Assembly (NCBI GenBank): GCA_017694495.1
Contig: JADIMU010000012.1
Location: forward strand, 1-56,486
Source: Candidatus Aphodenecus pullistercoris
GTDB lineage: Bacteria > Spirochaetota > Spirochaetia > Sphaerochaetales > Sphaerochaetaceae
Length of the DNA: 56,486 nt
Direction: 5' to 3'
Part shown: positions 1 to 56,486 of the stretch, piece by piece
Position numbering within the stretch: the stretch's first letter is position 1
Layout of the letters: each line of letters begins with the position of its first letter
Made by a program: the position numbers and the translations under genes
The notes under the pieces: generated by a model
Database searches by the model: none
Told to the model about the DNA's origin: nothing
Seen by the model: the letters and a program-made list of their open reading frames with translations, nothing else

Positions 1-1
1 A

Positions 2-250
2 CTGGACTGGATGGTGGCCGAGGATCCCTATGCTGTGTCGCTTGCCAACGCCATCAACGAGATGAACAAGAATGCCAGGGAGATGGGAGCGGCCTTCGTG
101 ACCTTCCCCTCGTATACTGTTGAGGTCATCGACGGAGAGGTTGTGACGACGGCAAGCGCAGTGGCGGTGAAGCTCGTCGACCATGAGGTGGCGCCTGTCG
201 TCGAGGAGGTTCCGACCGTGGCGGTTGATGCCACAGTGGACGTCCAGTAA
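2..250 (+). CDS. lipoprotein paralogue, C-terminal part (5' truncated by window edge)
   Basis: This is the C-terminal part (about 82 residues) of a protein whose start lies before the window. The frame is open from base 2 and ends at TAA 248-250. It is closely similar to the C-terminal half of the lipoprotein at 1042-1581: both share the LDWMV..EDP start, an amphipathic helix rich in Ala and Asn, the GAAFVTFPSYTVE block and a final ATASAxAVKL-like strand. I therefore infer that it is also an exported lipoprotein, although its signal peptide is not visible. The two paralogues flank the barrel-like gene at 353-1024, which suggests a local duplication. The function of this family is not known to me; the alternating strand-helix-strand pattern suggests a small alpha/beta domain. 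Confidence 0.75.
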   Translation: MDWMVAEDPYAVSLANAINEMNKNAREMGAAFVTFPSYTVEVIDGEVVTTASAVAVKLVDHEVAPVVEEVPTVAVDATVDVQ

Positions 251-270
251 GAGGGAAGTGGCTTCCCTGA

Positions 271-289
271 TTCCGACTTGAAATCGGGA
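271..289 (+). other. small hairpin with CTTGAAA loop after the first paralogue
   Basis: The arms 271-276 and 284-289 pair, with one G-U pair, around the seven-base loop CTTGAAA. A hairpin with the same loop but a different stem follows the second paralogue at 1584-1600. No T-run follows, so this is not a classical terminator. Confidence 0.4.
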
Positions 290-352
290 GAAGGGGAGCC
301 TCCTGTCCACTACGGGCCTGGAAAGCCTGAGGTGGATGGGAAGGAGGGACAA

Positions 353-1024
353 ATGAAAAGGAAACTCGCACTTCTACTGGTCGTGGCCATCGTCCTCGCT
401 TGCCAGCTTTCCGCGGCAGACCATTATGCCTATGGAACACCGCTTGGCATGAGAATCCTGGTCGATCCGGCCGCAGTTTCTTATGATGGGATGTACGGGA
501 ACAGGCACGGTTCGCTTGCAAGCATAGGCTACGACTTCTCGGCAAACTACATGGGCTTCTTCTGGGCCTCCGGCACGCGTGCCGCAGTGGAGGGAGGGCC
601 CCTTTCCATCGACGGCAGGACATCATCCTATGGTCCGGAGCGCTACAGCCCGGCTGGCGGGAGCTTCCTGACGCCGACGAGCCCTGAGGTCGAGACCGAC
701 GCCTGGAAGAACATCGGTGTCAATGCCCAGGTCGATATCTTGACGAGCGGGCCTGTAGACAAGCCGCAGGGAGACTACAGACTGTCCTTCGGAGCCTCGC
801 TCAGGCAGAGCCTTCTGGACAATCTCTTCCTGTACGAGAACTTTGGCCCGACATTCAGGTTCGATGCGACTGTGTTCGGGGTCTATGGAGATGTCGGCGT
901 CGCCTATACGCCGATCTGGGAGCTCACGGTCGTGGGCGGAATCAAGACAGTCATGGAGTTCGGCTCGGACTTCATTCCTGCTTTCGATTTCATCATCTAT
1001 GCTGGAGTCGGCTACGGCTTCTGA
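353..1024 (+). CDS. exported small beta-barrel-like outer-membrane protein (unrecognised)
   Basis: This is a 223-residue protein with an N-terminal Sec signal peptide: MKRK, a hydrophobic core to about residue 18, and probable cleavage near LSA-AD. The mature part is rich in alternating aromatic and polar strands (YDFSANYMGFFW, YRLSFGASLRQS, FGVYGDVGVAYTP, FDFIIYAGVGYGF). It ends in a C-terminal Phe, which is typical of outer-membrane barrels recognised by BamA. I chose the ATG at 353 because AAGGAGGG lies at 341-348; the frame is open upstream to a TTG at 278 without a good ribosome site. It sits between two paralogous lipoproteins and is probably co-transcribed with the one at 1042 (17-base gap). 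A Cys lies in the signal core (VLAC), so a lipoprotein reading is possible but less likely. No family was identified. Confidence 0.7.
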   Translation: MKRKLALLLVVAIVLACQLSAADHYAYGTPLGMRILVDPAAVSYDGMYGNRHGSLASIGYDFSANYMGFFWASGTRAAVEGGPLSIDGRTSSYGPERYSPAGGSFLTPTSPEVETDAWKNIGVNAQVDILTSGPVDKPQGDYRLSFGASLRQSLLDNLFLYENFGPTFRFDATVFGVYGDVGVAYTPIWELTVVGGIKTVMEFGSDFIPAFDFIIYAGVGYGF

Positions 1025-1041
1025 GAGGGAGATAAAGGAAA

Positions 1042-1581
1042 ATGAGAAAGAGAATCGTATTCGTCGCGTTTCTGGCCGCGACACTTGTGATGCTGGCATC
1101 GTGCTCGTCTACCGCCGATGAGCCTAGGATGGGAGCCATGGGCTACTTCCCTGTGAGGGAGGTCGAGGTCATGGGTCTTGACGACCTGCAGAGCGGCAGT
1201 TTCGAGGTCATCGGTACTGTCATCGGAGAGGGCAGTGTCGATGCGGACCATGCCGATGTCGGAGACAGCATGGGCTATGGCTCGCTGGAAGTCATGGACG
1301 TGGACAGGATGTACTATGGACTGGACTGGATGGTGACTGAGGATCCCTGTACGGTGGCGCTTGCCAATGCTGTCAACGAGATGATCAAGAACGCGAGGTC
1401 GATGGGCGCTGCCTTCGTGACCTTCCCCTCGTACACTGTTGAGATCATCGATGGAGAGGCCGTGGCGACAGCCAGTGCGATAGCCGTGAAGCTCATCGAC
1501 TACAAGGCTGTGCCAGTCGTCGTGGCTGAGACCGAGGCCGACTATACTGTCAAGGTTGACGCCACAGTCAGCGGAATCTGA
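1042..1581 (+). CDS. small lipoprotein, paralogue of the gene at the window start
   Basis: This is a 179-residue protein with a lipoprotein signal: MRKR, a hydrophobic stretch, then the lipobox LASC with Cys at about residue 21, followed by SSTADE. After a short linker the domain starts with VREVEVMGL and FEVIGTVIGEG strands. A helix follows (VALANAVNEMIKNARSMG), then GAAFVTFPSYTVEII and a last strand ATASAIAVKL. The second half is nearly duplicated in the gene truncated at base 2. It lies 17 bases behind the barrel-like gene and is followed by a strong terminator, so it is probably the last gene of this unit. A role in the periplasm or at the inner leaflet of the outer membrane is inferred only from the lipidation signal; the family is not recognised. 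Confidence 0.8.
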   Translation: MRKRIVFVAFLAATLVMLASCSSTADEPRMGAMGYFPVREVEVMGLDDLQSGSFEVIGTVIGEGSVDADHADVGDSMGYGSLEVMDVDRMYYGLDWMVTEDPCTVALANAVNEMIKNARSMGAAFVTFPSYTVEIIDGEAVATASAIAVKLIDYKAVPVVVAETEADYTVKVDATVSGI

Positions 1582-1583
1582 GC

Positions 1584-1600
1584 CAGGACTTGAAATCCTG
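1584..1600 (+). other. small hairpin with CTTGAAA loop after the second paralogue
   Basis: CAGGA 1584-1588 pairs with TCCTG 1596-1600 around the loop CTTGAAA, three bases after the stop codon. The loop is identical to that of the hairpin at 271-289 while the stem differs with compensation. Confidence 0.4.
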
Positions 1601-1612
1601 CGCCTTTGTGGG

Positions 1613-1660
1613 GAATCCTCCCTGTGCCCTTGGCATGGGGAGGATTCTTCCATTGCATCG
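1613..1660 (+). terminator. strong terminator after the lipoprotein gene
   Basis: GAATCCTCCC 1613-1622 pairs perfectly with GGGAGGATTC 1638-1647. The stem continues through two wobble pairs and TGCC/GGCA to a three-base loop, about 16 pairs in all, and a T/C-rich stretch follows. From here to the minus-strand gene ending at 1866 I see no gene. Confidence 0.75.
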
Positions 1661-1865
1661 TTTCTTTTCACCGGTGTCATAGCTGTTGAAGCGGGATACA
1701 TCTCGACAATCCGACAGAATCGGGGCCTTCATTCCACTGATGGGGGCCCTGATTCCATACTCAGGAGTGCTGTCGACAGGATCCTTGCCTGCCTGATGTC
1801 GACCACCTGGCAAGGGTCCACAGCCCGCGATGGTGCCGCCTCACCCTCCAGTCAAATGCGGCGCT

Positions 1866-2408
1866 TCACTTCAGGATCTCTTCCTTCGCCTTTCTCGGAC
1901 GGGGGGCCGGAATGGAGGCGGGATGGCCGAGTGCGATTGCGCTGACGAGTTCCAGACCCTCCAGCGAGAAGGCTTCGAGGATCTTCTCCTCAGTGTAGAC
2001 CGTGTCGCAGATCCATAGCGTCCCCAGACCAAGCGAAGTCGCCTGGAGGCAGAGGTTCTCGATCGCGGCGCCGAGGGAGAGGAGGTCCAGACGGTCCCAG
2101 AGCGCGTCCTTCTCCTTCAGACAGAGGATGAGCCTGTCGGATCCCTTGATGACCTTGGCCGTGACGCGGCTCGTGCGGCAGAAGGAGGGCAGGTGTGAAG
2201 TGTCTCCGTCGAAGAGCGATAGCATGATGTCCGCAAGGTGGTCCTTGTCGTCTCCATCGAGCACTTTGAAGACCCAGTTCTGCCTGTTGTGGGCCGAGGG
2301 CGCGAGCCTCAGCGCCTCTATGAGGAGGTCGAGGTCGCTGTCGCTGACGCGCTCGTGTGTGAAATGCCTTATGCTCCTGCGCTCTGCTATCGCCTGTCCT
2401 GCTTCCAT
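1866..2408 (-). CDS. nitroreductase family protein
   Basis: This is a 180-residue FMN-dependent nitroreductase-fold oxidoreductase. It shows the family N-terminus with paired arginines (AERRSIRHF, residues about 8-16), the APSAHNRQNW segment that lines the FMN site, and the late GLGTLWICD motif in which the family keeps its second flavin-binding segment. The substrate cannot be told from sequence; such proteins reduce nitro compounds, quinones or enones with NAD(P)H. The length is at the short end of the family. A clear GGAGG lies 7 bases before the ATG at 2408, inside the upstream nucleotidyltransferase gene, with which it overlaps by 22 bases. It is the last gene of the AEC transporter - nucleotidyltransferase - nitroreductase operon and is probably translationally coupled. 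Confidence 0.85.
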   Translation of the reverse strand: MEAGQAIAERRSIRHFTHERVSDSDLDLLIEALRLAPSAHNRQNWVFKVLDGDDKDHLADIMLSLFDGDTSHLPSFCRTSRVTAKVIKGSDRLILCLKEKDALWDRLDLLSLGAAIENLCLQATSLGLGTLWICDTVYTEEKILEAFSLEGLELVSAIALGHPASIPAPRPRKAKEEILK

Positions 2409-2965
2409 CCAAGTTCCTCCAGCATCCTTTTGAAGTCTTCATCCGTGTCCACATCCCTGACCGCCGACTCTCCCGCCTCGTAGAAGCGGTGGTCCAGCCT
2501 TTCCATCAAGGTCTTCACTCTGGTGTGCGCTTCCTTCCTGTACTCCTCAACAAAGCGGGCCGAGAGTCCTGCCGGGTGGCCGATCTGGCCATGGAAGACC
2601 GGTCTGGCGGCATCATGGCCTTCCAACATCCTTTCACATAGGCTGTAGTCGTCTGCCGTGAGGAGGTAGAGGTCCGCAGGGCAGACGAGCATCGGGCCCG
2701 GGAGTGTGGTGAGGGCCTTCCTGAGGCTGGTCTCCTGGCCTTGCATGTAGTCGGGGTTGTGGAGGGGCTTGGCTCCATTGGCTTCGGCGATTGCGGTGGT
2801 CGTGTTGGCCTCGTGTCCAGTCACGACCCAGACTTCCTGTGTGAAGCTTCCTGCCGTCCTTATGGCGCGCTCCAGGACAGTCGTCCCGTCGGGCAGTGGC
2901 AGTGTGAGCTTGTTGCCGACCGTCAGCCTCGAGGAGAGGCCTGCCGCGAGCAGTATGACCTTCAT
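2387..2965 (-). CDS. MobA-like nucleotidyltransferase (MocA/CTP:molybdopterin cytidylyltransferase-like)
   Basis: This is a 192-residue NTP-transferase of the MobA/MocA type (GT-A fold). The N-terminus carries the nucleotide-binding signature LAAGLSSRL and a lysine at NKL. A conserved acidic segment CPADLYLLT sits where the metal-binding CDQP motif is usual, and GHPAGLS near residue 133 matches the GHPxxxS of cytidylyltransferases. This group transfers CMP or another nucleotide to a phosphate acceptor such as molybdopterin. No molybdenum genes are visible in this window, so the acceptor here is open. Its ATG overlaps the stop of the transporter gene as ATGA (2962-2965), and its own end overlaps the nitroreductase, which shows a compact operon. 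The replacement of the usual DQP by ADL is a point to check. Confidence 0.75.
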   Translation of the reverse strand: MKVILLAAGLSSRLTVGNKLTLPLPDGTTVLERAIRTAGSFTQEVWVVTGHEANTTTAIAEANGAKPLHNPDYMQGQETSLRKALTTLPGPMLVCPADLYLLTADDYSLCERMLEGHDAARPVFHGQIGHPAGLSARFVEEYRKEAHTRVKTLMERLDHRFYEAGESAVRDVDTDEDFKRMLEELGWKQDRR

Positions 2966-3870
2966 AGCACTACGAAGAGCAGCGGCATCAGGGCCAGTGC
3001 GATGATGATGGAGACCGTGCTCGCGAATCCTACGAGCTCGACGTCGCCTTTGAGGGAGGCTACGAAGGCGGGGCTTGCCGAACTTATCGGGACGAAGGCC
3101 GTGATGGCCACAGCCTTCCTGACTTCGTAGGGGAAGGGCGTGAAGAGGAAGAAGACGATGGCTATGGCCGCCGCGAGGGCAAGACGCAGTCCATTGACGA
3201 TGGCGACTTCCTTGATCCGGGAGCGGTCGAGGCTGAATTCGAGCATCAGGCCGATCATGATCATGGCCAGAGGTCCGTTTGCTGGGCTGATCAGGCCTGC
3301 GAAGTCGAAGATGATGTCAGGCAGCCTCAGTCCAAGCTTGCTTATGAGGAGCATGATGCAATAGACGGTGAAGGCCGGTTTCGTGAAGATTGTGAGCACG
3401 CTCGACAGCGCGCTTCTGGCCGGCTTCTGGCCTATCATCATCGAAGTGACGACGAAGTTCAGTCCGAGGCACATCGGCGAATTGCCCATGTCGAAAAGGC
3501 AGGTCGCGACGACGCCTGTGGCGCCCAGGATGCCCGAGACGAAGGGCAGGGTGAAGTTGCCGATGTTGTATGCCGGCAGCTCGAGCATGTAGTAGATCCG
3601 CTCCTGTCTGCTTCCATGACGGCTGAGGAGCCAGCCTGCGGCGAGCATGAGCCAGTTCGCGGCGAAGGAGACCAGCGGTATGGCCATGTAGGCCCAGTCG
3701 AAGGTGAAGGTCCTGAAGCTCACGAGTATGGCCGCAGGCAGTGTGATGTTCAGCACTACGCGGGCCAATGCCACGCCGTCTTCCTTGCTCAGCGCTCCCG
3801 TCTTCTTCACTGCGAAGCCCAGGACGACCAGCAGGAGGAAGAAGCACGCCCTTGTCAGTATCTCAGCCAT
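2962..3870 (-). CDS. AEC (auxin efflux carrier) family transporter
   Basis: This is a 302-residue integral membrane protein with eight to ten hydrophobic segments across its length. It starts with the family-typical N-terminal segment (a TM helix, then KKTGALSKEDG and LARVVLNITLPAAILVSF). The second half repeats this with NGPLAMIMIGLML, and the C-terminal part holds the SSASPAFVASLKGD loop. AEC members export or import small carboxylates such as malate or malonate; the substrate here is unknown. It is the first full-size gene of the minus-strand operon. The Shine-Dalgarno before ATG 3870 is weak, while a short ORF 18 bases upstream (3889-3948) has a strong one, so coupling is possible. The family call is firm; the substrate is not. 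Confidence 0.85.
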   Translation of the reverse strand: MAEILTRACFFLLLVVLGFAVKKTGALSKEDGVALARVVLNITLPAAILVSFRTFTFDWAYMAIPLVSFAANWLMLAAGWLLSRHGSRQERIYYMLELPAYNIGNFTLPFVSGILGATGVVATCLFDMGNSPMCLGLNFVVTSMMIGQKPARSALSSVLTIFTKPAFTVYCIMLLISKLGLRLPDIIFDFAGLISPANGPLAMIMIGLMLEFSLDRSRIKEVAIVNGLRLALAAAIAIVFFLFTPFPYEVRKAVAITAFVPISSASPAFVASLKGDVELVGFASTVSIIIALALMPLLFVVL

Positions 3871-3888
3871 GGCTGTGATGTTAACCCA

Positions 3889-3948
3889 TCAAGGCGCCTT
3901 CTTTGAAGCCTTCGGCCGCTTGCCATTCCGCTTCTTGTCATGATGCAT
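3889..3948 (-). CDS. possible 19-residue basic leader peptide before the AEC transporter
   Basis: This short ORF of 19 codons plus a stop encodes a peptide with 7 Lys, 2 Arg and 2 His. It begins MHHDKKRNGK and ends at TGA. A perfect AAGGAGG (plus-strand 3954-3960) sits 5 bases before its ATG, which is better than the site of the transporter gene that starts 18 bases downstream. It could be a translated leader that couples or regulates the transporter operon, or a short conserved basic protein of unknown role. There is no homology evidence; the support is only the start signal and the position. Confidence 0.4.
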   Translation of the reverse strand: MHHDKKRNGKRPKASKKAP

Positions 3949-3997
3949 GGCGCCCTCCTTTCTTGATGGACGGCACACACATCGCTAGAATCGTGCC

Positions 3998-4681
3998 ATG
4001 ACAGCCACGATAGTCAATGCAATCGCCGTCCTCCTGGGCACCGCACTCGGTCTGCTGCTCAAGAAGAGCATCTCGCCTTCCTTCCGCACCATCGTCATGA
4101 CATCCAGTGGTGCCATCACGCTGATCCTCGGCATTCAGATGGCCCTCACGATGGGCTCGGCCATAGCCGTCCTCTTCTCCCTCCTCATCGGAGGCTTCAT
4201 CGGCTATGCGCTGCGGATCGAGGACCGGGTCCTCGCCCTTGGACAGAAGATCGGCGGCAAGGGTGCCGACGGCGACTTCGGCAAAGGCTTCCTCAACGCA
4301 TCCCTCCTCTTCTGCACGGGCAGCATGAGCATCGTGGGCTCGATAGAGGCGGGAACCACCGGCGACTGGGAGCTCATCCTCGTCAAGAGCATAATGGACG
4401 GCTTCATGGCCATCGTCTTCGCGGCGAGCTATGGCCGGGGCGTGGCCGCCTCGGCCCTCACAGTCCTGGTCTACCAGGGCTTCTTCACCCTCCTGGGCGG
4501 CTGGATCGGCCCCATACTCGGCGATGCTGGCATCACGGCGATGTCGGCGACGGGAGGCGTCCTGCTCGTCTTCCTCGCCCTGGGCCTGCTGGGCATAAAG
4601 CAGATCGAGACGGGCAACTTCCTTCCCGCCCTCGTCCTGGCCCCGGTGATGCAATACCTCTATTCCCTGCTCCCCATTTAA
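3998..4681 (+). CDS. DUF554 family membrane protein
   Basis: This is a 227-residue polytopic membrane protein with about seven hydrophobic helices. The N-terminal helix with GTALGLLLKK, the segment GAITLILGIQMAL, the LLIGGFIGYALRIEDR loop, FCTGSMSIVGSIEAG and the C-terminal NFLPALVLAPVM stretch match the DUF554 (YdfK-like) family as I know it. Its function is not established; proposals include a small-molecule transporter or channel. It is divergent from the transporter operon on the left and convergent with glgP on the right, so it is a single-gene unit. The spacing to the AEC unit (about 50 bases to the short ORF) leaves room for divergent promoters, but I could not name convincing hexamers. 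Confidence 0.85.
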   Translation: MTATIVNAIAVLLGTALGLLLKKSISPSFRTIVMTSSGAITLILGIQMALTMGSAIAVLFSLLIGGFIGYALRIEDRVLALGQKIGGKGADGDFGKGFLNASLLFCTGSMSIVGSIEAGTTGDWELILVKSIMDGFMAIVFAASYGRGVAASALTVLVYQGFFTLLGGWIGPILGDAGITAMSATGGVLLVFLALGLLGIKQIETGNFLPALVLAPVMQYLYSLLPI

Positions 4682-4689
4682 TGAAAGCA

Positions 4690-4718
4690 AGGCCGGCGCC
4701 ATATGCTGACGCCGGCCT
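4690..4718. terminator. bidirectional terminator between the DUF554 gene and glgP
   Basis: AGGCCGGCG 4690-4698 pairs with CGCCGGCCT 4710-4718 around an 11-base loop, between two convergent genes. On the minus strand the hairpin is followed by TTGCTTTC, which makes it more convincing for glgP. Confidence 0.65.
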
Positions 4719-4744
4719 CATGGAACCGTCTCCTGTCGGAGAGG

Positions 4745-7291
4745 CTACTTCTTCTTCCTTCCCGTCGTCTCCTTGTTGAAGAGGGGGTTGAAGGCGTCCT
4801 CGAGGACCGAGTCCTTCGTGCTCTTCTTGACAGGGCAGGGGGAGACGTGCCAGATCTCGTCCGCGTACTCCTTGATCGTCCTGTCTGAGGAGAACTTGCC
4901 GCTGGCCGCGATGTTCAGGATGCTCTTGCGGCAGAAGGAGTCGAAGTCGTCCCTGTACAGGTCCGTCGCCTCGTTGTGCCTGTCGTGGTACATCCTCAGG
5001 TCGGCGAAGATGCAATACTTGTCGCCGTACTCGAAGAGGGAGCGGCGCAGGGGCTCGAAGATGCCAGGCTCGTTCAGGTTGAAGTGGTTGTTGTCGACCA
5101 GCTCGACGACGCGCCTGATGAGCTCGTCCTTCTCGACCCAGTCCATAGGCCTGTAGTCCTTCTTGAGTGCGACGATCTCCTCCTCCTTGTGGCCGAAGAT
5201 GAAGATGTTCTCGTCACCGACCTCCTGGGCGATCTCGACATTGGCTCCGTCGAGGGTGCCCATCGTGAGGGCGCCGTTGACCATGAACTTCATGTTGCCC
5301 GTTCCGCTGGCCTCGAGGCCTGCAGTGGAGATCTGCTCGGAGATGTTCGTGCACGGAATGACGTGCTCGGCCATCGTGACGCGGTAGTTGGGCATGAAGA
5401 AGACGGCCAGCTTGCCGCGCACTGCGGGGTCCGTGTTGATGACGTGGGCGATGTTGTTGATGAACTTGATGATCAGTTTGGCGTTGACATAGCCGGGAGC
5501 CGCCTTGCCACCGAAGAGGAAGGTCGTCGGCGGGAAGGAGGCCGCGAAGGCGGCATCGTTCTTCAGCCTGTCGTAGATCATCAGGATGTTGAGGGCGTTC
5601 ATCAGCTGCCTCTTGTACTCGTGGATCCTCTTGACCTGGACGTCCATGATGGTGTCGGGGTCGATGACGATGCCGCTGTCCTTGCGCAGGAAGTCGGCGG
5701 CGCGGACCTTGGCCTCGTGCTTGATCTTCGCGAAGTCCTCCCTGAAGGCCTTGTCGTCGGCGAAGGGCGCGAGCTTCGAGATCTGCGAGAAGTCCGTGAT
5801 CCAGCCGTCCCCGATGGCCTCGCTGATCTTGGCCGCCAGCAGCGGGTTGGCGTCAAGCAGCCACCTGCGCTGCGTGATGCCGTTGGTCTTGTTGTTGAAC
5901 CTCTCGGGGAAGATCATGTTGAACTCGGGGAACATCGAGCTCTTGAGCAGGTCGGAGTGCAGCTGGGCGACGCCGTTCGTGCTGTGCGTGCCGATGATGG
6001 CCAGGTTCGCCATGCGGACCATCTTGGGGTTCGACTCCTCGATGATCGAGACCTTGGCCAGCTTCTCGTTCTGGAGCGGGAAGTAGGAGGCCGCCTTCTG
6101 GATGAAGCGGTGGTTGATCTCGTAGATGATCTGCATGTGGCGCGGCAGGATGGACTCGAGCATCGGGATGGACCACTTCTCGAGGGCCTCGGGCATGAGC
6201 GTGTGGTTCGTGTAGCCCAGCGTCCTGACCGTGATGTCCCAGGCCTCGTCCCAGGAGAGGTCCTCCTGGTCGATCAGGATCCTCATCAGCTCGGGCACCG
6301 CGATCGAGGGGTGGGTGTCGTTCAGCTGGATGGCAGCCTCGTCGGGGAACTTCGACCAGCTGTACTTCTCCTTCCTCTTGAAGCGGCGCACGATGTCGGC
6401 CAGTGAGCAGGCGACGAAGAAGTACTGCTGCTTCAGCCTGAGCTCCTTGCCCATGTAGAGCGTGTCGTTGGGGTAGAGGACCTGGGAGATGTTCTCGGCG
6501 TTGATCTTGTGGCGGACGGCCTCGGTGTAGTCGCCGGAGTTGAACTCCTGGAAGCTGAACTCCATCGGGGACTGTGCGGACCAGAGGCGCAGCGTGTTGA
6601 TCGTCTTGCCGCCGTAGCCGATGATCGGGGTGTCGTAGGCCATTCCGTTGACCTGCTCGGAAGGGATCCACTTGAAGATGTCGCGTCCGTTCTCGCGCAG
6701 GACCTTGACCTCGCCGCCGAAGTAGACGGGATAGACCAGGTCGCTCCTCTTGATCTCCCAGGGATTGCCGTCCTTGAGCCAGTTGTCGGGCTGCTCGACC
6801 TGCCAGCCGTTGCGGACCTGCTGGTTGAAGATGCCGTAGTTGTAGCGGATGCCGTAGCCGTAGGCTGGAATCTCGAGCGTGGCCAGGGAGTCGAGGAAGC
6901 AGGCCGCCAGACGGCCGAGTCCTCCGTTGCCGAGTCCGGCGTCGGGCTCCTGGTCGACGAGGTCCTCAAGCTGGTAGCCCAGGGAGGAGAGGGCCTCGCG
7001 TACGTTCTTCTCGAGGCCGAGGTTGATGATGTTGTTCGTCATCGCGCGGCCCATGAGGAACTCGAGCGAGAGGTAGTAGACCCTCTTGGCGCTCTTCGCC
7101 CTCTGCGTCTTGCGCGAGAGGTCCCACTGGTGGATGATCCTGTCCCTTATGGCCATGGCCAGGGCCTGGTAGCGCGACTCCTCCGTCGTATGGTAGACGT
7201 CTGCGTCGAATGTGTACTTCAGCTGCTCGGCGAAATCCTTGGCGATGTCCTTCGCGGCATGTCCGTATCTGGTGCGGGGTTCTGTTGCCAT
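4745..7291 (-). CDS. glgP: glycogen phosphorylase
   Basis: This is an 848-residue alpha-glucan phosphorylase (GT35), the normal length for the bacterial maltodextrin/glycogen form. It cleaves alpha-1,4 glucan with phosphate to give glucose-1-phosphate in the cytoplasm. The N-terminal region has DWDLSRKT-like helices, then the DAGLGNGGLGRLAACFLDS loop. The C-terminal half contains RIHEYKRQ and the PLP site EASGTGNMKFMVNG, with the cofactor lysine at about residue 668. The start ATG 7291 is preceded by GGAGGG. A sigma70-like promoter lies upstream (7330-7358). It is a lone gene here, with no other glycogen enzymes in the window. The call is secure. Confidence 0.97.
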   Translation of the reverse strand: MATEPRTRYGHAAKDIAKDFAEQLKYTFDADVYHTTEESRYQALAMAIRDRIIHQWDLSRKTQRAKSAKRVYYLSLEFLMGRAMTNNIINLGLEKNVREALSSLGYQLEDLVDQEPDAGLGNGGLGRLAACFLDSLATLEIPAYGYGIRYNYGIFNQQVRNGWQVEQPDNWLKDGNPWEIKRSDLVYPVYFGGEVKVLRENGRDIFKWIPSEQVNGMAYDTPIIGYGGKTINTLRLWSAQSPMEFSFQEFNSGDYTEAVRHKINAENISQVLYPNDTLYMGKELRLKQQYFFVACSLADIVRRFKRKEKYSWSKFPDEAAIQLNDTHPSIAVPELMRILIDQEDLSWDEAWDITVRTLGYTNHTLMPEALEKWSIPMLESILPRHMQIIYEINHRFIQKAASYFPLQNEKLAKVSIIEESNPKMVRMANLAIIGTHSTNGVAQLHSDLLKSSMFPEFNMIFPERFNNKTNGITQRRWLLDANPLLAAKISEAIGDGWITDFSQISKLAPFADDKAFREDFAKIKHEAKVRAADFLRKDSGIVIDPDTIMDVQVKRIHEYKRQLMNALNILMIYDRLKNDAAFAASFPPTTFLFGGKAAPGYVNAKLIIKFINNIAHVINTDPAVRGKLAVFFMPNYRVTMAEHVIPCTNISEQISTAGLEASGTGNMKFMVNGALTMGTLDGANVEIAQEVGDENIFIFGHKEEEIVALKKDYRPMDWVEKDELIRRVVELVDNNHFNLNEPGIFEPLRRSLFEYGDKYCIFADLRMYHDRHNEATDLYRDDFDSFCRKSILNIAASGKFSSDRTIKEYADEIWHVSPCPVKKSTKDSVLEDAFNPLFNKETTGRKKK

Positions 7292-7329
7292 TGCTGCCCT
7301 CCAATGAATAAAGTCAAATCAGCCTTTTC

Positions 7330-7358
7330 ACTATAATAAAGGCCTACATCTTAAGCAA
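7330..7358 (-). promoter_or_regulatory. probable glgP promoter
   Basis: Read on the minus strand, TTGCTT (7353-7358) is followed after 17 bases by TATAGT (7330-7335), about 40 bases before the glgP start. Confidence 0.5.
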
Positions 7359-7429
7359 GTGCTTGGATGCCCTTAGGCAAAACGCATGAAAAAATCCCAC
7401 AAGTGTGCGACATTTCGTCTCCATTTTTC

Positions 7430-7458
7430 TTTACATTCGTCCTTTCGGGGCATAAAAT
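7430..7458 (+). promoter_or_regulatory. promoter of the repeat lipoprotein gene
   Basis: TTTACA 7430-7435 and TAAAAT 7453-7458 are separated by 17 bases, about 30 bases before the ATG at 7489. AAAGGGAG serves as the ribosome site. This is a good match to a housekeeping promoter. Confidence 0.65.
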
Positions 7459-7488
7459 GGTGACAAAACAGAAAGGGAGTAGTGTGTT

Positions 7489-8646
7489 ATGAGAAATAGC
7501 AAGCTGAGCATCATCATGGTTGCCCTTACCGTGGTCCTCCTCTCCTCTTGTGCCTCCTATACGAGCGAGTACTTCGTCAATGGCCAGAGCTATGCGCTGC
7601 AGGATTCCTCGCAGTTCAGGCAGCCTGCCGATCCCGAGAACCTCGCCGAGAACGAGGTCTTCGTTGGCTGGGAGCTCCAGGGCACTGACGGCATCTATAC
7701 AAACTGGCAGATGACCCCCGAGTACAACGCGCGCTTCGACGCAGTCATCGACCGCTACATCGACTTCTATGTCGGTGATGAGGTCTGGGCCAGCGTCAAG
7801 GCCAGCGAGTTCGCGAACCCGGGTGTGCCGACGGCTCCTGCCGACAATCTCCAGTTCGTGGGCTGGGTCCCCGAGGGGGCGGAGAACCCCGTCGAGAACT
7901 GGACGACTCCGCCGCGTGACGTCAACGTCTATCACGCCAAATTCGTCAATACTGTCAAGTTCTACGACAACGGTGTCCTCGTCGACACGCAGCTGGTCAC
8001 CGACTTCGCCGATCCCGGCGTGCCTGTGGCTCCCAGCACCGACGTCGTCTTCGCCGGCTGGTGCCCCGTCGGAACCGAAGAGGCCATCACCGACTGGTCC
8101 GTCGCTCCCGAGGGAGTCGATGAGGTCTACGCCCGCTATGTCGACAAGGTCTACTTCTATCTTGATGGCAACCTCTGGACTGTCCTGAGGGCCGACCAGT
8201 TCACCAATCCTGGCGATCCCGTTCCCCGCGACATCCCGCGCGGCTATGAGTTCGCCGGCTGGGTCGCCGAGACTGACTATGCGACCTACATCGACTGGAC
8301 GACGCTTCCTGACGACGTCAGGCGCTTCGACGCCATGCTGACCAGCACCACTGTCGCTTCCGGCATGGACAGCGCCAACGAACAGCTCAGGCTCAATCTG
8401 GCCAAGAACACCCAGGTCCTCGGACCGATCACCGTCGAGGAGACCTATGAGATCGTCGGTGACCAGGTCAGGATCGGCGGCATCGGCTACAAGGACATCC
8501 TCGCCGCCGCCATCGAGGCCTATCCCGATGCCGACCAGGTCGTCGACATCATCACCGACTACGAGACCCACACCGCCGACTCCGATTATGGAACGATCAC
8601 CTTCCAGACCGCTTCCTACACCGGAATCGCGATCGCGATCGAGTAG
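7489..8646 (+). CDS. lipoprotein with four FxGW repeats (Flg_new/InlB B-repeat-like)
   Basis: This is a 385-residue exported lipoprotein: MRNSKLS, a hydrophobic core, lipobox LSSC with Cys near residue 21. Four repeats of about 60-65 residues follow, roughly residues 30-285. Each runs as a strand with a G or N turn (VKFYDNGVLVDT), a Pro-rich middle (FADPGVPVAP), a strand ending F-x-GW, and a final strand such as VYARYVDK. This layout fits the Listeria-Bacteroides (Flg_new)/InlB B-repeat beta-grasp modules common in surface proteins. The last 100 residues form a different domain with VLGPITVEE, a helix in GYKDILAAAIEAYPDA, and a final TASYTGIAIAIE strand, which resembles in pattern the lipoproteins at 2-250 and 1042-1581. 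It has its own promoter and terminator. The role is probably at the cell surface; the ligand is unknown. Confidence 0.8.
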   Translation: MRNSKLSIIMVALTVVLLSSCASYTSEYFVNGQSYALQDSSQFRQPADPENLAENEVFVGWELQGTDGIYTNWQMTPEYNARFDAVIDRYIDFYVGDEVWASVKASEFANPGVPTAPADNLQFVGWVPEGAENPVENWTTPPRDVNVYHAKFVNTVKFYDNGVLVDTQLVTDFADPGVPVAPSTDVVFAGWCPVGTEEAITDWSVAPEGVDEVYARYVDKVYFYLDGNLWTVLRADQFTNPGDPVPRDIPRGYEFAGWVAETDYATYIDWTTLPDDVRRFDAMLTSTTVASGMDSANEQLRLNLAKNTQVLGPITVEETYEIVGDQVRIGGIGYKDILAAAIEAYPDADQVVDIITDYETHTADSDYGTITFQTASYTGIAIAIE

Positions 8647-8665
8647 TCTTCGGATCTGGATCCAG

Positions 8666-8700
8666 GAGGGCGGGCAGAGTCCCGCCCTCAATATATTTCT
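8666..8700 (+). terminator. terminator after the repeat lipoprotein gene
   Basis: GAGGGCGGG 8666-8674 pairs perfectly with CCCGCCCTC 8681-8689 over a six-base loop. The AATATATTTCT tail is T-rich. Confidence 0.8.
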
Positions 8701-8709
8701 GCGACTGTA

Positions 8710-8739
8710 TTGACAAGGCTCGCATCCTTCTGGTAGATT
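8710..8739 (+). promoter_or_regulatory. promoter of the tRNA-Thr / rpmG / secE-nusG unit
   Basis: A consensus TTGACA at 8710-8715 is followed after 18 bases by TAGATT 8734-8739. It lies just past the previous terminator and about 55 bases before tRNA-Thr, and is the likely start of the transcription unit that continues into the ribosomal and rpo genes. Confidence 0.6.
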
Positions 8740-8795
8740 TCCGTTTGCATGTTGCGCGTGCCTTACCAGCACAGGACGCGAAGTGCCTTTTACCT

Positions 8796-8868
8796 GCCCT
8801 TGTAGCTCAGCCGGTAGAGCACCACCATGGTAAGGTGGGGGTCAGCGGTTCAAATCCGCTCGGGGGCT
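8796..8868 (+). tRNA. tRNA-Thr (GGT anticodon)
   Basis: A full cloverleaf can be drawn. The acceptor GCCCTTG pairs with CGGGGGC (with two G-U pairs), and the D arm is GCTC/GAGC. The anticodon arm CCACC/GGTGG carries loop ATGGTAA with anticodon GGT, and the T arm AGCGG/CCGCT carries loop TTCAAAT. The discriminator is U and CCA is not encoded. A run of T follows directly, but the ribosome site of rpmG comes soon after. The position in front of rpmG, tRNA-Trp, secE and nusG is the classical bacterial arrangement. Confidence 0.95.
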
Positions 8869-8900
8869 TTTTTTCAAGCAAGGAGTCCTAGGAGAATCAT

Positions 8901-9080
8901 ATGGCCAACGCTAAGAAGAATACACCCGTTGAGAAGATTGCCCTGCAGTGCACCGAGTGCAAGCAGAAGAACTATACCACTCAGAAGAACCGACGCAACA
9001 TCACGGGCAAGCTCGAGCTGATGAAGTACTGCCCCTTCGAGAGGAAGCACACTCTCCACAGGGAAGCGAAGATCAAGTAA
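8901..9080 (+). CDS. rpmG: 50S ribosomal protein L33
   Basis: This is a 59-residue large-subunit protein, recognisable from [16 protein letters not shown] and the [19 protein letters not shown] end. L33 sits near the E site. The first zinc half-site CxxC is present (CTEC, residues about 17-20). In the second half only the first Cys remains: the expected CPxC reads CPFE. So three of four ligands are kept, which lies between the zinc-binding and zinc-free forms. It sits between tRNA-Thr and tRNA-Trp. The ribosome site is GGAG, 7 bases before ATG 8901. Confidence 0.93.
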
Positions 9081-9111
9081 GGGAGCCCAGCTCTCAAGTC
9101 GAGCCCCTTGC

Positions 9112-9185
9112 GGGTCAGTAGCTCCAACGGTTAGAGCACTGGTCTCCAAAACCGGGTGTTGCACGTTCGAATCGTGCCTGACCCG
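9112..9185 (+). tRNA. tRNA-Trp (CCA anticodon)
   Basis: The acceptor GGGTCAG 9112-9118 pairs fully with CTGACCC 9178-9184, and the discriminator is G, as usual for Trp. The anticodon stem CTGGT/ACCGG holds loop CTCCAAA, giving CCA. The T arm is GCACG/CGTGC with TTCGAAT. The 3' CCA is not encoded. It lies between rpmG and secE as in many bacteria. Confidence 0.96.
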
Positions 9186-9220
9186 CTGGTGGCTCGACAG
9201 ACGCAAAAAGGAGTCACGTG

Positions 9221-9403
9221 ATGTTCAAGAAGATCGGAAAGTATTTCAAGGAATGCTATCTGGAGATGAAGAAGGTCTCCTGGCCGGGCCATGGCGAGGT
9301 CCTGCAGAGCGCCAAGATCGTAATCATCTCCACAATCTGCTTCGCCATCATCCTCGGTCTGGTCGACTTCGTCCTGCTGAGGGGCCTCTATCTGATTTTC
9401 TGA
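9221..9403 (+). CDS. secE: preprotein translocase subunit SecE
   Basis: This is a 60-residue single-TM SecE of the short form. The amphipathic helix FKKIGKYFKECYLEMKKVSWPG carries the conserved KKVSWP motif, then one TM helix (residues about 30-57) follows. It forms SecYEG with the secY product encoded at 40835. I chose the ATG at 9221 rather than the GTG one codon earlier because AAAGGAG ends 7 bases before it. It lies 18 bases before nusG in the usual secE-nusG pair. Confidence 0.95.
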   Translation: MFKKIGKYFKECYLEMKKVSWPGHGEVLQSAKIVIISTICFAIILGLVDFVLLRGLYLIF

Positions 9404-9421
9404 CACTTTCAAGGATAGGCA

Positions 9422-9988
9422 ATGGCTAAAGCTTGGTACATCGTACACACTTATTCCGGCTACGAGCAGAAGATCCAGAGGACCATCTTCAAACTCAGGG
9501 AGATGGACACCGACTTCGCCCTCGTCGTCAGCGACGTGAAGGTCCCGATGGAGACCGTCACCGAGATCAAGGACGGCAAGAAGAAGGAAGTCAAGAGGAA
9601 GATTCTGCCTGGCTACATCCTCGTCGAGATCGACTTCCCCGATGACGCCACCTGGAAGAACACCTACTCGAAGATCAAGAGGATCCAGGGTGTCACCGGA
9701 TTCGTGTCGGCGATGGAGGGCCGCAAGCCCCAGCCGCTGACGGCTGCCGAGATGAAGGGCATCATGCAGAAGACCGGTGAGGTTCCCACGGAGAAGGAGT
9801 TCCGCCCGAAGCAGAACTTCCAGGTGGGCGAGGAGGTCAAGATCATCGACGGCCCCTTCGAGTCCTTCAGCGGTACGATCGACGAGATCGACACGGTCAA
9901 GGGCAAGCTGCGCGTCTCCGTGCAGATCTTCGGCCGCTCCACTCCCGTCGAGGTCGAGTTCAACCAGGCCGAGAAGGTGGAGTTCTGA
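9422..9988 (+). CDS. nusG: transcription termination/antitermination protein NusG
   Basis: This is a 188-residue NusG. The NGN domain starts AKAWYIVHTYSGYEQKI and includes PGYILVEIDF. A linker follows, then the C-terminal KOW domain from about residue 133 (FQVGEEVKIIDGPFESFSGTI to VEVEFNQAEKVEF). The domain between about residues 45 and 65 carries a short Lys-rich insertion (IKDGKKKEVKRK) seen in several spirochaetes and Firmicutes. It binds RNA polymerase and links it to Rho or to the ribosome. The stop codon is the first base pair region of an attenuator hairpin (9987-10025). Confidence 0.97.
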   Translation: MAKAWYIVHTYSGYEQKIQRTIFKLREMDTDFALVVSDVKVPMETVTEIKDGKKKEVKRKILPGYILVEIDFPDDATWKNTYSKIKRIQGVTGFVSAMEGRKPQPLTAAEMKGIMQKTGEVPTEKEFRPKQNFQVGEEVKIIDGPFESFSGTIDEIDTVKGKLRVSVQIFGRSTPVEVEFNQAEKVEF

Positions 9989-10025
9989 GAAGGGGTGGCT
10001 TGACGGCCCCCTCTCATCGATTTTT
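9987..10025 (+). terminator. terminator/attenuator at the nusG-rplK junction
   Basis: GAGA-A-GGGG 9987-9995 pairs with CCCC-C-TCTC 10007-10015 (one mismatch), and a TTTTT run lies at 10021-10025. It overlaps the nusG stop codon and can lower read-through into the rplK genes. Confidence 0.55.
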
Positions 10026-10140
10026 GACATGTCAAGCTAAACGGAACACTCCCTGCCGGAGACCTCCGACAGGTGGGAGCCAGATCGAATGACTGGCGTT
10101 ATAACCAGCGCCCGGGACCTGTCCCGGGGCGTAAGGAGAA
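10024..10140 (+). promoter_or_regulatory. structured leader of the rplK-rplA operon
   Basis: The 120 bases before rplK hold the perfect palindrome TTGACATGTCAA (10024-10035). Three possible hairpins follow: CCTGCCGGA..TCCGACAGG (about 10052-10073), CTGG..CCAG (about 10092-10107) and CCCGGGAC..GTCCCGGG (about 10110-10129). Leaders of rplK commonly carry the L1 autoregulatory target, so I infer such a role. No -10 box could be placed behind the TTGACA. Confidence 0.45.
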
Positions 10141-10144
10141 AGTT

Positions 10145-10576
10145 ATGGCAAAGAAGAAGGTAACTGCGGTCATCAAGCTGCAGTGCCCGGCGCAGAAGGC
10201 CACACCGGCACCCCCTATCGGACCGGCACTTGGCCCCCACGGAGTAAGCGCCCCCCAGTTCGTCCAGCAGTTCAACGACAAGACGAAAGGCTACGAACCC
10301 GGACTGATACTCCCTGTCATCATCACTGTCTATCAGGACAAGAGCTTCACCTTCATCCTGAAGACGCCGCCTGCCGCGGTCCTCATCAAGAAGGCCCTCG
10401 GAATCCAGACGGCTAGTGGAACCCCCAACAAGACCAAGGTCGGCACCCTGACTCAGGCTCAGCTTACCGAGATCGCCCAGACCAAGCTCCCTGACCTCAA
10501 CGCCTACGACATCGAGGCGGCCAAGAGGATCATCGCTGGTACAGCCCGCTCAATGGGTGTAGAGGTGGAGAAGTAA
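10145..10576 (+). CDS. rplK: 50S ribosomal protein L11
   Basis: This is a 143-residue L11, the standard length. The N-terminal domain contains the proline-rich switch [16 protein letters not shown]. The C-terminal 23S-binding domain contains [15 protein letters not shown] and the [12 protein letters not shown] end. It forms the base of the L10/L12 stalk at the GTPase-associated centre and is needed for stringent-response sensing. The start ATG 10145 has AAGGAGA upstream; an in-frame open stretch further upstream belongs to the leader. rplA starts one base after its stop, so the two are almost certainly coupled. Confidence 0.98.
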
Positions 10577-10577
10577 G

Positions 10578-11258
10578 ATGAAGAGAGGAAAGAAATACCA
10601 GGAAGCCGCAAAGAAGATCGACCGCTCGAAGCTCTATGGCCTCGAGGAGGCCGCTCAGCTCGTCAAGGACTGCGCCTATGCGAAGTTCACCGAGACTGTC
10701 GAGATCTCCGTCTTCCTCAATCTGAAGAAGAGCCAGTCCGTGCGTGACACGGTCGTCCTGCCCAACCAGTTCCAGGCGCAGAAGAGGATCCTCGTCTTCG
10801 CCAAGGGCGACAAGGCCCAGGAGGCCCTCGACGCCGGCGCCGCCTATGTCGGCGACACTGAGCTGATCGAGAAGGTCAGGGGAGGCTGGATGGACTTCGA
10901 CGTCGCAGTCGCCACTCCCGACATGATGAAGGACGTAGGACGCCTTGGACCCATCCTCGGCCGCCGCGGCCTGATGCCCAACCCCAAGACCCACACCGTC
11001 ACGAACGACATCAAGGAGGCTCTTGCCGAGCTGAACAAGGGTCGTGTCGAGTTCAGGGCCGACAAGACCGGTGTCGTCCACCTGGCCATCGGCAAGGTCG
11101 ACATGGACGCCAAGGCGATCGCCGAGAACGCCCAGGCGACTCTGGATGAGATCAACAGGAAGAGGCCCGCGGACGCGAAGGGTGACTTCGTGCTCTCCGT
11201 CGCCCTCTCTTCGACCATGGGACCTGGTGTTCCCGTCGACTTCAAGTCGGCCCAGTAA
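10578..11258 (+). CDS. rplA: 50S ribosomal protein L1
   Basis: This is a 226-residue L1. Typical segments are [21 protein letters not shown] at the start (shortened here), [22 protein letters not shown] in the middle, [19 protein letters not shown], and the C-terminal [10 protein letters not shown]. It binds 23S rRNA at the E-site stalk and, in many bacteria, represses its own mRNA at a leader copy of the rRNA target. It starts one base after rplK and lies 12 bases before rplJ. Confidence 0.98.
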
Positions 11259-11270
11259 GGAGGAAGCTGT

Positions 11271-11792
11271 ATGGAGAACTATCAGACACGTGTGAATGCG
11301 GCCAAGGAGGATGCCGTCAAGGCCCTCAAGGACGAGTTCCAGGGCTACAACGGCTTCATCTTCACCGACTACAGGGGAATGACGGTCGCCCAGATCACCG
11401 AGCTGAGGAACGCGCTCAGGAAGAACGACGCCGCCTACAGGGTCGTCAAGAACCGCTACGCCAAGATCGCCTTCAAGGACCTTGGAAAGACCGGTGCTGA
11501 GGACCAGATGGTTGGACCGACCGCTGTCGCCCTTGCCAAGGGAGACGAGTCGAACGTCGTCGCCAAGGCCATCTTCGAGGCCATCAAGAATGGTGCCCCG
11601 ATCGAGGTCAAGGGTGCGATCATCGACGGTGAGGTCATGGATGCCGCCTCTGTCGAGGCCCTGTCCAAGCTGCCGACCAGGCTCGAGCTCATCGCCTCCC
11701 TGATGGGAACGATGAAGGCACCTGTCCAGAAGCTTGCCGCTACACTGCTCGCCTACCTGGAGAGCAAGGGTGGCTCTCTGGAGTCGAATTGA
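11271..11792 (+). CDS. rplJ: 50S ribosomal protein L10
   Basis: This is a 173-residue L10, the stalk anchor that binds dimers of L7/L12 through its C-terminal helix. It has the family segments FIFTDYRGMTVAQITELRNALR, YRVVKNRYAKIAF and GAIIDGEVMDAASVEALSKLPTR, then the C-terminal helix rich in Ala and Leu. AAGGAGG lies ahead of ATG 11271. The gap to rplL is 72 bases, which in many bacteria allows differential expression because L12 is needed in more copies; a full AAAGGAGA precedes rplL. Confidence 0.97.
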   Translation: MENYQTRVNAAKEDAVKALKDEFQGYNGFIFTDYRGMTVAQITELRNALRKNDAAYRVVKNRYAKIAFKDLGKTGAEDQMVGPTAVALAKGDESNVVAKAIFEAIKNGAPIEVKGAIIDGEVMDAASVEALSKLPTRLELIASLMGTMKAPVQKLAATLLAYLESKGGSLESN

Positions 11793-11864
11793 ACTATACG
11801 GTACCAGTCTTCGTATTGTAACCTGCTGGACCGTTGGAAATATCTTTAGAAAGGAGAAGATAAT

Positions 11865-12239
11865 ATGGCTACTAAGGAAGAGATTCTCGAATCAATCGCC
11901 CAGATGTCCGTCATGGATGTCGCCGACCTCATCAAGATGATGGAGGAGAAGTTCGGTGTCCAGGCTGCCGCCGCTGCCGTCGCAGTCGCCGGTGGTGCCG
12001 CTGCCGATGCCCCCGCCGAGGAGGAGCAGACCGAGTTCAACGTCATCCTCAAGAGCGTCGACGCCGCCAAGAAGATCGCCTGCATCAAGGAGGTCCGCGC
12101 CATCACTGGTCTCGGTCTGAAGGAGGCCAAGGACCTTTGCGAGAACGGCGGAACCATCAAGGAGGCTGTCAGCAAGGAAGAGGCTGCATCCATGAAGGAG
12201 AAGCTCGAGGCTGCCGGCTGTGTCGTCGAGGTCAAGTAA
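11865..12239 (+). CDS. rplL: 50S ribosomal protein L7/L12
   Basis: This is a 124-residue stalk protein. The N-terminal dimerisation helices (residues 1-30) are followed by an Ala-rich hinge ([19 protein letters not shown]). The globular C-terminal domain starts at [40 protein letters not shown] and contacts EF-Tu and EF-G. A Cys appears in the domain where most bacteria have Val (KIACIKEVR). It is followed by two hairpins before rpoB. Confidence 0.98.
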
Positions 12240-12255
12240 GCGACCCGATTCGAAT

Positions 12256-12318
12256 GCGGGGAAGGGAGACCTTCCCCCGCGATATGCCACTGTGGGGGCA
12301 CCATGCCCCTCCGGTGGC
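12256..12318 (+). promoter_or_regulatory. twin hairpins (attenuator or processing site) between rplL and rpoB
   Basis: The first hairpin is GCGGGGAAGG 12256-12265 with CCTTCC-CCCGC 12270-12280 (one bulge). The second is GCCAC 12286-12290 with GTGGC 12314-12318, enclosing GGGGCA/TGCCCC, followed by a weak T-rich stretch. In Escherichia coli the same junction holds an attenuator and an RNase III site; I infer a similar role. Confidence 0.55.
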
Positions 12319-12390
12319 TCATTCTGTCTTAGATAAAAGCATGTTCCATGCGGTCTCCTGACCGCCAAAACCCAGTAGCATGGAGGGTAG

Positions 12391-15300
12391 ATGATGCTTG
12401 CCAAGGGCACGATCATAGAACGAAAATACATTGGTTCAGACTATCAGGAAGTCTGCGAGCTTCCCAACCTCATCGGCGTCCAGCTGGACAGCTATGAGAG
12501 GTTCCTGCAGCTCGACAGGCTGAGGAAGGGCCTTGAGCTCGACCCGACGACTGGCCTTGAGGCCGTCTTCAGGAACACCTTCCCCATCACCAGCCCCAAT
12601 GGTGACATGACCCTCAACTACGACGGCTACAGCCTCGACTTCGACAACATGAAGTTCACGGAGAGCGAGTGCAAGAAGAAGGGCCGCAGCTTCACTGTGC
12701 CCGTCAAGGCCAGAATCAACCTCGAGCTCAAGAACGGGGAGTTCATCGAAAAGGAGATCTTCTTCGGCGACATCCCCCTCATGACCGACCGCGGCACCTT
12801 CATCATCAACGGCGCCGAGCGTGTCGTCGTCAGCCAGATCCATCGCTCGCCCGGTGTCATCTTCCAGGTGGAGAAGGGAGTCTACTCCTCCCGCATCATC
12901 CCCTACCGTGGAAGCTGGCTCGAGTTCGAGATCGATGACAAGAAGAGCTGCATCTACGCGAAGATCGACCGCAAGAAGCGCATCAACGGCACCCTCTTCC
13001 TGCGCGCCATCGGCATCGACAGCCGCGAGAAGATCGTCGCCAGCTTCTACAAGAGCCAGATCCTGCCCCTCAGCGAGGACGACAGGGCCGCTGTAGAGAA
13101 CTGCTACAGCTTCAAGGACCTCTATGTCGACCAGGACGGACAGCGCGTCAAGCTGCTGCGCGCCGGCGACATCCTGCATCCCCATGAGATCGACATCCTG
13201 ATCGCACAGGGCGTCACCTCCGTCGAGGTCGTCGACATGAAGAGCGACGACAGCCTCCACAGCGACATCATCCTGAACACCCTCGAGGCCGAGAAGAAGT
13301 TCATGGAGGATGGCGAGGACGAACCGACCAAGGAGGAGTACCTGTCCGCCATCTACAGCATCCTGATGCCCGGCGAGATGATCGCCATGGAGAGGGCCGA
13401 GCGCGACCTGCCCGAGATGTTCTTCTCGGAGCGCCGCTACGACCTTGGCCGCGTCGGACGCTACAAGTTCAACAAGAAGTTCGGCAAGGAAGGAGAGGAG
13501 ATGGACACCTCCGTCACCGTCCTCCAGCCGATGGACATCGTCCACACCATGGCCTTCCTGTGCAAGGTCTGGCTGCGCGAGGCCAACGTCGATGACATCG
13601 ACCACCTCGGCAACCGCCGTGTCAGGAGCGTGGGAGAGCTGCTCCAGACGGCGCTCAGCGCCGCCTTCAGCAGGATGGAGCGCGTCGCACGCGAGAGGAT
13701 GAACCTCGAGAGCGAGGGCAATGTCCGCCCGCAGGACGTCATCTCGATCAAGCCCATCGTGGCCGCCGTCAAGGAGTTCTTCGGATCCAGCCAGCTGTCC
13801 CAGTTCATGGACCAGATCAACCCTCTGGCCGAGCTCACCCACAAGAGGAGGCTCAACGCCCTTGGACCGGGCGGTCTGTCCCGCGACAGGGCCGGCTTCG
13901 AGGTGCGCGACGTCCACTATACCCACTACGGAAGGATGTGCCCCATCGAGACGCCTGAAGGACCGAACATCGGCCTCATCGTCTCTCTGGCCAACTATAC
14001 CAAGATCAACGAGTACGGCTTCCTCGTCACGCCCTACAGGAAGGTCGTCGACGGCATCGCGACCCGTGAGGTCGTCGAGCTCGACGCCAACGACGAGGAG
14101 CGCTACTACATAGCCCAGGCTTCGGCCAAGATCGACAAGGACGGCCACTTCCTCGACAAGGAGGTTCCTGTCCGCCACCAGGGCGACTACTCGACCCGCG
14201 AGCCCAAGGACATCAAGTTCATGGACGTCTCGCCCAAGCAGGTCATCTCCGTCGCCGCATCCCTGATCCCCTTCCTGGAGCACGACGACGCCAACCGCGC
14301 CCTGATGGGCTCGAACATGCAGCGCCAGGCTGTCCCCCTCGTCTTCCCGGAGGCCCCCAGGGTCGGAACCGGCATGGAAGGCAAGGCGGCCTACGACTCC
14401 GGCGTCCTGATCAAGGCGAAGAGGGGAGGCGAGGTCGTCTACGCTTCCGCCACCGAGATCCGCGTGCGCGTCAACAAGGCTGAGGCCGAGATCGAGGGTG
14501 AGGTCGACACCTACGAGGTCCAGAAGTTCCAGAGGACCAACCAGGACACCTGCTTCAACCAGAAGACCATCGTCAGCGTCGGCCAGAAGGTCGAGAAGGG
14601 CACCGTCCTCGCCGACGGACCTGCGACCCAGAACGGTGAGCTGGCCCTCGGCCGCAACATCCTGGTAGGCTTCGTGCCCTGGAACGGCTACAACTACGAG
14701 GACGCCGTCCTTATCAGCGAGCGCGTCGTCAGGGAGGACATCTACACTTCGATCCACATCAAGGAGTTCTCCATCGACGTGCGCGAGACCAAGCTCGGTC
14801 CCGAGAAGCTGACCCGCGACATCCCCAACACGAGCGAGAGGATGGTCGCCAGCCTCGACGGCGACGGCATCGTCACCATCGGCACCTACGTCCACCCCGG
14901 CCAGATCCTGGTCGGCAAGGTCACGCCCAAGAGCGAGAGCGACACGACTCCCGAGTTCAAGCTGCTCAACTCCATCTTCGGCGAGAAGGCCAAGGAAGTG
15001 CGCGACAGCTCCCTCAAGGTACCCCATGGAACCGAGGGAACCGTCATCGACATCCAGAGGATGAAGAAGAGCGAGAAGGACGAGCTGCCGCCCGGAGTCG
15101 AGGAGACCGTCACCGTCCTGATCGCCACCAAGAGGAAGCTGACCCAGGGCGACAAGATGGCAGGCCGCCACGGAAACAAGGGTGTCGTCTCCAGGATCCT
15201 TCCCGAGGAGGACATGCCCTACATGGAGGACGGCACGCCGCTCGACGTCTGTCTCAACCCGCTCGGCGTTCCTTCCCGTATGAACATCGGACAGCTCATG

Positions 15301-15897
15301 GAGACCCAGCTCGGCTGGGCTGCCGTCAAGCTTGACGAGTGGTATTCCTCACCCGTCTTCCAGAGCGCGTCCATGGAGCAGATCGAGGCCAAGATGAAGG
15401 AGGCGGGCCTGCCCGTCACCAGCAAGGCCGTCCTGATGGACGGACGCACCGGTGTGCCCTTCGTCAACCCCGTATTCTGCGGCTACATCTACTACCTGAA
15501 GCTGCACCACCTCGTCGACGACAAGATGCACGCCCGCTCGACCGGACCCTACTCGCTGGTCACCCAGCAACCTCTAGGAGGCAAGGCCCAGTTCGGTGGA
15601 CAGAGGCTTGGAGAGATGGAGGTCTGGGCCCTCGAGGCCTATGGCGCGGCCAACACATTGCAGGAGCTGCTGACCATCAAGTCGGACGACATGATCGGAC
15701 GCGTCAAGATCTACGAGTCCATCGTGAAGGGCGAGCCCGCCCAGAACGCCGGCATGCCTGAGGCCTTCAACGTCCTCGTGCAGGAGATCCGCGGCCTTGC
15801 CCTCGACATGAGCGTCTACGACTCCAACGGCCGCCAGGTGCCCCTCACCGAGCGCGACGAGGAGCTGATCCAGAAGGCCGAGAAGGGCAACAACTGA
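12391..15897 (+). CDS. rpoB: DNA-directed RNA polymerase subunit beta
   Basis: This is a 1168-residue beta subunit. Recognisable blocks are [22 protein letters not shown], the rifampicin region [58 protein letters not shown], and the C-terminal [32 protein letters not shown] and [28 protein letters not shown]. In the rifampicin pocket the position of E. coli Ser531 is not Ser: the segment reads [11 protein letters not shown], with Asn replacing Ser. That residue is found in several spirochaetes with natural rifampicin resistance. Two ATGs lie in tandem (12391 and 12394), and GGAGGG at 12382 favours the second slightly. rpoC starts 16 bases after the stop. Confidence 0.99.
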
Positions 15898-15913
15898 TAG
15901 GAGAAGGAAAGCA

Positions 15914-18900
15914 ATGAGAGAAATTCAGGATTTTGACAGTATTCGCATCAGGCTGGCCTCTCCTGAGCAGATCCTCGCCTGGTCCTACGGCGAGGTGAAG
16001 AAGCCCGAGACGATCAACTACAGGACGCTGCGCCCGGAGAAGGACGGCCTCTTCTGCGAGAGGATCTTCGGAACTACGAAGGAGTGGGAGTGCTTCTGCG
16101 GCAAGTTCAAGTCGATCCGCTACAAAGGCATGGTCTGCGACCGCTGTGGCGTCGAGGTCACGAGCACCAAGGTCCGCCGCGAGAGGATGGGCCACATCAC
16201 CCTCGCCAGCCCAGTGTCCCACATCTGGTACTACAGGAGCGTGCCCAGCCGCATGTCCCTCCTTCTGGACATCAGCCGCAACAATCTGCAGTCCATCCTC
16301 TACTACGAGAAGTACGTCGTCACCGATCCCGGCGACACGGACCTCAAGGAGAAGCAGCTTCTGAGCGAGGAGCAGTACCTCGAGGCCGTCGACCGCTATG
16401 GCGAGGACGCCTTCAAGGCCGGCATGGGCGCCGAGGCGATCCGCGTCCTCCTGGCCGCCCTCGACCTGGACAAGCTCAGCGAGGAGCTGCGCGAGCAGAT
16501 GAGGCAGAAGAAGGACAGCAAGGACAGCCGCCTGCTGAAGAGGATCAAGGTTTGCGAGGACTTCCGCGACAGCGGCAACAGGCCCGAGTGGATGATCCTC
16601 ACCGTCATCCCCGTCATCCCGCCAGACCTCAGGCCCATGGTCCAGCTGGACGGTGGCCGCTTCGCGACCAGCGACCTGAACGACCTCTACCGCAGGGTCA
16701 TCAACCGCAACAACAGGCTGCAGAGGCTGATCAGCCTCCATGCGCCCGACATCATCATCCGCAACGAGAAGAGGATGCTGCAGGAAGCCGTCGACGCGCT
16801 CTTCGACAACTCGAAGAGGAAGCGTGTCGTCAAGGGCGCCTCCAACAGGCCCCTCAAGTCCCTCTCCGACCTTCTGAAGGGCAAGCAGGGACGCTTCCGC
16901 CAGAACCTCCTCGGAAAGCGTGTCGACTACTCCGGACGCTCCGTCATCGTCGTCGGACCCGAGCTGAAGATCTACCAGTGCGGCGTCCCCTCGAAGATGG
17001 CCCTCGAGCTCTTCAAGCCCTTCATCATGCGCAAGCTCGTCCAGAAGGACGTCGCTCTGAACGTGAAGAGGGCCAAGACACTCGTCGAGCAGGAGACTCC
17101 CGAGGTCTGGGCAATCCTTGACGAGGTCGTCAAGGAGCACCCCGTCATGCTCAACCGTGCGCCTACGCTGCACCGCCTCGGCATCCAGGCCTTCGAGCCC
17201 GTCCTCGTCGACGGCAAGGCCCTGAAGCTGCATCCGCTCGTGTGCCATGCCTTCAACGCCGACTTCGACGGTGACCAGATGGCCATCCACGTGCCCCTGA
17301 CCCAGGCCGCCCAGCTCGAGTGCTGGACGCTGATGCTCAGCGCCACGAACCTGCTCGATCCCGCCAACGGCAAGCCGATCGTCTATCCTTCGCAGGACAT
17401 GGTCCTCGGCATCTTCTATCTGACCAAGCAGATGGAGGGCGCCCACGGCACAGGCCACCACTACAACTCCCTCGACGAGATCGAGGTCGCCATCGACGCC
17501 GGCTCGGTCAGCTACAATGCCCTGATCAAGTTCCGCTTCAAGGAGGGCCTGACCATCGTCCAGGAGGACGGCAGCCGCGTCGTCGCCGACGGAAGGACCT
17601 GGTTCGACACCACGCCGGGAAGGATCATCTTCAACGCCTCCCTGCCTGAGGGTGTCCCCTTCCAGAACTACGTCCTGGGCGACAAGCAGCTGAAGAAGGT
17701 CATCGGAGAGACGATCCGCGACAACAAGGCCTCCGTGGCCATCAAGCTGCTGGATTCGATCAAGGATGTCGGCTACAAGTACGCGACCCTCTTCGGCGCC
17801 ACCATCGGCCTGTCGGACATGATCATCCCCGACACCAAGGCAGTGCTCGTAGAGAAGGCCAATGAGGAGCAGAGCCAGATCCTGGCCCAGTACCGCAGCG
17901 GCCAGATCACCCAGGAGGAGAGGTACAACAGGATCATCGGTCTGTGGTCCAGCACGAACGACCAGCTGACCGACGACCTGATGAACCAGCTCGAGAAGAG
18001 CCAGAACGGCTTCAACCCGCTCTACCTGATGGCGGTCTCCGGTGCCCGCGGCAGCCGCACCCAGATCAGGCAGCTGGGAGCCATGCGCGGCCTCATGGCC
18101 CGCCCCTCCGGCGACATCATCGAGTTCCCGATCAAGTCGAACTTCAAGGAAGGACTCTCGATCATCGAGTTCTTCATCTCGACCAACGGCGCCCGCAAGG
18201 GTCTGTCCGACACCGCCCTCAAGACGGCCGAGGCCGGCTACCTCACCAGGAGGCTCGTCGACATCTCGCAGGACGTCGTCGTCAACATCGACGACTGCCA
18301 TACGATCAACGGCATCTGGAGGAGCGCGATCAAGGACGGCGACGAGATCGTCGAGCATCTGGCCGACAGGATCGTCGGACGCTGCCCGGTCGACGACGTC
18401 GTCCATCCCTTCCTCAAGGACGAGAACGGCAGGCCCAAGGTCCTTGCCAAGGCCAACGAGGAGATCGACGAGGATACCGCAAAGGCCATCGAGGATGCCG
18501 GCATAGAGTCCGTCTACCTCAGGACCGTCCTGACCTGCGAGGCCCAGTTCGGCGTATGCGCCAAGTGCTACGGCCGCAACCTGGCCAACAACAGGCCTGT
18601 CGAGGTCGGTGAGGCCGTCGGAACGATCGCCGCCCAGTCCATCGGACAGCCTGGTACCCAGCTGACGATGAGGACCTTCCACGTCGGTGGTACGGCCACA
18701 GCCTCCACTGAGGCCAACGCCCTGACCTTCGACCACCAGGTCATCGTCGGCGAGATCAGCCACAACTACGTGACCCGTGAGAGCGACGGTCGCCAGGTCT
18801 TCCCCCGCAAGGGCAGCCTGAAGATCTACCGCGTCCTGATCGAGCTGACCGGCATGTTCGACTCCCTCGTCGAGCAGGAGACGAAGGTGGAGGAGGGCAG

Positions 18901-20293
18901 ACTCGTCCTCAGCCCCGTCGCCAAGGGCAGCGAGATCTACGTCAAGGACGGTGTCGTGTGCACCAGCGCCTTCAACGGCTTCATCACGAGCCTTGATGGA
19001 CGCACATTCATCGTGGCCAAGGCCGTCGAGAACCGCGTGGCCGCCGGCAGCGAGCTGTGCGTCAGCGACTACCAGATTGTCGAGTCCGGCAAGCCCCTCG
19101 TCGAGTTCGACCCCTTCAGCGAGCCGATCATCGCCGAGCATTCCGGAAAGGTCCTCTTCGCAGACATCAAGGAGGGTTCGACCCTCATCAACGAGGTCAA
19201 CGAGGAGACTGGAAACATCGAGCGCAAGATCACCGAGCACAACCTCGAGAGCCTCCAGCCGAGGATCGTCATCGAGGACGAGGACGGTGCCCAGTACACC
19301 TACCTCCTGCCCGGTGGAGCCTACCTCCAGGTCGCCGAGCTGGACCATGTCGGCATCGGCAGCGTCCTGGCCAAGCTCTCGAAGGCCAGCCAGAAGACGA
19401 AGGACATCACCGGTGGTCTTCCCCGTGTCGGAGAGCTCTTCGAGGCCCGCATGCCCAAGGATCCCGCCGTCCTGGCCCAGGTCAGCGGCACGGTCCACAT
19501 CGGAGCCGTCGTCAAGAGCAAGAGGATCATCGAGATCGAGGACGCCTTCGGCCGCCGCTACAAGCACTCCGTGCCCCTTTCGTCCAACCTTCTGGTGCGC
19601 GACGACGAGGTCGTACAGGCAGCCGAGCCGCTGTGTGACGGATCCAAGGACCCGCACGACATCCTCAACATCCTGGGCGAGAACGCCCTCCAGACCTTCC
19701 TCGTCGACGAGGTCCAGCAGGTCTACAGGATGCAGGGCGTCGACATCAACGACAAGCATCTTGGCATCATAATCCGCCAGATGCTGCGCAAGGTCCAGAT
19801 CGTCCAGGTGGGTGATACGAACTTCATCTACCAGCAGCAGGTCGACAAGTTCAAGTTCTTCGCGGAGAACGAGCGCGTCATGGCGATGGGCGGACAGCCC
19901 GCAGTCGCACGCCCGCTCCTGCTGGGCATCACGAGGGCCTCGCTCTCGATCGATTCCTTCATCTCCGCCGCCTCCTTCCAGGAGACGACCAAGGTCTTGA
20001 CAAATGCCGCGATTGCTGGTAGTAAGGATGAGCTCAGAGGCCTCAAGGAGAATGTCATCATCGGCCACCTCATTCCGGCTGGAACCGGTATGAAGAGGTA
20101 CAGGAACATTCAGCTTGACGCCGAGCAGCTCGAGGAGCTCAACCGCCAGGTCGAGAGGATCAGGGCCGAGCGCAAGGCCGCCCAGATCGAGGAGGATGAG
20201 GACCTCGACATCGAGGAGATCGGAGGAATGAAGTCCGTGGGAGACTTCCAGGACGATGTCATCGAAGACATCGGAAGTTCAGACGAGGACTAG
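15914..20293 (+). CDS. rpoC: DNA-directed RNA polymerase subunit beta'
   Basis: This is a 1459-residue beta' subunit. The N-terminal zinc site is intact (CFCGKFK, then CDRCGVEV). The active-site loop [15 protein letters not shown] with the three Mg-binding aspartates lies near residue 450. The bridge helix/trigger region ([19 protein letters not shown]) and the second zinc site ([19 protein letters not shown]) follow, and then the C-terminal [13 protein letters not shown] and [24 protein letters not shown]. The last 60 residues are acidic. The ribosome site GGAGAAGGA lies before ATG 15914. Confidence 0.99.
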
Positions 20294-20374
20294 CCTGTCG
20301 GCTGGTCCTGGTCCCTGGGGAAGGGTCTCATGCTGACCATGGAATTCAATACATGCCCTGCCTGTGCGGGGCAC

Positions 20375-20404
20375 GGGGCGCCACATTGTGAGGGTGCGCG
20401 CCCC
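20375..20404 (+). promoter_or_regulatory. leader hairpin before rpsL
   Basis: GGGGCGC 20375-20381 pairs with GCGCCCC 20398-20404. It lies 27 bases before the rpsL ATG in a 137-base gap after rpoC. There is no T-run, so it is more likely a regulatory or processing structure than a terminator. Confidence 0.4.
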
Positions 20405-20430
20405 AGAATCTAAATGGAGTGTATCGAAAG

Positions 20431-20805
20431 ATGCCTACTATCAATCAGCTGGTAAGGAAGGGCAGGACGAGCGCCAAGAACAAGACGAAGTCCCCCGCCC
20501 TCGAGGGTTGCCCCCAGAAGAGGGGAACCTGCACAAGAGTCATGACCGTGACCCCGAAGAAGCCGAACTCGGCCCTGAGGAAGGTTGCCCGTGTGCGCCT
20601 GTCCAACGGAATCGAGGTCACCGCCTACATCCCCGGCATCGGCCACAACCTCCAGGAGCACTCTGTCGTCCTGGTCCGTGGTGGACGTGTCAAGGACCTT
20701 CCTGGTGTCCGCTACCACATCATCCGCGGCAGCAAGGATACTCTGGGAGTCGCCGACAGGAAGAGGAGCCGCTCGAAGTACGGCGCCAAGAAGCCCAAGG
20801 CTTGA
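20431..20805 (+). CDS. rpsL: 30S ribosomal protein S12
   Basis: This is a 124-residue S12, standard length. The decoding-centre loop [17 protein letters not shown] has both lysines (residues 43 and 44) and the second loop reads [12 protein letters not shown], so no streptomycin-resistance change is seen. The C-terminus ends [11 protein letters not shown] chose ATG 20431; a GTG four codons earlier is in frame but gives an atypical N-terminus. GGAG lies 11 bases upstream, a rather long spacing. rpsG follows after 15 bases. Confidence 0.98.
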
Positions 20806-20808
20806 TGA

Positions 20809-21288
<480 letters not shown>

Positions 21289-21317
21289 TCGGTTCAGACA
21301 TCCTGACAAAGGAAAAG

Positions 21318-21352
21318 GAAGCAGTCCGCGAGGACTGCTTCTCTCATCTTCA
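21318..21352 (+). terminator. terminator after rpsG
   Basis: GAAGCAGTCC 21318-21327 pairs perfectly with GGACTGCTTC 21332-21341 over a GCGA tetraloop. The tail TCTCATCTTC follows. It closes the rif/str unit and may also serve the convergent gene on its right. Confidence 0.75.
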
Positions 21353-22414
21353 GGAGGCTTCCAGTGCGAAGACCTGCTGTACCGGCTCTCCATACCAGGT
21401 CAGTGCGACGTCGAGTCCATACTTGTGTGCGCATTCTTCTGCGATTTCGCCAAAGCGGCAGCTGAAGTCCTCATACTCGGCAGCATCGCTGAAGCGGACT
21501 TCGATTGGTCCTTCTTCGGCCAGGCTGGTGTCGATCAGCCATTTCGCAAGCTCCACATCATCCACAGCGCCCGTGACCTCCAGGCCCATGACAGCGAACC
21601 AGCTCAGATGAGACGAGTCGGCCTGAGGCAGGCTATCGTAGATCGCATCAGGGTTGTGGTCCCTCGACATCTCTTCGCTTGTGATGTTGAACCAGCCGTG
21701 CGAGATGTATTCATCACCATCGTCCCAGGTCACATCGACCAGGGCGTAGTCTCCGTCTATCGACACGATGTTCCAGGCGTGGGGCTCTGTGTCGTCCCCT
21801 GTGCCACCGATGCCTCCGACTGCGGAGCACGGGATGCCTGCAAGGCGCAGCAGGAGGGCGAAGGCCTCAGCGTAGCCCTCGCATGCGGCGCGCCCATAGA
21901 GCAGGGCGCCTACGGCCGTATAGTCCAACTCGTCCTCCAGACTGTAGCCGATGTAGGCGCACAGCGTATCGTGCAAGAGCACTTCCTTATAGAAGTCGTC
22001 GGCATCCTCCGGCAGCTGGGAGACGAGCGAGTAGGCCACATCGAAGAGGTCCTTCTGGTATTTCTTCGCCTGACGCTTGCCCATGAGGCTCTGGAAGTCG
22101 ACTGATTCGATCCAGCCATCTTCCCTGTACCAGTACTGGTAGCTCAGGTCCACGTGGAAGAGCTCGGGGTAGTCGGTGAGGATGTGCTCGATCGCGGCGT
22201 CAAGGTCGGCCTCCCTGACCGCCTTGGAGAAGGTGATGGAATAGTCGTAGGCCGACAGGCTCTCATAGAGCTCGTCGACGATGTCCTGCTGGAGAGGGCT
22301 GAGTATGTGGTCGTAGGCGACCACCGTGTCGGGATCATAAGGTGTGTCCGGCTTGCCGAAGAGCGGTAGGGACAGTGCCATGAGGATGGCGGCGATGCTC
22401 AGTATCGTTCTCAT
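21350..22414 (-). CDS. exported transglutaminase-fold protein
   Basis: This is a 354-residue protein with a Sec signal peptide (MRTILSIAAILMALSLPLFG). The central region is a transglutaminase-like domain. The candidate catalytic Cys lies in GRAACEGYAEAFALLLRLAGIPC, the His in EPHAWNIVSIDGDYALVDVTWDD, and the Asp in the same block, so the triad is complete. Many such bacterial proteins act as peptidases or in cell-envelope processing; the substrate is unknown. The N-terminal 130 residues are helical with no recognised family. I placed the start at ATG 22414; a TTG two codons upstream is in frame, and neither has a clear ribosome site. It is convergent to rpsG. Confidence 0.8.
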   Translation of the reverse strand: MRTILSIAAILMALSLPLFGKPDTPYDPDTVVAYDHILSPLQQDIVDELYESLSAYDYSITFSKAVREADLDAAIEHILTDYPELFHVDLSYQYWYREDGWIESVDFQSLMGKRQAKKYQKDLFDVAYSLVSQLPEDADDFYKEVLLHDTLCAYIGYSLEDELDYTAVGALLYGRAACEGYAEAFALLLRLAGIPCSAVGGIGGTGDDTEPHAWNIVSIDGDYALVDVTWDDGDEYISHGWFNITSEEMSRDHNPDAIYDSLPQADSSHLSWFAVMGLEVTGAVDDVELAKWLIDTSLAEEGPIEVRFSDAAEYEDFSCRFGEIAEECAHKYGLDVALTWYGEPVQQVFALEAS

Positions 22415-22451
22415 GGACAAAGATTATTGGCAAGCACCGCAATCGACAAGT

Positions 22452-22480
22452 AGGCCCGCCGAATACGAGACGGCGGGCCT
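22452..22480 (-). terminator. terminator after the TSCPD-domain gene
   Basis: AGGCCCGCCG 22452-22461 pairs perfectly with CGGCGGGCCT 22471-22480, 6 bases past the stop codon of the TSCPD gene on the minus strand. The T-rich tail is weak. Confidence 0.65.
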
Positions 22481-22485
22481 GATCC

Positions 22486-22743
22486 TCAGTTCTGCTCCAG
22501 CGCCTTGGCGATCGCCTTGGCAAGCTGGTCGGGGCAGCTCGTGCCCTTCATGCCGCAAAGCGTGCCCTCGAGGGTCTTGGCCACGGATCTGGCCTCCTGT
22601 CCCTCACACAGCTTCCCGATTCCCTTGAGGTTGCCGTTGCACCCTCCCAGGAAGCTCACATTGTGGAGCTTGCCCTCGTCGTCGAGGTCGAAGTCTATCT
22701 GGCGGGAACATGTCCCGTGCGTTGTGTATGTGCAATGCTTCAT
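22486..22743 (-). CDS. TSCPD domain-containing small protein
   Basis: This is an 85-residue cytoplasmic protein. The C-terminal motif is GTSCPDQLAKAIAKAL, and the core SFLGGCNGNLKGIGKLCEGQ is the pattern of the TSCPD family. The domain is also found fused to some ribonucleotide reductases and is otherwise uncharacterised. Six cysteines suggest metal binding. The start ATG 22743 has a strong AAGGAG upstream; an earlier in-frame ATG lacks one. It is followed by its own terminator and lies 72 bases before the transglutaminase-fold gene on the same strand, so these two are probably separate transcripts. Confidence 0.85.
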   Translation of the reverse strand: MKHCTYTTHGTCSRQIDFDLDDEGKLHNVSFLGGCNGNLKGIGKLCEGQEARSVAKTLEGTLCGMKGTSCPDQLAKAIAKALEQN

Positions 22744-22841
22744 ACTGTTTTCTCCTTCCAACAATCAGGGAAGATAATGCAAAGGATGGCCTGAGTCCAG
22801 AGGAGGGAAGAGCCAAAACCCTGGTCAGAATGCAATAAAAT

Positions 22842-22869
22842 TTGACAACAAAAAAAAATGGCCTATTCT
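22842..22869 (+). promoter_or_regulatory. strong promoter before the small lipoprotein ORF
   Basis: A consensus TTGACA 22842-22847 and TATTCT 22864-22869 are spaced by 16 bases that include a long A-run. A hairpin follows in the leader (GCCACA 22884-22889 with TGTGGC 22897-22902). Confidence 0.7.
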
Positions 22870-22926
22870 CTAGACCGTATGCGGCCACACGTTGGATGTG
22901 GCAAAAAAACAAGAGAGGGGAATCCT

Positions 22927-23022
22927 ATGAGAAAACTGTCACTCGTGATGCTGACGCTCATCGTCGCATTGTCATTCGTCGCTTGCAAGATCGACACTCC
23001 ATCTTCCAGCCCAGCTACCTAG
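22927..23022 (+). CDS. very short lipoprotein ORF, perhaps truncated by a frameshift
   Basis: This ORF of 31 codons starts at ATG 22927 behind GAGAGGGG. It encodes a complete lipoprotein signal (MRKLSLVMLTLIVALS then FVAC) and about 11 residues after the lipid Cys. It has its own strong promoter and leader hairpin. The next frame stays open past its stop to TAG 23118-23120, and codes for a hydrophobic segment (LLLINVAFWLFDLAQL) plus a charged tail ending in KYGYTIRE. That hints at a longer ancestral protein broken by an indel. Alternatively the short form is a real toxin-entry- or lysis-type lipoprotein; I cannot decide. Confidence 0.5.
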   Translation: MRKLSLVMLTLIVALSFVACKIDTPSSSPAT

Positions 23023-23188
23023 GTCTGCTGCTTATCAATGTCGCTTTCTGGCTCTTTGATTTGGCTCAGTTGAAGGCCAAGAAGTTCACTGACAAGTACG
23101 GTTATACAATCAGGGAGTAGGTTGCCGCTTCCTGTCGACGTTACAATTATCCAGCCTGTATATTGGCCTTGGGTATATTGATTGGAAG

Positions 23189-23220
23189 GGGCACGGAAGC
23201 GAATTCCGTGCCCTCATCTG
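23189..23220 (+). terminator. terminator after the small lipoprotein region
   Basis: GGGCACGGAA 23189-23198 pairs perfectly with TTCCGTGCCC 23204-23213 over a five-base loop. The tail is TCATCTGCTTCTTGC. Confidence 0.7.
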
Positions 23221-23265
23221 CTTCTTGCATTAGCATGAATGTCTTCGTAAGGCCTGCTTGAAGTC

Positions 23266-23295
23266 TTCACAAGTTCTTGAGGACCCCTCTATAAT
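23266..23295 (+). promoter_or_regulatory. promoter of the SPFH operon with inverted repeat around the -10 box
   Basis: TTCACA 23266-23271 is followed after 18 bases by a perfect TATAAT 23290-23295. Transcripts would start close to the ATG at 23317. The inverted repeat TGAGGA 23278-23283 / TCCTCA 23295-23300 brackets the -10 box and could be an operator. Confidence 0.65.
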
Positions 23296-23316
23296 CCTCA
23301 TATTGGGGGGAATGAT

Positions 23317-24519
23317 ATGGCAAAGAATTTCATTGATCTTGTCGAATGGAAGGACATGAGTCCCGCTCTGTTCGCATGGAAGTATCCAGACCACAATCTC
23401 AGTATGGGCACACAGCTCATCGTCCATGAATCGCAGGAGGCGGTCTTCTTCTCGAAGGGCGAGATCGCAGGTGAGTTCGGACCTGGCCGCCACACGCTCA
23501 GCACCGAGAACCTGCCAGTGGTCAGCAAGCTGTTCGGCATACCATTCGGAGGCAGGAATCCTTTCACTGCCGATGTCTGGTTCGTCAACAAGCGCGCTCC
23601 GCTCGACATCGACTGGAGGATCTCGAAGATCATAGTCTCGGATCCTCAGTTCAAATATGTTCCGCTGGTCGCCAGCGGACGCTATGGCCTCAAGGTCGAG
23701 AGCTCGTCGCGCTTCCTGACCGAGCTTGTCGGCACTGTCTCGACCTTCGACAAGAAGCAGATCACAGACCATTTCAGCGCGATGATCGAGCAGTACACAA
23801 AGAATGCGATAGTCGACTTCATCCGCGGCAACAATGTGCCTGTCACAGAGATTGGTGCCAATCTGACGGAAATCGCCAATGCAGTCAGGGCCCAGATGGA
23901 GCCCTTCTGGCAGCGCTACGGACTTGCCCTGCCTGGTTTCTACGTTACGAACGTGGATATCGATGAGAGTGAGCAGATAGGACGCAAGATCATTGAGGCG
24001 ATCGCTTCCAGCTCCGCACAGAGCATAGCAGGATACACCTGGCAACAGCAGCAGGCGATGGACATCGCCAAGAATGCGGTCTCCGGTCCTGGTGGCGACA
24101 TGGGAATCCTCGGAATGGCCATGCTCACCGGCGCCTTCTCCGGCGGCGGTGGCGGTTTTGCCAACCACATGATGCAACCCCCTCAGCAGCCGGGAATGAT
24201 GGGACAGGTGCCGCCTGCCGCCCCTGCGATGGGACAAGGTGCCGCCCGCCCAATGAGGCAGTTCGTCTTCTGTTCCAACTGTGGCAAGAAGTACCCGACG
24301 ACAAGCAAGTTCTGCCCGAACTGTGGCGACAAGTACAATCCATGCCCAGTGTGCGGTGCCGACAACATGGCCAACGCCAAGCGCTGTGTCAGCTGTGGAA
24401 CGGCTCTTGTCAGCAGCCAGGACATGAGCGCCCAGGCCGGATTCGCCTGTCCTTCATGCGGGACACCTGTAAGTCCTGGAACCAAGTTCTGCCCGAACTG
24501 CGGCACGAAGCTTTCCTGA
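23317..24519 (+). CDS. SPFH-domain protein with C-terminal zinc ribbons (YdjI-like)
   Basis: This is a 400-residue protein. Residues about 20-230 form a stomatin/prohibitin-like SPFH domain of the type annotated as virion core protein-like: SMGTQLIVHESQEAVFF, then FGPGRHTLSTENLPV, then EIANAVRAQMEPFWQRYGLALPGFYVTNVDID. A Gly/Met/Pro-rich linker follows to about residue 310. Three zinc-ribbon units end the protein, with pairs CSNCG/CPNCG, CPVCG/CVSCG and CPSCG/CPNCG. There is no signal peptide or strong TM helix, so membrane contact is probably peripheral. In Bacillus subtilis the related YdjI works with PspA-like and TPM proteins at the membrane. Here it is the first gene of a six-gene operon and likely scaffolds the others; that role is inferred. 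Confidence 0.85.
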   Translation: MAKNFIDLVEWKDMSPALFAWKYPDHNLSMGTQLIVHESQEAVFFSKGEIAGEFGPGRHTLSTENLPVVSKLFGIPFGGRNPFTADVWFVNKRAPLDIDWRISKIIVSDPQFKYVPLVASGRYGLKVESSSRFLTELVGTVSTFDKKQITDHFSAMIEQYTKNAIVDFIRGNNVPVTEIGANLTEIANAVRAQMEPFWQRYGLALPGFYVTNVDIDESEQIGRKIIEAIASSSAQSIAGYTWQQQQAMDIAKNAVSGPGGDMGILGMAMLTGAFSGGGGGFANHMMQPPQQPGMMGQVPPAAPAMGQGAARPMRQFVFCSNCGKKYPTTSKFCPNCGDKYNPCPVCGADNMANAKRCVSCGTALVSSQDMSAQAGFACPSCGTPVSPGTKFCPNCGTKLS

Positions 24520-24535
24520 CGGGGGAGGTGGGGAA

Positions 24536-25219
24536 ATGAAGACACGTACCGGCAAAATCTACACTTCGATCATCTACGCCATCATTCTGGCGCTCTATCT
24601 CATACTCTTCATCGCCTTCGTTCCAAGACCGTACAGCAGTCAGAAGACCTTCTTCCTGGTTCTGGTGCCTCTCATCATCCTTGTGAACTATGGCATCAAC
24701 ATGGTTGAAATGAGCTTCAGGCATGTCGAATCGGTTCTGACGACATTCACGGCTTCCGTCATCGTCCAGGCCGCCTATACTGTCCTGTCCCTGCTTCTTG
24801 CGGCAATCCTTGCCGTCGTCGGAGTCTCGATGAAGACTCAGATCGTCATCCAGGTCGTCACCTTCCTTGTGGCGGGAATCGGTTTCGCCGTCACGCTGTT
24901 CACTGCGAGTGCGGCGAAGGATGTGAGGAAGGGCCAGACGAACATCGACAGGAAGGCGATCCTCCGCAAGGACTTTGGCAGCGTGCTTGTCGAGATGGAG
25001 TCGAAGGGCCTTTCAGGAGAAGCCCTCGACAGCCTCAAGTCCCTCGCCGAGGACTACAGGCACATGGCGCCGTGCAACGATCCGTCAGCCATGGCATTGG
25101 AGGATGACATCCATGAAGAGCTGGCGGCCATGGTTGCTGATGGATGCCAGAACGTGGATGCCCACATTTCGAAGATCCGCTTCCTCATGAAGCGTAGAAG
25201 CCTGCTCAAGAGCAGATGA
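24536..25219 (+). CDS. multi-pass membrane protein of the SPFH operon (unrecognised)
   Basis: This is a 227-residue protein with four hydrophobic helices in the first 125 residues (approximately 8-28, 38-56, 69-93 and 98-120). A soluble helical C-terminal part of about 100 residues follows, with charged segments (DVRKGQTNIDRKAILRKDFG, then a Ser/Leu-rich helix). There is no signal peptide cleavage site. It lies 16 bases behind the SPFH gene. I do not recognise the family. The context suggests a membrane anchor for the cytoplasmic partners; the C-terminal helices would face the cytoplasm by the positive-inside rule. Confidence 0.75.
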   Translation: MKTRTGKIYTSIIYAIILALYLILFIAFVPRPYSSQKTFFLVLVPLIILVNYGINMVEMSFRHVESVLTTFTASVIVQAAYTVLSLLLAAILAVVGVSMKTQIVIQVVTFLVAGIGFAVTLFTASAAKDVRKGQTNIDRKAILRKDFGSVLVEMESKGLSGEALDSLKSLAEDYRHMAPCNDPSAMALEDDIHEELAAMVADGCQNVDAHISKIRFLMKRRSLLKSR

Positions 25220-25254
25220 TCACCTGAGACGAACATTAAAAAGGGGGGAGAGAG

Positions 25255-27309
25255 ATGCAAGGACGACTCTACGAGGCTTCGGCAAGCATTTATGATGACG
25301 AGGCCAGAATTCTTTTCGACTACTTCTCGAAGGCTGCTGACGACATCATCAAAAAGGAGGATGAGGTCCATGCCAAGATCGATGGCGCGAAAGAGCAGCT
25401 TGCAGAGCAGGAGAAGGCGAGGAGGGGAACCCGGATCAAGAGTCTGGTCTTCCTTGTCCTGGCAATCGCGCTTTGTGTGTACTGTGCCATCGATTTCGGT
25501 CTGACGACGACCTACACCTACGTTTCCTTCGGCATCATAGCCATAGTCCTGATCGCCGGTCTGGTCGCATGCAATGGCGCCAAGGGCAAGGTGGCCAGCT
25601 GCAAGGCAGAGCTGGCAAGCTGTGAGAAGGACTATGCCGACATAAGACGAGAATACAAGGTGAGCCGGCTGGGCGTCGCCTACGTGCCAATCGCAAAGAA
25701 GGTTCCCTTCGGCAACCAGAACGTCACGGTCGACCTCAGCGGCAGTGTGGACGAAGAGGACTTCGAGCTCGTGACGATGAACGATCCCTCCGCTTTCGAG
25801 GCCGACGCCGACGACTTCAAGAAGGTCTTCGCCTCAGTCCCAGTAGTCGAAGGTGGAGAGGCCAGGGACATCGATACATCCGACTATTCCGTCTCGATGC
25901 AGGAGACGCCAGTCTATGAGTACGTCGACAAGGTCGAGAAGGCGGCGGACCGCCTGAACGACGACCTGACCAATGTCGAGCGCACAAGCGTGTCGATTCC
26001 CATCATCCCGCCCCAGTCGGAGAACATGGCCTTCCTGAAGAACTTCGGCGCCGACGAGACGGGGGATCTGCCTGTAATCGACATTTTCGATACGTCAAGC
26101 ATCGACTCCAGACTCGACATCTTCTACTCGATCTACAAGAACCGCCAGGAGAACCGGAATACGGGCGATGAGAAGGCCCTCGAGAGCCTCATCCGCTTCA
26201 TCGGCGTCAGCACCCAGACCCTGACGACCGCCAAGCTGAACTGCTGTTCGGCGATTCTGGACTACAACAATGGCCTCTTCGCCAACGTGCTCAAGAGCCC
26301 CTACAACAACTACAGCGCCAAGCTTGAGGCCGAGACGATCGACGAGATCCGGGCGATGAACTTCAACTTCGCCGACATGACGGAGACCTACAGACCATTC
26401 AAGTTCAAAGAGAGTTCAATGATGAAGTTCGACCTCTATTCGAACTGCTGGGTCGACGAGACGGGCACCCGCTCCATGCTTCCCTTCTCGATGCACCAGA
26501 TCCAGGTCGACATCTTCATGCCGATCATCAACGCCTTGATGGAGGAGAACCGCATCGAGAGGCGCAAGATCTACGAGAAGGTCCAGGAGCAGAAGCTGGG
26601 CTATCTCAACAAGTGGCACACTGAGACCCAGGACTTCTACGGAAGGAACCGCGACACTGCCGACCAGCTCAAGACCAACATCATCGAGGCGATTTCGACC
26701 TACAACGCCTCCTATGCGACCTGGAAGGCGATCAAGGACACCATCGCGCAGATGGATGCCCAGCAGAGCCTCCTGGGTGGAGAGGTCAAGACCGAGGACA
26801 CCGCCGCCAGCATGGTGCTCTCAGCAGAGCAGGTCAACCAGAACTTCAAGGCGCTCGAGGAGGACTTCGAGTCCTACATGGAGAGGCTCCAGGACGACAT
26901 CGATGAGAAGGCTGACGCCTTCGGTACAGTCACCTTCTTCGAAGCCTACCTCTATGCGAGCGAGGCGCAGAAGGCCGTCAACGCCAACTCGAACATCTCA
27001 AAGATGGGCCCGCGTGAGCTGAAGATCGCGAATGTGAGTCCCTATCTGGCGCAGTATGGCACCATTCCTCCCCAGCCCAGCGTCGAGGATGAGCTGATGC
27101 AATCGCTTGGCATCGACCTCGCGGACGAGGCGGAGGAGCTGATCCGCAGCGTCCATGCGGCAGACGCCGGCGATGTCCCCTACATGGATGAGGAGAGTGT
27201 CGTCGATGTGGATGAAAGCTTGGGGGACGGATTGATTTTCCCTGACGAAGAAGATGTCATCCCGCCTTTCGTGGAGGACGAGAGTGGTGAAGAGGAGGAC
27301 AAGGACTGA
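25255..27309 (+). CDS. large coiled-coil membrane protein of the SPFH operon (unrecognised)
   Basis: This is a 684-residue protein. Residues about 1-58 are a charged helix, probably a coiled coil. Two TM helices form a hairpin at about 60-80 and 88-108, followed by another short coiled coil (CKAELASCEKDYADIRREYK). The rest is a long cytoplasmic region, with helices near 440-580 (NALMEENRIERRKIYEKVQEQ; LEEDFESYMERLQDDIDEKAD). An Asp/Glu-rich tail ends the protein (EDVIPPFVEDESGEEEDKD). The ribosome site is GGGGGGAG. Its stop overlaps the start of the next gene as TGATG. No family is recognised; shape and context suggest a membrane-tethered scaffold. Confidence 0.75.
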   Translation: MQGRLYEASASIYDDEARILFDYFSKAADDIIKKEDEVHAKIDGAKEQLAEQEKARRGTRIKSLVFLVLAIALCVYCAIDFGLTTTYTYVSFGIIAIVLIAGLVACNGAKGKVASCKAELASCEKDYADIRREYKVSRLGVAYVPIAKKVPFGNQNVTVDLSGSVDEEDFELVTMNDPSAFEADADDFKKVFASVPVVEGGEARDIDTSDYSVSMQETPVYEYVDKVEKAADRLNDDLTNVERTSVSIPIIPPQSENMAFLKNFGADETGDLPVIDIFDTSSIDSRLDIFYSIYKNRQENRNTGDEKALESLIRFIGVSTQTLTTAKLNCCSAILDYNNGLFANVLKSPYNNYSAKLEAETIDEIRAMNFNFADMTETYRPFKFKESSMMKFDLYSNCWVDETGTRSMLPFSMHQIQVDIFMPIINALMEENRIERRKIYEKVQEQKLGYLNKWHTETQDFYGRNRDTADQLKTNIIEAISTYNASYATWKAIKDTIAQMDAQQSLLGGEVKTEDTAASMVLSAEQVNQNFKALEEDFESYMERLQDDIDEKADAFGTVTFFEAYLYASEAQKAVNANSNISKMGPRELKIANVSPYLAQYGTIPPQPSVEDELMQSLGIDLADEAEELIRSVHAADAGDVPYMDEESVVDVDESLGDGLIFPDEEDVIPPFVEDESGEEEDKD

Positions 27310-28235
27310 TGGCGAACTTCTACATTGACGTCGGAACCCAGCCTCTTGCCAACTCCGTCGACAGGCTGAGCTCATCGATGAGTCAGGTCGACGCCTCGAT
27401 CAGCGAGATGACGGACCAGCTCGTCCAGGCTGAGAAGATGGCGGCTGAGCACGTCAGCTCGAACGTCACCTACGGCTTCTTCATGCTGACGCGCAACCAG
27501 TTCTCTCAGAAGGCCATCGCAATCGAGAAGGAGATCGCGACGACGCTGGTGAAGATCCAGACCTACTCGAAGAGCCTTGCGGACATCAAGGGGCGCATGG
27601 AGAAGGACTACAACAACATCTCGCAGCAATACCTCAAAATCTTCCGGAACATCGACAGCGCTTTGCGCAAGTCCGTCAACGACCTTGACAAGGGGCTGGT
27701 CGACGTGGCCGTCGTCGCCCGTGGGAAGATGAACGAGAGGCGCATAGACTCATCCATGAAGGCGGTGGCCTATCCGCAGTGCCTTCTGCCCCTTGCCCAG
27801 TCGATGCCACTGGCGAAGCTCAAGAAGGAATGCCGGAGGCTGATCAAGGCCATGACCGATTTCATCGGCAGTCAGCGTGAGTTGACTGGAAAGCTCAACG
27901 CCTCGATTTCCCACGAGAAGGTGGAGGAGGGCGACGAGACGGTCTACTTCCCCGTCGTACTCTTCGAGTCTGAGAGCACTGTCGCTCCCGGCAGCTTCAT
28001 GACCGAAGTCAGGATGCCCGCCTTCCCCAGCACCCTTGCAAGTCTGGATGGAACCGTCGCCTCAAAGACGATAGACATGAAGGGCAAGGATGAACTTTGG
28101 CGCAAGAGCGACGAGGCCTCGCGCCGCCTCATCCTCGACAAACTTACAAGCCTGTGCGAGGGACTGGACCAGCGCAAGGCTTCAATCGTCCTGAACCTTG
28201 CATCGAAGAGCGAGTGGATGGAGCTGAGGGACTAG
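27309..28235 (+). CDS. helical protein of the SPFH operon, paralogue 1 (unrecognised)
   Basis: This is a 308-residue soluble, mostly helical protein without signal or TM segments. Residues about 14-135 form heptad-rich helices (SSMSQVDASISEMTDQL; IEKEIATTLVKIQTYSKSLADIKGRMEKDY; ISQQYLKIFRNIDSALRKSVNDLDKGL). The region LPLAQSMPLAKLKKECRRLIKAM and a strand-rich part (VYFPVVLFESESTV) follow, then a last helix. The block TLVKIQTY...KGRMEKDYNNISQQYLKIFRNID matches the same block in the next gene closely, so the two are paralogues. It overlaps the preceding stop by one base. I recognise no family. Confidence 0.75.
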   Translation: MANFYIDVGTQPLANSVDRLSSSMSQVDASISEMTDQLVQAEKMAAEHVSSNVTYGFFMLTRNQFSQKAIAIEKEIATTLVKIQTYSKSLADIKGRMEKDYNNISQQYLKIFRNIDSALRKSVNDLDKGLVDVAVVARGKMNERRIDSSMKAVAYPQCLLPLAQSMPLAKLKKECRRLIKAMTDFIGSQRELTGKLNASISHEKVEEGDETVYFPVVLFESESTVAPGSFMTEVRMPAFPSTLASLDGTVASKTIDMKGKDELWRKSDEASRRLILDKLTSLCEGLDQRKASIVLNLASKSEWMELRD

Positions 28236-28238
28236 CCT

Positions 28239-29258
28239 ATGCCGTATACATTCACAGTGAACAGTGAGGTTGTGGTCCACGAGAGGGTAAGCATCCCGGC
28301 CAGTGAGCACAGCAGTTCAAAGGTGGTCACAATCAGGGAGCCTGTGTCAATCCATGTGACGGTTGACGATACCGCCTTCAACAGCTCCGTCATGGCCTGT
28401 GATGCGCGCATCGATTCGGTGAACGACAGCGTCGTCGACTCAGTGCGCCGCCAGAGCGAGGCGAAGAAGGAGAGCGCGAAGGTCATAAGCAAGAGCGTTC
28501 TGGACGGCTTCTACAAGTATGCCGCCTCGGATTTCCGCCAGCAGATGGTCGAACATGAGAATGTGGTCAACTCCACATTGCCCAAGATCCAGACCTATAT
28601 GGCCCAGCTTCAGGATCTCAAACGTAGGATGGAGAGCGACTACAACCTGATCTCCAAGCGTTATGTGGGCATATTCAAGGGCTATGACGAGGAGCTGGAC
28701 CGGAACATGCATCGCCTCTACGACCCACTCTTCGAGCTTTATGACGACTGCCAGACGAAGCTTCTGGTCGAAAGCCGCACAGAGGCGCTTTCCGCCTCGA
28801 TCGGCTTCGAGGACATTTCGACGGTCCAGGCCATGATGGTCCAGGCGAAGCTCAAGACGACGCTCCTTTCGGTCATGAGGCGCCTCACCGCCTCCCTCGC
28901 CTCGAGGCGGAGGATAGACCAGAGCCTCGAGCGCCTCGCCGAGAACAGGGTCGTGCCGAAGCCTGTCACCTGCCATCTTCCTCTGGTCTATTTCGAGCGG
29001 GACTCCCTCCTGGACGGCGGCAGGAAAGAAGATGAGGTCCATCTGAACCTCGATGGGGACGGGGCGCGGAGCCGCGCTCTGGCACAGAGGGCGAAGGAAT
29101 GCATCATTGCAGGCGGACTCGAGGTCGACAACAGCGCAAAGGACGACGAGAGGATGGATCTCGACTTCATGGCGAGGCTGTCACAGGTGGGCGACGAGAG
29201 GAGGGCCCGCGAGATCCTCAGGCTCTATGACGATTACAAGAAGAGGAGGAAGGCATGA
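28239..29258 (+). CDS. helical protein of the SPFH operon, paralogue 2 (unrecognised)
   Basis: This is a 339-residue soluble protein. It begins with a strand-rich region of about 50 residues (MPYTFTVNSEVVVHERVSIP, then VVTIREPVSIHVTV) that its paralogue lacks. The helical core matches the preceding gene (NSTLPKIQTYMAQLQDLKRRMESDYNLISKRYVGIFKGYDEEL), then HLPLVYFERDSLLD echoes its strand-rich part. The C-terminus is a charged helix ending KKRRKA. It lies 3 bases after the preceding stop and overlaps the next gene by 4 bases (ATGA). The duplication and the fused strand-rich start suggest a heteromeric pair. The function is unknown. Confidence 0.75.
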   Translation: MPYTFTVNSEVVVHERVSIPASEHSSSKVVTIREPVSIHVTVDDTAFNSSVMACDARIDSVNDSVVDSVRRQSEAKKESAKVISKSVLDGFYKYAASDFRQQMVEHENVVNSTLPKIQTYMAQLQDLKRRMESDYNLISKRYVGIFKGYDEELDRNMHRLYDPLFELYDDCQTKLLVESRTEALSASIGFEDISTVQAMMVQAKLKTTLLSVMRRLTASLASRRRIDQSLERLAENRVVPKPVTCHLPLVYFERDSLLDGGRKEDEVHLNLDGDGARSRALAQRAKECIIAGGLEVDNSAKDDERMDLDFMARLSQVGDERRAREILRLYDDYKKRRKA

Positions 29259-30235
29259 AGAGCGAGCTCAATGAAATCAGGGTGGACAGCAAGGATCTGA
29301 TCCTCAGGGAGAACAAGGTCACATCCCCGATACTCCCCCAGACCACCGAGCAGCTGAAGCGCTCAGTCATCATCGAAGGGGATGTCGAGGTCTTCGGGCC
29401 CGTCTATGGCGACAAGGTACTGGTCCATCATGGACCTGTCAGTTTCTTCAAGTCGGTTTTTGGCAAGGAGGAGCTGGTCGTGGACCCCTCCGCCGAGGGA
29501 GATGTCATCTTCCACAATGCAGTAGGCTCCGGGCAGGTCGTCTCCGCGGCGGCGAGCAAGGGCAGGACTGTCTTCGCAAGCGATGTGAATGCGACGCGCG
29601 TGACGCTGCGCAACTGTTTCGTGGGAGGTTGCGTCTATGGTGACGAGATCATCCTCGACCATTGCGTCGTGCTTGGGGGCGCCTTCGCGACCAAGAGCCT
29701 TTCGGTCAACCACTCCATCGTAGGCACCTTCAACAGCCAGAGCGTCTCGATCGAGGGAATGAACTATCTGCTCTATCCCTCAGCCTTCAGCGTGGAGCCG
29801 GTCGAGGCCGCCTCGACGGCCGAGCTGTACAACATAACTCTGGCGGACCTGATGGGCCTCTTCAAGGGCGAGGAGCAGAAGGATGCCACCGGACGCATCC
29901 GCATCGACCTCAAGGGAGATGCCCAGAGGGCCAACCTCAAGGCGGACGACGGCTCAATCATCCTTGTGCACAGCTACTCTGTGGCCGGCAAGGTCCTCGT
30001 GGCCGACATGTCTGACTTCGAGAAGCTTGGCAACCACTTCCTGATCAACGCAGGAGCCCTGTCGAGCCAACTGATGAAGGACTACGAGGTGACGGACGCG
30101 CAAGGGCAGGAGAGGAAGCTTTCCCTGGAGGAGATCCGGGACTTCTTCTTCAAGGTCCTGGATGGTGAGGTGGAGATCCGGATGATGGACAGCGACATCG
30201 ACTTCGAGGAGATGAAACGCAAGTTCGGACATTGA
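29255..30235 (+). CDS. beta-repeat (bactofilin-like) protein closing the SPFH operon
   Basis: This is a 326-residue protein. After a short charged lead-in, residues about 30-170 show successive short beta strands with Gly turns in which V, I, L and G recur at near-fixed spacing (SVIIEGDVEVFGPVYGDKVLVHHG; GDVIFHNAVGSGQVVSAA; RVTLRNCFVGGCVYGDEIILDHCVVLGGAFA; SLSVNHSIVGTFNSQSVSIEG). This fits a beta-helix, as in bactofilins or polymer-forming cytoskeletal proteins; I see no exact family match. The C-terminal 150 residues are mixed and end with a helical, acidic segment. No signal peptide is present, so it is cytoplasmic. It shares 4 bases with the preceding gene and is followed by a terminator. 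Confidence 0.7.
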   Translation: MKSELNEIRVDSKDLILRENKVTSPILPQTTEQLKRSVIIEGDVEVFGPVYGDKVLVHHGPVSFFKSVFGKEELVVDPSAEGDVIFHNAVGSGQVVSAAASKGRTVFASDVNATRVTLRNCFVGGCVYGDEIILDHCVVLGGAFATKSLSVNHSIVGTFNSQSVSIEGMNYLLYPSAFSVEPVEAASTAELYNITLADLMGLFKGEEQKDATGRIRIDLKGDAQRANLKADDGSIILVHSYSVAGKVLVADMSDFEKLGNHFLINAGALSSQLMKDYEVTDAQGQERKLSLEEIRDFFFKVLDGEVEIRMMDSDIDFEEMKRKFGH

Positions 30236-30245
30236 CACGCAGGGA

Positions 30246-30292
30246 CTGGGGCAGGGCAGGGAGCACGCCTGTCATGCCCCAGACGTATCTTT
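30246..30292 (+). terminator. terminator closing the SPFH operon
   Basis: CTGGGGCA 30246-30253 pairs with TGCCCCAG 30275-30282, and the inner GGCAGG/CCTGTC extends the stem to about 14 pairs with one G-U. The tail GACGTATCTTTC is partly T-rich. Confidence 0.7.
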
Positions 30293-30313
30293 CAGGAAGG
30301 CAAAAAATTAGTG

Positions 30314-30342
30314 TTGACATTTTTTTTGCCCTCCGATATATT
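30314..30342 (+). promoter_or_regulatory. tuf promoter
   Basis: TTGACA 30314-30319 and TATATT 30337-30342 are separated by exactly 17 bases, with an A/T-rich stretch just upstream that could act as an UP element. This is the best promoter in the window and fits strong expression of tuf and the S10 block behind it. Confidence 0.85.
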
Positions 30343-30619
30343 GTGCATCGTGTCTGCCCACAGGCGCCGTGCGCGCATGCGTCCAGACAAGAGCCAAACT
30401 GACTATGCCGCGAGGCGGAGTTGTGTGGTTCCAGATGAAGTAAGTTCTTTGATAGCTTATACGTATGTCGGCCTTGCCTGACAGGTGCCGACCTCTGGTT
30501 CCTCCCTCTTGACCCGCTTCAGTCAAGCTTAGTCGTTTGTCACTCTGGTAAATTGGTAAAGGCCTTGGCCTTTATGACAATAATTTAGTTTGTGACGGAT
30601 GAGTCACAAGGAGGAACTG
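30343..30619 (+). promoter_or_regulatory. long structured leader of tuf
   Basis: About 270 bases of untranslated RNA separate the promoter from tuf. Visible structures are GTCGG/CCGAC (30467-30471 with 30488-30492), TAAAGGCC/GGCCTTTA (30557-30574), and TTGTGAC/GTCACAA (30590-30596 with 30603-30609). The last one touches the ribosome site AAGGAGG at 30608-30614. An ATG at 30599 in the tuf frame lies inside that hairpin. The function is not known; a translation or attenuation control of tuf is possible. I see no gene in it. Confidence 0.5.
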
Positions 30620-31810
30620 ATGGCTAAGGAAAAATTCGAAAGAACTAAGCCACACGTAAACGTCGGTACCATCGGCCACGTCGACCATGGTAAGACCACC
30701 CTTACCGCCGCTATCACCATGCACTGTGCAAGGCTCTTCGGCGACAAGGCTCTCAGCTATGATTCCATCGACAACGCTCCGGAGGAGAAGGCTCGTGGTA
30801 TCACCATCAACACCAGGCACGTCGAGTACCAGTCGAAGAACCGCCACTATGCCCACGTCGACTGCCCGGGCCACGCTGACTACATCAAGAACATGATCAC
30901 CGGTGCCGCCCAGATGGACGGTGCGATCATCGTCGTCGCCGCTACCGACGGTGCCATGGCTCAGACCAAGGAGCACATCCTCCTCGCCCGCCAGGTTGGC
31001 GTTCCCTGCATCATCGTCTTCATCAACAAGTGCGACCAGGTCGACGATCCCGACCTCATCGACCTCGTCGAGGAGGAGATGAGGGATCTGCTCACCGAGT
31101 ATGGTTTCGACGGTGCCAACTGCCCTGTCATCAGGGGATCCGCCTACCAGGCCATGACCAACCCCGACGACCCCGAGGCCACCAAGTGCATCGACGAGCT
31201 GCTTGATGCCATGGACACCTACATCCCGCTCCCGGAGAGGGCTGTCGACAAGCCCTTCCTGATGCCCATCGAGGACATCTTCTCCATCTCCGGTCGTGGT
31301 ACGGTCGTCACCGGCAGGGTCGAGTCCGGCGTCATCCACGTCAACGACCCCGTCTCCATCGTCGGTATCAAGGAGACCAAGGATACCGTCGTCACCGGTG
31401 TCGAGATGTTCAACAAGCTGCTTGACGAGGGTCAGGCTGGCGATAACATCGGTGCCCTGCTCAGGGGTGTCGACAAGAAGGAGGTCGTCCGCGGCCAGGT
31501 TCTCGCCAAGCCCAAGTCGATCACTCCCCACGCCAAGTTCACCGGAACCATCTACGTCCTCAGCAAGGACGAGGGTGGCCGCCACAGCCCCTTCTTCACC
31601 GGCTACCGCCCGCAGTTCTACTTCAGGACCACGGACATCACCGGAACCGTCACCCTTCCTGCTGGAAAGGAGATGGTCATGCCTGGTGACCACACCGACA
31701 TCGATGTCGAGCTGATCCACCAGGTCGCCATGGACAAGGGACTCCGCTTCGCTATCCGCGAGGGTGGTAGGACCGTCGCTTCCGGCCAGGTCACCGAGAT
31801 CAAGGACTGA
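30620..31810 (+). CDS. tuf: translation elongation factor EF-Tu
   Basis: This is a 396-residue EF-Tu. The G domain has [14 protein letters not shown], the switch regions TINTRHVEY and DCPGHADY, and the guanine-recognising NKCD (others have NKxD). Domains 2 and 3 follow, with [13 protein letters not shown] and the C-terminal FRTTDITG to [10 protein letters not shown]. It carries aminoacyl-tRNA to the ribosome as a GTP complex. I chose ATG 30620 because AAGGAGG is 5 bases upstream; the in-frame ATG at 30599 would add seven atypical residues. It is followed by a hairpin and then rpsJ. Confidence 0.98.
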
Positions 31811-31840
31811 GCCTTACCTCACCTGATGAGACCAAATCTT

Positions 31841-31862
31841 GCCGGGGGGTCGAACCCCCGGC
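31841..31862 (+). terminator. hairpin between tuf and rpsJ (attenuator candidate)
   Basis: GCCGGGGG 31841-31848 pairs with CCCCCGGC 31855-31862 over a six-base loop. T-runs appear only after 10 more bases (GATTTTTGG), so it probably attenuates rather than stops transcription into the S10 block. Confidence 0.5.
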
Positions 31863-31893
31863 GAGATATTCATGATTTTTGGAGATTTTTAAA

Positions 31894-32202
31894 ATGGCAA
31901 ACGAGAGAATTCGTGTAAGACTCAGAGGCTTTGATGTCGAACTTGTAGAACAGAGCTCAAAGTCTATCGTCCAGACTGTCGTCAAGGCCGGCGCCCAGGT
32001 CAGCGGACCGGTTCCCCTTCCCACACGTATCAACAGATATACAGTCCTGAGGTCACCCCACGTCGACAAGAAGTCCCGTGAGCAGTTCGAGATGAGGACA
32101 CACAAGAGACTGATCGACATTCTGGATCCAACTCCCAAGGTTGTGGAAGCCCTTATGAAGCTCGAACTCCCTGCAGGTGTGGACGTTGAAATCAAACAGT
32201 AA
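31894..32202 (+). CDS. rpsJ: 30S ribosomal protein S10 (NusE)
   Basis: This is a 102-residue S10, first gene of the S10 block. It has the N-terminal strand [26 protein letters not shown], the ribosome-facing loop [39 protein letters not shown], and the end [12 protein letters not shown]10 also pairs with NusB in antitermination and can bind the NusG made by the gene at 9422. ATG 31894 is preceded by TTTTGGAG; the in-frame ATG at 31879 is unlikely. Confidence 0.98.
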
Positions 32203-32220
32203 GAGAAGTTGAGGTAAGAG

Positions 32221-32844
32221 ATGTTAGGGCTTATCGGCAAAAAGATTGGTATGACACAGGTGTTCGACGACAATGGCGTCCTCACCCCTGTCACAGTAAT
32301 TAAGATAGAGGATAACATCGTCGTCCAGAACAGGACCGAGGAGGCCAACGGCTACGTTGCCACCGTCCTCGCCTCGGGCGACATGAAGGAAAGCCGCGCC
32401 ACAAAGCCGTATGCCGGCCAGTTCAAGGCCGCTGGATGCCCCGTCAAGAAGACCATCATGGAGATGAGGGACTTCGAGAAGGAGGTCAGCGTCGGTGATG
32501 TGCTCGGTGTTGATATGTTCAAGGACATCGCCTTCGTCGATGTCACCGGCACCAGCAAGGGCAAGGGCTTCCAGGGCGGCATGAAGCGCCACGGCTTCGG
32601 CGGTGGTAGGGCCACCCATGGTTCGAAGTTCCACAGGGACCTCGGCGGTACGGCCATGTCTTCGACGCCCTCGCGCACTTTCAAGGGCCAGAAGATGGCT
32701 GGCCACATGGGTAACGAGAGGACCACTGTCCAGAATCTCAAGGTGGTCGCAGTCGACAGCGAGATGCAGGTTCTCATGGTCAAGGGAGCCATTCCCGGAC
32801 CCACGATGAGCACTGTCCTCGTCAGGAAAGCAATCAAGAAGTAG
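32221..32844 (+). CDS. rplC: 50S ribosomal protein L3
   Basis: This is a 207-residue L3 near the peptidyl-transferase centre. It starts [19 protein letters not shown], with the extended loop [27 protein letters not shown] and the end [13 protein letters not shown]. It initiates 50S assembly with L24. There is no strong Shine-Dalgarno; GAGGTAAGAG precedes the ATG. It lies 18 bases behind rpsJ and 11 before rplD. Confidence 0.98.
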
Positions 32845-32855
32845 TGGGGCTAGAG

Positions 32856-33485
32856 ATGGAAGCAAAAGTATACTCTACAGCAGCCAAGGAAGTCGGCACC
32901 ATCAACCTCAATGACGAAGTCTTCGCCAGGGAGGTCAGCGATGGAGCGATCTACTACGCTGTGAACAACGAGCTCGCCAACCGCCGTGTTGGTACAGCAT
33001 GCACAAAGACCCGCGCTGAAGTGAACTACAGCAATACCAAGCCTTATAAGCAGAAGGGAACTGGTAATGCACGCCGCGGTGACAAGAAGTCGCCGATCAT
33101 GGTTGGTGGCGGCACGATCTTCGGGCCCAAGCCGCGTGATTACTCCTACACGATTCCCAAGAAGATGAAGCGTCTTGCCTATAAGAGCCTCCTGTCGCTC
33201 GGCGTCCAGGAAGAGCGCTTGGTCATTGTCAAGGACTTCACCAGCGAGAATGGAAAGACGAAGGATCTGGCAGCGATCATGAAGGCCTTCGATACGGAGA
33301 ACCAGCGCACGCTCATCATCATGAAGGATGACGACGCCATGCTCCGCAGGGCGGCAAGGAACATTCCCTATCTTCATGTCCTGTGCTACGACAAGCTCTC
33401 CGCCAAGGAGCTGCTTTACGGACGCAAGATCCTCGTCCTCGAGACGGCTGCCGAGAACCTCGGAAAGTTCTACGGTGAGAGATAA
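32856..33485 (+). CDS. rplD: 50S ribosomal protein L4
   Basis: This is a 209-residue L4 with the tunnel-lining loop that reads [35 protein letters not shown], with an extra acidic/basic GDKKS stretch compared with E. coli. The C-terminal domain contains [19 protein letters not shown]4 may also act as a repressor of its operon. ATG 32856 is chosen over an in-frame GTG at 32844 that overlaps the rplC stop. Confidence 0.97.
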
Positions 33486-33495
33486 GGGGTTAGCA

Positions 33496-33798
33496 ATGAG
33501 AGCAGATCAGGTAATTATCAGACCTCTCGTCAGCGAGAAGTCGACCAAGGCCAGGGAAGGCGAGGTCAAGAAGTACACCTTCGTCGTCGATCCCCAGGCG
33601 AACAAGTTCGACATCATGGCAGCCGTCAAGGAGATCTGGGGCGTCGACGCCACAGCCTGCAATGTCATGAACGTCAAGGGCAAGCCTAAGTATTCAAGGG
33701 GCAAGGGCGGCTACATCAAGGGTCGCACCGCATCCTGGAAGAAGGCCATCGTGACACTGGTCAGGGGCCAGAGCATCTCCGCCTTCGAGGGCGTATGA
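33496..33798 (+). CDS. rplW: 50S ribosomal protein L23
   Basis: This is a 100-residue L23 at the tunnel exit, where it docks SRP and trigger factor. It contains DQVIIRPLVSEKSTKAREG, KYTFVVDPQANKFDIMAAVKEIWGV and the basic loop KGKPKYSRGKGGYIKGRTASWKKAIVTL. ATG 33496 lies 10 bases after the rplD stop, with GGGGTTAG upstream as a modest ribosome site. Confidence 0.97.
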   Translation: MRADQVIIRPLVSEKSTKAREGEVKKYTFVVDPQANKFDIMAAVKEIWGVDATACNVMNVKGKPKYSRGKGGYIKGRTASWKKAIVTLVRGQSISAFEGV

Positions 33799-33811
33799 GG
33801 AGAAGTGAGAA

Positions 33812-34636
33812 ATGGCATTGAAAACCTATAAACCCTATACTCCTGGCCTTCGCCAGAAGACTGTCCTCTCCTTCAGCGAGATCACAGCCACCAAGCCGGA
33901 GAAGAGCCTCACCAGGAAGCTCAACAAGAAGGCCGGCCGCGACACCTTCGGACGCATCTCCGTCCGCCGCAGAGGTGGTGGCCACAAGAGGGCCTACAGG
34001 ATCATCGACTTCAAGAGGAACAAGTATGGTGTCCCCGGAGTCGTCAAGACGATCGAGTACGATCCCAACAGGAGCGCCAACATCGCCCTCGTCTTCTATG
34101 CTGACGGCGAGAAGCGCTACATCATCGCTCCCAAGGGACTGAAGGTCGGCACCCAGATCATGGCTGGCAGCGGAGCTCCCCTGACGGTCGGCAACAGCCT
34201 TCCGCTCAAGGACATCCCGCTCGGTGTCACGGTCCACAACGTCGAGCTCACACTCGGCCGCGGCGGTCAGCTCGTCCGCTCCGCCGGTGTCGGTGCCACC
34301 GTCGTCGCCAAGGAAGGCGACTACGTCACCCTCCGCCTGCCTTCGGGCGAGATGAGGATGGTCTTCGCCCAGTGCTCCGCCACGATCGGCGAGCTCGGAA
34401 ACGAGGACCACATGAACGTCTCCCTCGGCAAGGCCGGTGCCGCCCGCCATCTTGGACGCAGGCCCAAGGTCCGCGGTGTCGCCATGAACCCGATCGACCA
34501 CCCGCATGGTGGTGGTGAGGGCAAGACCGCTGCCGGACGCCATCCTGTCACCCCGTGGGGCAAGCCGACCAAGGGTGCCAAGACCCGTTCCAAGAAGAAG
34601 CCTTCGGGCAGGTTCATCGTCAAGAAGCGCAAGTAG
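33812..34636 (+). CDS. rplB: 50S ribosomal protein L2
   Basis: This is a 274-residue L2, required for subunit joining and peptidyl transfer. It has the core [18 protein letters not shown] and the key histidine block [17 protein letters not shown], then the end [15 protein letters not shown]. Typical length for bacteria. AGGAGAAG precedes ATG 33812. Confidence 0.98.
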
Positions 34637-34650
34637 GAGAGTTTGGACAA

Positions 34651-34923
34651 ATGTCAAGGTCAATAAAGAAGGGCCCCTTCGTGGACGACAGTCTGCTCAA
34701 GAGGGTCGAGAACGCAAACAAGTCTGGTCAGAAGCCTATGATCAAGACCTACTCCCGTAGCTCGATGATCATCCCTGACATGGTCGGTTTCACGATTTCC
34801 GTCTACAACGGAAAGACCTGGATTCCCGTCTATGTCACCGAGAACCTTGTTGGTCACAAGCTCGGCGAGTTCGCTCCCACCAGGATCTTCCGTGGCCACG
34901 CGTCAGATAAGAAAGGTAAGTAA
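34651..34923 (+). CDS. rpsS: 30S ribosomal protein S19
   Basis: This is a 90-residue S19 in the 30S head. It starts [20 protein letters not shown], contains [23 protein letters not shown], and ends with [22 protein letters not shown] 34651 follows the rplB stop by 14 bases, with GGAGAG upstream. Confidence 0.97.
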
Positions 34924-34933
34924 GGTATAGAAG

Positions 34934-35290
34934 ATGGAAACTAGGAAAGGTTATCAAGCAATTGCCAAGTATCTCATGGTTTCTCCTTCCAAGGTCCGCC
35001 CCGTCGCCAATCTGGTCAGGGGCAAGAGCTATCCGGAAGCCGTAGCCATCCTCGAGGCAATGCCGCAGAAGGGCGCCCGCCTCATTCTGAAAGTTCTCAA
35101 GTCCGCAGGTGCCAATGCCTTGTATGTCAACAGGAAGCTGGATGAGGATTCCCTCTATGTCTCAGCCCTCACTGTAGATGACGGTCCTCGCCTCAAGAGG
35201 GTCTGGGCACGTTCCCACGGAAAGCGCGACATCCTTCTCAAGAGGATGAGTCACATCACAGTCGTCGTAGACGAGAAGGTAGGTAGGTAA
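34934..35290 (+). CDS. rplV: 50S ribosomal protein L22
   Basis: This is a 118-residue L22 whose beta hairpin lines the exit tunnel. It starts with YQAIAKYLMVSPSKVRPVANLVRGK and ends with the loop RLKRVWARSHGKRDILLKRMSHITVVV. The hairpin segment (RVWARSHGKRDILLKR) is shorter in the Arg-Ala-rich tip than in E. coli. Its stop overlaps the rpsC start by one base (TAATG). Confidence 0.97.
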   Translation: METRKGYQAIAKYLMVSPSKVRPVANLVRGKSYPEAVAILEAMPQKGARLILKVLKSAGANALYVNRKLDEDSLYVSALTVDDGPRLKRVWARSHGKRDILLKRMSHITVVVDEKVGR

Positions 35291-36000
35291 TGGGACAGAA
35301 AGTCAATCCTATTGGACTCAGGCTTGGCATCAACAAGACCTGGAAGTCAAAGTGGTACGTCGATCCTAGGGACTATGTCGACACACTCCATGAGGACCTT
35401 GTCCTCCGCAAGAGCCTGCTTGCATGCCCCGAGGTCCAGAACGCCGACATCGCCGACGTCGAGATCATCCGCAAGCCCCAGCGCATCACCATGGTGATCG
35501 CCACGGCCCGCCCCGGCATCATCATCGGTGCCAAGGGTGCCAACGTCGAGAAGCTTGCCGAGAAGATGCAGAAGCTGACCGAGAAGAAGCTCCAGATCAA
35601 GATCAAGGAGATCAAGAAGCCCGAGGTCGACGCCCAGGTCATCAGCCAGAACGTCGCCAGGCAGATCGAGAACAGGGGTGCCTTCCGCCGCATCATGAAG
35701 AACAGCATCTCCCGTGCCATGGCAGGTGGTGCCCAGGGCATCAAGATCAAGCTCTCCGGCCGCCTTGGTGGTGCCGACATCGCCAGGAGCGAGTGGATGA
35801 AGGAGGGACGCGTTCCTCTCCACACCCTGCGCTCCGACATCGACTACGGATTCACGACCGCCAGGACCAGCTACGGCGCCATCGGTGTCAAGGTCTGGGT
35901 CTTCAACGGCGAGATCTACGCCCACGGAACCGCCGAGGAGGAGGGTGCCGGTGGAGTCGTCAGGAAGAAGCCTGCACAGGCTGACGCTACGAGGAGTTGA
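35290..36000 (+). CDS. rpsC: 30S ribosomal protein S3
   Basis: This is a 236-residue S3 of the mRNA entry channel. It starts [29 protein letters not shown]. The KH domain carries [19 protein letters not shown] (GxxG motif GAKG), followed by [60 protein letters not shown]. It overlaps rplV by one base. Confidence 0.98.
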
Positions 36001-36002
36001 GC

Positions 36003-36419
36003 ATGCTTAGTCCCAAGAGAATCAAATACAGAAAGAAGCAGCGTGGAACCCGTGACGCGGTCGCGCACCGCGGCAACACCCTGAGCTTCGGAGAGTATGG
36101 TCTGATGGCCACCGAGCCGAGGTGGATCACCAACCGCCAGATCGAGGCCGCCCGTGTCGCCATGACGCGCCACATCAAGAGGGGTGGAAAGGTCTGGATC
36201 CGCATCTTCCCCGACATGCCCTATACGAAGAAGCCGGCTGAGACCAGGCAGGGCAACGGAAAGGGTGCTCCCGAGGGTTGGGTCGCCGTCGTCAAGACCG
36301 GTGCCATCATGTTCGAGATGGGTGGTGTCGACGAGCAGCTTGCCCGCGAGGCTCTGACTCTGGCCGCATCCAAGCTCCCCATCAAGACGAAGTTCGTGTC
36401 CAGGGCTGTCCAGGAGTGA
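36003..36419 (+). CDS. rplP: 50S ribosomal protein L16
   Basis: This is a 138-residue L16 that contacts A-site tRNA. It starts [18 protein letters not shown] and contains [41 protein letters not shown] and [23 protein letters not shown]. Start ATG 36003 lies 2 bases after the rpsC stop, with GAGGAG inside the end of rpsC. Confidence 0.98.
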
Positions 36420-36423
36420 GAAG

Positions 36424-36633
36424 ATGAAGAAGAAAGCTATCAGTAAAATGTCCTACGCCGAGATGGTCGCCCAGCGCGACAAGCTCCGCAAGGATCTGTT
36501 GAACCTCAGGGTGGAGCAGGTGATGAGCCATCTCGACAATCCCCTCGCCCTCAGGACCACCAGAAGGGATATCGCAAGGCTGAACACCCTTATTCATGCC
36601 CAGGATATCGGCAACGCCAAGGCATCCAAGTAG
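36424..36633 (+). CDS. rpmC: 50S ribosomal protein L29
   Basis: This is a 69-residue two-helix L29 near the tunnel exit. It reads MKKKAISKMSYAEMVAQRDKLRKDLLNLR, then a second helix NPLALRTTRRDIARLNTLIHA. It has a few extra residues at both ends. The start lies 4 bases after rplP. Confidence 0.93.
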   Translation: MKKKAISKMSYAEMVAQRDKLRKDLLNLRVEQVMSHLDNPLALRTTRRDIARLNTLIHAQDIGNAKASK

Positions 36634-36644
36634 GGAGTTGGGAA

Positions 36645-36896
36645 ATGGAAGCTAGAAAGAAGACTTTTAACGGTATTGTAGTGAGCGACAAGATGGATAA
36701 GACCATCGTCGTCGAGGTTACCAATAGAACCCTGCACCCTCTCTACAAGAAGTACGTGAACAGTACCAAGAGGATCAAGGCCCATGACGAGAGGAATGAG
36801 GCCCATGTCGGAGACACCGTACGCGTCGTCGAGTGCCGCCATCTCAGCAAGGACAAGTGCTGGAGGCTGACACAGGTCGTCGAGAAGGCCCGCTAA
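36645..36896 (+). CDS. rpsQ: 30S ribosomal protein S17
   Basis: This is an 83-residue S17 (OB fold) that binds 16S helix 11. Motif GIVVSDKMDKTIVVEVTNRTLHPLYKKYVNSTKRIKAHDE, then VGDTVRVVECRHLSKDKCWRL. ATG 36645 follows rpmC by 11 bases. Confidence 0.97.
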   Translation: MEARKKTFNGIVVSDKMDKTIVVEVTNRTLHPLYKKYVNSTKRIKAHDERNEAHVGDTVRVVECRHLSKDKCWRLTQVVEKAR

Positions 36897-36908
36897 GGAG
36901 AGATTGTC

Positions 36909-37274
36909 ATGGTACAGATGCAGACTTATTTGAATGTTGCGGACAACAGTGGTGCCAAGCGCGTGCAGTGCATCAAGGTTCTTGGCGGCAGCCACAGGTA
37001 CGTCGCTTCCGTCGGTGACATCATCGTCGTCGCCGTCAAGGATGCCCTGCCCAATGGAGCCATCAAGAAGGGTGACGTCCTCAAGGCCGTCATCGTCCGT
37101 ACGAAGAAGGAATACCGCAGACCTGACGGTACCTATATCAGGTTCGATGACAACGCATGCGTTATCATCGATGCCAACAATAACCCCCGCGGCAAGCGCA
37201 TCTTCGGGCCCGTCGCCCGTGAGCTTCGTGACGGCTACATGAAGATCGTCTCGCTCGCACCGGAAGTGTTGTAG
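36909..37274 (+). CDS. rplN: 50S ribosomal protein L14
   Basis: This is a 121-residue L14 at the subunit interface. It contains [45 protein letters not shown] and the end [29 protein letters not shown] 36909 has AGGAG upstream; the ATG at 36918 is a possible shorter start. Confidence 0.97.
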
Positions 37275-37281
37275 GAGAAGA

Positions 37282-37584
37282 ATGATGAGACTTAAGAAAA
37301 ACGACACGGTCAAGATCATTGCCGGCAAGGACAAGGGCAAGGTCGGAAAGATTGTGAAGATCGACCCCACCACGGAGCGCGTCATCGTCCAGGGCCTCAA
37401 CATGGTCAGCAAGACCCAGAAGCCCAAGACGCAGCAGGACAAGGGCGGCATCGTCCAGATCGAGGCCCCGCTCCATGTCTCCAACGTCGCACTCGTCAGC
37501 AAGGACAAGACGAGCAGGGTTGGTTACAAGTTCGAGAACGGAAAGAAGGTCCGTTACGCCAAGAAGACAGGTGAGGTGCTTTGA
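37282..37584 (+). CDS. rplX: 50S ribosomal protein L24
   Basis: This is a 100-residue L24 with the KOW motif [22 protein letters not shown] and the end [12 protein letters not shown]. It initiates 50S assembly with L3. Two tandem ATGs (37282, 37285) follow AGGAG; the second has better spacing. Confidence 0.96.
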
Positions 37585-37586
37585 CA

Positions 37587-38141
37587 ATGGCAGACAAGTT
37601 CGTACCCAATTTCAAGGTCAAGTACAACGAGAGCGTCGCTCCCGAGCTTCTCAAGGAGTTCGGATACAGTTCAAAGATGCAGGTTCCCCAGATCGAGAAG
37701 ATCGTCCTGTCCGTCGGCGTCGGCGAGGCCACGACCAACAAGAAGCTGCTTGACGCCGCAGCCAAGGAGCTCGAGCAGATCTCCGGCCAGCATGTCGTCA
37801 AGACCAAGGCCCGCAAGTCCATCGCCAACTTCAAGGTGAGGGAGGGCCAGGAGATCGGTGCCATGGTCACCCTGCGCGGCGACAACATGTGGTACTTCCT
37901 CGAGAGGCTGATCTGCATCGCTCTGCCCCGCGTCAAGGACTTCAGGGGAGTCAACCCCAACGCCTTCGACGGTCACGGCAACTACTCGCTGGGCATCACC
38001 GAGCAGATCATCTTCCCGGAGATCGACTACGACAAGATTGAGCGCGTCAGCGGCCTGAACGTCGCAATCGTCACCTCCGCACGCACTGACGAGGAGGCAT
38101 TCGCCCTGCTCAAGAAGATGGGCATGCCCTTCGCAAAGTAA
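37587..38141 (+). CDS. rplE: 50S ribosomal protein L5
   Basis: This is a 184-residue L5 that binds 5S rRNA. Segments [58 protein letters not shown] and [18 protein letters not shown] are typical. ATG 37587 follows the rplX stop by 2 bases; a TTG two codons earlier is in frame but unlikely. Confidence 0.98.
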
Positions 38142-38153
38142 GGAGTCGAGAAC

Positions 38154-38339
38154 ATGGCAAAGAAATCTTTGATTATCAAGAGCAAGAGGGAGCCCAAGTT
38201 CTCCACTCGCCGCTATAACAGGTGCAGGATCTGCGGACGCCCCCGTGGATATATGCGCAAGTTTGACATGTGCAGGGTTTGCTTCCGCAAACTCGCAAGC
38301 GAAGGCCAGATCCCTGGCGTCACCAAGTCGAGCTGGTAG
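38154..38339 (+). CDS. rpsN: 30S ribosomal protein S14, zinc-binding type
   Basis: This is a 61-residue S14 of the short zinc-containing type (type Z). Both CxxC pairs are intact (RCRICGR and MCRVCFRK), and the end is [15 protein letters not shown]. The 61-residue form differs from the 101-residue zinc-free form of E. coli. It lies between rplE and rpsH as usual. Confidence 0.97.
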
Positions 38340-38349
38340 GAGTTGAGCT

Positions 38350-38748
38350 ATGGCAGTTAGTGATCCCATTGCAGATATGCTGACTAAGATCAGGAATGCT
38401 AGTCAGGCAAGGCATGAGAAGGTGGACGTGTCCACCAGCAACATGAAGCTCCAGATTGTCAAGATCATGAAGAACGAGGGCTTCATCAAGAACTTCAAGA
38501 AGGTCCAGAAGGACAACCTGTCCTTCATCCGCATCTACCTCAAGTACGATGAGTCCGAGACCCCCGTCATCCACGGACTGGAGCGCATCTCCACTCCCGG
38601 CCGCCGTGTCTACAGCGGCTACAAGGATATGCCCAGGGTCTACAACGGCTACGGCGTTGTGGTAGTCTCTTCTTCCTCTGGTGTCATCACCGGCAGGAAG
38701 GCGGCCGAGAACAAGGTCGGCGGAGAGCTGATCTGCACGATCTGGTAA
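38350..38748 (+). CDS. rpsH: 30S ribosomal protein S8
   Basis: This is a 132-residue S8, a primary 16S binder and in E. coli the repressor of the spc operon. It starts [24 protein letters not shown] and ends with the conserved [36 protein letters not shown] precedes ATG 38350. Confidence 0.98.
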
Positions 38749-38758
38749 GGAGGGCTGC

Positions 38759-39298
38759 ATGTCACGTATCGGAAAATTGCCTGTCGCCATCCCGGCAGGC
38801 GTGAAGGTGTCGGTCGCCGACAACGTCATCACCGTCACCGGCGCCAAGGGTACTCTGACCCAGTCCTACAAGGGTGATATCGACATCGCCGTCAAGGACA
38901 ACGAGGTCATCGTCACCAGGCGCAACGACGAGATGGAGAACAGGAGCTACCACGGCCTGTACAGGCAGCTGATCCACAACATGATCGTCGGTGTCAGCCA
39001 GGGCTTCTCCAAGTCCCTCCTGATCAACGGCGTCGGTTACAAGGCTGAGCTCAAGGACAACATCCTGACGCTCTCCCTCGGCTATTCGACGATCATCGAC
39101 TACATCGTTCCCGAGGGCATCAGCGCGGCCGTCGACGGCAACAAGGTCACCATCTCCGGCATCAGCAAGGAGAGGGTAGGCCAGGTCTGCGCCGAGATCC
39201 GCAGCCTGAGGGGCCCCGAGCCTTACAAGGGCAAGGGCATCAAGTATGAGACCGAGACGATCCGCCGCAAGGTCGGCAAGTCCGGTGGCAAGAAATAA
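38759..39298 (+). CDS. rplF: 50S ribosomal protein L6
   Basis: This is a 179-residue L6 with two similar domains. It starts [33 protein letters not shown] and carries the C-terminal rRNA-binding block [34 protein letters not shown] precedes the ATG. Confidence 0.98.
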
Positions 39299-39309
39299 GG
39301 GGTAGCGAT

Positions 39310-39669
39310 ATGAACAGAATCGTCGAGAAGAACCGCAAGCTCGCACGCCGCAAGGCCCATATCAGGAAGAGGGTCTCTGGTACTCCCGAGAGGCCCAGGA
39401 TGACCGTCTTCAGGAGCAACATGCACATGTATGTCCAGGTCATCGACGACACCGTGGGCAGGACTCTGGTCAGCGCCTCCACCGTCGAGGCCGACCTCAA
39501 GGGCCTGAAGAACTGTGTCGCCGATGCCGCCAAGCTCGGAGAGACTGTCGGCAAGAGGTGCCTGGAGAAGAACATCCAGGCCGTCGTCTTCGACCGCAAC
39601 GGCTACATCTACCACGGCATCGTCAAGGCCATCGCCGATGGAGCCCGCTCTGCCGGTGTCAAGTTCTAA
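39310..39669 (+). CDS. rplR: 50S ribosomal protein L18
   Basis: This is a 119-residue L18 that binds 5S rRNA together with L5. It contains [35 protein letters not shown] and the end [29 protein letters not shown] 39310 is 11 bases after rplF. Confidence 0.97.
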
Positions 39670-39679
39670 GGGGTTTGTC

Positions 39680-40198
39680 ATGGAAAGGAATAGAGATAAG
39701 GAAGTCAGGGACCGGGAGAAGGACGCCTACATCGAGAAGCTGATCAAGATCAACCGCGTCACCAAGGTCGTCAAGGGCGGCAAGAACATGTCGTTCTCCG
39801 CACTGGTCGTCGTCGGCGACGGAAAGGGCAAGGTCGGCTACGGCTTCGGCAAGGCCAACGACGTCTCCGACGCCATCCGCAAGGCCACCGAGAAGGCCAA
39901 GGCCCATATGATCACAGTTCCCATGAAGGGTGCCACCATCCCTCATGAGAAGCTGGGTCAGTACAAGAGCGCCAGCGTCCTGGTCCGCCCGGCCGTTCCC
40001 GGAACGGGCGTCATCGCCGGCGGTGCCGTCAAGGCTGTCGCCGACGCTGCGGGCATCAAGGACATGCTCTCCAAGAGCCTGGGTTCCAAGAACAGCATCA
40101 ACACGGTCAAGGCCACCTTCAACGCGTTCGAGAACCTCTTCGACGCCAAGGCTCTGGCCAGGAGCAGGGGCAAGTCCCTCAAGGAAATGTGGGGTTGA
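39680..40198 (+). CDS. rpsE: 30S ribosomal protein S5
   Basis: This is a 172-residue S5. The dsRNA-binding domain reads [38 protein letters not shown], followed by [40 protein letters not shown]. It helps decoding fidelity with S4 and S12. ATG 39680 is supported by the GGGGTT-type spacing after rplR. Confidence 0.97.
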
Positions 40199-40200
40199 TT

Positions 40201-40386
40201 ATGGCAGAGAAGAACATTAGAATCACACTGGTCCGCTCGGTAGCCGGATCCCTTCCCAAGCAGAGGGCGACGATCAAGGCCCTTGGCCTGGGCAAGATGC
40301 ACAGCTCTGTTGTCCACGCTGCGACACCTGCCACTCTTGGCATGGTCCGCGTGGTCGCTCACATGGTCAAGGTCGAGGAGATTTAA
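40201..40386 (+). CDS. rpmD: 50S ribosomal protein L30
   Basis: This is a 61-residue L30 with IRITLVRSVAGSLPKQRATIKALGLGKM and the short C-terminal helix-strand. It starts 2 bases after the rpsE stop and ends one base before rplO. Only some bacteria retain L30; here it is kept. Confidence 0.93.
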   Translation: MAEKNIRITLVRSVAGSLPKQRATIKALGLGKMHSSVVHAATPATLGMVRVVAHMVKVEEI

Positions 40387-40387
40387 G

Positions 40388-40819
40388 ATGGCACAGATAA
40401 ATGCACCCTACGGTGCCAACAGGAAGAAGACCATCGTGGGTCGTGGCGCGTCCAGCAAGGGACGTGCCTGCGGCCGTGGTCATGACGGTCAGAACAGCCG
40501 CTCCGGCGGTGGCGTCCGCCTCGGGTTCGAGGGCGGACAGATGCCCCTGTACAGGCGCATCGCCCGCCGCGGTTTCTCCAACTGCCCCTTCAAGGTCACC
40601 TACGAGGCTGTCAGCCTCTCCAGGCTTGACGAGCTCTTCGCCGACGGCGAGGCTGTCACGCTCGAGGCCCTCAAGGCCAAGGGAGTGGTGAAGGGCAAGG
40701 ATGTCCAGGTCAAGGTCCTCAACAACGGTGAGGTCACGAGGAAACTCAACCTGGAGGGCATCAAGGTCTCCGCGGCCGCCAAGGAGGCGATCGAGAAGGC
40801 TGGCGGCTCCGTCAAGTAA
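40388..40819 (+). CDS. rplO: 50S ribosomal protein L15
   Basis: This is a 143-residue L15 with the Gly/Arg-rich N-terminal tail KKTIVGRGASSKGRACGRGHDGQNSRSGGGVRLGFEGGQMPLYRRIARRGFSN, and the C-terminal domain ending AKEAIEKAGGSVK. ATG 40388 lies one base after rpmD. Confidence 0.97.
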   Translation: MAQINAPYGANRKKTIVGRGASSKGRACGRGHDGQNSRSGGGVRLGFEGGQMPLYRRIARRGFSNCPFKVTYEAVSLSRLDELFADGEAVTLEALKAKGVVKGKDVQVKVLNNGEVTRKLNLEGIKVSAAAKEAIEKAGGSVK

Positions 40820-40834
40820 AAAGGAAAGGATCCC

Positions 40835-42151
40835 ATGTCAAACTCGCTTGTGGATATGATGAGGATGAAGGACGTCCGGAAGAAGGTCCTGGTGACGATC
40901 GGCTTGCTCATTGTGAGCCGCATCGGCACCGTCGTACCCATTCCGGGCATCGATCCTGGCATCCTCGAGGCCTATTTCATGTCTGCCTCGCAGAGCACGT
41001 CGATAGGCTTCACCGAATACCTGAACTTCTTCTCAGGTGGCGCTTTCAGCAACTTCAGCCTCTTCATGCTGGGTGTCATGCCTTACATCAGCACCCAGAT
41101 CATCGTGCAGCTGCTGATGCTCGTCGTGCCTTCCCTCAAGAAGCTCGCGCAGGATCCGCACGGAAGCAAGAAGATCCAGCAGTACACCCGCCTCGGCACG
41201 ATTGTGGTCTGTCTGATCCAGTCGCTGGCCGCCGCGATGTACGCGCGCACCATTCCTGAGGCTATCGTAATGAACAATGTGGCCTTCACGCTCGTCGCGA
41301 TGGTCACAGTCACGGCAGGTTCGATGTTCCTCGTCTGGCTGGGAGACAAGATCACCCAGTACGGCGTGGGCAACGGCATCTCCCTGCTGATCTTCGCCGG
41401 AATCGTCGCCAGGATGCCCAGCGCATTCTCGACCCTCATCTCCTCCATCGCCAGCGGCTCTCTGAACTGGATCGCCGTCGTCGTGGTCATCGTGATGTAC
41501 GTCTTCGTCGTCATCATGGTCGTCTACGAGGAGAAGGGCATGAGGAAGATTCCCGTGAAGTACGCAAAGCGCGTCGTCGGCAACAAGATGTACCAGGGTG
41601 GATCGAACTACATCCCCTTCAAGATCAACCCCTCGGGAGTCATCCCCGTCATCTTCGCCTCCGCGCTGCTCACGTTCCCGCTCCAGATCGCAACCTCGCT
41701 GGCTCCCAATGTCGGCTGGCTGAACTCTGTGGCGAACTTCCTCAATCCTCAGGGTGCCCCCTATCTGATTATCTACACCCTGTTGATCATAGGTTTTGCA
41801 TTCTTCTATACGCAGGTCAGCCTGAATCCTGACGAGATCGCGAAGAACATCAGGGACAACGGCGGTACGATTCCCCAGTGCAGCAATGACAACATGGAGA
41901 AGTACCTGAGGAAGGTCCTCAACAGGATCGTCCTCCCCGGATCCCTCTTCCTCGCCTTCATCGCCCTGATTCCTACGCTGATCCAGAAGCTCTTCAGCTT
42001 CCCGGCCGATGTCGCAATGCTCTTCGGCGGCACCTCGCTGATCATCATGGTCGGCGTCTGCCTCGAGACGGTGCGCCAGCTCGACTCGCTGATGAAGATG
42101 CATCACCATGACGGTTTTATGACCACTGGTCGTAAGATCAAGAAAATCTGA
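40835..42151 (+). CDS. secY: preprotein translocase subunit SecY
   Basis: This is a 438-residue SecY with ten TM helices. Landmarks are [25 protein letters not shown] at the start, [57 protein letters not shown], and the last cytoplasmic loop [19 protein letters not shown] with a final tail RKIKKI. It forms the channel with SecE encoded at 9221. AAAGGAAAGGAT precedes ATG 40835. It sits between rplO and rpmJ as usual. Confidence 0.98.
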
Positions 42152-42165
42152 ATGGAGTTTTTACT

Positions 42166-42279
42166 ATGAAGGTAAGAGCAAGTGTCAAACCGATTTGCGA
42201 CAAGTGCAAGGTCATCAGGCGCGCAGGAGTTGTACGCATCGTCTGTGAGAACCCCAAGCACAAGCAGAGACAGAAATAA
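42166..42279 (+). CDS. rpmJ: 50S ribosomal protein L36, zinc-binding type
   Basis: This is a 37-residue L36 ([19 protein letters not shown]...). The zinc ligands are three Cys (CDKC and CEN) and a His (PKHKQRQ). It is the standard form between secY and rpsM. The gene is too short for most length cut-offs, but sequence and position are clear. GGAG lies 10 bases before ATG 42166. Confidence 0.97.
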
Positions 42280-42298
42280 CCAGGAGGCCTGAGAAAGT

Positions 42299-42664
42299 AT
42301 GGCACGTATCGCAGGTGTCGACCTGCCCAACAAGGCGGTCAAGATTGCCCTGACTTACATCTATGGAATCGGCAGGACTTCCGCCGAGGAGATCTGCAGG
42401 AAGACGAACATCGACCCCGAGGTGAGGATCAACACCCTCGGCGCCGACGACATCGCCCTCCTCAGGAAGGTCATCGAAGAGGAGTACAAGATCGAGGGAC
42501 ACCTCCGCACCGAGGTCGCCCTGAACATCAAGCGCCTGATGGACATCGGCTGCTACCGCGGCCTGAGGCACAGGAAGGGACTCCCCGTGCGCGGACAGAG
42601 GACGAAGACCAACGCCCGCACGCGCAAGGGCAAGAAGAAGACCGTCGCAGGAAAGAAGAAATAA
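42299..42664 (+). CDS. rpsM: 30S ribosomal protein S13
   Basis: This is a 121-residue S13 of the 30S head. It starts [38 protein letters not shown] and ends with the basic tail [32 protein letters not shown]. The tail reaches the P-site tRNA. CAGGAGG precedes it. Confidence 0.98.
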
Positions 42665-42680
42665 GGGGCAGGTGTAAGAT

Positions 42681-43058
42681 ATGGCTACAGTAAAACGCAA
42701 AGTCAAGAAGACTGTTCTTGAGGGCAATGTCTACATCCAGGCAACCTTCAACAACACGATCATCACCGTGACCGACCTCGCCGGCAACGCCCTCAGCTGG
42801 GCCAGCGCCGGTGGACTGGGCTTCAGGGGCGCCAAGAAGAGCACTCCCTACGCCGCCCAGACCACTTGTGAGACGGCTGCGAAGAAGGCTATGGACTACG
42901 GTCTCAAGACGGTCAACGTCTACGTGAAGGGACCCGGTGTCGGCCGCGAGAGCGCCATCAGGGTGCTCGGTGTCCTCGGACTCAAGGTCCGCACCATCCG
43001 CGACGTCACCCCCATCCCCCACAACGGCTGCCGCCCCCGCAAGACCCGCCGTGTCTGA
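42681..43058 (+). CDS. rpsK: 30S ribosomal protein S11
   Basis: This is a 125-residue S11 of the 30S platform. Segments [46 protein letters not shown] and [44 protein letters not shown] are typical. In most bacteria rpsD follows; here rpoA follows after 87 bases. Confidence 0.98.
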
Positions 43059-43067
43059 TGAAACTGA

Positions 43068-43119
43068 GGGACAGGTCGACCTGTCCCGAGGTCAGTCAGG
43101 AAAAGCGTTCGTCGAACGC
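43068..43119 (+). promoter_or_regulatory. twin palindromic hairpins between rpsK and rpoA
   Basis: GGGACAGGTCGACCTGTCCC at 43068-43087 is a perfect 20-base palindrome. It is followed by GCGTTCG/CGAACGC at 43105-43119. They fill the place where rpsD usually lies. No T-run follows, so they are likely processing or regulatory structures. Confidence 0.5.
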
Positions 43120-43145
43120 CGCAATTAGACTAATAAGGAGTAATC

Positions 43146-44204
43146 ATGGCACGAAAGAACCTTCTTAAAGGCTTCAAGAAGCCCACGGGCATCACATACG
43201 ACCACAGCGTATCCGACCCCAAGTACGGCAAGTTCATCGCCTATCCCTTTGAGAGGGGCTTTGGAACCACCGTCGGAAACACGCTCCGCCGTGTGCTCCT
43301 GTCCTCGATCCAGGGCTATGCCGTGACTGCCGTGCAGTTCACGACATTCGCCGCCACCGAGGGCCGTGAGCCTCATACGGTCACGAGCGAGTACGAGTCC
43401 ATCCCCGGCGTCCGCGAGGACATCGCCGACATCATCGCGGCCCTCAAGAAGCTGGAGATCCAGATGCCTGAGGACAGCGAGGGTACGACCCTCACGATCA
43501 GCTGCCAGGGACCCGGCATCGTCACCGGAAAGGACCTCGAGAGGGATACTGTCACGATCATGAATCCCGAGCTCGAGATCTTCACGATGATGGATGACTG
43601 CGACCTCGAGATGGTCGTCGAGATCAGCCTTGGCCGTGGCTATGTCCCCTCCGAGATCAACGAGAAGTACGTCGAGGAGCCGGGCGTCATCGCGGTCGAT
43701 GCCTTCTTCTCTCCCGTCAAGAAGGTCAAGTACTCCATCGAGCCCACCAGGGTCGGACAGAGGAACGACTACGACAAGCTCATACTCGAAGTCACGACAG
43801 ATGGCACCATCTCTCCTGAGAATGCCCTCGCACAGGCTGCGAAGATCATCAAGGAGCACTTCACCATCTTCATCAACTTCGATGAGAGCCAGGTTTCCAA
43901 CAGCGAGGATGTCGACGAGGAGGAGGCCAGGATCCGCAAGCTCCTCGACACTTCCGTCGAGGAGCTCGAGCTGACCGTCAGGTCCTCCAACTGCCTCAAG
44001 AACGCCAACATCCGCACCATCGGAGATCTCACGAAGAAGACTGAGGACGAGATCGCCAAGACGAGGAATTTCGGAAAGAAGAGCCTTTCCGAGATCAAGG
44101 AGAAGCTCAAGGAGTGGAACCTCTCGCTCGGCATGACCGACTACAGTGTCTTGAAGAACGCTATAAAAGTTCCAGAATCAAAGGAAGAGAAGAATGAAGC
44201 ATAG
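43146..44204 (+). CDS. rpoA: DNA-directed RNA polymerase subunit alpha
   Basis: This is a 352-residue alpha subunit. The N-terminal domain has [36 protein letters not shown] and [49 protein letters not shown]. The acidic linker ([13 protein letters not shown]) joins the C-terminal domain [51 protein letters not shown], with the UP-element Arg replaced by Lys/Asn at some positions. It overlaps rplQ by 11 bases. The ribosome site is AAGGAG. Confidence 0.98.
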
Positions 44205-44610
44205 AATCGGTTTCAACGCGCTGAGCAGGAAGTCCAGCTCGCGCAAGGCGCTCAAGCGCAACATGGTCACGAGCCTTTTCCGCTACGAGAGGATCGAGAC
44301 CACGAAGGCAAAGGCCCTTGAAGTGAGGAAGATGGCCGAGAAGATGATCACCCGCGCCAAGGTCGACAATGTCCACAACCGCAGGATCGTCGCCGCCGAC
44401 CTCTACGACGAGGCAATCGTCGCAAAGCTCTTCAAGGAAATCGCCCCGATGTTCCAGGACAGGAAGGGTGGTTACACAAGGATCCTCAAGACTGGCTACA
44501 GGCTGGGGGATGCGGCTGAGATGGTCATCCTCGAGCTCGTCGAGAAGACTGAGAAGAAGGATGCCAAGGCCGACAAGAAGGCTTCCAAGAAGGACAAGAA
44601 GGAAGCCTGA
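44194..44610 (+). CDS. rplQ: 50S ribosomal protein L17
   Basis: This is a 138-residue L17: [45 protein letters not shown], then [61 protein letters not shown] long Lys-rich tail of about 20 residues ([16 protein letters not shown]) extends beyond the usual end. Its ATG lies inside the end of rpoA, so the two are coupled. It is the last gene of the unit. Confidence 0.97.
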
Positions 44611-44631
44611 GACAGATCATATGATCTGATG

Positions 44632-44658
44632 CCGCCACAGTCGTGGCGGTCTTTTTTT
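44632..44658 (+). terminator. terminator after rplQ, end of the tuf-S10-spc-alpha unit
   Basis: CCGCCAC 44632-44638 pairs with GTGGCGG 44643-44649 over AGTC, followed by TCTTTTTTT. A perfect palindrome CAGATCATATGATCTG (44613-44628) lies just before it. Confidence 0.9.
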
Positions 44659-44762
44659 GTCCTCTGCCTGTCAGGCATTGGACAGGGCCGCCTCCATTAT
44701 CAACACTTGTCCACATGTGGCTCCAGAGCCTCCTTAAGGCTCTGGGCCTTTGGGGGGAAATA

Positions 44763-46002
44763 ATGGACAACGCCGCACCGCTACCAAAGAAGCGCTTCAG
44801 CCTGCGTGGCAATCTTCTGAGGCTCAGGATGCTCCTCATCCTCGTCCTCGTCGCCATCGTCGCCTTCACGGCCTGGCAGCAGCTCAGTCCACAGACATAC
44901 AGCTTCTTCACATCCTACCTGGACTATGCGACAAGTCCCGATGCCTTCGCTGTGGCGGTGGAGTCCTTCCGCTATGGCTTCGAGACCAATCCCATCGCAA
45001 GGTCGCTCGAGCTCTTCATCCTCGCGCTGTGCCTCTGGAAGCTCGTCTTCAGAGGTGGAATCCTGGCCTTCCTGTCGATCAAGTCGATCGTCATGGTCTC
45101 CCTCTCCATCCTCTGGATCGACCTCGTGCTCTTCCGGCTGGTAGACATCACACGGTTTCCACTCTGGTACTACTATTGGGCCTTCATGGCCTACAGCCTC
45201 CCTTCTACGTCTACCTCTATCCTCTGGCGGGCGCCTACACTTTGCGTGTATGCGTCATTGCATCATGCTTCCTCGTCTGCCTCGCCATCACAGTCCTCTT
45301 CTTCACTGCGACGCGGGAGGGGAAGCGCATCTCAGGCACCGACCTCGAGAGGCTGGGAATCGATGAGGTCATGGCCCAGGTCAACCCCATCCGCAAGCTG
45401 CTGAGGCCACGACCCCATTTCTACGTCACTGATGCCTTCCGGCAGAACGCATATGCCTGTGGACGCAACATCGTCATAGCATCGGACATCTACGGGGAAG
45501 GACTCGAAGTCGCCCAGGGTGTCCTTGCCCATGAACTCGGACACTACTACCACTACGACACGGATGCGAGCCTTGTGTGCCATGCGGCAGTCAACACTGT
45601 CATCTTTCCCCTCATGCTCGTCGTCCTCATCGTCCGCGTCCTCTCCTACGTCCCATTCCTTGGCATCTTCGCCGCCATCTCGGGCCTCCTCGTCTCGCTC
45701 TTCGGCAGCCTGACAGCCTTCCTTTTCCGCCTTGTGAACCTGCTGTTCTACTGGGTCGACGGGAAATGGTCCGAGCGCAGCGCGGACATCTTCGGCGTCG
45801 ACCTCGGCTTCGGTACGGGCAACTACCGCTTCCTTTCGAGATTCGCCACAAGAAGGTCCTTCGTGTCCGCCATCCACGGCTTCTTCGATGTCCATCCCGG
45901 CTGCCGCAACCGTTGCAGGTACAAAAAAAGCGGATCATAAGGAACTATGGCGAGAAGTACTGGCAGCATTTCGTCTCAATCTACGGCGACAGGCTGGCCT
46001 GA
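44763..46002 (+). pseudogene. M48-family metalloprotease, frame broken twice
   Basis: Read through two apparent one-base losses, this locus encodes a membrane metalloprotease of about 410 residues, as in the Ste24/M48 group. Frame 1 (44763 to about 45200) has two to three TM helices and ends at SIVMVSLSILWIDLVLFRLVDI. Frame 2 (about 45200 to TAA 45938) has a further TM helix, then the zinc site HELGH at 45530-45544, a hydrophobic hairpin, and ERSAD (ExxxD) as the third ligand. Frame 3, across an A7 run near 45922, adds a tail ending IYGDRLA at 46002. The shifts lie in CCC near 45200 and A7; one base more in each restores the frame. It may be a decayed gene, an assembly error, or a phase-variable one. 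A hairpin (44723-44745) lies just before the start. Confidence 0.7.
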
Positions 46003-46040
46003 GGCCATCATGATATGGAACAGACTGTGTAGAAATGACC

Positions 46041-46070
46041 TTGACCGAAGCCATGCAGGGCAAGTATCAT
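46041..46070 (+). promoter_or_regulatory. probable rny promoter
   Basis: TTGACC 46041-46046 and TATCAT 46065-46070 have 18 bases between them, about 30 bases before the rny ATG. Confidence 0.5.
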
Positions 46071-46098
46071 GAATTCAATATAACTTTGGGAGGTCATC

Positions 46099-47628
46099 AT
46101 GACTGCATTGTATGTCTTCCTTAGTTGTCTTGCAGGTATCGCCATCGGCTATCTCGGCCGTTGGACGTGGGCCAAGTTCAAGCTTTCATCCGTCGAGCAG
46201 AAGGCTGCCCGGCTGGACAGGGAGGCTGTGGCCGAAGCTGAATCCCACGCCCGTGAGATTGAGCTGGAAGCTCGGGACCAGATCCTTGCGGAGAAGGAGC
46301 AGAACGAGCGGGAGGCCAGGGAAAGAAGATCAGAGCTGCAGAAGACGGAGCGCCGGCTTTTGCAGAAAGAAGAGAATCTGGAACACAAGCAGAACGAGCT
46401 TGATGCACTAAAGAAGCAACTAGGAGAAAGGGAAGGGGCGCTTGACGCCAGAGCGAAGGAGCTTGATGCCAAGCAGGGCACGCTGATCAGCGAGCTTGAG
46501 CGCATCGCCGGCATGAGCCAGGACGAGGCCAAGCAGATCATCATCCAGGAGATGGAGCAGAAGGCCCAGCGCGACGGTCAGGTCTACATCAACAAGATCG
46601 AGGCCGAGACGAGGCTGAGCGCCGACAAGGTCGCCCGCGACATCATCGTCGAGTCCATCCAGCGCCTGGCCACCGAGGTCAGCGGAGAGGTCACCACATC
46701 CTCCGTCAGCCTTCCCAGCGACGAGATGAAGGGCCGCATCATCGGCCGCGAGGGCCGCAACATCCGCACCCTCGAGACCCTCACAGGCGTCGACATCATC
46801 ATCGACGACACCCCTGAGGCCGTCGTCATCTCCTGCTTCGACCCCGTGCGCAAGGAGATCGCCCGCGTCGCCCTCGAGCGCCTCGTCCAGGATGGACGCA
46901 TCCATCCGGCCCGCATCGAGGAGATGGTCAGCAAGGTCAGCAAGGAAGTCGGACGCATCATCGTCGATGAGGGCGAGAAGGTCGTCTTCGACCTCGGCAT
47001 CCACAACATGGGACCCGAGCTCATCCGTGCCCTCGGCCGCCTCTACTTCCGCACGAGCTATGGTCAGAACGTCCTCTACCACTCCAAGGAGGTCGCCATC
47101 CTGGCCGGCATGATCGCAAGCGAGGTTGGGGCCAACAGCGCCATCGCCATGCGTGGCGGCCTGTTGCACGACATCGGCAAGGGAGCCGAGACGGAGAGCG
47201 ACGTCAACCACGCCGAGCTCGGCGCCGACATCGTCAAGCGCATGGGCGAGGATCCGCGCGTCGTCAACGCCGTACAGGCCCACCACGGGGATGTCGAGCC
47301 CAGCTGCATCGAGTCCGTCATCGTGCAGATCGCCGATGCGATCTCCGCCGCCCGCCCCGGTGCCCGCCGCGAGAGCCTCGACAACTACATCAAGAGGCTC
47401 GAGAACCTCGAGGGCATCGCCAAGAGCTTCGATGGCGTCGACAACGCCTTCGCCATCCAGGCTGGCCGCGAGCTGAGGATCATGGTCAACAACAGCAAGG
47501 TGTCGGATGAGGACGCCAAGACGATAGCCAAGGGCATCGCCGGCCGCATCGAGGCCGAGCTGAGGTACCCTGGCAAGATCAAGGTGACGATCATCCGCGA
47601 GACCCGCGTCGTGGAGTACGCCAAATAG
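46099..47628 (+). CDS. rny: ribonuclease Y
   Basis: This is a 509-residue membrane-anchored endoribonuclease. One N-terminal TM helix (residues about 2-22) is followed by a long charged coiled coil (to about 190). A KH domain follows (DEMKGRIIGREGRNIRTLETLTGVDIIIDDTPEAVVIS, with GxxG as GREG), and then an HD domain with its metal-binding pair H357-D358 in GGLLHDIGKG, plus HHGDVEP. It initiates mRNA decay at the membrane in bacteria lacking RNase E. The ribosome site is GGGAGG. Its stop overlaps the next start by one base. Confidence 0.98.
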   Translation: MTALYVFLSCLAGIAIGYLGRWTWAKFKLSSVEQKAARLDREAVAEAESHAREIELEARDQILAEKEQNEREARERRSELQKTERRLLQKEENLEHKQNELDALKKQLGEREGALDARAKELDAKQGTLISELERIAGMSQDEAKQIIIQEMEQKAQRDGQVYINKIEAETRLSADKVARDIIVESIQRLATEVSGEVTTSSVSLPSDEMKGRIIGREGRNIRTLETLTGVDIIIDDTPEAVVISCFDPVRKEIARVALERLVQDGRIHPARIEEMVSKVSKEVGRIIVDEGEKVVFDLGIHNMGPELIRALGRLYFRTSYGQNVLYHSKEVAILAGMIASEVGANSAIAMRGGLLHDIGKGAETESDVNHAELGADIVKRMGEDPRVVNAVQAHHGDVEPSCIESVIVQIADAISAARPGARRESLDNYIKRLENLEGIAKSFDGVDNAFAIQAGRELRIMVNNSKVSDEDAKTIAKGIAGRIEAELRYPGKIKVTIIRETRVVEYAK

Positions 47629-48401
47629 TGTCTCCCCTCCATGTCCTGATGATAGGCGACGTCAGCGGAGAGGCCGGGATGGGAGCGCTCTTCCTGGGTC
47701 TGCCTTCGCTGATCCGCCAGACCAGGGCCGACCTGGTCGTCGTCAATGGCGAGAACGCCAGCGGAGGCTTCGGCCTGGATGTCGGCGACTATGAGAAGAT
47801 CCGCTCCTACGGCGCCGATGTCGTCACCTCAGGCAACCACATCTGGCAGAAGAGCGAGATCTATCCCTTGCTGGACAGTGAGGATCGCCTCCTCAGACCG
47901 ATAAACTACCCGGTTGGAGTGCCCGGCCACGGCAGCGTCACGCTGACGAAGGCAGGCGTCACCTTCACCGTCATCAACGCCCAGGGGCGTGTCGACCTCG
48001 TCAACGCCGACTGCCCCTTCCGCGCATGCCGCGAGGAGGCCGAGCGGGCCTGGAAGCAGGGCTCAATCGTCCTCGTCGACTTTCATGCCGAGAACGCTCA
48101 GGAGAAGGAGGCCATGGGCTTCCATCTCGACGGCATCGCCTCTGCCGTCGTGGGCACCCATACCCACGTCCAGACGGCCGACGAGAAGATCCTGCCAGGT
48201 GGGTGCGCGTACATCACGGACATTGGAATGAGCGGCGTCCAGCACCAGGTCATCGGCTCCAAGGCCGAAGTCGCGATCCGCCGTCAGCTGACCCAGATTC
48301 CACTCAAGAGTGAAGTCGCCGAGGGAAGGGGGGAGCTGAAGGGCGCTCTCATCACGATAGATCCCCAGAGCCGCAAGGCGCTCTCCATCGAGCGCATCTG
48401 A
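47628..48401 (+). CDS. YmdB-like metallophosphoesterase (cyclic-nucleotide phosphodiesterase family)
   Basis: This is a 257-residue protein of the TIGR00282/YmdB group. Metal-site signatures are MIGDVSGEAG (Asp), VVVNGENASGGFGL (Asn-Glu), SGNHIWQKSE (Asn-His), DFHAENAQEK and VVGTHTHVQTAD (His-x-His). Family members act on 2',3'-cyclic nucleotides, and Bacillus YmdB lies next to rny, as here, which supports a role in RNA turnover or signalling. It starts with GTG at 47628, overlapping the rny stop by one base (TAGTG); the only nearby ATG would remove the first seven residues. A perfect terminator follows. Confidence 0.9.
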   Translation: MSPLHVLMIGDVSGEAGMGALFLGLPSLIRQTRADLVVVNGENASGGFGLDVGDYEKIRSYGADVVTSGNHIWQKSEIYPLLDSEDRLLRPINYPVGVPGHGSVTLTKAGVTFTVINAQGRVDLVNADCPFRACREEAERAWKQGSIVLVDFHAENAQEKEAMGFHLDGIASAVVGTHTHVQTADEKILPGGCAYITDIGMSGVQHQVIGSKAEVAIRRQLTQIPLKSEVAEGRGELKGALITIDPQSRKALSIERI

Positions 48402-48404
48402 AAG

Positions 48405-48432
48405 GAGGGCCGTCAGACTTCTGGCGGCCCTC
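48405..48432. terminator. bidirectional terminator between the YmdB-like gene and the GerMN-like gene
   Basis: GAGGGCCGTCAG 48405-48416 pairs with CTGGCGGCCCTC 48421-48432 over ACTT, with one G-U pair. It overlaps the stop codon of the convergent gene. Confidence 0.75.
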
Positions 48433-49021
48433 ACTCTTCCTGGAGCACTTCCCCTTCGATCAGGAATGTCACAGCCTCCACAGACTCGTCGAGCAGCAGG
48501 CTGTCCCTGATCTGGTCCAGGGCGCTGTAGCCTGCCAGCGAAGGACTGTCGAGCACTTCACGTGAGAGGTCCACATAGCACATGCCACCTTCGCATGTCA
48601 GTCCTATCAGCCTGGTGGACTCGTCCACGAGCTTCAGCGCGCCCTGGGCGAGGGCTTCATAGGGATAGGCACCGATCAGGGCCTCGACGCTGTCATGGAG
48701 GGCGCTGGAACCGTAGCGGGCCACATCCATCGTGACTGTCGCCACACTGCCGTCGGCGAAGGGGTAGACGAGGCTTGCCGTCCGTGTCGGGACGGGAGCA
48801 GGTCCCTCCTCCTCGAGGCTTCTTATGAGCGGAACGACTCCGCTGTCCTCAACCGCCTGGGCGACGCGGTCGTGGAAGAGGAGGACGCAGGCGAGCGTCC
48901 ACAGCAGCCAGGTGATGAAGACGATGAGCCAGGGCAGAAGGCCATGGCCCCGTCTGGGCTCCTCGGCGGGCCTGTCCAGACCCTCCTGCTGTACGAAGCT
49001 GTCGTCGTCCTCGATCATCAT
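48431..49021 (-). CDS. membrane-anchored GerMN-domain-like protein
   Basis: This is a 196-residue protein. A cytoplasmic start of about 25 residues (acidic) precedes one TM helix (LLPWLIVFITWLLWTLACVLLF). A linker with Pro then leads to a domain of about 120 residues (TASLVYPFADGSVATVTMDVARYGSSALHDSVEALIGA... CYVDLSREVLDS... SLLLDESVEAVTFLIEGEVLQEE). This resembles GerMN domains, which occur in germination or sporulation lipoproteins and in many unrelated envelope proteins. The start is one of two tandem ATGs (49021, 49018); no clear ribosome site is visible. It is divergent from ptsI with about 60 bases between. Confidence 0.65.
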   Translation of the reverse strand: MMIEDDDSFVQQEGLDRPAEEPRRGHGLLPWLIVFITWLLWTLACVLLFHDRVAQAVEDSGVVPLIRSLEEEGPAPVPTRTASLVYPFADGSVATVTMDVARYGSSALHDSVEALIGAYPYEALAQGALKLVDESTRLIGLTCEGGMCYVDLSREVLDSPSLAGYSALDQIRDSLLLDESVEAVTFLIEGEVLQEE

Positions 49022-49084
49022 GGCCAATGGTAGCAGGAAAGGTTGCGCTTTACCATCGCTGGAGCGATGGAGTATCCTTTCGGC

Positions 49085-50818
49085 ATGAAAAGCATCCAGG
49101 GCAGGACGATCTTCGCCGGCTACGCCTGTCAGAAGGCCTTCGTGATCAGGCATGACAAGCCGGCCTTCTCGCGTGAGAAGTGCGCCGACGAGGAGTCGAG
49201 GCGCCGGGAGCTTGTCCACTACAGGGAGGCGACGGAGAGCGTCGACGCCTCGTTGCGCGCCCTGATGGACAAGGGCGGCGCGGACGAGATCGCCATCCTC
49301 GAGGCCCAGTGCTTCATGCTCCACGACCCTGACTTCACCAGCCGCATAGCCGACCTGATCATGAAGGAGGGCCACAACGCGCCCCATGCCGTAGAGCTGG
49401 CCGCCGCCGATGTCATCCAGTCCCTCTCCCGCCTGGGCAGCGAGATGTTCCGGGGGAACATTTCGGACATCCAGGACATCGCGAGCCGCCTGATCGCAAC
49501 CTTGCTCAAGGAGAGCCTGAGCAACATCAAGAAGCTGGAGAGCATCTCCCTCATCGTCGCCGACACGATCCTGCCCAGCGAGCTGATGAGCATGGACCCA
49601 TCGCTCATCGCAGGCATCTGCCTGGATGGTGGAGGTCCGACGAGCCACGTCGCAATCCTGGCCCGCGCCATGAACATACCATGCGTCTTCGGCCTCAAGG
49701 ACGCCTCCTGTCTGGTGAAGCCTGGTTCTCTGGTCGCCCTGGACGCCTTCAGCGCGACGCTCTACATCGACCCTGACGAGGCGACAGCCATGCGCATCAG
49801 ACGGCGCAAGGAGGCCAACGACGAGGAGCTCAAGGCCTTGGCGGAGGATGCCGTGCTGCCTGCGATCACGCTGGATGGAGTGCGCATCACGCTGGAGTGC
49901 AACATCGAGGGCCTGGACTATGTCGACAGCTCGATCCGAAACGGCGCCGAGGGCGTCGGCCTCTTCAGGACGGAGTTCCTCCTGATGGGGGAGGGGCGCA
50001 CATACAGCGAGGACGAGCAGGTCGAGATCTACTCCTCGATCGCGAAAAGCTTCCGCAAGCGCGGCAAGCTGACCATACGCACCTACGACATGGGCGGCGA
50101 CAAGGTCGTCAAGGACATGAGCGTCGCCGAGGACAATCCTGTGCTTGGCTGGAGGGCCGTGCGCTTCTGCATGGATGAGAAGAACATCTTCCGCACCCAG
50201 CTGAGGGCCATATTGCGCGCCTCCGCATGCCGACGCATCCGCATCATGTTCCCCATGGTATCTGGCAGCGACGAGCTGGATGATGTGCTCGCCTTCTTCG
50301 AAAGCGTGAAGGAGGAGTGCCGCAGGGAAGGCCTCGCCTTCGACGAGGACCTCGAGGTCGGAACGATGATCGAAGTGCCATCGGCCGCCATAACCAGCGA
50401 CATCCTGGCGAAGAAGGTCGACTTCTTCAGCGTGGGTACGAACGACCTGACGCAGTATACGATAGCCGTCGACAGGGGCAACGAGAAGATAAGCTACCTC
50501 TACAAGGAGTACCATCCCGCCATGCTCAGGCTGCTGAAGATGACGGCGGATGCCGCCCACAGAAGCGGCATCGGACTGTCGATGTGCGGCGAGATGGCGG
50601 GCAACCCCGCACTCATCGCCCTGGTCATCGGTCTTGGCTACCGCCAGCTCAGCATGAACCCTGCCAGTCTGCTGTCCGCCCGCAAGTTGATAAGAAGCAT
50701 GAACTTCTCATCGGCCGAGGCGCTTGCCAAGCAGGCCCTTGATATGACAAGCTGTCGGGACATCGAAGACCTTCTGGAGAAGTTCAATGCAGAGACTCGA
50801 GATAAGCAACAAGGCTGA
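49085..50818 (+). CDS. ptsI: phosphoenolpyruvate-protein phosphotransferase (PTS enzyme I)
   Basis: This is a 577-residue enzyme I, which moves phosphate from PEP to HPr in the cytoplasm. The catalytic His is at about residue 188 in GGGPTSHVAILAR. The PEP-binding region has GAEGVGLFRTEFLLMGEG, IRTYDMGGDKVVKD and GTNDLTQYTIAVDRGNE, and the C-terminal catalytic Cys lies in MCGEMAGNP at about residue 501. The gene for HPr and EII proteins are not in this window, so a sugar cannot be named. I chose ATG 49085; an in-frame ATG at 49067 is also possible. Its end overlaps der by 32 bases. Confidence 0.95.
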   Translation: MKSIQGRTIFAGYACQKAFVIRHDKPAFSREKCADEESRRRELVHYREATESVDASLRALMDKGGADEIAILEAQCFMLHDPDFTSRIADLIMKEGHNAPHAVELAAADVIQSLSRLGSEMFRGNISDIQDIASRLIATLLKESLSNIKKLESISLIVADTILPSELMSMDPSLIAGICLDGGGPTSHVAILARAMNIPCVFGLKDASCLVKPGSLVALDAFSATLYIDPDEATAMRIRRRKEANDEELKALAEDAVLPAITLDGVRITLECNIEGLDYVDSSIRNGAEGVGLFRTEFLLMGEGRTYSEDEQVEIYSSIAKSFRKRGKLTIRTYDMGGDKVVKDMSVAEDNPVLGWRAVRFCMDEKNIFRTQLRAILRASACRRIRIMFPMVSGSDELDDVLAFFESVKEECRREGLAFDEDLEVGTMIEVPSAAITSDILAKKVDFFSVGTNDLTQYTIAVDRGNEKISYLYKEYHPAMLRLLKMTADAAHRSGIGLSMCGEMAGNPALIALVIGLGYRQLSMNPASLLSARKLIRSMNFSSAEALAKQALDMTSCRDIEDLLEKFNAETRDKQQG

Positions 50819-52331
50819 CATCGATACGAGCCTTCCCTTGATAAGCATCATAGGCCGGCCCAACGTCGGCAAGTCGACCCTCTTCAACCGCCTGATCGGA
50901 AAGAGGAGGGCGATCACCGACCCGACCCCTGGCGTCACGCGCGACCCGATTCCGGAGCGCTGGCTCTTGGGCAACCATCCCGTCACCCTCGTCGACAGCG
51001 GGGGCATCAAGGTCGACAAGGACCGCATGGACGACCTCGTCGCCCAGAAGTCGCTTTCCCTGCTGGACCAGAGTGACGTCATCGTCTTCATGATGGACGT
51101 CACGGACGTCACGCTGGAGGACCAGGAGCTGGTCAAGGCTCTCAGACCCTATACGGACAAGGTCGTGCTCGCCGTCAACAAGATCGACGACGTCAAGCGC
51201 GAGGACCTGATCTGGAACTACTACAACTTCGGCTACCAGCGTGTGGTAGGCCTCTCTGCCGAGCATGGACTTGGCATCGAGGAGCTCGAGGATACGCTGC
51301 TTGGCATGCTCGACCTCGAGAGGGCGGATGAGCCGCCAGAGGAGGGCGAGACGATGAAGCTGGCCATCCTGGGCAAGCCGAACACGGGCAAGAGCACCTT
51401 GACGAACCTGCTCACAGGCCGCGACGTGTCCATCGTCAGCGACATCGCCGGCACGACGCGCGACGTCATGAGGGCCACATTCACCTACAAGGGCAACGAC
51501 TACACTGTCCTCGACACGGCGGGAATCAGGCGCAGGAGCAAGGTCGAGGAGGATGTCGAGTACTATTCCGTCAACCGCGCGATCAAGAGCATCGACGAGG
51601 CCGACGTCGTCTTCCTCATGGTCGACGTCAAGGAGGGCCTGAGCGACCAGGACAAGAAGATCGCCCAGCTCATCGTGCGCCGAGGCAAGGGCATCATCAT
51701 AGTCCTGAACAAGATCGACCTGCTCAAGGGCGTGGGCAACGAGCTCGAGGCGGTCAAGGACCGCGTCCGCTTCCTCTTCCCGATCCTCTCCTTCGCCCCG
51801 ATCGTCCCGATCGCCGCGATCAACGGAGACGAGGTCGGACAGCTGCTGGACACTGCCATGAAGGTCTGGAAGCAGCTGAACCGGCGCGTCGACACCGCAC
51901 AGGTGAACGACTGTCTGCGCGCCTGGTGCGAGGCCTACGAGCCCCCGCGTGGCGCAAGCGGCCACTACAAGGTCCTCTACGGCACCCAGGTCTCCGTGAC
52001 GCCGGTGCGCTTCCTCTTCTTCGTCAACCGCATCAAGGACTTCCCCGAAGGCTATGTGAACTACCTGAAGAACTGCATCCGCAAGGACCTCGGCTTCTCT
52101 TCCATCCCCGTCGAGATCTCGCTGCGCGAGAGGCGGAGGAACCCCTCTCTCAACGAGCGGGGTCCAGAGAAGAAGGAGATCGAGATCGCGCGCACCATCC
52201 GCAGCGGAGAGTCCAAGGCTCCGAAGGCCAAGGGCATCAGCCGCAAGCCCGGAGGCAAGGCCCGCATCGGCAAGCAGCGCGAGAGGGCGGAGAAGATCGT
52301 GCGCGACAGCCGCTCGAAGAGGGGACGCTGA
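50787..52331 (+). CDS. der: ribosome-assembly GTPase Der (EngA)
   Basis: This is a 514-residue GTPase for late 50S maturation. It has two G domains in tandem: GRPNVGKSTLFN with DSGG and NKID in the first, and GKPNTGKSTLTNLL with DTAG and NKID in the second. A KH-like C-terminal domain follows, and then a basic tail of about 50 residues (KAKGISRKPGGKARIGKQRERAEK), longer than in E. coli. The GGAGAAG ribosome site lies inside the end of ptsI, and the coding regions overlap by 32 bases. The next gene starts in the stop (TGATG). Confidence 0.97.
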   Translation: MQRLEISNKADIDTSLPLISIIGRPNVGKSTLFNRLIGKRRAITDPTPGVTRDPIPERWLLGNHPVTLVDSGGIKVDKDRMDDLVAQKSLSLLDQSDVIVFMMDVTDVTLEDQELVKALRPYTDKVVLAVNKIDDVKREDLIWNYYNFGYQRVVGLSAEHGLGIEELEDTLLGMLDLERADEPPEEGETMKLAILGKPNTGKSTLTNLLTGRDVSIVSDIAGTTRDVMRATFTYKGNDYTVLDTAGIRRRSKVEEDVEYYSVNRAIKSIDEADVVFLMVDVKEGLSDQDKKIAQLIVRRGKGIIIVLNKIDLLKGVGNELEAVKDRVRFLFPILSFAPIVPIAAINGDEVGQLLDTAMKVWKQLNRRVDTAQVNDCLRAWCEAYEPPRGASGHYKVLYGTQVSVTPVRFLFFVNRIKDFPEGYVNYLKNCIRKDLGFSSIPVEISLRERRRNPSLNERGPEKKEIEIARTIRSGESKAPKAKGISRKPGGKARIGKQRERAEKIVRDSRSKRGR

Positions 52332-53023
52332 TGGGCTGGGCAGGCGACAATGGGATCCGTGCCATCTGCTTCGACATCGACGGCACCTTCTATCCCAAGT
52401 GGCAGACCAACCTCTACCTGCTGAGGTCGGCCTTGCGCCATCCCGTCTTCAGCATGAAGTACAACAGCATGAGGCAGGCTCTGCGCTCGGCCGACGGCAC
52501 GGATGGTGGACAGGCCATGGACCTGGAAAGCTTCCGCCGCCGCGAGATGGAGACGATGGGCTTCAAGGGCTCCTTCGAGGACTACATGGAGTGCTATCAG
52601 CGCTTCATGCTTGCCCCCTGGGAGCGCAATATGGGCTTCCTCAAGCCCTTCGACCACGTGAAGGAAAACCTCGAGAAGGCGAGGGCGCAGGGCTACCTTC
52701 TGGCCGCCCTGTCCGACTTCCCCCTGTCCGACAAGCTCTCCATCCTTGGCCTCGACGGACTCTTCGACTACGAGATGAGCACCGAGGACTGCGGGCACCT
52801 CAAGCCGAGCCGCATCCCCTTCCTCGTCATGCTCTCGGCCCTGGGTGTCGAGCCTTCCCAGGCCCTCTATGTCGGCGACAGCTACCGCAAGGACGTCGTG
52901 GGGGCCTCGTCCGTCGGAATGCGCAGCCTATGGATACGCAAGGGTGCCCGCAGGGAAGGCCATCCTCTTGTGGACCTGGTATTAACGACTTGGGAATCAT
53001 TTGCTACTATGGTTCTCGATTGA
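52331..53023 (+). CDS. HAD-superfamily hydrolase
   Basis: This is a 230-residue HAD hydrolase with motif I FDIDGTFYP (Asp at about residues 15 and 17), a helical cap (residues about 25-100), motif II around AALSDFPLSDK (Ser), motif III Lys in HLKPSRIPF, and motif IV VGDSYRKDVVGA. This is the phosphatase type; the substrate is unknown. It overlaps der by one base, and a coiled-coil gene follows after 18 bases, so it is probably in one operon with der and ptsI. Confidence 0.9.
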   Translation: MGWAGDNGIRAICFDIDGTFYPKWQTNLYLLRSALRHPVFSMKYNSMRQALRSADGTDGGQAMDLESFRRREMETMGFKGSFEDYMECYQRFMLAPWERNMGFLKPFDHVKENLEKARAQGYLLAALSDFPLSDKLSILGLDGLFDYEMSTEDCGHLKPSRIPFLVMLSALGVEPSQALYVGDSYRKDVVGASSVGMRSLWIRKGARREGHPLVDLVLTTWESFATMVLD

Positions 53024-53041
53024 AAAGGAGTGTTTTGGGTT

Positions 53042-55159
53042 ATGGACTTTCTCTCTCTGGTTCTGCCTCTCGCGCTGTTCGTCATAACGATGGTCATCAT
53101 CCTTGTCCTCAGGGCTGAGGACAAGAAGAGCCGTTCCTTGCAGACCGTCAAGGAGAAGATCTCCCTCTTCCGTTCGGAGAGCCAGCAGACGGTGGCCCGC
53201 ATCAACGAGGCCGCCAAGGACGCCAGCGAGAGGGTCGAGGCCAAGAAGAACGAGGTCTACGACCTTGTTACGGCCGTCGACCAGTCCCTATCGAACCTGG
53301 CCAACCACAAGAGCGACCTTGTCTCCCTCGAGTCCGTGTGCCGGGGCTACGAGCTCGCACTCGACAAGCTCCGCGTCCAGACGGACCACGCCGAGGACCG
53401 CATCCGCACCGTCAAGGCCCAGGTCGAGGAGGCCGACAGGATACAGCAGATCGTCCAGGACTTCCGTGCCGAGGTCGACGCCGTCCACCAGAGCCTCGAG
53501 GAGCTCACCGTCACGGCCCAGAAGCTCGTCGAGAAGACGGAAGGCGACCTGAACGCCATCGCCGAAGCCCACAAGGCCAAGGCGGATGAGCTCGCAGGAC
53601 AGTTTGCAGGCATGCTTGCCGACAGCAGACAGGACTTCGACAGCTACATCGACTCCGTCAGGAGCGACCTCGAGTGCCGCCAGGACGACTTCAAGAGCTA
53701 TCTCGACGACAGCCTCACCACCTTCGATGGAAAGAGGGACGAGTACCACAGCCTGAGCGAGGAGGCCATGAAGAGCCTTGAGGAGGCCAGGGTTGCCATC
53801 CAGACGGCCTCCAGCGAGGCTGGTGCGGCCCTCGAGGAGAGGCGTGGCGAGATCGACCGGAGTGCCCAGGAGGCCACTGAGACGATCAGGCGGCAGAAGG
53901 AGGCCCTCGAAGAGGAGAGGAGTGCCCACATCGATGCGATGAAGGAGGCCGCGGACGGCTTCACATCCTCCCTCGACGCTTCCTTCGGCGAGCTGACAAG
54001 CCGCCTCGCCAGCCAGCAGGAGGACTTCTCCCGCTTCCAGAGCGCGTCGCGTGAGGAGCTTGCCAGGCTCGAGGCGGACCTCGACGGACACAGGAAGACT
54101 GTCGAGGAGGGGATCGAGGAGCACAGGAAGAGTTTCGACGCAGAGCTCGAGTCCATGCTCGAGGAGAAGAGGACGGCTTCCTCCCAGCTCCAGGACGAGG
54201 TCCGCGAGGCCTTCAGCGGCCTGAGGTCGAGCCTCGAGACTGAAAAGGGCGCCTTCTCGTCCACCCTTGCGGCGAACAGGGCCGAGATCGAGGACTTCCT
54301 GAAGAAGGCCAGCGACAGCCTGAGCGTGCTCGAGGGGCGCAAGAACCAGATCGAGGCACACAGCGAGGATGCACAGGCCAAGGCCGACGAGGTCTTCAGG
54401 GCGCTTGAGGACAGGGTCGACGAACTCTCGTCTGCCAGCCAGAGGGGCATCGCCGACACGATCCGCGAGGGTGAGGACAACCTCAGCCACTTGGCCACGC
54501 AGCTTGAGGAACGCCTCAAGGAAGCCTCCTCAAGCATGCTCTCGACCCTCGACAAGGCCCGCGACGACTTCAACGGCATCCACGAGGAGAACAGGAAGAG
54601 GGTCGAGGATGACGAGGCGGCCTTCGCCGACAGGTGCCGAGGTGAGCTTGCCAGCGTCCTGGACGCGGAGCTTGGCCGCGTCAGCCGCAGCTATGATGCC
54701 ATGATGGAGGCCTCGACCGAGCAGCTTGGAAACTTCGCGCGCAAGCTCACCGGGATCAAGGAGGCGGTCAGCATGCTCAACCAGGGCGTCAACGAGTCGC
54801 TTGCCAGGGCAGGGGAGAAGCTTGGCCAGATGCAAGGCCGCATGAGCTCGTCCGAGGCGAGCCTGGCCGAGACGCAGAACAAGGTGACTGTGGCCAAGGA
54901 GGAGCTCTTCAACCTCCAGAAGGAGCACAAGAGCCTGGTCGACGAGCTGGCCAAGACGCGCAAGGAGCTCGAGTGGCTCCAGGGAAAGGCCCAGAGCGCA
55001 AAACGTGAGAGGCAGAACGAGGAGGCCCGTCTCGTGAAGCTCCAGATGGAGGCGGCGAACAAGGCGGCCAAGAGCGCTCCCGCTCCAGAGCCGGCACCTG
55101 CAGCCTCCAGTGAGGCCTTCGTCGGTGACGAGGAGGAGATTCCGCTCGACGAGGACTGA
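53042..55159 (+). CDS. long coiled-coil protein with N-terminal TM (spirochaete SpiroCoCo-like)
   Basis: This is a 705-residue protein. One N-terminal TM helix (residues 2-21, MDFLSLVLPLALFVITMVII) anchors it. The remainder to about residue 670 is almost pure coiled coil, rich in Glu, Lys, Ala, Ser and Asp heptads (SQQTVARINEAAKDASERVE; EEAMKSLEEARVAIQTASS; DELAKTRKELEWLQGKAQ). The end is Ala/Pro-rich and acidic (SEAFVGDEEEIPLDED). I recall a spirochaete family of such proteins named SpiroCoCo, found before grpE/dnaK; its function is unknown. A role in cell shape or envelope scaffolding is inferred. GGAG lies 11 bases before ATG 53042. Confidence 0.8.
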   Translation: MDFLSLVLPLALFVITMVIILVLRAEDKKSRSLQTVKEKISLFRSESQQTVARINEAAKDASERVEAKKNEVYDLVTAVDQSLSNLANHKSDLVSLESVCRGYELALDKLRVQTDHAEDRIRTVKAQVEEADRIQQIVQDFRAEVDAVHQSLEELTVTAQKLVEKTEGDLNAIAEAHKAKADELAGQFAGMLADSRQDFDSYIDSVRSDLECRQDDFKSYLDDSLTTFDGKRDEYHSLSEEAMKSLEEARVAIQTASSEAGAALEERRGEIDRSAQEATETIRRQKEALEEERSAHIDAMKEAADGFTSSLDASFGELTSRLASQQEDFSRFQSASREELARLEADLDGHRKTVEEGIEEHRKSFDAELESMLEEKRTASSQLQDEVREAFSGLRSSLETEKGAFSSTLAANRAEIEDFLKKASDSLSVLEGRKNQIEAHSEDAQAKADEVFRALEDRVDELSSASQRGIADTIREGEDNLSHLATQLEERLKEASSSMLSTLDKARDDFNGIHEENRKRVEDDEAAFADRCRGELASVLDAELGRVSRSYDAMMEASTEQLGNFARKLTGIKEAVSMLNQGVNESLARAGEKLGQMQGRMSSSEASLAETQNKVTVAKEELFNLQKEHKSLVDELAKTRKELEWLQGKAQSAKRERQNEEARLVKLQMEAANKAAKSAPAPEPAPAASSEAFVGDEEEIPLDED

Positions 55160-55182
55160 GGCCTCAGAATGGTGGATTGCGG

Positions 55183-55206
55183 AGGACGGCTTCGGCCGTC
55201 CTTTGT
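55183..55206 (+). terminator. terminator after the coiled-coil gene
   Basis: AGGACGGC 55183-55190 pairs perfectly with GCCGTCCT 55195-55202 over a TTCG tetraloop, followed by TTGTG. The T-tract is short. Confidence 0.7.
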
Positions 55207-55223
55207 GCGTCATGTGGCGTGGC

Positions 55224-55252
55224 TTGACCATGCCAGGTCTTCTTATTAGCTT
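55224..55252 (+). promoter_or_regulatory. possible grpE promoter
   Basis: TTGACC 55224-55229 has TAGCTT 17 bases further (55247-55252). The -10 box is weak; the TCTTATTAG motif shared with the dnaK promoter region is the stronger sign. Confidence 0.35.
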
Positions 55253-55324
55253 TGACTGCGGCGGGAGGACAGTCCGGCCATGAGCGGAAAACACAGCAAG
55301 AGAAAGAAGAATACAGGAGAGAGT

Positions 55325-55915
55325 ATGAGCGAAGAGAAGAAGGACGACATCCAGGAGGAGGTCGTCGCCGAGACCCTCGACGAGGGGCAGGATGAAGTCG
55401 GCACCGAGGAGGCCTCGTCTCCAAAGGCTGATGACGACAGGAGTGCGCAGCTTGAGGCGAGGATCGCCGAGCTCGAGAAGGAGAACGCCGAGCTGAAGGA
55501 CCGCCTCGTGCGCAACCTCGCCGACACGGAGAACTACAAGAAGAGGCTCGCCAGAGAGAAGGAGGAGGCGGTCAAGTACGCCAACACTTCCCTCGTCAAG
55601 GACCTGATCGGCCCGCTTGACGACTTCTCGCGCGCCCTGGACGCCGCCGAGCAGAGCAGCAACTTCGATGCCCTGAAGGAAGGCGTGCGCATGATCGAGG
55701 ACAAGCTCTACAGCACCTTGAAGACCAACTGGGGACTTGAGGTCATCGACCAGAAGGATGTCCCCTTCGACCCGAACGAGCATGAGGCGTGCATGATGGA
55801 GGAGCTCGAGGGCGCCAGCGAGGACATGGTCACGATGCTGCTCCAGAAGGGCTACAAGCTCAACGGCCGCGTCATCCGCCCGGCGAAGGTAAAGGTCGGC
55901 AAGGCGAAAGGTTGA
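55325..55915 (+). CDS. grpE: nucleotide exchange factor GrpE
   Basis: This is a 196-residue GrpE, cofactor of DnaK. The acidic N-terminus leads to a long coiled coil (LEARIAELEKENAELKDRLVRNLADTENYKKRLAREKEEAVKYA), then LVKDLIGPLDDFSRALDAAEQS and the C-terminal beta domain ending VIRPAKVKVGKAKG. I chose ATG 55325 because AGGAG lies 5 bases upstream; an in-frame ATG at 55280 would add 15 residues. dnaK follows after 83 bases with its own promoter. Confidence 0.96.
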   Translation: MSEEKKDDIQEEVVAETLDEGQDEVGTEEASSPKADDDRSAQLEARIAELEKENAELKDRLVRNLADTENYKKRLAREKEEAVKYANTSLVKDLIGPLDDFSRALDAAEQSSNFDALKEGVRMIEDKLYSTLKTNWGLEVIDQKDVPFDPNEHEACMMEELEGASEDMVTMLLQKGYKLNGRVIRPAKVKVGKAKG

Positions 55916-55940
55916 CGATTGCCACGGCTCTTATTACATT
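55912..55940 (+). promoter_or_regulatory. dnaK promoter
   Basis: TTGACG 55912-55917 overlaps the grpE stop, and TACATT 55935-55940 lies 17 bases further. No CIRCE-type inverted repeat (TTAGCACTC/GAGTGCTAA) is seen around it. Confidence 0.55.
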
Positions 55941-55953
55941 AGCGTGCGGTTGA

Positions 55954-56486
<533 letters not shown>

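Follow-up and report, generated by a model that had tools for sequence, protein, structure and literature searches.

A Strictly Syntenic Six-Gene SPFH Operon in Several Bacterial Phyla and Its Possible Role as a Membrane-Attached Scaffold

A six-gene operon headed by an SPFH protein gene is present in a 56,486-nucleotide stretch of DNA from Candidatus Aphodenecus pullistercoris (the window), and the operon is spread over at least four phyla. Gene 1 belongs to a known family, while the four-gene core (genes 3–6) belongs to no known kind found here. Searches of genes 2–6 against Pfam, NCBIfam, and PADLOC returned no family, leaving gene 1 as the only assigned member, in agreement with the original prediction, in which five of the six families were called unfamiliar. 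We lean, at slightly less than an even chance, toward the view that the operon products may build a scaffold along the cytoplasmic side of the inner membrane, similar to the PspA-YdjGHI system but working without PspA. A strictly syntenic six-gene system that occurs in several phyla and includes five unannotated proteins would represent new bacterial membrane cell biology, and the operon ties the widespread, poorly understood SPFH proteins to a new putative scaffold core and to TIR proteins.

The coordinates of the operon and related features are collected in Table 1. All six open reading frames lie on one strand and are separated, from gene 1 to gene 6, by 16, 35, -1, 3, and -4 bases, matching exactly the arrangement described in the original prediction. 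Of the promoter and terminator also proposed there, the terminator stands only in part. A promoter-like site with 11 of 12 consensus matches does precede gene 1, but six such sites were found in the region compared with 3.9 expected, which is not far above chance. A stable hairpin (8 + 6 pairs, ~-27 kcal/mol) is located directly 3' of gene 6, but it lacks a T-run and was not called in a terminator scan. A search of Rfam returned nothing. The segment that carries the operon also contains, at 22929-23021, an open reading frame of only ~30 residues with a lipoprotein-like signal peptide and lipobox (LSFVAC), which is probably a gene remnant.

Table 1. Positions of the operon genes, flanking features, and related TIR cassettes (window numbering unless a locus is named).
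Feature	Position	Strand	Description
Gene 1	23317..24519	+	SPFH (Band_7_1), three C-terminal zinc ribbons, 400 aa
Gene 2	24536..25219	+	Four-TM protein, cytoplasmic C-terminal motif, 227 aa, no family
Gene 3	25255..27309	+	Membrane-anchored helical protein, acidic tail, 684 aa, no family
Gene 4	27309..28235	+	Helical rod protein, predicted helix of ~140 residues, 308 aa, no family
Gene 5	28239..29258	+	Gene 4 paralogue, extra N-terminal segment, 339 aa, no family
Gene 6	29255..30235	+	Predicted beta-solenoid and C-terminal domain, 326 aa, no family for window sequence
Sigma-70-type promoter-like site, TTCACA-18-TATAAT	23266..23295	+	Consensus match only, 11/12
Strong hairpin without T-run after gene 6	30246..30282	+	
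Segment missing in sister species	~22760..30300 (borders approximate)	no strand	Operon and ~0.5 kb upstream
TIR sister cassette	L100:8849-14293; L101:5168-10229; L103:3875-8939; L104:873-4203	SPFH and 4TM genes adjacent, one strand	In relatives of the window organism

The conservation of the operon has been probed using a profile of gene 3, which identified 124 confirmed relatives in a scan of 84,980 species. Eighty of these loci were fetched and, combined with the window, gave a set of 81 distinct loci that was read with family HMMs (three earlier loci were re-finds). The whole operon is present in one order at 63 of the 81 loci, while 12 loci are cut by contig ends and six (L038, L041, L055, L063, L068, and L081) contain genes 3–6 without genes 1–2, with an unrelated gene upstream instead; at L063 and L068 the contig also stops within gene 4. 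No other gene order was observed in the 81 loci, and every incomplete locus either runs off its contig or is short of genes 1–2 alone, a recurrence that goes beyond chance and is consistent with the co-inheritance of a single operon. Homologues that never occur together had been named beforehand as one form of counter-evidence to the original prediction; what was found is all six genes, in order, at most loci. The majority of the loci belong to Bacteroidota, with others in Spirochaetota, Acidobacteriota, Ignavibacteriota, and two rumen bins labelled Actinomycetota, and named holders include Barnesiella sp. An55, Prevotella sp. P5-50, Treponema zioleckii, and Labilibaculum filiforme. The two rumen bins, labelled Olsenella/actinobacterium (L023 and L026), may reflect transfer or a binning error.

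Pairwise distances co-vary between the six genes (r 0.79-0.97 across 52 six-gene loci, compared with a permutation maximum of 0.31), with the tightest correlations among genes 3–6 (0.92-0.97) and the loosest for gene 1. The Ka/Ks values of all six genes are well below 1 (mostly 0.02-0.2), indicating purifying selection. Together, the distance correlations and purifying selection indicate that genes 3–6 form the core of the system and that genes 1–2 are a closely attached pair.

The operon is rare. Three of 247 spirochaete genomes contain gene 3, compared with 0 of the 295 other Bacteroidota genomes sampled, and genes 4 and 5 were detected in 9 of 393 spirochaetes, always as a pair. Single-sequence searches at the phylum and family levels identified only a handful of genomes, each with the complete operon in unchanged order and with flanks that are unrelated between genomes. 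Gene 6 was found as a single copy in 15 of the 16 genomes that were tested (the contig of the 16th ends inside the operon). Within the window genus, only the window genome contains the operon. At least seven sister genomes have the TSCPD-like gene, which borders the insert on its left in the window, at ~60-200 bp from the tuf promoter; the flanks thus stand side by side, indicating that the operon is gained or lost as a unit. The 7.5-kb segment (~22.76-30.30 kb) was either inserted in the window lineage or lost precisely from the others. A search for mobile-element ends revealed no transposon ends, and its only candidate, a 9-bp repeat (GGCAAAAAA) at 22900 and 30299, is at chance level and was rejected. 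Location within a defence island was also considered and is unsupported, as the neighbours show no enrichment in defence genes.

Gene 1 matches PF13421 with an E value of 3.4e-44 (151 bits; cut-off 24), and the 12 cysteines of its zinc ribbons are conserved at 97-100% in 71 relatives, bearing out the description of gene 1 as an SPFH protein with three zinc ribbons. A TM segment is absent in 67 of the 71 relatives. Considered together, the family match, the C-terminal zinc ribbons, and the lack of a TM segment place gene 1, on sequence grounds, in the SPFH Band_7_1 class that includes Bacillus YdjI, as had been proposed; matches to PF13421 also occur in B. subtilis. Flotillins and HflKC share the SPFH domain with gene 1; however, gene 1 lacks their N-terminal TM anchor, possesses zinc ribbons, and has different partners. 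Gene 2 is a four-TM protein as predicted; 65 of 70 relatives show four hydrophobic segments, and the protein has a C-terminal motif with the consensus RYxSP/RYSDPVSS (YRHMAPCNDPS in the window protein). A family-profile search of the PDB with gene 2 returned only generic TM or coiled-coil matches.

A sister cassette bears on the role of genes 1–2. Eleven further genomes of the family sample, none with a detected operon, carry PF13421 SPFH genes. In four of these (L100, L101, L103, and L104), a three-gene cassette encodes an SPFH-zinc ribbon protein, a 4TM relative of gene 2, and a zinc-ribbon/TPR/TIR_2 protein. A search with six models gave matches of the gene-2 profile to two of the cassette 4TM proteins (E 2e-13 and 3e-7), and an RYSDPVSS-type motif, which corresponds to RYxSP in the operon, is present in 4/4. 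Among 101 genomes, the cassette TIR protein occurs in exactly these four, always beside the SPFH gene, and in none of the operon holders in that sample. The cassette thus shares relatives of genes 1 and 2 with the operon but differs in that the TIR_2/TPR protein replaces genes 3–6. Because relatives of genes 1 and 2 are paired with a TIR protein in the cassette, genes 1–2 look like a membrane platform with exchangeable partners and outputs. The cassette itself is possibly an undescribed TIR system.

The gene 3 protein of the window contains a TM hairpin made up of residues 61-79 and 88-106. The predicted hairpin is present in most spirochaetes, in the Acidobacteria, and in one Ignavibacteria copy, but it does not hold throughout the family, as many Bacteroidota copies contain a shorter hydrophobic stretch instead. 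Since positive residues flank the hairpin on both sides, the long C-terminal part of the protein is probably cytoplasmic; a signal peptide-like start is absent from genes 1, 3, 4, 5, and 6. The tails of gene 3 proteins carry, at their ends, acidic linkers with plug-in domains, which include L7/L12 C-terminal-type domains in 4 of 47 and zinc ribbons at L040 and L057. L7/L12-type domains on long acidic linkers at gene 3 tails, in a non-ribosomal protein, were noted at L030, L032, L039, L051, L067, L074, and L077. The AlphaFold2 model of gene 3 is weak (mean pLDDT 69.5), and comparison of this model using VIA-align returned only generic helical hairpins (Z ~10-12, the noise range for helical models). 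Sequence searches of the PDB with family profiles of genes 3, 4/5, and 6 identified no relatives.

Homology between genes 4 and 5 extends across almost the full length of both (hhalign E 3e-58), in line with their description as two paralogous helical proteins, and no homology of gene 2 or gene 3 to genes 4/5 was found. The AlphaFold2 model of gene 4 contains a straight helix (residues 11-151) with high local confidence and then continues with another helix and a small mixed domain. The model has a pTM of 0.31 and no clear fold relative in the PDB (Foldseek/VIA), and the PspA/ESCRT-III fold is not among the matches listed. Among 81 relatives of genes 4/5, eight match PF10635, the DisA linker profile, with a best E value of 4e-5, which is perhaps a helical resemblance only.

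The regularly repeated short strands described for gene 6 are reflected in a hydrophobic period of 5.5 residues over residues 31-185 (p ~0.011) and in internal repeats, a pattern resembling that of a beta-solenoid. The further suggestion of a bactofilin-like beta helix fares less well. Similar to bactofilins (PF04519), gene 6 has a solenoid-like periodicity and no signal peptide, and 36 of 60 relatives weakly match Pfam Bactofilin (E<=0.05; best 4.9e-5). In contrast to bactofilins, the gene 6 protein is larger and contains a C-terminal domain, and the window protein has no match to Pfam Bactofilin at E<=1. Furthermore, hhalign comparison of the gene 6 profile with 20 true bactofilins gave a probability of 1.8%, which does not exceed the value of 15.7% obtained for a reversed gene 6 control, and most hosts carry true bactofilins separately (15 of 20 operon holders). 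The name bactofilin is consequently best avoided, and "bactofilin-like" denotes a fold-class resemblance only. At L031, gene 6 ends in a zinc ribbon, and extra downstream genes with GYF_2 or zinc-ribbon domains are present at ~10 loci. The recurrence of zinc ribbons on gene 3 tails, gene 6, and neighbouring genes suggests one shared assembly.

The closest known system for comparison is PspA-YdjGHI of Bacillus subtilis, which, like the operon, combines a TM-less SPFH protein with C-terminal zinc binding (YdjI), membrane proteins, and a membrane-acting partner (PMC8581546). YdjI, which possesses a zinc-finger motif, requires YdjG/H to place the ESCRT-III relative PspA on the membrane, where these proteins influence fluidity (PMC8581546). 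In contrast to PspA-YdjGHI, none of the six genes encodes PspA, and genes 3–6 have no counterpart. Of 20 operon holders, only eight contain PspA, with none found in the other 12; the window genome contains two PspA genes, both on other contigs. As PspA is neither part of the operon nor found in those 12 holders, the operon falls outside the PspA-YdjGHI system but may work like it.

No description of the operon, and hence no close match to a described operon of the kind listed beforehand as counter-evidence, was found in the open-access literature, with subscription papers, which may hold one, lying outside the search. Of the 5.39 million open-access papers covered, none combines SPFH proteins with bactofilins; the searches also yielded none that connects SPFH proteins with anti-phage defence, and only a domain paper for the combination of SPFH, SHOCT, and zinc ribbon.

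In the reading that we favour, the operon would encode a single portable assembly attached to the inner membrane on its cytoplasmic side, with genes 2 and 3 serving as the membrane anchors. An SPFH oligomer of gene 1 would dock on gene 2, and its zinc ribbons would be heads that act as adaptors or bind clients. Genes 4 and 5 would form long paired helical rods, with which the gene 6 beta-solenoid would pack or polymerise. Genes 3–6 would then constitute an obligate core and genes 1–2 an exchangeable platform, paired elsewhere with the TIR protein, so that the assembly would work in a PspA-YdjGHI-like manner, in which an SPFH/zinc protein and its two membrane partners bring a polymer-forming effector to stressed membrane, but with a different effector core. 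The 140-residue helix modelled for gene 4 and the solenoid periodicity of gene 6 would suit such a scaffold. The operon products may form a complex and polymerise, and by analogy with PspA-YdjGHI the operon may have a role in stress protection. What counts against a stress scaffold is the absence of PspA from the operon and its presence in only 8 of 20 holders, the weak model of gene 3 and the low pTM and lack of a fold match of gene 4, and the rare, patchy distribution, which is unusual for a housekeeping stress system. A broader proposal, about which we are more doubtful, is that genes 3–6 represent a new class of polymer or scaffold machine that lies in the cytoplasm and is attached to the membrane. 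The SPFH-ZnR/4TM pair would then be a general bacterial membrane-sensing platform with plug-in outputs, the scaffold in some lineages and a TIR effector in others.

Given the patchy distribution and the TIR cassette, the strongest rival to the scaffold is a role in conflict with phages or competitors, wherein genes 1–2 sense membrane perturbation and genes 3–6 respond as the cassette TIR protein would. TIR domains are known immune effectors, and the presence or absence of the operon as a block between sister species, together with the link in the cassette between SPFH-ZnR, a gene-2 relative, and a TIR/TPR/zinc-ribbon protein (with 4/4 TIR genes beside SPFH), is favourable to such a role. However, PADLOC gave no family-covering match for any of the six genes (best E 4e-4 to 1e-3, to the ZorA coiled-coil tail only), genes 3–6 lack an enzymatic effector domain, and the neighbours are not enriched in defence genes. 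Additionally, no copies of the tested core genes were found in plasmids, phages, or viral contigs, and selection is strongly purifying, with slow, largely phylum-wise divergence. A conflict role is consequently judged unlikely, though with a real share of the probability.

The remaining rivals are structural. It is quite improbable that the operon encodes another kind of machine, such as a compartment or a complex for secretion or linked to DNA, in which an SPFH subunit is simply one of the parts. The four core genes make up three families without relatives, and the paired long-helix proteins and the gene 3 tails with their L7/L12-type or zinc-ribbon heads would fit this idea, but none of the genes encodes a secretin, ATPase, portal, shell, or nuclease domain. 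Very unlikely, in our view, is a system that organises cell shape or the cell wall, with gene 6 acting as a bactofilin that recruits wall enzymes via the membrane proteins. Bactofilins are known to organise wall growth in spirochaetes (PMC13393453), and the weak Pfam matches among gene 6 relatives point in this direction; yet the window protein has no such match, the profile comparison falls below its reversed control, true bactofilins are encoded elsewhere in most operon genomes, wall enzymes are absent from the operon, and its hosts are scattered. Plasmids do carry SPFH genes on their own, next to other partners; in examples from Butyrivibrio and Bacteroides (L153 and L154), SPFH-domain genes are followed by hypothetical or zinc-ribbon genes as further partner variants.
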